Shown here one piece after another: positions 1-36,850 of a DNA stretch of 36,850 nucleotides. The stretch lies in contig CAIODY010000064.1 of NCBI GenBank assembly GCA_903857255.1, positions 1 to 36,850 of the forward strand, given 5' to 3'. This DNA is from an uncultured bacterium (GTDB lineage: Bacteria; Bacteroidota; Bacteroidia; Chitinophagales; CAIODY01). Position numbers and translations under genes: made by a program. The stretch's first letter is position 1. Each line of letters begins with the position of its first letter. The notes under the pieces were generated by a model, which saw only the letters and a program-made list of their open reading frames with translations, was not told the origin of the DNA and searched no databases.

Positions 1-299
1 AGAACGCTTACCGTGCCTATCTTCCATCACTTCCATCAACGCTAAACGACTGGCACTATCAAACGGCTGTAAACCAAAATCATCTAAGATTAATAAATCT
101 TGTCGTTCGATTTTTGCTAATTCACGAACAGCAGAGCCATCTGCTTTTGCCATTTTTAGTTGAGAAAAAAGTTTGGTTGTACTCGTGTACAATACTTTAA
201 AACCCAACTGGCAAGCCTGTTGACCAATAGCAGAAGCTAAAAAACTTTTGCCCGTTCCTGTTGAACCTGTGATTAAAACATTTTCGCATCGCTTTCGCC
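1..299 (-). pseudogene. istB: IstB-like ATPase of an IS21-family element, fragment
   Basis: The minus-strand frame reads through a Walker A motif (GSTGTGKS), then the typical IstB stretch up to a Walker B motif (LLILDDFGL), and continues off the left window edge. IstB is the DnaA/DnaC-like AAA+ helper ATPase of IS21 elements; it works with the IstA transposase in target selection. Only the ATPase core is present: the N-terminal ~90 residues expected before Walker A are missing, because the frame meets the REP palindrome at 300-323 just upstream of residues RKRCENVLI. I find no IstB N-terminus beyond the RAYT element (past 969). The gene is therefore 5'-truncated here, and its 3' end is unseen. 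Family assignment is firm; the state of the rest of the element is unknown. Confidence 0.85.
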
Positions 300-323
300 G
301 AGGTTCGTGTCCCCACGAACCTC
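300..323. repeat. REP palindrome, left copy
   Basis: Perfect 10-bp inverted repeat GAGGTTCGTG/CACGAACCTC with a TCCC loop. It abuts the truncated end of istB on one side and lies 22 nt from the RAYT stop codon on the other. As a DNA hairpin it is the kind of substrate Y1/RAYT enzymes bind and cleave; on RNA it could also end RAYT transcription, although no T-run follows. Confidence 0.8.
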
Positions 324-345
324 TCAATTAGTTAAAGCTACAAAT

Positions 346-900
346 TTAAAACACCTCCATCAAATTTTTTAAAAAGCCAAAATCATTTTTCCCATTTTCA
401 TAAAACTGTGCTGATGAATAAGCGTATGCAAGCGGTTCATCAGCCAATCGCCAATGTTTTGCCAATGGATTTTGGTGTATGTAGTTTAACTTTTGCAATG
501 CAGTGGTTCGATTGTTTAATTCAAACGCCAACGAATCACGTTGCCAAAATTCATAGTTTTTGTTTGCTGCTTCCACTTCATAAAGCTTTAATTCATTTGG
601 CTTCGCAGCTTTAATATATTTCTTAAACGCATGCGCTGTATGCTTCATCAACGAACCTTGTGCTGTTTCTTTTCCATTCAACTCCAATGTTTGCCAAATC
701 AAATGAATGTGATTGGGCATAATAACCAACCCATACACATTTATTTTTTCAAGGTCGGATAAATATTTCAATGAATCAATAATGATTTGTTTCGGTTCAT
801 CATCTGCTAATAACTGCATCCAATTATTTATTGTTGCGGTGTAAAAATAAACCTTACCCATTTCAATAAACGATTGCCGCTGTTGTTTGAAATAATCCAT
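346..900 (-). CDS. REP-associated tyrosine transposase (RAYT, Y1_Tnp family)
   Basis: 184-residue HUH-type single-strand DNA transposase. Visible hallmarks are the metal-binding HUH motif in VIMPNHIHLIW (about residues 60-70) and the downstream LNYIHQNP segment, whose tyrosine is the likely nucleophile. The N-terminal VYFYTATINNWMQLL matches the usual opening of Bacteroidota RAYTs. RAYTs cleave and rejoin REP hairpins as ssDNA; here matching hairpins flank the gene on both sides, which supports a functional unit. No truncation or frameshift is visible. The ATG at 898-900 overlaps by one base the stop of a minus-strand reading frame (TAATG) that runs through the right REP and the heptad-like repeats; that frame is probably not a gene. 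RAYT assignment is strong; IS200/IS605 TnpA is less likely given the length and the REPs. Confidence 0.88.
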   Translation of the reverse strand: MDYFKQQRQSFIEMGKVYFYTATINNWMQLLADDEPKQIIIDSLKYLSDLEKINVYGLVIMPNHIHLIWQTLELNGKETAQGSLMKHTAHAFKKYIKAAKPNELKLYEVEAANKNYEFWQRDSLAFELNNRTTALQKLNYIHQNPLAKHWRLADEPLAYAYSSAQFYENGKNDFGFLKNLMEVF

Positions 901-942
901 TAAGCAAAGTTAATTGCTTTCATGTTTTGAAGTATTAATTTT

Positions 943-966
943 GAGGTTCGTGGGGACACGAACCTC
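943..966. repeat. REP palindrome, right copy
   Basis: Exact reverse complement of the left copy at 300-323 (arms GAGGTTCGTG/CACGAACCTC, loop GGGA). It lies about 43 bp upstream of the RAYT start codon, so it could also sit in the RAYT leader or promoter region. Confidence 0.8.
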
Positions 967-984
967 GGCAATAGGCTAATAGTT

Positions 985-1352
985 CCTTTTGCCATTTCCC
1001 TATCAATTCCAGCCATCCTTAAATTAATTTCGTCTGTCCCTTCACGTTTTTCAGCAATACCACATCGCATAGCGGCTATCCGTAAATGAATTACTGCAAT
1101 ACCACATCGCATAGCGGCTATCCGTAAATGAATTACTGCAATACCACATCGTATAGCCGCTGTTCGTAAATGAATTACCGCAATACTATATCGCACAGCC
1201 GCTATGCGTAAATGAATTGCTGCAATACTATATCATATCGCCGCTATACTACATTGAATTACCGCAATACTATATTGAATCGCCGCAATACAAGAACGAA
1301 TAGCCGCTATACGATGTCGTATTGCCGTAATCCGTTTTGGTATAGTAAAAAT
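985..1352. repeat. Array of 11-bp dyads phased every 21 bp (42-bp higher-order repeat)
   Basis: Thirteen near-palindromic 11-mers of the form ATnnCnGnnAT start at 1069, 1090, 1111, 1132, 1153, 1174, 1195, 1216, 1237, 1258, 1279, 1300 and 1321: an exact 21-bp spacing with no slippage. Examples are ATAGCGGCTAT, ATTACTGCAAT and ATCGCCGCTAT. In the left half two versions alternate, giving a 42-bp unit with nearly identical copies at 1054-1137; the right half is more diverged. Degenerate boxes continue at both ends. Because 21 is divisible by 3, translations show heptapeptide periodicity: on the minus strand IAVIHLR/IAAMRCG (open 900-1232) and on the plus strand RNT/RYT-type units, with stops in many copies. 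It is contiguous, without unique spacers, so it is not CRISPR. Confidence 0.85.
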
Positions 1353-1619
1353 TCACACTTGCTATGCAACCTTTCGTCAATAAATACTGTCATATAATAT
1401 AGTGAATGTAATAATAATTAAGGCTTTGCCGTTATTGAATTGAGTTGTTAAAAGTTGAAAACAATGTTCTGATTGTTTAATTCTCAAAAAGTGGTTCAAA
1501 AGGCTCACCATGACTGTCATGTGAGCTTGTCGAACCATAAAATAATCAACTTTGAACAACTTCATTCTCTAAACAACAGCGAAGCATGATTTAGTTTTTA
1601 ACTTTTAAAACTTTTCGTT
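1353..1619. other. Intergenic stretch after the dyad array
   Basis: Together with the array this makes about 650 bp without a convincing gene. Apart from the REP-like palindrome at 1493-1536 I see only AT-rich sequence. Short frames here lack family resemblance. Confidence 0.5.
1493..1536. repeat. REP-like imperfect palindrome (GTTCGACAAGCTC type)
   Basis: The right arm reads GTCATGTGAGCTTGTCGAACC; its reverse complement matches the left arm (GGTTCAAAAGGCTCACCATGAC) with a few mismatches around a very short loop. The core GGTTCGACAAGCTCAC resembles a widespread bacterial intergenic repeat also common in Bacteroidota. It differs from the RAYT-flanking REPs at 300 and 943, so it is unlikely to be that enzyme's substrate. 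Confidence 0.65.
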
Positions 1620-2252
1620 ATGCGTTATCAAATCAACTTGGGTTTGCGCCAGCAAAGTGTGCCTGTTAAAATAGAAACTGGCAGAAGTATCCTTAAAAAA
1701 ATGGGCGACAGCAGTTTCTTTGCTGCACCTAATCCTTTACCTCACCCAACTTTAGCCAGCGTTGATACAGTGATAGATGATTTGGAAACAGCTTACCAGC
1801 AAAAACAAGATGGTGGCAAAGTGGCTACACAGATGTTGAAGAAAAATGTATTAGCCTACAATGATGCTATCATTGAATTAGCGCATTATGTGGTTGATGT
1901 AGCCAATGCTAATCCATTGCAAGCCGAGGCTATCATTATTGCTTCGGGTATGAAAATGAAACATTTCACCAAGGCTGTTATTCCTGATTTCTTAGTGAAA
2001 AACGGCAAATTAAGTGGCACAGTGAAGTTAAGAGTAAGAGCCACTAAAAGAGCAGTGTATATATTTGAAATCAGCACAGCTACCACTGGTTCATTGAATG
2101 ATTTAATTTGGAAAACAATTTCTATCGGCAGCAAAGCCAGTGTAATCATTATGGGTTTAACACCGGGCACCACTTACTATTTCAGATATGCCAAAGTGAT
2201 TAAAAACGTACAAGATGATTTTAGTGATGCCATGCATATTGTAGTGGTGTGA
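1620..2252 (+). CDS. Hypothetical protein with C-terminal fibronectin type III-like fold
   Basis: 210 residues, no signal peptide. The N-terminal two thirds is helical with no recognised motif. The last ~75 residues (from about 135) look like one fibronectin type III domain: alternating strands ending in the characteristic GLTPGTTYYFRYAKV loop-strand segment. Comparable small FN3 proteins recur in Bacteroidota and are usually left unassigned. It sits alone between the mobile-element zone and the carboxypeptidase gene. The ATG at 1620 is the first in frame. FN3 domains commonly mediate protein or glycan contacts, but no substrate can be named. The gene looks intact and has the same base composition as its neighbours. 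Confidence 0.65.
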   Translation: MRYQINLGLRQQSVPVKIETGRSILKKMGDSSFFAAPNPLPHPTLASVDTVIDDLETAYQQKQDGGKVATQMLKKNVLAYNDAIIELAHYVVDVANANPLQAEAIIIASGMKMKHFTKAVIPDFLVKNGKLSGTVKLRVRATKRAVYIFEISTATTGSLNDLIWKTISIGSKASVIIMGLTPGTTYYFRYAKVIKNVQDDFSDAMHIVVV

Positions 2253-2341
2253 TTTTTTTGACTGATGGTAGATAATCAACTGCCGCAGCCAATAGTTGAC
2301 GAGTAGTTATTGGAAAATCATTTTAGTATCATTTTTTTTAT

Positions 2342-2349
2342 TAGGTTTG
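2342..2349 (+). promoter_or_regulatory. Candidate -7 box for the carboxypeptidase gene
   Basis: TAGGTTTG matches the Bacteroidota -7 consensus TAnnTTTG and lies about 20 nt before the preferred start codon at 2370. No clear TTTG is present at the expected -33 distance, only T-rich sequence. Confidence 0.4.
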
Positions 2350-2369
2350 TTAAATAAAAATTGTTGTAC

Positions 2370-4766
2370 ATGAAGAAAATATTTTTTTTAGCCTTGTTAT
2401 TCACTACACAAATTGTATTTGCTCAACAAGAAAAATATTCGAGAGTAAAAGTGTTATTAGCTGAATCGGGTAAAACGGTGAAAGACCTGCAAACACTGGG
2501 TATTGCTGTTGACCATGGCGAGTATAACAAAGGCATTAGTTTTACATCTGATTTTTCAGCCACCGAAATAAAAACATTGCAACAAGCTGGCTTTAAAACT
2601 GACATATTGATTGATGATGTACAACAATATTATGTAGCTCAAAATCAAAAAACGGATAAGCCTGCGAAAAAAAAAAGCATGGGTGGTTGTGTTGTTGCAG
2701 GCATAAAAACACCGATTAAACCACAGCATTTTCATTTAGGAAGTTATGGGGGCTATTTCACTTATCAAGAGCTATTGAATCAGTTAGATTCCATGCGCTT
2801 GTTGTATCCTAATTTAATTTCGGCTAAACAAGCCATTGATACTTTTCATACCATTCAAGGCAGACCAATTTATTGGTTGCGTATTTCCAATCATCCTGAT
2901 TCGAATCAAGCAAAACCACAAATGGTTTATACCGCATTGCATCATGCTCGTGAGCCCGCCAGCATTTCGCAGTTAGTTTATTATTTATGGTATATGCTCG
3001 AAAATTATGCAATTGATGCACAAGTGCAAGCAGTGGTTGATAATGCCGAGTTGTATTTTGTGCCTTGTTTAAATCCAGATGGTTATTTGTATAATCAAAC
3101 CAATAGTCCATTGGGTGGTGGCATGTGGCGAAAAAATCTTCGTGATAATTTAGATGGCACTTTTGGTGTTGATTTGAATAGAAATTATGGTTTCAATTGG
3201 GGCTATGATAATGTGGGTAGCAGCAACCAAACCAATTCAGATACCTATCGTGGCACAGCAGCTTTCTCCGAGCCTGAAACACAAGCTATCAAATGGTTTA
3301 TTGAACAACATGATTTTTTAATCAACCTGAATTATCACACGTATAGCAACGATATTATTTACCCTTGGGGTTATATTGCTTCCTTCAAAACACCTGATTC
3401 AACACAGTTTGATAGTTATGCTGCTTTTTTAACAAGATTTAATGGTTATAAATATGGCACTGGCGACCAAACTGTTGGTTATGTAACCAATGGCGATTCG
3501 GATGATTGGGGTTATGGTGAACAAACATCTAAAAACAAAATTTTTTCTTTCACCCCCGAAGTTGGTCCGGCTGCATCAGGCTTTTATCCACCATCATCTG
3601 ATATTGAAGGCTTGTGTGCTGATAATTTATTTGCCAACCTCAATGCAGCAAAATTGATTTTACAATATGCAGTTGTAAAAAATACGGGTTCATTGCTCAC
3701 TTCTAATTTCAATAATCAATGCTATTTCAATTTGCAACGCTTAGGCATGGCTAATGGTGCTACTTTCACGGTGTCAATTGCACCATTAGATAATTGGATA
3801 AGCCATGTAGGCGCAGCAAAAGTTTTTTCTAATTTTAATTTATTACAATCAGCCAACGATTCAATTGCTTTTACATTAAATGCTGCCATCAGCAATGGGC
3901 AAGTGTTTCGATATTTATTAACGGTGAACAATGGTAGGTATAACGAAAGTGATACCATTACGATGCGCTACACTGATTATCCAGCAAAGAGTATAGCTAA
4001 CAGAGATAGCATAAATAATTGGATAACTACAGGTGGCACTTGGGGAACAACCACTGCTACTTATGTGTCAGCCCCTAATTCAATTACGGATAGTCCGATT
4101 GGCAATTATGCTGATAACACAACTAACACCATCACTTTAGCCAATAGCATTGATTTAACAAATGCTCATTCGCCTGTATTGAGTTTCTATTGCAAATGGC
4201 AAATTGAAAAAGATTATGATTATGTAGTGGTAGAAGCTTATACCACTCAAAGTGGGCAATGGACACCTCTTTGTGGTATTTATACACATGATGGCAGCGC
4301 AAATCAATTACAAGGTGAACCAATTTATGATGGCGATAATTTATCGGCTTGGGTAAAAGAACAAATGCCTTTGGATAATTTCATTAATCAAAAAATAAAA
4401 ATCAGATTTACTTTGGTGGCTGATGGTGGTGTAAACTATGATGGATTTTATTTTGATGATTTGAAATTTGAAGGTTTAGATACAACATCAAACACCAATA
4501 GTGGCTTAATGAATATCAATAGCCATGATGCTTTTACTATTTATCCGAACCCAACCACCAACCAATCATTAGTTATTAGTCAATCGCCATTAGTGAATGC
4601 AACAGTTAAATTAATTAATCTTACAGGGCAAACCATCATTGAAAAACAACATCAAAGTGGCAATCAATTCACACTTGATTTATCAGCACAACCACAAGGC
4701 ATTTATTTTATTGAAGTGCAGCAGGGTGGGGAAGTGGTGAGAAGAGGCAAATTGGTGAAAGAATAA
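2370..4766 (+). CDS. Secreted M14 zinc carboxypeptidase with T9SS sorting domain
   Basis: A 798-residue exported metallopeptidase. The start at 2370 puts a clean signal peptide first (MKKIFFLALLFTTQIVFAQ); a TTG three codons earlier is less likely. A pro-region of ~110 residues precedes the catalytic domain. Zinc ligands are visible as HHARE (H192, E195) and the His of YHTYSN (H323), and the general base as Glu in FTPEVGP (E397); the substrate-binding region contains RKNLRD and DLNRNYGFNWG. After the catalytic domain comes a jelly-roll region (about 560-715) like those of immune-inhibitor-A-type peptidases. A T9SS type A sorting domain follows from YPNPTTN (about 724) to GKLVKE. It probably digests extracellular peptides after T9SS export. 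A strong terminator follows, so it is likely monocistronic. Confidence 0.93.
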   Translation: MKKIFFLALLFTTQIVFAQQEKYSRVKVLLAESGKTVKDLQTLGIAVDHGEYNKGISFTSDFSATEIKTLQQAGFKTDILIDDVQQYYVAQNQKTDKPAKKKSMGGCVVAGIKTPIKPQHFHLGSYGGYFTYQELLNQLDSMRLLYPNLISAKQAIDTFHTIQGRPIYWLRISNHPDSNQAKPQMVYTALHHAREPASISQLVYYLWYMLENYAIDAQVQAVVDNAELYFVPCLNPDGYLYNQTNSPLGGGMWRKNLRDNLDGTFGVDLNRNYGFNWGYDNVGSSNQTNSDTYRGTAAFSEPETQAIKWFIEQHDFLINLNYHTYSNDIIYPWGYIASFKTPDSTQFDSYAAFLTRFNGYKYGTGDQTVGYVTNGDSDDWGYGEQTSKNKIFSFTPEVGPAASGFYPPSSDIEGLCADNLFANLNAAKLILQYAVVKNTGSLLTSNFNNQCYFNLQRLGMANGATFTVSIAPLDNWISHVGAAKVFSNFNLLQSANDSIAFTLNAAISNGQVFRYLLTVNNGRYNESDTITMRYTDYPAKSIANRDSINNWITTGGTWGTTTATYVSAPNSITDSPIGNYADNTTNTITLANSIDLTNAHSPVLSFYCKWQIEKDYDYVVVEAYTTQSGQWTPLCGIYTHDGSANQLQGEPIYDGDNLSAWVKEQMPLDNFINQKIKIRFTLVADGGVNYDGFYFDDLKFEGLDTTSNTNSGLMNINSHDAFTIYPNPTTNQSLVISQSPLVNATVKLINLTGQTIIEKQHQSGNQFTLDLSAQPQGIYFIEVQQGGEVVRRGKLVKE

Positions 4767-4798
4767 ATCAGTTCATAAAGTTTAAAGTTTGTAAAGGA

Positions 4799-4837
4799 AA
4801 AAAATCCATCGTTTTTGAAAAAGACGATGGATTTTTT
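4799..4837 (+). terminator. Rho-independent terminator after the carboxypeptidase gene
   Basis: Inverted repeat AAAAAATCCATCGT / ACGATGGATTTTTT with an 11-nt loop, 32 nt after the stop. The T-run lies in the 3' arm, and the A-run in the 5' arm would make it work on the other strand as well. Confidence 0.8.
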
Positions 4838-5141
4838 GTTTTTATCCTAACAGGAATTGGCTATGTTTTCAACACCTGACAAATCTTAAAAACAAAGAAA
4901 CTGGGTCATCGAAATAAATGATGTCTTTATTTTTTTTTGATTGAAATAAAATGGTCAGCGGTTAAAATTATTCTACGTTTTTAACGCAAAATTATTGTTC
5001 CAATCACTTAGTGGTGTGCGTTGAAATGCTTATGCAGTAATGCTTTCAAAGTTTTTTATTTTCTTTATTTCGGAAATCATTGTTCTTTAATCGAGAAAAT
5101 AAACTAATTGATATTTGCTAAATGCTTGATTTTCAGCACTT
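4838..5141. other. Intergenic leader region before the FG-GAP gene
   Basis: About 300 bp of AT-rich sequence without a credible gene. One modest inverted repeat is visible, GTTAAAA (4961-4967) with TTTTAAC (4979-4985). A partial promoter-like GATATTTG lies near 5109-5116. Nothing else is supportable. Confidence 0.4.
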
Positions 5142-5190
5142 ACCTTTTTTGGTATCAACATTGGCTAAGGTGTGCCAAACCAAAAAAGGT
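5142..5190 (+). promoter_or_regulatory. Two-tier stem-loop directly upstream of the start codon
   Basis: The outer arms ACCTTTTTTGGT (5142-5153) and ACCAAAAAAGGT (5179-5190) are perfectly complementary over 12 bp. An inner perfect 5-bp stem TTGGC/GCCAA (5161-5165, 5174-5178) stacks directly on the 3' side, leaving a 7-nt bulge and an 8-nt loop. The structure ends 10 nt before the ATG at 5201, so in RNA it could occlude the initiation region; a terminator is less likely because there is no trailing T-run. Function is inferred. Confidence 0.5.
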
Positions 5191-5200
5191 TTTCTGAAAA

Positions 5201-8050
5201 ATGAATCATTTAAAAAACTCCATCGTCCTTATGTGTATCAGTTTAATACTAACTGCAACACAATTGTTAGCAGGCAACGATTGCACTGTAAAAACGAACT
5301 GCAATTCTTTAAACACTTGTACACCAGCTAGCAAATTAATTTTCACACAAAGCACTGTTGCACCTTTTGCAACAGATACCAGCGATTCGTGGAGTGTATC
5401 ATTTATTGATTATGATAATGATGGTAATGATGATTTGTTTTTTACGAATAAAGACAAAACAAAACCATCTTTATTATACCGCAATTTAGGCAACGGCACT
5501 TTCACTAAAATAACAACAAATAATATCACCAAAACATTATCAACGGCTTGCACTTCAACATGGGCTGATATTGATAATGATGGTGATTTAGATGTGTTTA
5601 TTGCTAACGATACCAAATTCATGAACGAATTATTTATCAATGATGGCAAAGGAAATTTGACCTTAAGCACCAACAGCGGCTTAACCAATAGCGTTGGTTA
5701 TTATCAATCGGCTTCATGGGTTGATTATGATAGAGATGGTTTTGTTGATTTGTATGTAGGTAATTATTGCACCACTCGATTCAATGAATTGTACCACAAC
5801 AATGGTAATGGCACATTTACACAAATTACTAATACACCCATCACCATGCAACAAGGCAATGGCGTAGGTGCAACATGGGCTGATTATGATAATGATGGTT
5901 ACCCTGATTTGTTTGTGCCTGATAATCATCAATTGAAAAATCAATTGTATCATAATAATGGTAATGGAAATTTTACTGCCATCACTACTGGTGCAATTGT
6001 AACTGATGGCGGCGCATCCGTAGCAAGTTGTTGGGGCGATGTAGATAATGATGGTGATTTAGATTTATTCGTTGCCAATTCAAATGCTGCTACAGGAAGT
6101 TATTTCTATAAAAACAATGGCAATGGCACATTTACCAAAATCACGAATTCTATTATTACTCAAGGTGGCAATTCGCATGGTTGCAATTTTGTAGATATTG
6201 ATAATGATGGTGATTTAGATTTGTTGGTGTGTAATGATATTGGGGTAAAATTTTTATACTTAAATGATGGTGCTGGAAATTTCACCGCAAAAACTGATGA
6301 GCCTTTGTGTAAAGATTTTGGTTTTTCATTTGCCAACAGTTGGAGCGATTTTGATAAAGATGGTGATATGGATGTTGCTATTGCTACACACAGTAATCAA
6401 AAGAATTTTTTATTCACCAATAATTCTTCGAGCTTGAATAATAACAATTGGATAAGCATCAGATTGATTGGCAATGTGTCAAACAAATCGGCTATTGGTG
6501 CAAGAATAAAAATTGTTACAGGCAGCAGAAAACAAATTGGCGAAGTGAATGCACAATCGGGCTTTGGCGGACAAAATAGTTTGTGGAATCATTTCGGATT
6601 AAATACCTCAACCACTATTGACAGCATTATTATCAACTGGCCATCTGGTATTCATCAGGTAATTATCAAACAACGAATCAATCAGTTTTTAACCATCAAC
6701 GAATTATCAACTGCTAAAGTAACAGGTACTGTTTTTCAGGATTTGAATAACAATTGCACTTTCAACACCAATGAAAAAGGCATGGTTAATGTGAAAGTGA
6801 AAGCAACACCGGGCAACTTATTCACTTATACTGATAATAACGGCAATTATACTTTGCGCTTAGCACCAGGCACTTACACAATTTCATTTGTAACGCCTAC
6901 AAATTATTCAACCACTTGCACCAGTCAATATGCTGTTACTATAAAAAGCACTGAAACAGTGAGTGCAAAAAACTTTGCTTTGAAAGCATCGAAAAATGGA
7001 ACGGATATGTTCACCGCTATTTCAGCCACAGCATTAAGAAGAGGTATGCGAAATAAAACTGTGGTGGAATATGGCAATCAAGGTAATCAAATCAGTTGCA
7101 CCGATACGATGAAAATCACACCTGATGCTAACGTAACTTTTTTAAGCAGCGATAAACCTTGGAGTTTTAAAAAAGATGGTAGTTACTATTGGGTAATTAG
7201 CAACTTAAATTCGGGTGATGCATTCACTTTTCAAATGATTGATTCCGTTTCAAAAAATGCAACTATTGGCACATTGATAAACTTACAAGCTACTATCAGC
7301 GGACATTGCAGCGATTTGAATAACGCAAACAATACTTCCACATTTAACCAAAAAACTGTTGGTGCAGTTGACCCTAATGATATGATTGTTTATACCAATC
7401 GTGCGGATAGCCAATTGGTGAGCAAAACTGATACTTTGCATTATCGCATCAATTTTCAAAACGTAGGAAATTATGAAGCTACCAATATCATTGTAACCAG
7501 TACTATTCCTGATGGTTTAGATGCTTCCACTTTTACACAAGGCATATCAAGCAATAATTATAGTGTGAGCATTAATGGCAATCAAATCACTTGGTTGTTT
7601 GATAGTATTGCATTGCCTGATAGCTCAACTAATTTAATGGGCAGCAATGCGTTTGTTGAATTTTCATTAATGCCTAATCAAACTGTAAAAGCTGGTGATG
7701 TGATTTTTAACAGCGCACAAGTGCAATTTGATTATGAAAATCCATTAGCCACCAATCAAGTAAAAAGCATCATCATGCCCGATGCTGCAAACAATGAGAA
7801 TGCAATGCAGCTATATCCTAATCCTGCTACATCAGTTGTCAATTTTACATTGAACACGGTTGAAACAGCGCAGCCTTTAAATATCACGAACTATTCCATT
7901 TTCAATATCAATGGTGCAATGGTGATGCAAGGCAATCAATCAGCCTTGATGCAACAAATTGAAGTAACCAATTTACAAAGCGGTTGGTATATCATTGCTG
8001 CTATTGACGAACAAGGAGGCAAACACACCGCAAAATTTATTAAGCAGTAA
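5201..8050 (+). CDS. Secreted FG-GAP/ASPIC-UnbV repeat protein with T9SS sorting domain
   Basis: A 949-residue modular surface protein. Order: signal peptide (about 1-25, ending LLAG); at least six FG-GAP/VCBS repeats with calcium-binding loops such as DYDNDGNDD, DIDNDGDLD and DFDKDGDMD (about 65-410); an ASPIC/UnbV domain (about 425-500, GARIKI...NWPSG); an SdrD-B-like domain starting TGTVFQDLNNNC (about 505-590); a DUF11/DUF7619-like beta domain starting DPNDMIVY (about 723-865); and a T9SS type A sorting domain from YPNPATS (about 872) to the C-terminus. The repeats suggest a beta-propeller that binds calcium; adhesion or a scaffold role is plausible but not demonstrated. No catalytic motif seen. 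The start is fixed by the signal peptide. Confidence 0.92.
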   Translation: MNHLKNSIVLMCISLILTATQLLAGNDCTVKTNCNSLNTCTPASKLIFTQSTVAPFATDTSDSWSVSFIDYDNDGNDDLFFTNKDKTKPSLLYRNLGNGTFTKITTNNITKTLSTACTSTWADIDNDGDLDVFIANDTKFMNELFINDGKGNLTLSTNSGLTNSVGYYQSASWVDYDRDGFVDLYVGNYCTTRFNELYHNNGNGTFTQITNTPITMQQGNGVGATWADYDNDGYPDLFVPDNHQLKNQLYHNNGNGNFTAITTGAIVTDGGASVASCWGDVDNDGDLDLFVANSNAATGSYFYKNNGNGTFTKITNSIITQGGNSHGCNFVDIDNDGDLDLLVCNDIGVKFLYLNDGAGNFTAKTDEPLCKDFGFSFANSWSDFDKDGDMDVAIATHSNQKNFLFTNNSSSLNNNNWISIRLIGNVSNKSAIGARIKIVTGSRKQIGEVNAQSGFGGQNSLWNHFGLNTSTTIDSIIINWPSGIHQVIIKQRINQFLTINELSTAKVTGTVFQDLNNNCTFNTNEKGMVNVKVKATPGNLFTYTDNNGNYTLRLAPGTYTISFVTPTNYSTTCTSQYAVTIKSTETVSAKNFALKASKNGTDMFTAISATALRRGMRNKTVVEYGNQGNQISCTDTMKITPDANVTFLSSDKPWSFKKDGSYYWVISNLNSGDAFTFQMIDSVSKNATIGTLINLQATISGHCSDLNNANNTSTFNQKTVGAVDPNDMIVYTNRADSQLVSKTDTLHYRINFQNVGNYEATNIIVTSTIPDGLDASTFTQGISSNNYSVSINGNQITWLFDSIALPDSSTNLMGSNAFVEFSLMPNQTVKAGDVIFNSAQVQFDYENPLATNQVKSIIMPDAANNENAMQLYPNPATSVVNFTLNTVETAQPLNITNYSIFNINGAMVMQGNQSALMQQIEVTNLQSGWYIIAAIDEQGGKHTAKFIKQ

Positions 8051-8100
8051 GAAATTATGTTCACCCAATCATCATGTTTATTTTGTTGTAAACACTCATA

Positions 8101-8144
8101 CAGCACTTTTGTAACCACCAAAGGTGCTGTTGGTGTTTTTTTTT
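8101..8144 (+). terminator. Terminator after the FG-GAP gene, with an alternative pairing
   Basis: The stem CACCAA (8116-8121) / TTGGTG (8130-8135) is immediately followed by nine T residues, a good rho-independent signal. An overlapping hairpin CAGCACTTT (8101-8109) / AAAGGTGCTG (8120-8129) uses the same bases, so the two are mutually exclusive. Confidence 0.65.
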
Positions 8145-8195
8145 AGGATTTAGTAGTATTATCACTTTCGTGTTTCTTTGTGCAACTCTGTGAAA

Positions 8196-8792
8196 TTATT
8201 TTTCATTTTCCGTTTGCCGAACAATGATGAAAGAATCGTTTTTGAACGTGTAATACACATCATGCCACATCAATGAATCTTTGAATTGTTCTGTTTTGAA
8301 ATAATAGCGAAACATCATGCTGTCTTCAAGTTCTCCATTTAGATGAAAAAAAGTAAATGACTTAGATGGCTGTACTTTCCTCCATTCAATGTAGTATTCA
8401 CTTATGCCAATACTTCTCTTTTCCCAGCTATCATTTAAGTCAGAAAATTTATAGGTTGATTCTATTGGGATAGTTTTCATATAGGTATCCCATTCTAAAA
8501 ATACCGAGTCTTTAGAATCATTTTTGATAGAAAACGAAGACAAATAAACTTTATGATAAATTCCATCGGCTGGATTAATCATGCTATCACCTTTTGACTT
8601 AACATCGCTGTTCCAAAGCTTCTTGATAACAGATTTAAAATCCTTCGAGGAAACAAGACTATCAAATTTTAAGGAGGTATAGTTGGTTCGTGTAATTTTT
8701 TTAATTGTCTTTTCAGAAACAGAATCATTACAAGCAACAAAACCAATTGCAGCTATCAAAATGAGCCAATATTTTATGAGTTGTTTTTTCAT
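8196..8792 (-). CDS. Hypothetical lipoprotein
   Basis: 198 residues beginning with a lipoprotein signal (MKKQLIKYWLILIAAIGFVAC), with the lipobox cysteine at about residue 21; signal peptidase II (see lspA at 30531-31220) would process it. The mature part is charged and rich in Lys, Ser and Asp, with repeated KDS/NDS segments, and shows no family I recognise. It lies downstream of metG on the same strand but is separated from it by a 31-bp palindrome that probably ends metG transcription, so it may have its own promoter. The terminator at 8101-8144 could serve it in reverse only weakly. Confidence 0.7.
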   Translation of the reverse strand: MKKQLIKYWLILIAAIGFVACNDSVSEKTIKKITRTNYTSLKFDSLVSSKDFKSVIKKLWNSDVKSKGDSMINPADGIYHKVYLSSFSIKNDSKDSVFLEWDTYMKTIPIESTYKFSDLNDSWEKRSIGISEYYIEWRKVQPSKSFTFFHLNGELEDSMMFRYYFKTEQFKDSLMWHDVYYTFKNDSFIIVRQTENEK

Positions 8793-8804
8793 TTTGTGAA
8801 ATCA

Positions 8805-8835
8805 AGTTCGGCGAACTTTTAAAGTTCGCCAAACT
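8805..8835 (-). terminator. Palindrome at the 3' end of metG
   Basis: AGTTCGGCGAACTTT / AAAGTTCGCCAAACT form a 15-bp stem with one mismatch and a 1-nt centre, directly beside the metG stop. It may terminate metG transcription; it also resembles intergenic REP-like palindromes of the AAGTTCGGCGAACTT type, so its origin as a repeat is equally possible. There is no T-run. Confidence 0.5.
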
Positions 8836-10944
8836 TTAGCTAACTCCAGAACCATTAGCCGTAGCCGAATTCGGCATCATAAACTTCAATTTGCCATCAG
8901 CATCTTCTGCCATTAAAATCATGCCTTGGCTTTCAATGCCTTTCATTTTTCGTGGTGCTAAATTGCACAACAAAGTTACTTGCTGCCCAATTATTTTTTC
9001 GGGTTGAAAGTGTTGTGCAATGCCGCTTACAACCGTTCGTTGTTCGCTACCAATATCTACTTTTAGTTTTAAAAGTTTGTCGGCTTTCGGCACTTTTTCA
9101 GCTTCTATAATGGTTCCAATTCGCAAATCCATTTTCGCAAAATCATCAAATGTGATTTCGGGTTTTATCGGTTCAACAATTTTTGCAGGTGCATTCGTCG
9201 CTAAATAATTCGCTTTACTGATTTTCAATTTTTCAACTTGCACTTGAATTTCTTCATCTTCAATTTTTCTGAACAACAAAACAGGATTGTTGATGGGATA
9301 GCCAACGCTCAACAAATCCATTCTTCCTGCGTTTTCCCATTTTAATAATTCATTGGCTCGTTTTGAAATATTGAAATGCAACAAAATTTTCTTCGCCGTA
9401 AAAGGCATAAACGGATACATCAAAATCGCCAAATTCGCTGATAGCTGCAAGCAATGATGCAAGCAATTTTCAACACGATATTTATTTTGCAATTGCTCAA
9501 AATCATTTTCGCCCACATACACATCGCCTTTTGCTTTTTTCCAAGGCTCTTGTTCGGTTAAATATTTATTGCCTAATCGTGCAGCGTTCATCATCTCTGC
9601 CAGTGCTTCACGTAAGCGATAGTGGCTCATAGATTCTTCCATGCGCTTTTTTATTTCTGCAAATTCCGACCATAAATTTTTTTCCATTTCAGTTTCTAAA
9701 TCAACATGACGTTTTGGAATTTTACTGCCACAAAATTTTTGCGACAACACAATGGTGCGATTAAAGAAATTGCCCAAAACCGCCACCAGCTCACTGTTGC
9801 AGCGGTCTTGAAAATCTTTCCAGGTAAAATCATTGTCTTTGGTTTCAGGTGCGTTGGCTGCTAATACATAACGCAACACATCTTGCTGCTCTGGAAATTC
9901 TTCTAAATATTCGTGCAACCAAACTGCCCAGTTTCTTGAAGTTGAAATTTTATCTCCTTCTAAATTTAAAAATTCATTGGCAGGCACATTCTCTGGTAAC
10001 ACATATCCACCGTGCATTTTCAGCATCGTAGGAAAAATGATGCAATGGAAAACAATATTGTCTTTTCCTAAAAAATGAACCAGATGTGTTTTTTCATCAC
10101 ACCAGAATTTTTTCCAATCAGGAGTGATTTCTTTAGTAGCTGAAATGTAACCGATTGGTGCATCAAACCACACATACAAAACTTTTCCTTCGGCATTTGG
10201 CAACGGAACAGGAACGCCCCAATCTAAATCACGGGTTACTGCTCGTGGCTGCAAACCGCCATCAATCCAGCTTTTGCATTGACCATATACATTCGTTTTC
10301 CAATCATCTTTGTGTCCAACCAAAATCCATTCTCTCAACCAGCCTTCATATTTATCCAACGGAATATACCAATGTTTGGTTTCTTTCATCACCAATGGCT
10401 TTGATGAAATGGTGCTATGCGGATTGATTAAATCACGTGGATTTAAAGTGCTGCCACATTTTTCACATTGGTCGCCGTAAGCCCTTTCGTTGGCGCATTT
10501 GGGGCATGTGCCCATGATATATCTATCGGCTAAAAATTGCTTGTTTTCTTCATCATAAAACTGTTCTTCAGTTTTTTCTTCAAACAAATTTTTGTTGTAC
10601 AAATCCAAAAAGAAATCGGTGGCAGTTTCACGATGAACTTCTGATGTTGTTCTTGAAAAATTATCAAATGAAATTCCAAATTTGTACAACGCCTTGTCAA
10701 TGATTTCATGATATTTATCTGCCACAGCTTGCGGTGTGGTATGTTCTTTTCGAGCCGCTAACGTAATAGGGACGCCATGTTCATCAGTACCGCAAATAAA
10801 TAAAACTTCATGATTTTGCATTCTTCTGAAACGAGCGTAAATATCGGCAGGCAAATGACAGCCAGCTAAATGACCAATATGAATAGGACCGTTGGCATAA
10901 GGCAAAGCCGCAGTAATTAAATAGCGTTGTGGATTGTTCGACAT
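8836..10944 (-). CDS. metG: Methionine--tRNA ligase
   Basis: 702-residue class I synthetase that charges tRNA-Met with methionine. It shows the HIGH signature in [11 protein letters not shown] (about residues 15-25), a zinc knuckle CPKC...CEKC (about 148-166), the KMSKS counterpart KISTS (about 332-336) and, from about residue 600, the EMAP/Arc1p-like tRNA-binding domain (DLRIGTI...[10 protein letters not shown]). The ATG at 10944 is chosen over one seven codons upstream because the family's N-terminus begins with the few residues before [13 protein letters not shown], and a candidate -7 box sits between the two. The C-terminal tRNA-binding extension is the normal dimerising form in Bacteroidota. 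Divergent from the DUF2167 gene. Confidence 0.96.
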
Positions 10945-10962
10945 AATTTTTTTTGAGAAATG

Positions 10963-10970
10963 CAAAAGTA
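10963..10970 (-). promoter_or_regulatory. Candidate -7 box for metG
   Basis: On the minus strand TACTTTTG matches TAnnTTTG, 18 nt upstream of the metG ATG. No clear -33 TTTG was found. The box overlaps the upstream alternative start, favouring the 10944 start. Confidence 0.45.
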
Positions 10971-11032
10971 AAATAATTGTAGGTAGATAAAGAATTTATC
11001 ATTTTATTTGTAATAACTAAACACATAAAAAA

Positions 11033-11950
11033 ATGAGAAAACTAATTCGGATAATTTCAATTTGCTTTTACTTCTTTAGCTACCTAAGTATTTCAGTTTA
11101 TGCTTCTTCGCAAAAAGAAGATAGCTTAAAAACACAAAAACTAATTGATAGTATTTTGTTGAAAACACAATATACTCATGGCGAAATTGTATTGCCTGGA
11201 GGGTTAGCAAAAATGAATGTGCCTCAAGAGTTTGGTTATTTAAATCCTGACCAAGCAAAATTTGTATTGGAAAAAGTGTGGCAAAATCCACCTTCTGAAA
11301 AAGGTTTAGGAATGCTGTTTCCGAGCGATTTAACACCCATCAGCTCAGGTACTTGGGGTATTGAAATTACTTATAGTGAAGATGGTCATGTAAAGGATGA
11401 TGATGCTTCTGAAATAAAATATGACGAGTTGTTGAAACAAATTCAGGAGGCTATGCAAAAAGAAAATCCTGAAAGGGTTAAACAAGGTTATTCAACCATG
11501 GATATGGTTGGTTGGGCAGAGCAACCATCGTACGATAAAAATACGCATAAATTGTATTGGGCAAAAGAATTAAAAATTGGCAGTGATTCAATTCATACGC
11601 TTAATTACAATGTTAGAATTTTAGGCAGAAAAGGAGTTTTGGTGTTGAATGCAATTGCTTTAAAACCTCAATTGACTGAAGTTAAAAATGAAATGCAAAA
11701 AGTAATTGGCTTTGTGAATTTTGAAAAAGGAAATCGATACGAAGACTTTGATAGCAAAACTGATAAAGTAGCTGAATATGGCATTGCAGCACTAATCTTG
11801 GGAGGTGTTGCAGCAAAAGCTGGATTGTTTAAAATAATTCTTGGTGCTTTAGTAGCAGGTTGGAAATTCATAGTGATGGGTGTTGCAGCACTCGGTGGCT
11901 TTTTGACTAAACTATTTAAGCGTAAAAAAGATGATTCAGGAGTGAATTAG
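11033..11950 (+). CDS. DUF2167 family membrane-anchored protein
   Basis: 305 residues with an N-terminal signal/anchor (about 1-25). The middle matches the DUF2167 family closely: LNPDQAKFVLEKVW, NPPSEKGLGMLFP, YSEDGHVKDDDA, MVGWAEQPSYDKNTHKLYWAKELK, and RILGRKGVLVLNA. The C-terminus has two hydrophobic helices (about 252-290) followed by a basic tail KLFKRKKDD, typical of the family. DUF2167 proteins are inner-membrane proteins of unknown function, sometimes linked with envelope stress; nothing here narrows that. It is divergent from metG and convergent with the glycosyltransferase gene, 3 nt apart stop to stop. Confidence 0.9.
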   Translation: MRKLIRIISICFYFFSYLSISVYASSQKEDSLKTQKLIDSILLKTQYTHGEIVLPGGLAKMNVPQEFGYLNPDQAKFVLEKVWQNPPSEKGLGMLFPSDLTPISSGTWGIEITYSEDGHVKDDDASEIKYDELLKQIQEAMQKENPERVKQGYSTMDMVGWAEQPSYDKNTHKLYWAKELKIGSDSIHTLNYNVRILGRKGVLVLNAIALKPQLTEVKNEMQKVIGFVNFEKGNRYEDFDSKTDKVAEYGIAALILGGVAAKAGLFKIILGALVAGWKFIVMGVAALGGFLTKLFKRKKDDSGVN

Positions 11951-11953
11951 AAT

Positions 11954-12997
11954 TTACCCTTCAAATTTTCTTTTCTTTTTAATAAAGAAATCCCAAACAA
12001 TGCTTTGGTCGTAATATCCAGGCTCGCCTTTATGAAATGAATCGCTAATAAAAACATTTAAACGTTTCATTTTTCTGCGTTCTTGAATCATGGTGGGTAG
12101 CAAAATATAAAATGAAAAATGAGCTTTGAAAACAGCCCATGTATCTTTATGTTTTCCTTCTTTCAAAGCTACCATGGCTGCTAAAAAATCTAATGCCGTT
12201 CGTTTTAAGAAAATATAAGGCAAGCGGTGTAATGGCAAATTTTTAAACAATAAAAAAAGGGAGTTGCGGAAATTCAAATAAGTCTTTCTTGGATTGCCTT
12301 GTGGTAACATTCCACCACCTACATGATACACAGTTGATTGCCCACAATAACCGATTTTATAACCTGCATTTTTCAATCGCCAACATAAATCAACTTCTTC
12401 CTGATGAGCAAAAAATGTAGCATCTAAGCCACCTACGGCATGAAATAATTTTGCTTTAACAAACATCGCAGCACCTGTTGCCCAAAATATTTCGAGATTA
12501 TTGTCGTATTGTTTTTCGTCTATTTCAAGATGATTAAACACTCTGCCGCGACAAAATAAAAAGCCGTTTTTATCAATGAAACCACCTGCTGCACCAGCAT
12601 ATTCAAATAGTTCGGGTTGATGATACGAACGAATTTTAGGTTGGCAAGCTGCTAATTTTTCATCACTTTCCATCCATTCGATAATTGGTTCAATCCAATG
12701 TTTTGTTACTTCAACATCGCTGTTGAGCAAAACAAAATAATCGGCTTTTACTTGTTGTAAAACAGTTTGGTAACCGCCTGCAAATCCTTCGTTGGTAGTG
12801 TTTTGAATGATTTGAACAGCAGGATATTTTTCTTTTAAAAAACTAATGCTATCATCAGTTGAAGCATTATCGCCAACAATTATTTTTTGATTGGGATAAG
12901 CATGAGCAACAACGCTGGGCAGAAATTTTTCTAACCAATGTTTGCCATTCCAATTTAAAATTACCACTGCAACCAATGGTTGGTTGTGTTCATTCAT
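11954..12997 (-). CDS. Glycosyltransferase family 2 protein
   Basis: 347 residues with a GT-A fold at the N-terminus: the VVILNWNGKHWL opening strand, nucleotide-binding GDNASTDDS (about 41-49), the metal-binding DxD equivalent LLNSDVEVT (about 91-99) and the acceptor-side motif HQEEVDLCWRL (about 198-208). This pattern is characteristic of the rhamnosyltransferase-like GT2 subgroup that transfers a sugar from an NDP donor during O-antigen, capsule or exopolysaccharide assembly. The C-terminal ~100 residues carry hydrophobic/basic stretches that suggest membrane association. Donor and acceptor cannot be deduced; no polysaccharide cluster surrounds it. Confidence 0.9.
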   Translation of the reverse strand: MNEHNQPLVAVVILNWNGKHWLEKFLPSVVAHAYPNQKIIVGDNASTDDSISFLKEKYPAVQIIQNTTNEGFAGGYQTVLQQVKADYFVLLNSDVEVTKHWIEPIIEWMESDEKLAACQPKIRSYHQPELFEYAGAAGGFIDKNGFLFCRGRVFNHLEIDEKQYDNNLEIFWATGAAMFVKAKLFHAVGGLDATFFAHQEEVDLCWRLKNAGYKIGYCGQSTVYHVGGGMLPQGNPRKTYLNFRNSLFLLFKNLPLHRLPYIFLKRTALDFLAAMVALKEGKHKDTWAVFKAHFSFYILLPTMIQERRKMKRLNVFISDSFHKGEPGYYDQSIVWDFFIKKKRKFEG

Positions 12998-13104
12998 AGG
13001 CTGCTAAAATAGACGAATAAGTTTTATTGCCTTTATCCTGCCGCAAACTTTTTGTGAAAAAAGAATTAAGAGGTTGAAGTAATTTTTATTTCACCTAATA
13101 TCTT

Positions 13105-13578
13105 TTATGAATTTTGATTTAAAATTTGTTCCAAAAATTCTTTTGATTTTCTTTTTTCTATTTGATAAACAGAATTCCAAGTCAATATAACCGAGAAAAT
13201 TACTGAAGGAAAAAATACAAAGTATGTAGTTGCATCTTCTGGAAATTGAATTGTTTTATAAACACCGAAACCAAGTAGAGCAATGTAAAAGAGGTATCCG
13301 AATAGTTTTATGCTTTTGTCTGGTTTAATTTGAATATCAATTTCACAACTGCTGACTGTTTGAATGAATTGACCACGAACAGTTGGCGTTCTGTTTTTCC
13401 CAAATCTTCTACGTATTTCAATTTGATTGCCTTCTATCTCGCCGAAATATCTTTTTGAAGAAGCGAAACTCCAAAAGTATTCATCATAAGTTCCAATGTT
13501 ATCTTTTAAAGTTTGCCTTGCTTCATCAATCGAACAATTCGTTTTAAAAGTGTATTTTATGTTTGGTATCAGTTGCAT
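13105..13578 (-). CDS. Small membrane protein coupled to alaS
   Basis: 157 residues; family not recognised. The N-terminal ~85 residues are soluble and mixed alpha/beta. Two hydrophobic helices follow (about 93-110, LFGYLFYIALLGFGVYK, and about 117-136, TYFVFFPSVIFSVILTW), and then a charged tail. The ATG overlaps the alaS stop by one base (TAATG), which implies translational coupling with alaS. A similar architecture (small soluble domain plus two helices) occurs in many uncharacterised Bacteroidota proteins. Function unknown. Confidence 0.75.
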   Translation of the reverse strand: MQLIPNIKYTFKTNCSIDEARQTLKDNIGTYDEYFWSFASSKRYFGEIEGNQIEIRRRFGKNRTPTVRGQFIQTVSSCEIDIQIKPDKSIKLFGYLFYIALLGFGVYKTIQFPEDATTYFVFFPSVIFSVILTWNSVYQIEKRKSKEFLEQILNQNS

Positions 13579-16352
13579 TAACTCACTAAACTTTTCACTT
13601 TTTCCAATGCCTTCTCAATCCCACTCACATCAGTTCCTCCAGCAGTTGCCAAAGATTTGTTTCCACCGCCGCCACCTTTGATAAGTGGAGCAATATGTTC
13701 TTTAATAATTTTTCCTGCATCCAATGATGAGTTATCATTTACAGCTACAGCAACACTTGCTTTGCCGCCAATATTCGCAGCCAAACAAACTAAATAATTG
13801 CCTTCAATTTCTGTTTTGAATTCATGACACATTTTTTTCAAAGCATCGGCATTGCTCACTTCTATCATTTCAGCAACGACAGTTGTGTTGTTGATAATTT
13901 GTTTTTTCTGCAACAATTCCTGACGAAGAACAACCAATTGTTTGGCTTCTAATTTTTCAATTTGCTTTTGCAAAGAGTCATTTTCGATTTGCAATTTTTG
14001 AATAACATTAATCGGATTAGGGTTATTGGTAAGACTTTTTATTGCATCTAAAAGTGCTAATTTTTCGTGAACAAAATTTATAGCAGCCTCACCAGTTATT
14101 ACTTCTATTCTTCTCACACCAGAACCAACAGCAGCTTCGCTTATTATTTTACAAAAACCAATTTCATTTGTTGATTTTACATGGGTGCCTCCACACAATT
14201 CAATTGAATAATCTTTGTCCATTGTTACTACACGAACCTTATCTCCATATTTTTCTCCAAACAATGCCATTGCACCTAATTTCAATGCTTCTTCTTTAGA
14301 CAATTCATTAATCTCAACTTTAATTGCTTCGCTAATTTTTTTATTCACTAAATCTTCGACGAATAATAAATCGTCAACATGAACTTTATTGGTATAAGAA
14401 AAATCAAATCTCATCGAATGGTCAGATACTAATGAACCTTTTTGTTCAACTCCTTTTCCTAATTTAGTTCTTAAAGCAGAATGAATCAAATGAGTAACAG
14501 AATGATTTCGACTTATTCTTTTACGTCTTTCAATATCAATTTCAGCTTTAACTTTATTACCGAAAATAAGAGGTTCTTTTTCAATCAGATGAATTATCAA
14601 ATCATTTTCTTTTTTAGTATCAATAACTCTGATTTTTCCAGTGCCAAAATCTATATATCCAGTATCGCCCACCTGACCGCCACTTTCAGCATAAAAAGGC
14701 GTAACATCCAACACAATTTGATACAGTTCTTTATCTTTTTGTTTTACTTTTCTGTATTTCAAAACTGATGATTCAGCAGTTGTTGCTTCATAACCCACAA
14801 ACTTCACAGCACCATCTTTAAACACTTGCCAATCGCCAGTTTCAGTAGCAGCAGCTTTTTTACTTTTATCTTTTTGTTGTTGAAGTAATTTTAGAAATTC
14901 ATTTTCATCAACTGTAAAACCAGATTCTCTTCCAATTAAAAGTGTCAAGTCAAAAGGGAAGCCATTTGTATCACTTAATAAAAAAGCAATTCCTCCTTCC
15001 ATTACAGCATTCTTTTTAATTGATTTTTCAAAATTTGAAAATAGTTCGCTGTGAGGTCTTGTTTGAAAGTATGGGTCGTATTTAGAAATATCAGCAAGAT
15101 GTTCCCATGTATAAATTTTATTTTTAGGCTGCATTTCATAGTGCTTGCCAGAACCGATTGATTCAACTTGAATCAAAGCATTTCTTTGTTGAATGAAGTG
15201 TTCAATAATTTTTAAACCATCTCCTAAAGTTTTCAAGAATGAATTTTCTTCTTCCAAAATTACATTCGCCACAAAGTCTTGCTGTTGGCTCAATTCAGGA
15301 AAAACATTTTCAAATTGTTTTGCAATAACGGGAACCAATTGAAACAACAAGGGTTGTTTGTAATTCAAAAAAGTGTGGTAATAACGCACCGCTCTTCTCA
15401 AGATTCTACGAATCACATAACCTGCGCCATTGCTCGAAGGCAGCTGCCCATCAGCGATTGCAAAGGAAATAGTACGAATGTGGTCGGCTAATACACGAAA
15501 AGCAACTGAAGCTTTTGTGTCATCAGCAGCATATTTCATCCCAACGATTTTCTCAATTGCAGCAATCGTTTCGCTGAAAACATCTGTATCATAATTGCTT
15601 TGTTTGCCTTGCATCACACGAACCAAACGCTCGAAGCCCATGCCTGTATCAACATGTTGCGCTGGTAATTTTTCCAAACTACCATCCGCTTTACGGTTAA
15701 ATTCCATGAACACATTGTTCCAGATTTCAATTACTTGAGGATTGTCAGCATTCACCAAACTAGCACCAGGTGTAGTTTTGCGTTCTTCTGCGGTTCTGCC
15801 ATCATAATGAATTTCAGTACATGGCCCACAAGGACCAGTATCGCCCATTTCCCAGAAATTATCTTTTTTATTGCCCAACAAAATTCGCTCAGCAGGCACA
15901 CCAGCAGCCAACCACCAGTTGTAAGCTTCTTCATCTTTTGCTAAATTTTCTTTTGCATCACCTTCAAAAATGGTAACGTATAATTGGTCGGGATTTATTT
16001 TGTAAACTTTCGTCAACAATTCCCAACTCCATTCAATCGCTTCTTTTTTGAAATAATCGCCAAAGCTCCAATTACCAAGCATTTCAAACATCGTGTGATG
16101 ATACGTGTCAACACCAACTTCTTCCAAATCATTGTGTTTGCCCGAAACACGAAGACACTTTTGTGTATCAGCTACACGTTTGTCTATCGGTTTTTTATTG
16201 CCCAAAAACATATCTTTGAACTGATTCATGCCAGCATTGGTAAACATCAAAGTGGGGTCGTTCTTCACCACAATCGGCGCTGAGGGAACAATCAAATGTC
16301 CTTTACTTTTGAAAAAATCTAAAAACTGTTGGCGGATTTCGCTTGATGTCAT
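13578..16352 (-). CDS. alaS: Alanine--tRNA ligase
   Basis: 924-residue class II synthetase. The N-terminal catalytic core starts IRQQFLDFFKSKGH and contains motif 2/3 elements (FTNAGMNQFKDMFLG, GRRILRRAVRYYH-like segment). The editing domain carries HSVTHLIHS (about 613-621) and CGGTHVKST (about 720-728), the zinc-coordinating His/Cys set that clears Ser- and Gly-tRNA-Ala. The C-terminal C-Ala domain ends with the glycine-rich KGGGGGNKSLATAGG. It is slightly longer than the E. coli enzyme (876 residues). It overlaps the small membrane protein gene at its 3' end. Just upstream (16353-16385) is an AT-rich run with repeated TTACGA/TTTACGA units and no clear promoter. Confidence 0.97.
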   Translation of the reverse strand: MTSSEIRQQFLDFFKSKGHLIVPSAPIVVKNDPTLMFTNAGMNQFKDMFLGNKKPIDKRVADTQKCLRVSGKHNDLEEVGVDTYHHTMFEMLGNWSFGDYFKKEAIEWSWELLTKVYKINPDQLYVTIFEGDAKENLAKDEEAYNWWLAAGVPAERILLGNKKDNFWEMGDTGPCGPCTEIHYDGRTAEERKTTPGASLVNADNPQVIEIWNNVFMEFNRKADGSLEKLPAQHVDTGMGFERLVRVMQGKQSNYDTDVFSETIAAIEKIVGMKYAADDTKASVAFRVLADHIRTISFAIADGQLPSSNGAGYVIRRILRRAVRYYHTFLNYKQPLLFQLVPVIAKQFENVFPELSQQQDFVANVILEEENSFLKTLGDGLKIIEHFIQQRNALIQVESIGSGKHYEMQPKNKIYTWEHLADISKYDPYFQTRPHSELFSNFEKSIKKNAVMEGGIAFLLSDTNGFPFDLTLLIGRESGFTVDENEFLKLLQQQKDKSKKAAATETGDWQVFKDGAVKFVGYEATTAESSVLKYRKVKQKDKELYQIVLDVTPFYAESGGQVGDTGYIDFGTGKIRVIDTKKENDLIIHLIEKEPLIFGNKVKAEIDIERRKRISRNHSVTHLIHSALRTKLGKGVEQKGSLVSDHSMRFDFSYTNKVHVDDLLFVEDLVNKKISEAIKVEINELSKEEALKLGAMALFGEKYGDKVRVVTMDKDYSIELCGGTHVKSTNEIGFCKIISEAAVGSGVRRIEVITGEAAINFVHEKLALLDAIKSLTNNPNPINVIQKLQIENDSLQKQIEKLEAKQLVVLRQELLQKKQIINNTTVVAEMIEVSNADALKKMCHEFKTEIEGNYLVCLAANIGGKASVAVAVNDNSSLDAGKIIKEHIAPLIKGGGGGNKSLATAGGTDVSGIEKALEKVKSLVS

Positions 16353-16458
16353 TATTTGAATTACGATTTACGAATTAGAAATTACGAGCGGCGAAGTTAA
16401 AAAAATGAAGGGATTGAATTAAATGGAATCAACTATTTTTGTTCGATTCAAATTGATT

Positions 16459-17268
16459 ATGATTAAAACAGTAGCAGTAATAATTTTTAGTGTTTTTTTG
16501 TGTGGCATTGCCAATGCGCAGGATAGCTACAAAGAAGTGGCTTCACAAATTTTTCGTTCTACCAAATTAACTGTTACAAAAGGCAACCAACAAAAAGATT
16601 ACCATATCGAAAGTCCGTTTTTTAATCTGCAAGTAAAGATTTATAACGATTCTTTTTTTCTTGGAAAAATTAAATCTATTTACGAGAATCATAATAAACA
16701 GCTTAATGGGAAAATTATAAAAGACTGCAATCAAAAATATGATAGCGATATTGTTTTTAAAGAATGTTTTAATGTTATAAAAAAGGGAGAGAATAGTTTC
16801 AAATTAAGGTATAGTCATTGTGATGAAAGCAATCTGTTAGTATGGATTTCTATCGTCAATGATTCGATTCGAGAATTTCACCAATGGAGTAGTTCTGACT
16901 TTAATAATGTTTCCATTTATTTTAAAGACACTTCTTCCTTTCATCAAATGAATATGGACGGATTTGATAAAACTTATTTCTTCAATCGTAGGCTTCAAAT
17001 GCTGTATTCATGGGAGTTTGTAGCTGTTCCTTATTTTGATGAAGCGCAATCAAAGTTGCTCAATAGATACTATGATGTCAAAAAGGATACTACAGGTAAA
17101 ATTTTAGAAATCAATCAAAGCAAAGAATTAGAATGGTACGATTACATCGGCACAAAAAAGATTTCGATGAGTAAATCGGTGAAAGATGGTGAGCAATATA
17201 AATTAGATGCCGCCGACAAAACCCGATATTATTTAGAAATTTGGAAGGATGATAAAAAGGTGAAATAA
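16459..17268 (+). CDS. Hypothetical exported protein
   Basis: 269 residues when started at the ATG at 16459, which places a standard signal peptide first (MIKTVAVIIFSVFLCGIANA, cleavage before QDS); an earlier ATG at 16423 would add 12 residues ahead of it. The mature part is rich in aromatic residues, Lys and Asp, and is predicted mostly beta, but I recognise no family and no catalytic motif. It is divergent from alaS and convergent with recG, so it is probably transcribed alone. A periplasmic or surface location is inferred from the signal peptide. Confidence 0.75.
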   Translation: MIKTVAVIIFSVFLCGIANAQDSYKEVASQIFRSTKLTVTKGNQQKDYHIESPFFNLQVKIYNDSFFLGKIKSIYENHNKQLNGKIIKDCNQKYDSDIVFKECFNVIKKGENSFKLRYSHCDESNLLVWISIVNDSIREFHQWSSSDFNNVSIYFKDTSSFHQMNMDGFDKTYFFNRRLQMLYSWEFVAVPYFDEAQSKLLNRYYDVKKDTTGKILEINQSKELEWYDYIGTKKISMSKSVKDGEQYKLDAADKTRYYLEIWKDDKKVK

Positions 17269-17296
17269 ATTTAGACAAATCATGATTCATTTACAC

Positions 17297-19411
17297 TCAC
17301 GAAATTTTCCCCCACACTTTTTTCTCCACTTCTACATTTTTAATGAGCTGTAAAAGTCTTTGGTGTTCGGGCTTTTGAAGCAATGCGTCTTGTTCTAAAA
17401 TTTCGTTTGCCTTATCCCTTGCTGTTTGTAAAATGCGTTGGTCGGTGGCTAAATTAGCAATGTGTAAATTCATCACACCACTTTGTTGCAAGCCTTCTAA
17501 ATCACCTGGTCCACGAAGTTCTAAATCAACTTCTGCAATCACAAAGCCATCATTGGTGCTGCACATGGTTTTCATTCGTGTACGTGCATCGGCACCTAAT
17601 TTATTGCCAGTCATCAAAATGCAATAGCTCTGTGAGCCGCCTCTACCAACCCTTCCACGAAGTTGATGCAATTGCGAAAGTCCAAATCGTTCGGCACTTT
17701 CAATCACCATCATCGTTGCATTTGGCACATTCACACCCACTTCAATCACCGTGGTTGCCACCATAATTTGTGTTTCGCCTTTTACAAATCGTTGCATCTC
17801 CAACTCTTTATCCTCGGGCTTTTGCCGCCCATGAACAATGCTAATGCGATAATTTGGCAGCGGAAATTCACGAGCAAAACTTTCATAACCATCCATCAAA
17901 TCTTTCAAATCCAATTGCTCACTTTCTTCAATCAAAGGATACACCACATACACTTGTCTGCCCTTTGCAATTTCTTCTTTTATCAAACCAAACAAATGCA
18001 ATCGAGCCGTATCGAATTTGTGTAAAGTCTTTATGGGTTTACGTCCCGGAGGTAATTCATCAATCACACTGTTATCCAAATCGCCATACAAAGTCATCGC
18101 TAAAGTCCGTGGAATTGGTGTGGCAGTCATCACCAAAATATGCGGCGGCGTTGAATTTTTTCGCCACAAAGCAGCACGTTGTTGCACACCAAATTTGTGT
18201 TGTTCATCCACCACAGCCAATCCTAAATTTTTAAATTGCACTGTGTCTTCAATCAATGCATGAGTGCCAATTAAAATTTTTATTTCGCCACTTTCCAATT
18301 CACTTTGAATCAATTTTCTTTCCTTTGATTTTGTTGAACCACTTAAAATTGAAACCTTAATATTCATGTCTTTCAACAAACTGCTAATGCCTTCAAAGTG
18401 TTGCTGTGCAAGGATTTCAGTTGGTGCCATGATGCAAGCCTGATAACCATTATCAATCGCCATCAACATACTCATCAATGCCACAATTGTTTTTCCGCTG
18501 CCTACATCACCTTGCAACAATCGGTTCATTTGTTTGCCACACAACACATCTTTTCTGATTTCACGAATCACTCTTTTTTGAGCATTCGTTAATTCAAATG
18601 GTAAATAATTTTTGTAAAAATTATCGAAGCAGTTATTGATTTTCTCAAACACAAACCCAGGCGTAGATTGATGTCTACTGATTTTTGTTCTCAATAATCT
18701 TAATTGAATCAAAAATAATTCTTCAAATTTTAATCTTCGTTCTGCTTGTTGTTGAGTAGAAAAATTCTGAGGAAAATGAATGTTTTGCAATGCATCAAAA
18801 CGCATCATCAATTTCAATTCTGAAATTAAATGGGGCGGCAAAATTTCAACCACATCATGTGGCTTTAATTGTTGCAATAATGTTTTTTGAATCTTCGCCA
18901 AAGCCTTGCTGGAAAAGCCTTTGAGCTTTAATTTTTCGGTGGTAGAATAAACAGGATACAAACCACTTTGCACACCATCGGCATTTATTTCTTTCACTAA
19001 TTCAATTTCAGGATGCGGAAAATTATAACGATTGTTGAACAATTGTGGGCGACCAAAAACAACATATTCTTGGTTAATTTGAATAGATTTTTCCATCCAT
19101 TGCACACCTTTAAACCACACCAATTCGCAAACACCAGTTGCATCTTTAAATGTAGCAACCAATAGTTTTTGACGGTTTTCGCCAATCGTTTTTACCGACG
19201 TAATAATTCCTTTAAGTTGATAATATTTTTCATCACTATCAATTTCTTTTATCGTTGAAAAATTTGTTCTATCCATGTATCGAAACGGATAATGTTGCAA
19301 CAAATCGCTGAAAGAAAAAATGTTCAATTCTTTTTTCAGCAATTCGGCTCGGGCAGGTCCAACGCCTTTTAAATACTCAATCGGTTGTTGTAATAAGTTT
19401 TCCAAAATCAA
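17297..19411 (-). CDS. recG: ATP-dependent DNA helicase RecG
   Basis: 704-residue SF2 helicase that remodels stalled forks and branch-migrates Holliday junctions. The N-terminal wedge domain begins PIEYLKGVGPARAELLKKEL with an OB-fold (about 60-160). Helicase motifs are in order: Walker A GDVGSGKT (about 300), motif II DEQH (about 403), motif III TATPIPRT, motif V VGVNVPNATMMV and motif VI QLRGRVGRG. The TRG-like C-terminus is present and the length is normal (E. coli 693). It lies 22 bp downstream of the RES toxin gene on the same strand and could be cotranscribed with the toxin-antitoxin pair, unless it has a promoter inside the toxin gene. Confidence 0.97.
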   Translation of the reverse strand: MILENLLQQPIEYLKGVGPARAELLKKELNIFSFSDLLQHYPFRYMDRTNFSTIKEIDSDEKYYQLKGIITSVKTIGENRQKLLVATFKDATGVCELVWFKGVQWMEKSIQINQEYVVFGRPQLFNNRYNFPHPEIELVKEINADGVQSGLYPVYSTTEKLKLKGFSSKALAKIQKTLLQQLKPHDVVEILPPHLISELKLMMRFDALQNIHFPQNFSTQQQAERRLKFEELFLIQLRLLRTKISRHQSTPGFVFEKINNCFDNFYKNYLPFELTNAQKRVIREIRKDVLCGKQMNRLLQGDVGSGKTIVALMSMLMAIDNGYQACIMAPTEILAQQHFEGISSLLKDMNIKVSILSGSTKSKERKLIQSELESGEIKILIGTHALIEDTVQFKNLGLAVVDEQHKFGVQQRAALWRKNSTPPHILVMTATPIPRTLAMTLYGDLDNSVIDELPPGRKPIKTLHKFDTARLHLFGLIKEEIAKGRQVYVVYPLIEESEQLDLKDLMDGYESFAREFPLPNYRISIVHGRQKPEDKELEMQRFVKGETQIMVATTVIEVGVNVPNATMMVIESAERFGLSQLHQLRGRVGRGGSQSYCILMTGNKLGADARTRMKTMCSTNDGFVIAEVDLELRGPGDLEGLQQSGVMNLHIANLATDQRILQTARDKANEILEQDALLQKPEHQRLLQLIKNVEVEKKVWGKIS

Positions 19412-19433
19412 AAAATGGTGAGTAAAAGTAAAG

Positions 19434-19889
19434 TCAAAGTTTCAATCTTTTATCAATTGGAAATGGCTGTATTTTTTCAATTTTTACTTTTGAAAACAGT
19501 GGATGATTCGGATTCAGTAAAATATTAAACTCATTAGGAACTACTGATGACGGCACTTTCAACGCCAAATATTTTTCTTCTCTTAAAAATTTATCACCAA
19601 TTTTTTGTGTAGAAATTGAAATCGGATTCGATTGCCAATCATCCGGCAATGTTTTTTTTTGAAAAATAAAAATAGAGTTTTCAGGAATTTTGATTTCAAT
19701 CAATTGTAAGTTTTTCGGCAAAATTGTATGTGGCACATTCACCAAAATTTCTAACATACACAACGAAATATTTTCGCTACAATACAGCATTGGCAAGCCT
19801 TTGCTGTTCCATCTGCCGCCATATTTTTCAGCACCAAAGCCGCTTAAATCATGAGCATATTTTTGTTTAGATAATCGAAATATAATCAT
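19434..19889 (-). CDS. RES domain toxin
   Basis: 151 residues spanning one RES domain. Diagnostic residues are the Arg in the opening IIFRLS, the GGRWNSKG loop (about 24-31), Tyr in MLYCSE and the Glu of CMLEILVN. Characterised RES toxins act on NAD+ (phosphorolysis or hydrolysis) or ADP-ribosylate a metabolic enzyme, using this Arg/Tyr/Glu pocket. It follows the antitoxin gene by 3 nt, the usual gene order of Xre/RES pairs. Length and motifs look complete, so it is presumed active. It lies 22 bp upstream of recG. Confidence 0.9.
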   Translation of the reverse strand: MIIFRLSKQKYAHDLSGFGAEKYGGRWNSKGLPMLYCSENISLCMLEILVNVPHTILPKNLQLIEIKIPENSIFIFQKKTLPDDWQSNPISISTQKIGDKFLREEKYLALKVPSSVVPNEFNILLNPNHPLFSKVKIEKIQPFPIDKRLKL

Positions 19890-19892
19890 CGG

Positions 19893-20324
19893 TTATGCTA
19901 AAATACCGTGTTCAATTCTTCCCAATTCATCATTTATCATTTGAATACCAAATGCGTTATCCATAATATCAATCGGCTTTTTATTGCCTAATGCAGCATT
20001 TGGTAATTCAATCCATTTTTGAAAATTTTCAGCATTTTCAAACACTTCATTACCTCTATTAAAAAGCATAGTTATAGACAATATTTTTTCAGCTTGAATG
20101 GAATCAAATTTTTTGTGGGCTTTTTTATAGCGTTGCAAAGTTCGCTCGGAAAGATGCAAAACATTGCTCCAATCCGAATAATTGAAAGGAACTTTTGCTG
20201 TTAAATTTTCAAACGAATTGAAGTAAAATCCTTGCTGAGTAGTGCTTACAAGATATTCAAAAGCTGGTTCTTCGGCTGTTGAAAAATTATCTTCTACGAT
20301 TTTATATTCTTTGGTTTTTTTCAT
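19893..20324 (-). CDS. Xre/MbcA/ParS-type antitoxin (DUF2384)
   Basis: 143 residues. A helical N-terminal Xre-like DNA-binding part (about 45-75: FNYSDWSNVLHLSERTLQRYKK) is followed by the toxin-binding DUF2384 region with ALGNKKPIDIMDN, where Pro-Ile-Asp-Ile and the acidic end fit the family's conserved G-x(4)-P-x-x-[LM]. It neutralises the RES toxin encoded directly downstream and is expected to autorepress the operon. Two palindromes lie in its promoter region (20328-20364), consistent with that. Start: the ATG at 20324 fits a -7 box 20-27 nt upstream. Confidence 0.9.
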   Translation of the reverse strand: MKKTKEYKIVEDNFSTAEEPAFEYLVSTTQQGFYFNSFENLTAKVPFNYSDWSNVLHLSERTLQRYKKAHKKFDSIQAEKILSITMLFNRGNEVFENAENFQKWIELPNAALGNKKPIDIMDNAFGIQMINDELGRIEHGILA

Positions 20325-20327
20325 TTA

Positions 20328-20364
20328 TACGACATTTGTCATGCAAATATACGACACGTGTCGA
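20328..20364 (-). promoter_or_regulatory. Candidate autorepression operators of the Xre/RES pair
   Basis: Two dyads share the arms GACA/TGTC: a perfect 12-mer CGACACGTGTCG at 20352-20363 and a weaker GACATTTGTC at 20331-20340. Their equivalent bases are 22 bp apart, about two helical turns, so both sit on one DNA face. The first fills the spacer between the -33 and -7 boxes, the second lies around the likely transcription start: the arrangement expected for a cooperative repressor. Confidence 0.6.
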
Positions 20365-20375
20365 TTATTTCCAAA
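20344..20375 (-). promoter_or_regulatory. Promoter of the antitoxin-toxin operon
   Basis: On the minus strand TTTG (20375-20372), a 20-nt spacer, then TATATTTG (20351-20344) matches the Bacteroidota pattern TTTG-N(19)-TAnnTTTG to within one nucleotide of spacing. It lies in the 59-bp gap after nadB. Confidence 0.6.
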
Positions 20376-20383
20376 TTTATTTT

Positions 20384-21982
20384 TCACCAAATTACATTCA
20401 TTCCAAAATTAAATTTTGCTGGATAATCTGTATTAAAATGCAAGCCACGGCTTTCTTTACGAAACTGTGCACATTTGGTAATCAAATAAGCCACCGTAAT
20501 TAAGTTCCTCAATTCACACAATTGCGGCGAAACAAAAGTGCTGTTGTACAATGTTTCTGTTTCTTCCCACAACAAATCAATACGGCGCATGGCTCGTTGC
20601 AGGCGCACATTGCTGCGCACAATACCCACATAATCACTCATGATGGATTGAATTTCTTTGATGCTTTGTGTAATTAAAATCATTTCTTTTGGCGTTGAAG
20701 TTCCTTCGGCATTCCAGTTTGGAATTTTATTGTTGAATGAAATATTATCAACCAATTCCAATGTTTTTAAACTGGCTCTATGTGCAAAAACTAAAGCTTC
20801 CAACAACGAATTACTTGCTAATCGATTTGCGCCGTGAAGCCCGGTACTACTGCATTCGCCGCAGGCAAATAAATTGGTGATAGACGATTGACTAAACTCA
20901 TTTACTTTAATTCCACCGCAACTATAATGTGCCGCTGGAGCCACAGGAATCATTTGTTTCATCACATCAATTCCGATGCTTAAACACTTGTTGTAAATGT
21001 TTGGAAAGTGCTGCACAAAATCATCTACATCAATTTTTGTGCAATCCAAAAAAACATTTTCATCGCCATTTTTTTTCATCTCGTTATCAATCGCACGAGC
21101 CACAATATCACGTGGGGCAAGCTCTACACGGCTATCGTAGTTTTTCATAAATGCTTCGCCATTTCTATTTCGCAAAATTCCACCTTTGCCTCTCACTGCT
21201 TCGGTAATTAAAAACGAAGGACTTTCGCCAGTGTTGTAAAGTGCTGTTGGATGAAACTGAATGAACTCCATATTTTCAACTCTTCCTTTAGCCCGATATA
21301 ACATCGCAACGCCATCGCCAGTGGCAATTCGAGGGTTTGTTGTAGTACGATAAACCTGTCCAACGCCGCCAGTAGCAAGCATTGTAACCTTTGCTAAAAC
21401 TTTTTCAATCTGTTGGGTTGATGTATTTAAAACATAAACGCCATAACATTCTACATCGGGTGTGGCTTTGGTAATTAATTGCCCAAGATGATGTTGCGTA
21501 ATTAAATCAATCACAAAACAATGAGTGATGATTTTAATGTTTTTTTGCGCTTTAATTTTTGCCAACAAAGCCCGTTCGATTTCTTTGCCTGTAACATCTT
21601 TATGATGCAAAATGCGAAATGCCGAATGACCGCCTTCTTTGCCCAAATCAAACTCACCAATTTTGTCCTTATCAAAATTTGTTCCCCAATCAATCAACTC
21701 GGCAATGCGCTGTGGTGCTTCGGTTACAGTAATTTCAACCGTTTGCGGATTACACAAACCATCACCAGCAATCAAAGTATCTTCGATATGTTTTGCAAAT
21801 GAATCGTTGGAAGTGTCCGTTACGCCTGCAATGCCGCCTTGTGCATATTTGGTGTTGCTTTCATCTTCATCGCTTTTGCTGATGATTAAAATATTCAAAT
21901 CGGGTTGAGCTACCGCAGTTTTTAAAGCATAAGTTAAACCTGCAATGCCGCTACCAATCACTAATACATCGGTTTGTAACAT
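20384..21982 (-). CDS. nadB: L-aspartate oxidase
   Basis: 532-residue flavoprotein that oxidises L-aspartate to iminoaspartate, the first step of de novo NAD+ synthesis (followed by NadA and NadC, not seen here). FAD is bound by VIGSGIAGLTYALK (about 7-20). Family signatures include SNTKYAQGGIAGV (about 41-53), HHKDVTGKEIERALL, EFIQFHPTALYN and EAVRGKGGILRN, with the active-site Arg in APRDIVARAI. Length matches NadB (about 540). The paralogous fumarate/succinate reductase subunit is excluded by the start-to-end motif set and the missing covalent-FAD His-X-Glu context. It is divergent from the split lipoprotein gene. Confidence 0.95.
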   Translation of the reverse strand: MLQTDVLVIGSGIAGLTYALKTAVAQPDLNILIISKSDEDESNTKYAQGGIAGVTDTSNDSFAKHIEDTLIAGDGLCNPQTVEITVTEAPQRIAELIDWGTNFDKDKIGEFDLGKEGGHSAFRILHHKDVTGKEIERALLAKIKAQKNIKIITHCFVIDLITQHHLGQLITKATPDVECYGVYVLNTSTQQIEKVLAKVTMLATGGVGQVYRTTTNPRIATGDGVAMLYRAKGRVENMEFIQFHPTALYNTGESPSFLITEAVRGKGGILRNRNGEAFMKNYDSRVELAPRDIVARAIDNEMKKNGDENVFLDCTKIDVDDFVQHFPNIYNKCLSIGIDVMKQMIPVAPAAHYSCGGIKVNEFSQSSITNLFACGECSSTGLHGANRLASNSLLEALVFAHRASLKTLELVDNISFNNKIPNWNAEGTSTPKEMILITQSIKEIQSIMSDYVGIVRSNVRLQRAMRRIDLLWEETETLYNSTFVSPQLCELRNLITVAYLITKCAQFRKESRGLHFNTDYPAKFNFGMNVIW

Positions 21983-22008
21983 AATTTTGAAATGAAAAAT
22001 TGGAGCAA

Positions 22009-22016
22009 CAAAATTA
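22009..22016 (-). promoter_or_regulatory. Candidate -7 box for nadB
   Basis: TAATTTTG on the minus strand matches TAnnTTTG, 26 nt upstream of the nadB start. A -33 TTTG was not located with confidence. Confidence 0.4.
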
Positions 22017-22034
22017 TTTGTTTAATTTCGTTAA

Positions 22035-22718
22035 GTGAAAATTAAGTCTTTAAATATTTTGCTTGTTATTGTAATAATTTCTACAAGTTTTTTTATTGCT
22101 TGTAAAAGTTTAAAAAGCACTGTAGTTGTTGATGGCTATTTATTATATAGTTGCTCGTCTTTACCTTATGCCAACAAAACAATAAGTTGTTATTATAATG
22201 GTCTTAAACCATTTTCAGCTACCACAAGAACTGATGCCTCTGGGTATTTTAGTGTTGTTATGAAAAAACAGGCAGATGATTCTTGGTTTCTTGATTGGAC
22301 TGGAATTCCAAACCATTATTATTATTATTATGGTCAGATTGAATTTTGTGACCCTTATGGCTGCTTAGAAGATACCCACGTAAAATATTACATCTTGCCA
22401 CCAATCAAAAAAACAATAGTATAACTTGTTTTTAATATTGACTCTACATACAATTCGTCAGAAATTTTTAGTTGGGCTACTGATACTCTTAATAGGGCAT
22501 ATTGTTTTTCTTCAGGAAGTAATTATGGACCGTTTCAAAAAATTTATTCAGCCATTTTTATTGATTCTATTTCTTGTAGTGGTTATTATGCTCAAACTGT
22601 TGATGCATTAGTTCGTCGAAGTTTAGTTTGGACTTTCAAAAATCAAAAGCATTCTCAATATTTTTACTACAATCTTTGCAATTCCGACACCACAAAAATT
22701 GTTGTAAACGTGCATTAA
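22035..22718 (+). pseudogene. Lipoprotein gene interrupted by an in-frame TAA
   Basis: The GTG at 22035 opens a lipoprotein signal (LLVIVIISTSFFIAC, cysteine near residue 23). The first part (129 codons) ends at TAA 22422-22424. The same frame then continues without a stop for 97 more codons (22425-22715) to TAA 22716-22718, giving protein-like sequence such as STYNSSEIFSWATDTLNRAY and TTKIVVNVH. The first part has a carboxypeptidase-regulatory-like feel (GYFSVVMKK after a Y/C-rich strand), but I do not recognise the family. The continuation in the same frame suggests one original gene of ~227 residues broken by a single nonsense codon, or a sequencing error. A truncated lipoprotein could still be made. 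Confidence 0.65.
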
Positions 22719-22747
22719 CTCTAACTAAAAAGAAACAATAGCAAAAC

Positions 22748-22779
22748 AAAAAAGCCACTTCATTTGAAGTGGCTTTTTT
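22748..22779. terminator. Bidirectional terminator between the lipoprotein gene and clpC
   Basis: AAAAAAGCCACTTC / GAAGTGGCTTTTTT with a 4-nt loop: 14-bp perfect stem, T-run on both strands. It lies between converging genes and serves both. Confidence 0.9.
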
Positions 22780-22793
22780 GTTTTGAAACTAAA

Positions 22794-25352
22794 TTATTCT
22801 TTCGACTCTTTTTTCGGTTTCTTCGGCTCCTTGCCACCTTTTAAAGTGATGAATAATTTATCTTCTTTATCCTTTCTATCCACCACCAAAATATCACCTT
22901 CTTTAGCATTTAGCGAAAGTAATTCTTCGGCTAATGGGTCTTCTAACCATTTCTGAATGGCACGGTGCAAAGGTCTTGCGCCATATTCAGGGTCGTAACC
23001 TTTTTCACCAACAAAATCTTTTGCTGCATCAGTAATTTCCAATTCAAATTTCAAATTCTGAATTCGTTTCAACAAACTTTCCAATGCAATATCAATGATG
23101 CTGTGAATTTCTTTTTGCGTTAATGAATTGAACACAATCATTTCATCAATACGATTAATAAACTCTGGTGAGAATGTTTTGCGAATTGATTTTTCAATCA
23201 CTCCTTTTTGGTCTTCTTCTTTTCGGGCTTCTTTTGCCGAAGTACCAAATCCAACACCTGTTCCAAAGTCTTTCAATTGGCGAACACCAATGTTTGATGT
23301 CATGATGATGATAGTGTTTTTGAAATCAATTTTTCTACCCATTCCATCCGTTAAAATACCATCATCAAACACTTGCAACAACACGTTGAAAATATCTGGA
23401 TGTGCTTTTTCAACTTCATCTAACAACACAACACTGTATGGTTTACGACGAACTTTTTCAGTTAATTGCCCACCTTCTTCATAACCAACATAACCCGGAG
23501 GAGCACCAACCAAGCGGCTTACATTAAATTTCTCCATGTATTCGCTCATATCAATTCTTATTAAAGCATCTTCCGTATCAAATAAATATCGAGCCAATGC
23601 TTTTGCTAATTCAGTTTTACCAACGCCTGTTGGTCCTAAAAACAAGAAAGTTCCGATTGGCTTTTTAGGGTCTTTTAAACCAACACGATTACGTTGAATG
23701 GCTTTCACTACCTTCATTACTGCTTCATCTTGCCCAACCACTTGTTTCACCAAGTCAGTTTTCATTTGCAATAATTTCTCACTTTCTTTTTGTGCAATTC
23801 GTTTTACAGGAATACCAGTTGACATGGCAATTACTTCAGCAATATCTTCTTCGGTAATTGGATAACGCATGCTCTTACTTTCTTCTTCCCATTTTTTTCT
23901 GGCAGTTTCTAATTGCTCTTCCAGCTGACGTTCGGTATCTCTTAATTGTGCAGCTTTTTCATATTGTTGTGATTTCACCACAACATTTTTTTCTTCTTTA
24001 ATGTTCTCAATATCTTTTTCTAATGACAACACGTTAGATGGCACATGAATATTTTTCAAATGCACTCTTGCACCCACTTCATCCAATACATCAATTGCTT
24101 TATCGGGCAATAATCTATCTGTAATGTAGCGCACACTCATAGTTACACAAGTGTTGATGGCTTCATCATTGTAAGTTACGTTGTGAAATTCTTCGTAAGT
24201 CGTTCGTAAATTTTTCAAAATCTCCACCGTTTCTTCGGGTGATGGTGGGTCAACAATTACTTTTTGAAATCTTCTATCTAATGCACCATCTTTTTCGATG
24301 TATTGACGATACTCATCTAATGTAGAAGCACCAATACATTGCAGCTCACCACGAGCTAAAGCTGGTTTGAAAATATTGCTGGCATCCAAACTTCCGCTTG
24401 CGCCACCTGCGCCAACGATGGTGTGAATTTCATCAATAAATAAAATGACATCACGGTTCTTTTCTAATTCGTTCATGATGGCTTTAATGCGTTCTTCAAA
24501 CTGCCCACGATATTTTGTACCAGCTACTAATGATGCTAAATCTAACATCACAATTCGTTTGTTAAATAAAACACGACTTACTTTTCTGTGCACAATCAAT
24601 CTCGCCAAACCCTCTATGATGGCGGTTTTACCCACTCCTGGTTCACCAATTAATACTGGATTATTCTTTTTTCTTCGTGATAAAATTTGTGAAACACGTT
24701 CAATTTCTTTTTCTCTGCCTACGATTGGGTCGAGTTTATCTTCTTCGGCTAATTTTGTAATATCTCTACCAAAATTATCCAACACTGGCGTTTTAGATTT
24801 GGTATTTCCTGGTGATTTTTTTGCAGCACCCATACCGCTTGATTTTGGTTCATCATCAAAATCATCATCATGTCCTTCGCCCGAAATATCATTTTTAATT
24901 TCTGGTGGAACATCGTTACCCATCATACCTAATTCATTTTTAAACAGTTCATAATCCACATCATAATTGTTCAACAATTGCGTAGCAACATTGTCTTTGT
25001 TTTTCAAAATTGATAACAATAAATGTTCGGTGCCAATCATTTTACTGCGATGTGCTTTAGCCTCTAACATAGCCAATTTCATTACCTTTTCAGCCTGTTT
25101 GGTGAGTGGTAAATTATTGACGTTTGGTGTGGTAAAACTTGTTTTGTCTTTAATCGAATTTTCTAAATTTTTCCTTAAATCAGAAATTTCAACCTTCAAC
25201 GATTTCAAGATTTTAATAGCCAATCCATCTCCATCTCTTATTAAGCCTAATAACAAATGTTCGGTGCCAATAAAATCGTGTCCTAATCGCAAAGCCTCCT
25301 CACGGCTGTAATTAATAACCTCTTTTACTTTAGGCGAAAATTTTGCTTCCAT
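22794..25352 (-). CDS. clpC: ATP-dependent Clp protease ATP-binding subunit ClpC
   Basis: 852-residue Hsp100 unfoldase that feeds substrates to ClpP. Order: paired Clp-N repeats (about 1-145, starting [16 protein letters not shown]); first AAA+ module with Walker A GEPGVGKT (about 236) and Walker [10 protein letters not shown]; a UVR segment in the middle domain (about 455-475, [19 protein letters not shown]); second AAA+ module with Walker A GPTGVGKT (about 575) and Walker B; and a C-terminal D2-small domain. The UVR segment and length mark ClpC rather than ClpB or ClpA. A linker of Gly/Ser/Lys/Asp (about 155-190) is longer than usual. It is divergent from the STAS gene across 229 bp. Confidence 0.95.
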
Positions 25353-25409
25353 GTTTTTTTTGTTTTGATTTTTTCAAAATAATAAAATACGTTTCACAAC
25401 TATAAGACG

Positions 25410-25499
25410 TTAAAACACGTATAAATGTTGTAGTTTTAAGAAAATATTTTTTCAAACATTTTCGCTCAGCATTTTCGGCATTTCAAAAAATCTTGAAAT
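25410..25499. repeat. Two small dyads in the clpC/STAS divergent region
   Basis: TTAAAAC (25410-25416) / GTTTTAA (25433-25439) with a 16-nt spacer, and ATTTCAA (25480-25486) / TTGAAAT (25493-25499) with a 6-nt spacer. Both are perfect 7-bp arms in the 229-bp divergent promoter region and could be operators, but such AT-rich dyads also arise by chance. Confidence 0.3.
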
Positions 25500-25515
25500 A
25501 AAGGTAAACTTGTGA

Positions 25516-25546
25516 TTTGGAAATACGCAATAAAGCTATACTTTTA
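25516..25546 (+). promoter_or_regulatory. Promoter of the STAS gene
   Basis: TTTG (25516-25519), a 19-nt spacer, then TACTTTTA (25539-25546). This is the Bacteroidota arrangement with exact spacing and one mismatch in the -7 box, 35 nt before the ATG. Confidence 0.55.
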
Positions 25547-25581
25547 CGCCAAGTGTTTATTCACAAAACAAAGTTAACTGT

Positions 25582-25956
25582 ATGAAATTTTTTATCGACC
25601 GTCAAGAAAAATACTGTTTGCTGGCTCTTCTGGAAGAAAAATTAAACTCCATCAATGCCACACAATTTAAAACTGAATTAGTAACGCTCCATGCCGAAGG
25701 TGTTCGCAACATGGTGTTGGATTTAACAAAAGTTGGTTTTGTTGATTCCAGTGGATTAAGTGCGTTGTTGGTTGGAAACCGTGTATGCAAGCAAGCTAAC
25801 GGTACTTTTGTAATGGCAGGTGCAAATGATAATGTGATGAAATTGATTAAAATTTCTCAATTAGATAGCATTTTGCAAATTGTTCCAACAGTTTCTGAAG
25901 CTATTGATATTGTGTTGATGGACGAAGTGGAAAGAGATTTTAACGACGAAAATTAA
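25582..25956 (+). CDS. STAS domain anti-anti-sigma factor-like protein
   Basis: 124 residues forming a single STAS domain. The key phosphoacceptor loop is GFVDSSGLSALL (serines about 56-57), preceded by the strand NMVLDLTKV. In the SpoIIAA/RsbV family an anti-sigma kinase phosphorylates a serine in this loop to control partner binding. No RsbW-like kinase, sigma factor or phosphatase is nearby, so the partner is unknown; Bacteroidota often carry orphan STAS proteins. The acidic C-terminal tail (DEVERDFNDEN) is an addition. It overlaps the adenosyltransferase gene by 4 nt, stop to stop. Confidence 0.88.
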   Translation: MKFFIDRQEKYCLLALLEEKLNSINATQFKTELVTLHAEGVRNMVLDLTKVGFVDSSGLSALLVGNRVCKQANGTFVMAGANDNVMKLIKISQLDSILQIVPTVSEAIDIVLMDEVERDFNDEN

Positions 25957-26510
25957 TCTTCCATTTTCGGAATCCATTTTATTTCTTCTGCATTATAGTG
26001 CTTCGAAAGTAATCGCCCAAGCGTAAATAAATAATCCGACAAGCGATTCAAATATTGAATAATAATAGCCTCAACTGGTGAAATTTCATTCAAATGTGTA
26101 ATCATTCTTTCTGCTCTTCGACACACACATCGGGCTATGTGAGCCTGCGATACAGCCACATTTCCGCCTGGTAAAATAAAGTGTGTCATGTTTGGCAATT
26201 GCTCATCCATCGCATCAATTGCTTTTTCTAAAATTTCTACATCATTCAATTTTATAGTTGGCAATTTCATTTTACTTTTTTCAGGGTCGGCAGCTAATAA
26301 CGAACCCAGCGTAAATAATTTATCTTGAATAATTCGCAACAAATCTTGTTCATTTTTCAAATCACTAATTAAATCAGCCAACATACCAATATGCGAATTC
26401 AATTCATCCACCGTTCCATAAGCTTCAATGCGAACATGATGTTTCGGAACTCGTGTGCCACCAATTAATTGAGTTGTGCCACCATCCCCATTTTTAGTAT
26501 AAATTTTCAT
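25953..26510 (-). CDS. Corrinoid adenosyltransferase, PduO type
   Basis: 185 residues. It transfers the adenosyl group of ATP to reduced cob(I)alamin or cob(I)yrinate diamide, making adenosylcobalamin. Family marks are the N-terminal P-loop-like KIYTKNGDGGTTQL (about 2-15), RIEAYGTVDELNS (about 28-40) and the ATP/cobalamin-binding RCVCRRAER (about 128-136). PduO is the clearly preferred type over CobA and EutT. It follows ribH with 1 nt between the genes, so a shared transcript is expected. No cobalamin riboswitch or B12 biosynthesis genes are visible here, suggesting salvage. Confidence 0.93.
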   Translation of the reverse strand: MKIYTKNGDGGTTQLIGGTRVPKHHVRIEAYGTVDELNSHIGMLADLISDLKNEQDLLRIIQDKLFTLGSLLAADPEKSKMKLPTIKLNDVEILEKAIDAMDEQLPNMTHFILPGGNVAVSQAHIARCVCRRAERMITHLNEISPVEAIIIQYLNRLSDYLFTLGRLLSKHYNAEEIKWIPKMED

Positions 26511-26511
26511 T

Positions 26512-26991
26512 TTATTTTTGTTTCAATTTTGCAATTTCACACATACGCAAAGCCGTTTCGGCACATTCTTTTCCTTTGTCGCCATGAACACCATTCACTC
26601 TCTCAACTGCTTGCTGCTGGCTATTTACAGTCAAAACACCTAAGATAACTGGTTTGTTCTGCATCATATTTAATTGCATCAAAGCATCAGTAACACTTTG
26701 CGCCAAAACCACATCGTGCATCGTTTCTCCTTTTATAATACAACCCATCGCAATAACAGCATCTACATTCAATTCGCAACACAAATGTTTGGTTGCAAAC
26801 GGAATTTCAAAACTACCAGGCACTTTGATTACTTCAATATGCTTCACTTTATAATGTTGCAATGTTTCAATACATCGTTGTAACATTTCATCTAACACAA
26901 TTGCATTCCATTCGGCGCAAACAATGCCAATGGTAAGCCCTGAATAGTTTTGAGTGAGTGATGAAAATTTTTGTTGTAAATGATTTGCCAT
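26512..26991 (-). CDS. ribH: 6,7-dimethyl-8-ribityllumazine synthase
   Basis: 159 residues. It condenses 5-amino-6-ribitylamino-uracil with 3,4-dihydroxybutanone phosphate, the penultimate step of riboflavin synthesis. Markers are WNAIV after the first strand, VPGSFEIPFA (about 56-65), the GCIIKGETMHD loop containing the catalytic His, and GVLTVNSQQQA; length is normal and the protein would form the icosahedral shell. It is first of a two-gene unit with the adenosyltransferase. No FMN riboswitch is visible in the short upstream region, which overlaps the leader of the divergent DUF4197 gene. Confidence 0.96.
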   Translation of the reverse strand: MANHLQQKFSSLTQNYSGLTIGIVCAEWNAIVLDEMLQRCIETLQHYKVKHIEVIKVPGSFEIPFATKHLCCELNVDAVIAMGCIIKGETMHDVVLAQSVTDALMQLNMMQNKPVILGVLTVNSQQQAVERVNGVHGDKGKECAETALRMCEIAKLKQK

Positions 26992-27096
26992 AAAATTTTG
27001 ATTTCCGATTTAAGTTTTAATTTCGCAAAAATTATTGCTGAAATTTTCGGCAAGATTATTGAAATTAAAACAAACAATCACAAATATTTTATTCGC

Positions 27097-27858
27097 ATGA
27101 AATTAAACACTTTTATTCTTTCAGTTGCAACAGCCATGTCAATGATGAGTTGCGGTTCAATCAGTGAACAAGACATTATGAAAACGGTAAACAATGTTGC
27201 CAATGAAATGGGCAACACCACTGGCACTGGCACCAGCGCAACTCCAACACAAAACGAAGTTATCAGCGGCTTGAAACAAGCACTGCAACAAGGCACTGGC
27301 AAAGGCACTGATAAATTATCGGCTGTTGATGGATTTTTTAAAGATGCAGCAGTAAAAATATTAATGCCGCCCGAAGCAAAAAATGTGGAGGATAAACTAC
27401 GTGAAATAGGCATGGGTAGCTTGGTTGATAATGCTATCTTGTCATTTAATCGCGGTGCTGAAAGTGCATCGGCACAAGCAAAACCAATATTTGTAAATGC
27501 CATTACACAAATGAGTTTTACCGATGCAATGGGCATTTTAAAAGGTGGTGGAACATCGGCAACTGATTATTTGCGCCGTGTTACAACCAATCAATTAACG
27601 CAATCTTTCAAACCTGTAATTCAACAATCATTAAATCAATCAAACGCTACAAAATATTGGAGCGATGTGATGGGAACTTATAATAAAATTCCGTTTGTAC
27701 AGCCCGTAACTACTGATTTAGCAGGTTTTGTAACACAAAAAGCTATTGATGGAATTTTCTTAAAAATCGCTGATGAAGAAAGAAATATCCGAGCGAATCC
27801 GGTTCAACAAGCCAGTGCATTATTGCAAAAAGTTTTTAGCTTCGCATTAAAAAGATAA
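27097..27858 (+). CDS. DUF4197 lipoprotein
   Basis: 253 residues when started at the ATG at 27097, which gives a lipoprotein signal ending SMMSC (cysteine at about residue 19). An ATG at 26980 would add 39 residues ahead of it and overlap ribH, so it is rejected. The mature protein matches DUF4197: the ISGLKQAL opening, the VDGFFKDAAVKILMPPEA segment, FNRGAE, FTDAMGILKGGGTSATDYLRR and the C-terminal FVTQKAIDGIFLKIADEE. Its role is unknown; the family is common in the outer envelope of Bacteroidota and Proteobacteria. A terminator follows. Confidence 0.9.
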   Translation: MKLNTFILSVATAMSMMSCGSISEQDIMKTVNNVANEMGNTTGTGTSATPTQNEVISGLKQALQQGTGKGTDKLSAVDGFFKDAAVKILMPPEAKNVEDKLREIGMGSLVDNAILSFNRGAESASAQAKPIFVNAITQMSFTDAMGILKGGGTSATDYLRRVTTNQLTQSFKPVIQQSLNQSNATKYWSDVMGTYNKIPFVQPVTTDLAGFVTQKAIDGIFLKIADEERNIRANPVQQASALLQKVFSFALKR

Positions 27859-27873
27859 TTTTAACACCGCAAC

Positions 27874-27908
27874 AAAAAAGCGTTTTGAATTTTCGAAACG
27901 CTTTTTTT
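27874..27908 (+). terminator. Terminator after the DUF4197 gene
   Basis: AAAAAAGCGTTT / AAACGCTTTTTTT around a 10-nt loop, 16 nt after the stop, with a T-run on the plus strand. Confidence 0.85.
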
Positions 27909-27972
27909 TATTTCATCGAAATTAAAAACAATTTTTTCACAATCATTTCAGCTTTTTACTTTTTTAATGTTC

Positions 27973-27980
27973 TACTTTTG
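27973..27980 (+). promoter_or_regulatory. Candidate -7 box for corA
   Basis: TACTTTTG matches TAnnTTTG only 11 nt before the corA ATG, implying a very short leader. The -33 position holds T-rich sequence but no exact TTTG. Confidence 0.4.
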
Positions 27981-27991
27981 CAACGCAAAAA

Positions 27992-28936
27992 ATGATTCAA
28001 TATTTTAAATATCGCAACAACAGGATTGTAGAAATTCCGAGTTATGAAAATGACTGTTGGATTAATATTTATCCGCCTTGTAAAGCTGATTTATTAAGAG
28101 AATTATCTGAAAAATTAGCTATCCCGATTGATTTCTTAAACGATTCAATGGATATTGATGAACGTCCACGTTTTGAAACAGATGATGGGGTGAAATTTTT
28201 GGTAATTAAAACACCCATCATCAATGAAAATTCGCCTAATGAAACGGATGCAATTTTCATTACTATTCCAATCGGAATTATTTTGGCGGGCAATGATGTA
28301 ATAACTATTTCACCTTATCAAAACCCAGCAACCACTTCGTTTTTCAATCAGTTCATTAAAAATACTGAACAAATTAATAACACACAATTTGTGTTGTTAC
28401 TGCTCGAAAAAAATGTGATGATGTTCATGGAATATTTGAAAGAATTGAACAGCAAAAGAAATACTTACGAAGAAGAATTATACAACAGCAACAGAAATGA
28501 AGAGTTATTGAAAATTATGACGATTCAAAAAAGTTTGGTGTATTTTGTTACTGGCTTGCGTTTGAATGAATTGTTGTTGCACAAATTGCGCCGCAGTAAT
28601 TTTTTGAAATTTAACGAAGAAGAACAAGACATTGTAGAAGATATTTTGATTGATAATTCGCAGGCATTAGAAACAGCCAATATTTACACCAATATTTTGA
28701 GTGGTACAATGGATGCTTTTGCAAGTATCATCAACAACAATATGAATTTGATTTTGAAAAGATTAACATCAATCACCATCATTTTATCGTTGCCAGCTTT
28801 GGTGGCAGGATTTTACGGTATGAATGTGGAGATACCTGGAATGCACTATCCAAGCGCATTTTGGGTTACCATTTTAATTTCGCTTGGAATTTCAGCTGTC
28901 ATCAGTTGGTATTTTTATCGAAAAAAATGGTTCTAA
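27992..28936 (+). CDS. corA: CorA-type magnesium/cobalt transporter
   Basis: 314 residues. The N-terminal cytoplasmic domain is rich in acidic residues and helices; the stalk helix (about 170-250) leads to two membrane helices, the first ending in the signature YGMNVEIPG (about 274-282) that forms the selectivity filter loop. The C-terminus ends in basic residues (FYRKKWF), as usual. GMN is conserved, so divalent cation conduction is expected; the usual Phe after GMN is Val here. Its stop shares bases with the stop of the converging UbiA-like gene (4-nt overlap). Confidence 0.93.
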   Translation: MIQYFKYRNNRIVEIPSYENDCWINIYPPCKADLLRELSEKLAIPIDFLNDSMDIDERPRFETDDGVKFLVIKTPIINENSPNETDAIFITIPIGIILAGNDVITISPYQNPATTSFFNQFIKNTEQINNTQFVLLLLEKNVMMFMEYLKELNSKRNTYEEELYNSNRNEELLKIMTIQKSLVYFVTGLRLNELLLHKLRRSNFLKFNEEEQDIVEDILIDNSQALETANIYTNILSGTMDAFASIINNNMNLILKRLTSITIILSLPALVAGFYGMNVEIPGMHYPSAFWVTILISLGISAVISWYFYRKKWF

Positions 28937-29748
28937 AAAAAATAGAGTAAACTGATACCAATCAAGCCTTCTATCAAAATTATAGTGTCTAACAAAATTT
29001 CCATTTGATAAGCATTTCTTCTTTTTTGAATTAAAAAGATGCTCAACAAAATCAATAAAAAGCCAACTAAAAATTTACCAATGTGCCAAAAATTGTTGCT
29101 ATCCATCAACAACATTGCTGCAACATAAAACAACTGAAAACAAGCCAGCAGAGCCGCAATCCAAAAAGTTTTTGTTGCGCCAAATAAAGTTGGAATTGTT
29201 TTCAATCCATTTATTTTATCGGTATTGATGTGCAATAAATCAGTAAGAATACATAGCGATATCATTTCAAAAATTCGCAACAAAAAAATCATCATCACTA
29301 ATTGCAAAGCTTGTTCATCTTTCAACACATTCCAATCTAAAGTTAAATTAAAAGTGCTGCTGGCTGATGAAATCAAAATGGTGATGATAGCCCAGCAAAG
29401 CCCAATTATAAAGGGTTTCAGGAATGGCTGATATCGAAAACCTATTTTGCTTTTGCTCGAAATATGATAAAGCGAAGAAAGCAAACCAGCCATGAGAATA
29501 AGTATTCGCAATTTCCATCCAATAAAATAACACAAAACCACCATAATAATTAATGGTATTTGCCACGAAAGTTTGTTGCGTTTTCGGAAATAATTATAAG
29601 CCGCAACTACGCTGAAAAATTGAATGGTGGCTATTATCAAAGCATTGCTTCGGTTTAAATGTTGCAAATGAAACAAATAGTAATTGCTAAAGCCTGATAT
29701 GGCTGCACTAAGTCCGAGATGGATATTATATTTGAACAATTTTCGCAA
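28933..29748 (-). CDS. UbiA-like membrane protein with degenerate Asp motifs
   Basis: An integral membrane protein with 7-9 hydrophobic helices, arranged like UbiA prenyltransferases. The position normally holding NDxxDxxxD reads AAYNYFRKRN, and the second Asp-rich motif reads HINTDKINGLKTIPTLFG, keeping D, G and T-x-P but losing the first Asp. It therefore belongs to the wider UbiA superfamily but may not use the canonical Mg-pyrophosphate chemistry; Bacteroidota have several such divergent members. The start is uncertain: an ATG at 29823 would extend 72 nt into ispE; I prefer TTG at 29748 (LRKLFKYNIHLGL), which gives ~271 residues. It converges with corA and diverges from ispE. Confidence 0.65.
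   Translation of the reverse strand: MRKLFKYNIHLGLSAAISGFSNYYLFHLQHLNRSNALIIATIQFFSVVAAYNYFRKRNKLSWQIPLIIMVVLCYFIGWKLRILILMAGLLSSLYHISSKSKIGFRYQPFLKPFIIGLCWAIITILISSASSTFNLTLDWNVLKDEQALQLVMMIFLLRIFEMISLCILTDLLHINTDKINGLKTIPTLFGATKTFWIAALLACFQLFYVAAMLLMDSNNFWHIGKFLVGFLLILLSIFLIQKRRNAYQMEILLDTIILIEGLIGISLLYFF
29727..29734 (+). promoter_or_regulatory. Candidate -7 box for ispE
   Basis: TATATTTG matches TAnnTTTG, 17 nt before the ATG at 29752. It lies within the beginning of the divergent UbiA-like gene and argues against the upstream ATG at 29719 as the ispE start. Confidence 0.4.
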
Positions 29749-29751
29749 ACA

Positions 29752-30558
29752 ATGATAATTTTTCCGAACGCTAAAGTAAATCTTGGATTGAACATTATCA
29801 GCAAACGCAGCGATGGATTTCATAATATCGAGTCAATATTTTTTCCAGTAGCCATTCATGATGCTTTGGAATTTGTGGTGGCTGATAAAATGGAATTCAC
29901 TTTATCTGGGTTGGTTGTAAATGGAAATGTGGGTGATAATTTGGTTTTGAAAGCCTATCATTTATTGAAAAAAGATTTTGATTTGCCGCCATTGAAAATT
30001 CATTTGTATAAAAATATCCCGATGGGAGCTGGCTTGGGTGGCGGTTCTTCGGACGCTTCATTTTTTTTGAAAGCACTGAATCAATATTTCAAGCTAAATA
30101 TTTCTACTAATAAATTAATAGAATACGCAGCGCAATTGGGTAGTGATTGTGCATTTTTTATTTTAAATCAACCTTGTTTTTCGAGTGGGAGAGGAGAGGA
30201 GTTGACACCCATAGAATTAAATTTAGCTGGCAAAAAAATGATGGTGATTCATCCAGCAATTAGTGTAAACACAGCTTGGGCATACAGTAAAATAAAACCT
30301 TCGCAGCCTTTAAAAGCAGTAAAAGAAATTATTGCTCAACCAATTTTGACTTGGAAAACTGCATTGATAAATGATTTTGAAATGCCTGTTTTTCAAGAAT
30401 TTCCTGCTATCGAAAAAATAAAACAACAGTTGTATGGAGCTGGTGCAATTTATGCAAGCCTTAGTGGAAGCGGTTCGGCAGTGTTTGGCATATTTGAAAA
30501 TGAAATACCAACTATACAATTCCCTGATAATTATTTTTTAGGTGAATACTCGATATGA
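29752..30558 (+). CDS. ispE: 4-(cytidine 5'-diphospho)-2-C-methyl-D-erythritol kinase
   Basis: 268 residues when started at the ATG at 29752 (MIIFPNAKVNLGLNI), which matches family N-termini; an upstream in-frame ATG at 29719 is less likely. GHMP kinase of the MEP isoprenoid pathway, phosphorylating CDP-methylerythritol. Motif 1 is PNAKVNLGL, the ATP-binding glycine loop is PMGAGLGGGSSDA (about 97-109), and motif 3 is SLSGSGSAVFG near the C-terminus. Length is slightly short but complete. Its 3' end overlaps lspA by 28 nt on the opposite strand. The MEP product feeds prenyl chains, which is compatible with the UbiA-like neighbour, but no functional link is shown. Confidence 0.94.
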   Translation: MIIFPNAKVNLGLNIISKRSDGFHNIESIFFPVAIHDALEFVVADKMEFTLSGLVVNGNVGDNLVLKAYHLLKKDFDLPPLKIHLYKNIPMGAGLGGGSSDASFFLKALNQYFKLNISTNKLIEYAAQLGSDCAFFILNQPCFSSGRGEELTPIELNLAGKKMMVIHPAISVNTAWAYSKIKPSQPLKAVKEIIAQPILTWKTALINDFEMPVFQEFPAIEKIKQQLYGAGAIYASLSGSGSAVFGIFENEIPTIQFPDNYFLGEYSI

Positions 30559-31220
30559 GCTTCAAATTCGTTGGTTGAATCAACTGGAGTTTCACTGATT
30601 GATTTGTTATTTTCTTTAAAAAACATTTTCTGAAAAAGCAAAATTGCAATCACTCCAATTGTAATGGAAGAATCAGCTAAATTAAAAACTGGGTCGAAGA
30701 AGGAAACATATTCGCCACCCCATACTGGAAACCATTTTGGCAAAATTCCTTCCCACATTGGAAACCACAACATATCCACCACTTTGCCGTGTAACCAAGG
30801 CGCATAGCCACCTTCGGGCGGAAACATAATTGCCAAACGATGAAAACTACTCTCGTTAAAAATCACACCATAAAAAACGCTATCTAAAATATTGCCCAAT
30901 GCACCAGCTAAAATCATGCTCATGCAAATGATGAAGCCAATGTGTTGTTGGGTTTTAATCAATTTTCGTAGATACAATGCAATAAATGTTACGGCTACAA
31001 TTCGGAATAAAGTAAGAATTAATTTGCCGCTACTGCCTGCTAATTTTAAACCGAAAGCCATACCTTCGTTTTCGATAAAATGCAGATGAAACCAGCTTGT
31101 AATCTGTGTTTCATCACCGAGCCGATAATGTGTTTTGATGTAAATTTTCAAACATTGGTCTAAAAGCAACACCCAAAAAATGGTGAGTAACGCTGCAATT
31201 GTTTTTTTGTTTTTCAACAT
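30531..31220 (-). CDS. lspA: Lipoprotein signal peptidase II
   Basis: 229 residues with four membrane helices. It cleaves the signal of prolipoproteins; the catalytic aspartates lie in GNILDSVFYG and FNLADSSITIG, with the DQ in LLLDQCLKIY near the N-terminus. It is longer than the usual 160-180 residues: a ~45-residue insertion rich in aromatic residues and Gly (about 128-175, PPEGGYAPWLHGKVVDMLWF) separates the two catalytic segments, as in other Bacteroidota LspA, and a charged tail follows the last helix. Start at 31220: an upstream TTG (31256) lies inside the terminator of the DUF4476 gene. Its clients include the lipoproteins at 8196, 22035 and 27097. Confidence 0.94.
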   Translation of the reverse strand: MLKNKKTIAALLTIFWVLLLDQCLKIYIKTHYRLGDETQITSWFHLHFIENEGMAFGLKLAGSSGKLILTLFRIVAVTFIALYLRKLIKTQQHIGFIICMSMILAGALGNILDSVFYGVIFNESSFHRLAIMFPPEGGYAPWLHGKVVDMLWFPMWEGILPKWFPVWGGEYVSFFDPVFNLADSSITIGVIAILLFQKMFFKENNKSISETPVDSTNEFEAHIEYSPKK

Positions 31221-31244
31221 ATTTGGCAAAGATAACCGAATAAA

Positions 31245-31273
31245 AAAGCCCTGCAATTTTTTTGCAAGGCTTT
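31245..31273 (-). terminator. Terminator of the DUF4476 gene
   Basis: On the minus strand AAAGCCTTGCAAA pairs with TTGCAGGGCTTT (one mismatch/bulge), followed by TTTTTTATT. It lies between the DUF4476 stop (31296) and the lspA start, so lspA needs its own promoter or readthrough. Confidence 0.7.
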
Positions 31274-31295
31274 AGAATTAATTAAGCATTTGTTT

Positions 31296-32261
31296 TTATT
31301 GACCAATATAAGAAGTTAGTTCGCTGATTGAACTTTCAAACTCAAAAGCATCATTTACTTTGTAATAATTTTTTTGGTCGTAAGTGTATTTGTAAGCAAA
31401 TTTTGCAAAATCAAGTTTGGATGCTTCAAACGTAAACAACTTCATAATTTCTTTTACTTGCGCTGCTGTGCAGCAATTTGCACCAACAATTTGTTTTGCA
31501 ATTTGTAATTTAGTTTCTTCAAATGATTTAGAAGCAATCGAACTTTTTGCACCTTCAAAATCTGTTCTGTTCATAGGCATTGGGCAACCAATTGGTCCGT
31601 TGTAACCTGGTACATAAACTATTCTTTCGGGTTGTTGAACAGGGGTAGGTTGTTCGTAAACTGTTCCACCACCACTGTTTGAAGTAGTTGTAGTAGTTCG
31701 TGTAGTTGTTGTTTGTGTGGTAGCTCCGTTCATATCCATTCCGCCTGCATTTATATTAATGCCGCCGCCCATACCATTCATATTCATATTGATGTTTACG
31801 CCGCCATCAGGTGTGCCGGTTGATGTAGTTGTGGTAGTTTGTGTTACAGTGGTTTCACTTCCAACTGGTGGTGCTTCATACATAATTACTGCCGTTTCGG
31901 GCGGCGGCGGTGCATCGGCAGGTATTAATACGTTGCTTACAATCCGTGTAACATATTTCATTTGCCCATCGCTACCTGTTTTCTTTTTGATTGTAAATGT
32001 GCGTTCGTAAGCACCCATAATATTTATCTTATCATTTAAAATACCCAAACTTTTATCTTCAAAAATAACTTTGATAAAATAAAGCCCTTGTGGTAAATTT
32101 CTTATAGCCACATTAGTTTCGGGTTTTTGATTTTGTTGAATACCATTAACTACTACCAAAAATCTTTCACCTTCTTCAGTGAATAAAACTAAATTGCCTT
32201 TTTGGGCAATGGCCGCATTGAATGATAGTACAACAAACAGTAGTAAGAAAATTCTTTTCAT
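31296..32261 (-). CDS. DUF4476 domain exported protein
   Basis: 321 residues: signal peptide (MKRIFLLLFVVLSFNAAIA, cleaved before QKG), a beta domain (about 20-130) with GLYFIKVIFEDK, a long low-complexity linker (about 130-225: proline, Gly/Asn/Met and Thr-rich, with NMNMNGMGGG and TTTRTTTTT), and a C-terminal DUF4476 domain (about 230-321: FEGAKSSIASKSFEETKLQIAKQ...FTFEASKLDFAKFAYKYTYD). DUF4476 is a helical domain of unknown function found mainly in Bacteroidota surface proteins. The linker is the likely flexible spacer. The terminator at 31245-31273 ends it. Confidence 0.9.
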   Translation of the reverse strand: MKRIFLLLFVVLSFNAAIAQKGNLVLFTEEGERFLVVVNGIQQNQKPETNVAIRNLPQGLYFIKVIFEDKSLGILNDKINIMGAYERTFTIKKKTGSDGQMKYVTRIVSNVLIPADAPPPPETAVIMYEAPPVGSETTVTQTTTTTSTGTPDGGVNINMNMNGMGGGININAGGMDMNGATTQTTTTRTTTTTSNSGGGTVYEQPTPVQQPERIVYVPGYNGPIGCPMPMNRTDFEGAKSSIASKSFEETKLQIAKQIVGANCCTAAQVKEIMKLFTFEASKLDFAKFAYKYTYDQKNYYKVNDAFEFESSISELTSYIGQ

Positions 32262-32378
32262 GATAATTTGGTTTTAATGAGGGTTAAATATTGAATTAGG
32301 TAACTAATAAATTTTGTGCCAAAATAAAAAATTTGAAATGAAAGCAGAAATATTTTTTGTGAAAAACAAAATGCCTGA

Positions 32379-32579
32379 AAATTAATTTTATGTCTAAATA
32401 AAAACGGGACTAATCAAAGATTAATTGAAAAGTCCCGTCCAGTGCACCTCACTTCATATCTATCGAAACCTGAAGTAGTAGAGGGTTTAGAATTATTAAT
32501 GAAGATTAAGTATTTTATTTCGATTGAAAAATTGAAGGAATTTTCAAATAATAATATTGAGAAAAAGAATAGAAAATAA
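32379..32579 (+). pseudogene. Copy A of the 216-bp duplicated unit, possible decayed small ORF
   Basis: Open from 32379 to the TAA at 32577-32579, but with no ATG, GTG or TTG near its 5' end, so a start is missing or non-canonical. It encodes VHLTSYLSKPEVVEGLELL followed by a Lys-rich helix ending KKNRK. Differences from copy B in this part are mostly third-base or conservative, the signature of past selection on this reading frame. The region before VHLTS is formed by hairpin A (32404-32438). Family unknown. Confidence 0.35.
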
Positions 32580-32582
32580 CTG

Positions 32583-32795
32583 TTGAAAAAAATAAGCTGT
32601 TTAGATAATTTAAATAAAAAACGGAATTTTTCAAAAAAAGTTGAAAAATTCCGTTTGGTGCACCTCACTTCATATCTATCGAAACCCGAAGTAGCTGAAG
32701 GTTTAGAATTACTAATGAAAATCAGGCACTTTGTTTCGATTGAAAAATTGAAGGAATTTTCAAATTATGAAATCGAAAAAAAGAATAAAAATTGA
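32583..32795 (+). CDS. Possible small protein, copy B of the duplicated unit
   Basis: A 70-residue frame starting at a TTG (weak start) and ending TGA at 32793-32795. Content: a Lys/Asn-rich N-terminus that overlaps hairpin B, then VHLTSYLSKPEVAEGLELL and MKIRHFVSIEKLKEFSN, then a basic tail. The VHLTS...SIEKLKEF part matches copy A with mostly synonymous or conservative differences. It lies between the DUF4476 gene and the right-end cluster. Its family is not recognised. It may be a real small protein or a leftover of a repeated element. Confidence 0.35.
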   Translation: MKKISCLDNLNKKRNFSKKVEKFRLVHLTSYLSKPEVAEGLELLMKIRHFVSIEKLKEFSNYEIEKKNKN

Positions 32796-32826
32796 TAGGT
32801 TGATAATAGGTAATTTTTATTTTTAT

Positions 32827-32917
32827 TATTTTTGCTCTGCAAACTTCAGTAACTCAAGAATAGAGAGTTCCATTTTTGGAATTGATGCAGGTGTGAAAAG
32901 CTCTGCAATGAGTTTGC
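32827..32917 (+). other. Possible structured leader or small RNA
   Basis: A promoter-like TATTTTTG (32827-32834) is followed by a potential closing stem GCAAACT (32839-32845) / AGTTTGC (32911-32917) enclosing two small hairpins (AGTTCCA/TGGAATT near 32866-32883, with one wobble, and GCAG/CTGC at 32887-32890/32903-32906). GCTCTGCAA occurs twice, at 32834 and 32900. The pairing is suggestive but short, and there is no comparative evidence. Confidence 0.25.
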
Positions 32918-32931
32918 TTTATTAAATAAAT

Positions 32932-32962
32932 TTTGTTTCTCAAAAATATTTTTTTACACTTG
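32932..32962 (+). promoter_or_regulatory. Candidate promoter in the leader of the right-end cluster
   Basis: TTTG (32932-32935), a 19-nt spacer, TACACTTG (32955-32962): exact Bacteroidota spacing and one mismatch in the -7 box, ~200 nt before the first gene. Confidence 0.4.
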
Positions 32963-33038
32963 CAGTGTTCATTTATGTGATGTTTTAGTGCGGTGTGATA
33001 ATCTAACTAGAAAATATTTAACATACTATCATAATTCA

Positions 33039-33046
33039 TAATTTTG
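33039..33046 (+). promoter_or_regulatory. Second candidate -7 box before the right-end cluster
   Basis: TAATTTTG matches TAnnTTTG, with TTTA 18 nt upstream (33017-33020) as a weak -33. It would give a ~105-nt leader for the gene at 33160. Confidence 0.4.
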
Positions 33047-33159
33047 ATTATAAAGATGAAGCCCACACTACCATCATCCTTTTGGACGTCAAATCTCAAT
33101 CACAAGCCAATAGGGTACTTTATCAACGTAAAATTTCATAATTAAAAACATAGTAAAAA

Positions 33160-33942
33160 ATGAAAAAAATATTTTTTGCATTACTTACACTATTTGCCAC
33201 CAACATAAGTTTAGCTCAAGTAGGCAGGGCATTTAAAAAAGGAGATGTAAACCTTTCAATTGGAGTTGGTGCAGTAAGAGAATTCAAATACAATGAGTAT
33301 TACTACAATGACTATTTTGGAGACCATAATAATAATGATGACTACTACAGAGATCCAGTTAAGCATTTTCAATTAGGGATAGCTGTTGGCAATCATATTG
33401 AGTTGGGTTTTAACTATTTAGTAGACCACAAATTGAGGTATTTATCTTCGGCTGATGAGATTGCAGCTCTTAATAATGGGTATCAATATGTAGGCACCTT
33501 AAGTGGTCAATATTATTCATACAATTACGATTATAATATCGGTTATTACAATTATAACATGCTGAATAGTGCTTATTTGTATAGCTATAGCCTAAGTACC
33601 AGAATTACCTACTTTGCCCCTTCATTTGCTGTTCATATAGGAAAAAGAAGGATTTTTGACCATTATTTTAAGATTGCTTTACCTCTAACATTTGTAAAAT
33701 ACGAATATTCCAATGTGTTCGTAGGAGATTCAGTTCAAGTAGTAAATAGAGCATCATTTATCAATACTATTTCGAGTGGTATAAGGTACTTTTCATCACC
33801 ACTAATATTAAACTACGGTGTAAAAATATTTTTAACAAAAAATTTAGCCATATTTTCTGAAATTGGGCTTCCTGATTATACTTTATTTAAATTCGGACTT
33901 ACATATAAATTCGGTGTCCCAGTTAAAAAATATGATTTATAA
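33160..33942 (+). CDS. Exported outer-membrane beta-barrel-like protein, first gene of a cluster
   Basis: 260 residues: signal peptide MKKIFFALLTLFATNISLA, then a Tyr/Asn/Asp-rich segment (about 45-62, KYNEYYYNDYFGDHNNNDDY) and alternating amphipathic strands (FQLGIAVGNHIELGFNYL, ISSGIRYF, FKFGLTYKFG) ending near the C-terminus with an aromatic strand, as in small outer-membrane barrels. The pattern resembles OmpW/OmpA-type or PorT-like porins of Bacteroidota, but no specific family is recognised. It leads a three-gene plus-strand unit; the next gene starts 17 nt after its stop. The role is unknown; an outer-membrane location is inferred. Confidence 0.7.
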   Translation: MKKIFFALLTLFATNISLAQVGRAFKKGDVNLSIGVGAVREFKYNEYYYNDYFGDHNNNDDYYRDPVKHFQLGIAVGNHIELGFNYLVDHKLRYLSSADEIAALNNGYQYVGTLSGQYYSYNYDYNIGYYNYNMLNSAYLYSYSLSTRITYFAPSFAVHIGKRRIFDHYFKIALPLTFVKYEYSNVFVGDSVQVVNRASFINTISSGIRYFSSPLILNYGVKIFLTKNLAIFSEIGLPDYTLFKFGLTYKFGVPVKKYDL

Positions 33943-33959
33943 ATTCAAAACATTTTGTC

Positions 33960-35690
33960 ATGAAAAAAATATCAATTCTTTTTATTTCATTAATAGCTTC
34001 ATCTGTTTTTGCGCAACAAAGTAGTGTAAATCCTCAACAATCAATGCCTCGAAATGTTACAATCGGAATTGGTTTAATTAAAGATTCCGTTTCAAATCTT
34101 TCTTTACAATATGGTATTTTTGATTTTCTATCACATAATCAATTAACTGATAAAAACGGAACAAAAATTTTACCGATACTTACCATGAAGCGAGGCGTCA
34201 CAGATTATTACATAAATGGTAAAATGACTAATAAAGAGTTCGCTTGCAATGTATGGTATACTGGCAAACTCATTGGTAAAATAAATATCTATCCAAATAA
34301 ATATACTACTGTAAAAGAAACAAATACCCAAACTCAAAATAACATTAACTCCGAAGGTTTAAAAAATTCGAAAGATGTCTATTATGAATCAGTGAATAAA
34401 AAACGCTCTGAAGAACTTGCTTATAGGTCAGCACATGTTAATTTTGGGGACGAAAATACAATTTCTGAAAAAGAACTTCAAAATCAACTATTTAATCAAC
34501 TTGAGTTATTGATTTTAGGAAATAATTCAAATTATAATCCTAAAAGGAATTTTTCGTTTTATACTCAACTGTTTCCAATAAAATCATATTCAGCTCAGTC
34601 GAGTGATATTGCTGATAATATTTTTGGGGTGCAAGAACCTCTTGATAATTACAAAATCACAAAAGAAAAAAACAGTTTAGATATTGCGGAATCTGTTTTA
34701 CCAAATTTCACTTCTGATAAATTAAATATTTTCTTTTTCACCTCCAGCTATATAAGTTCTGGAATGCAAGACCAAGCTAATAAATTTGTTTTTCCATTAT
34801 ACAGGCATTCAACTCCAGCTCGTTTATATTACATGTGTGGTAAAGCTGCGTATTATAAAAAACATTATGAATCAGCCATTGAATGTTTTTACTCTGGCTT
34901 GTTTTCAATATTATTTGCCACCGAACTATCAACCAATAAAGAAATAATCAAAAGAAATTTGCTAAAAAACTTAGATTCTGCTTACACTAAAAACAATCAG
35001 TTAGCATCGGCTTATTTATGCAAAGGATTAGCTGAACTACATAATTCATTGTCTGCAAGCAAAATTTTTGCTCAAGATGATAATACTGTTTCTCAAAATT
35101 TTTACAAAATTGGCGAAATGCTTACAGAAGTAGAACGAAAAGCCAAAGCGGCAAGAAGAGATTCAAGGATGGCAACATTTCAAGCAGTTACAGCGGGCTT
35201 GGCAGCGGCAACTTCTGCTGTAAATGACGGGCTAAATGGGCTATCTGGTCAATCATTACAAACACAATCTTTAGCAAATCAAATGGCAACATTTATTGGT
35301 CAAAGTTCGGATATCAGCATGGCTTCCTATGATGCTACTAATGCTGCCGCAAATACTTTTGCAAATGCTTTTTCTGATGTAGTTGCTGATTTTAAAAATA
35401 ATAACATTGAAACCGATAAACCAATTTTGGCTTATGATTTTTTAACCATTATTGTAAATAAACAAGTAGCAATAGAACAAAAAGTTGCAATACTAAATTT
35501 CACTGATAATATCCCTGCATTAAAAGAGAAAGTCAGAAACTATTATACGCTACTAAACAACGGAAGTAATATTTCAGCAAATGTTATTAATGATATTTAT
35601 CGCACACTTAGTAAGATTGAACAGTCGGCATACATAGCCGAAAATTTTGGAAAGGCAAGTGATGTAAACGTAATTATGAACTACAAATAA
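33960..35690 (+). CDS. Exported protein with TPR-like helical repeats, unknown function
   Basis: 576 residues; signal peptide MKKISILFISLIASSVFAQ. A beta-rich N-terminal part (about 25-120) is followed by a charged region, then by a TPR-like helix pair (about 282-310, ARLYYMCGKAAYYKKHYESAIECFYSGL, with the usual small/large residue pattern). The C-terminal half is helical with a Ala/Thr/Ser/Gln-rich stretch (about 405-455) typical of a coiled or membrane-interacting segment. No family is recognised. The tight spacing with both neighbours (17 and 7 nt) indicates one transcript and a common process, plausibly an envelope assembly with the barrel at 33160. Confidence 0.72.
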   Translation: MKKISILFISLIASSVFAQQSSVNPQQSMPRNVTIGIGLIKDSVSNLSLQYGIFDFLSHNQLTDKNGTKILPILTMKRGVTDYYINGKMTNKEFACNVWYTGKLIGKINIYPNKYTTVKETNTQTQNNINSEGLKNSKDVYYESVNKKRSEELAYRSAHVNFGDENTISEKELQNQLFNQLELLILGNNSNYNPKRNFSFYTQLFPIKSYSAQSSDIADNIFGVQEPLDNYKITKEKNSLDIAESVLPNFTSDKLNIFFFTSSYISSGMQDQANKFVFPLYRHSTPARLYYMCGKAAYYKKHYESAIECFYSGLFSILFATELSTNKEIIKRNLLKNLDSAYTKNNQLASAYLCKGLAELHNSLSASKIFAQDDNTVSQNFYKIGEMLTEVERKAKAARRDSRMATFQAVTAGLAAATSAVNDGLNGLSGQSLQTQSLANQMATFIGQSSDISMASYDATNAAANTFANAFSDVVADFKNNNIETDKPILAYDFLTIIVNKQVAIEQKVAILNFTDNIPALKEKVRNYYTLLNNGSNISANVINDIYRTLSKIEQSAYIAENFGKASDVNVIMNYK

Positions 35691-35697
35691 TTAACGA

Positions 35698-36850
35698 ATG
35701 AAAAATATAACGTTGATTTTAGGGTTAATTTTCTTGTCTCTATCTAATTTTGCTCAATCTTCAATGAATGCTTCTCAAAAATGTAAGCAAGATTTAGATG
35801 GAATAAATGATAAAATCAGAAAAAGAAACGCTGATTACGAGGATGATAAACAGGATTTGAAAAACGGATACTTTTGTTCAAAATGCCATAAATCAAAGAG
35901 TTATTTTGAAAGGGAGCATCAGGATTTCTTTGAACATGTTAGAAATGTTCAGGGTCAAGTTGTTTCTGCCAATGCGGAAGATTGGAATGATTTAAATTCA
36001 AGTTACCAAAACGATTACAAAAATCTTAAAGAAGAATATGATAATAGACAGAAAGATTGCAATGAACAAATAGCTCTTGAAAATAAAGAAAATGCTGAAG
36101 CCGCAGCAGAAAAAAGAAAAGAAGAAGATGAAAAGCGAAAAGCAGACGAAGCCGAAAGAGAACAAAAAACTAAAGATATTGCTCAAAAAAACAGAGAGGA
36201 ATATGAAAAAAGAGAGAAAGAAAAAGCAGATGCTATTGCTAAACAAATACAAGAAATAAAAGACGAACAGGAAAAAATCCATCAACAACAGCAAGAGCAA
36301 TTCGCAGAAAATAACAGGCAACTTCAAGCTGATTTTGCAAAATCAGCTCAAGACAATCAAAATAAAGTTGCTCAGATTGAAAATCAAGGTCAACAATATC
36401 AACAGGAATACGGTTCAATACATGAGACAACTACAGAAGTTCAGAATAACAATTATCAGGCAACCGAAAATGCATCTGCCATAGCTAATTCTCATGTAAA
36501 TGACGATTTGAGTATGGACAATTTGGATTTGTCTCAACCGCAAAAAAAGCAAGATGAAGTTGGAGATTTTTATGAAAACGGATTAAACAAGATTAAGAAT
36601 TTTTTAAGTGATGACGCAAAGGATATTATTGCAAAATCACAACAAATTGTTCAACTTGATGATGATGTCGTTAACGGTGAAATTTCTCAATCGACTGCAA
36701 ATAATTTTCTTAATGCAACTGTGAAAAACTCTGACATCAACCGTTCAGAAGAGCAAGATGTAAAAGAGATATATTCTTTCAAAGCCAAGACAGAGCGACA
36801 GCTTAATGCTATTACCCAATCGTTCGACGATAGTACAGATGAGCAAAAAG
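35698..36850 (+). CDS. Exported coiled-coil protein, partial at window end
   Basis: The frame from ATG 35698 stays open to the window edge (at least 384 codons), so the C-terminus is missing. It starts with a signal peptide (MKNITLILGLIFLSLSNFA, then QSS). A short region with four cysteines (QKCKQD, CSKCHKS, KDCNEQ; a CxxC pair with flanking Cys, about residues 28-122) precedes a very long charged coiled coil (about 115-240) rich in Glu/Lys/Gln/Ala, and then a more mixed, Gln/Asn/Asp-rich helical region. The cysteines may bind metal or form disulphides in the periplasm. Starting 7 nt after the preceding stop, it belongs to the same operon. Not recognised; the coiled coil suggests an oligomeric or spanning structural role. 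Confidence 0.8.
   Translation, partial: MKNITLILGLIFLSLSNFAQSSMNASQKCKQDLDGINDKIRKRNADYEDDKQDLKNGYFCSKCHKSKSYFEREHQDFFEHVRNVQGQVVSANAEDWNDLNSSYQNDYKNLKEEYDNRQKDCNEQIALENKENAEAAAEKRKEEDEKRKADEAEREQKTKDIAQKNREEYEKREKEKADAIAKQIQEIKDEQEKIHQQQQEQFAENNRQLQADFAKSAQDNQNKVAQIENQGQQYQQEYGSIHETTTEVQNNNYQATENASAIANSHVNDDLSMDNLDLSQPQKKQDEVGDFYENGLNKIKNFLSDDAKDIIAKSQQIVQLDDDVVNGEISQSTANNFLNATVKNSDINRSEEQDVKEIYSFKAKTERQLNAITQSFDDSTDEQK

Follow-up and report, generated by a model that had tools for sequence, protein, structure and literature searches.

The stretch analysed here (the window) is a contig of 36,850 bp, CAIODY010000064.1 of assembly GCA_903857255.1, from the 2.97-Mb genome of an uncultured Chitinophagales bacterium of the GTDB lineage CAIODY01 (G000; its two same-genus relatives are termed G001 and G002). 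The contig begins with an IstB (IS21) ATPase fragment on the minus strand (positions 1-299; PF01695, 8e-28), which stops at a block containing a RAYT-like Y1 transposase (REP-associated tyrosine transposase; 346-900, minus strand; match below the curated cut-off) flanked by two REP-like hairpins, GAGGTTCGTG-TCCC-CACGAACCTC at 300-323 and a second copy in inverted orientation at 943-966. About a dozen REP copies (GAGGTTCGTGGGGACACGAACCTC and near variants) are dispersed in G000 and G001. The block is followed by a tandem array at 1048-1345, an intergenic stretch at 1346-1619, which is conserved at both ends with G001 but carries large indels in the middle, and a gene on the plus strand (1620-2252) encoding a 210-aa protein, here called p210. 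The gene downstream of p210 encodes an M14 peptidase with a Por secretion tail in G000 but apparently an RpoD-type sigma factor in G001, so RAYT, array and p210 may have moved as a block.

Tandem Repeats Finder reported only this array in the window, as 42 bp × 5.2 copies (86% matches, score 285) and as 21 bp × 7.6 copies. Each 21-bp unit consists of an 11-bp dyad box, ATWRCNGCWAT, and a 10-bp spacer, and 13 clear boxes stand in register from 1069 to 1331 without slippage. Eleven of them fit ATnnCnGnnAT exactly, whereas those at 1153 (ATAGCCGCTGT) and 1195 (ACAGCCGCTAT) each miss one base, and all 13 keep 4 or 5 of their 5 dyad pairs. The dyad symmetry exceeded that of all 300 column-permuted versions of the array (z 4.65). 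Two neighbouring 42-bp blocks (1069-1110 and 1111-1152) are nearly identical, so units seem to have been copied in multiples of 21. By contrast, the left margin at 985-1047 keeps the 21-bp register but not the dyad (0, 3 and 1 of 5 pairs), representing degenerate copies or flank. The original prediction of thirteen dyad boxes at exact two-turn spacing was therefore confirmed.

The same 21 bp also encodes heptapeptide-like repeats on both strands, and a minus-strand frame with IAAIxxR heptads is open except for one stop in the window, but these frames are incidental. To determine whether the array is coding, we examined the frames in relatives, an uninterrupted heptad frame or substitutions spread randomly over boxes and spacers having been named beforehand as outcomes that would contradict selection at the DNA level. 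Neither occurred. All six frames carry stops in both same-genus relatives, and between species the boxes are substituted less than the spacers (15.6 vs 27.1%, p = 0.02; 10.4 vs 22.1%, p = 0.007). The array aligns to G001 without gaps, while the adjacent intergenic stretch has several indels.

The same array was found once in each same-genus genome, beside the RAYT and REP hairpins in all three. In G002 (locus L010, contig C217, 510-1380) the window-type array lies beside the RAYT but without p210, and is followed by a short piece resembling the end of a gene found elsewhere (probably smc) and then by an lpdA-like gene, so the RAYT-array block sits in a different place than in G000 and G001. 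The relative of the downstream gene in G002 (48% identical) nevertheless has an array of different sequence but the same 21-bp phase in front of it, and a divergent paralog in G000 also has one.

To explore this link, we surveyed the p210 family. A first profile found members in many of 298 genomes of the order (139 genomes at E ≤ 1e-3, a count inflated by proteins sharing only the FN3 domain). Of 60 members retrieved, 43 have an upstream array of period 21, 42 or 63, or rarely 22/44, 43 or 41, all close to 2, 4 or 6 helical turns, whereas 17 show no clear array; random chunks from the window and G001 gave a 21-bp periodicity score (z21) of 1.0 on average and 3.5 at most. A second profile search across the class (53 of 395 genomes, 21 genera, E ≤ 1e-15) gave 24 new loci from other families with enough upstream sequence, 22 of which have such arrays, against 3 of 24 with any repeat downstream. 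With a strict cut-off, among 22 loci with up to 37 kb of context, 11 of 22 p210 genes and 7 of 209 other genes have a strong two-turn array within 600 bp upstream (Fisher p 8e-9, odds ratio 29), and at least four of those seven appear to be divergent neighbours sharing the p210 array. The array ends 25-475 bp before the p210 start codon in 43 of 47 loci. No other gene recurs close to p210 in the 22 loci examined, and p210 had no hit in 72,556 plasmid or 50,697 phage records. In several species (G136, G144, G159, G234 and others), p210 relatives are present in eight to ten or more copies per genome.

The p210 protein contains a conserved N-terminal region of about 100 residues without a Pfam match and a C-terminal FN3 domain (34 of 53 members match PF00041; FN3 structures were matched at E down to 3e-42). 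It is basic, with a median pI of 9.4, and only 2% of members have a signal-like N-terminus. No recognisable DNA-binding fold was found, and structure prediction from two sequences gave a model of too low confidence to use (pLDDT 36).

Despite the shared position, unit sequences are unrelated between loci. Even paralogs with p210 91% identical (loci L193 and L196) have arrays hardly more alike than random pairs (0.45 against a background of 0.38), so tight co-evolution of p210 and array was not seen. Helical phase, by contrast, is kept: in the 15 arrays whose neighbouring units are less than 60% identical, 161 of 177 units are in exact register, 11 of the 16 exceptions coming from L193 alone, and a 22-unit array of G002 is fully in phase at 45% unit identity. 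Dyad symmetry is also kept, being above that of column-permuted arrays in 35 of 48 (Stouffer z 21) and, in the replication set, in 13 of 22 (z 9.7), the other nine not being significantly dyadic; self-complementarity exceeded every cross-array comparison in 17 of 27 arrays of 21-bp and 13 of 13 of 42-bp period. Open frames are at chance level in both sets, with at least one in 16 of the 32 arrays whose period is a multiple of 3 (14.6 expected when columns are permuted) and in 14 of 21 replication arrays (11.6 expected), and column variability shows no codon periodicity (2 of 42 at p < 0.05). In addition, periods of 22, 41, 43 and 44 bp would not be kept by a repeated reading frame.

To determine whether the symmetry acts at the RNA or DNA level, we compared mispairs across the dyad, given that RNA pairing should tolerate G-U on the gene-sense strand more than A-C. 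Observed over expected was 0.88 and 0.83, respectively, with no difference per array (p 0.85), suggesting that the symmetry is a property of double-stranded DNA.

Taking these observations together, we tentatively favour, without holding it more likely than not, a reading in which the array is a cis-acting DNA platform in front of p210. In this view, successive dyads two helical turns apart (four in the 42-bp arrays) all face one side of the DNA, such that dimers of a protein could bind side by side. Because unit sequences differ completely between loci while phase and dyad stay, the binder would have to read geometry or a weak sequence preference rather than one motif, or co-evolve very fast, and the platform would most likely control p210 or nucleate a nucleoprotein complex there. 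p210 itself, basic and without a signal peptide, is the first candidate binder, although the unrelated arrays of its near-identical paralogs argue against sequence-specific binding by p210, and the absence of a recognisable DNA-binding fold in p210, the G002 array copy without p210 beside it, the 17 loci without a clear array and the nine replication arrays that are not significantly dyadic also weigh against this reading. The array, its phase and dyad symmetry, its link to p210 and its non-coding status are shown by the analyses above, whereas protein binding, cooperativity, the identity of the binder and a regulatory role are inferred. The interpretation in the original prediction was thus supported in part: selection looks DNA-level, phased and dyadic rather than coding, as it had proposed, but its 11-bp motif proved specific to this locus rather than the conserved element, the association with a downstream gene family across Bacteroidia was missed, and its dimeric binding protein remains an inference.

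The strongest rival, though unlikely, is a neutral minisatellite that slips and homogenises in 21-bp steps, acquires dyads through hairpin-templated replication errors and persists upstream of p210 by descent without function. Consistent with this, unit sequence turns over faster than p210, some arrays are 95-97% homogeneous, copy number differs, and a few similar arrays lie away from p210: before an unrelated 230-aa ORF (L226, 10472-10958), upstream of a 736-aa ORF (L228, 12220-12781), in a contig region without p210 (L231, 19085-19651) and before another RAYT (L223, 5372-5560). However, a satellite does not readily explain the strong link to one gene family and to one side of it, the exact phase kept at only 45-60% identity between neighbouring units, the absence of indels in the array against G001, or the lower substitution of boxes than spacers.

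Less likely still, the array may lie in a transcribed 5′ leader of the p210 mRNA, acting as an RNA structure or as sites for an RNA-binding protein. The Bacteroidetes −7 motif TAnnTTTG is not found between array and gene above chance (2 seen, 5.5 expected) and is slightly more frequent upstream of the array (11 vs 7.2), and some arrays end 25-57 bp before the start codon, too close for a full promoter between, so a leader cannot be excluded. Against it, G-U pairs are not favoured, an RNA hairpin does not need spacing in whole DNA turns, and a search of the window against Rfam returned no match. Intrinsically bent DNA is very unlikely: any 21-bp repeat keeps bends in phase, and inserting 2-5 bp per unit straightens the modelled path (0.929 to 0.952-0.958), but real arrays are not more curved than column-permuted ones in a wedge model (mean z +0.27). 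An origin as part of a RAYT/REP mobile element is contradicted at class level, since RAYT is not a recurrent neighbour of the p210 arrays in the other genera examined and array units share no sequence with the REPs, and a coding heptad-repeat gene or its remnant is rejected by the frame analyses above.

Repeat arrays of this general layout occur in the ParR-parC type II plasmid centromeres, whose repeats differ between systems (R1 11 bp, pB171 10 bp, pSK41 20 bp, pCW3 17 bp; PMC9426499). The p210 arrays likewise are direct repeats at regular spacing upstream of a gene, but in the 22 loci examined no actin-like ParM or ribbon-helix-helix ParR gene lies beside p210, an FN3 protein gene that is chromosomal and often has many paralogs; the repeats here are dyadic and unrelated even between near-identical p210 genes, whereas ParR binding is family-specific (PMC9426499). 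Plasmid replication iterons are direct repeats of about 17-22 bp at two-turn spacing, but no rep gene recurs beside the arrays, no plasmid or phage record searched holds p210, and units are degenerate, dyadic and locus-specific. REP/BIME elements are also extragenic palindromes, but share one common sequence dispersed in the genome, whereas the present units are tandem and phased without a shared sequence, and the window-type array pattern was found at a single locus per genome of the genus. The 21-bp head-to-tail units without recurrent neighbour genes do not fit a CRISPR array of identical repeats, unique spacers and cas genes. Dyad sites on one helical face, as expected of a cooperative operator array for a dimeric protein, are present.

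We found no description of such arrays in the openly accessible literature, to which the full-text searches were confined, suggesting a widespread and apparently undescribed variant of phased repeat arrays in Bacteroidia. Most DNA control elements are recognised by their sequence, whereas here dozens of loci in different families of the class keep only spacing in whole helical turns, two-fold symmetry and position before one gene family, suggesting that the geometry of the DNA rather than its letters is what matters. It is possible, although less likely than not, that the array and p210 form a two-part locus of a categorically new type, a sequence-free, geometry-coded cis element in which selection acts on phase and symmetry while the base sequence turns over freely, read by a geometry-sensing protein, possibly p210 itself. 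If functional, these arrays would provide a natural test bed for recognition of DNA geometry and a handle on an abundant, uncharacterised FN3 protein family. Motif-based searches would miss such elements.

Pattern searches also returned unrelated 21-bp dyadic arrays in Nostoc (L050, L051, L081, L089 and L090) and in the uncultured Bacteroidetes bin-746 (L044 and L052), several of which share flanks between loci and look like dispersed elements. These match the search pattern by design, have no p210 beside them, and a few such matches are expected among the many 21-bp repeats in 257 Gb, so they carry little weight as motif convergence. Heptamer TAACTGA arrays of Beggiatoaceae, Cyanobacteria and some Bacteroidetes (PMC4679880), like other minisatellites, are intergenic tandem arrays close to start codons and have been proposed to be regulatory, but consist of one fixed 7-bp sequence, in contrast to the 21/42-bp periods, dyads and unrelated units described here. 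A few of the present arrays or flanks (L175, L244 and downstream of L247) do show a 7-bp sub-period (14, 21, 28, 35), reminiscent of these heptamer repeats.
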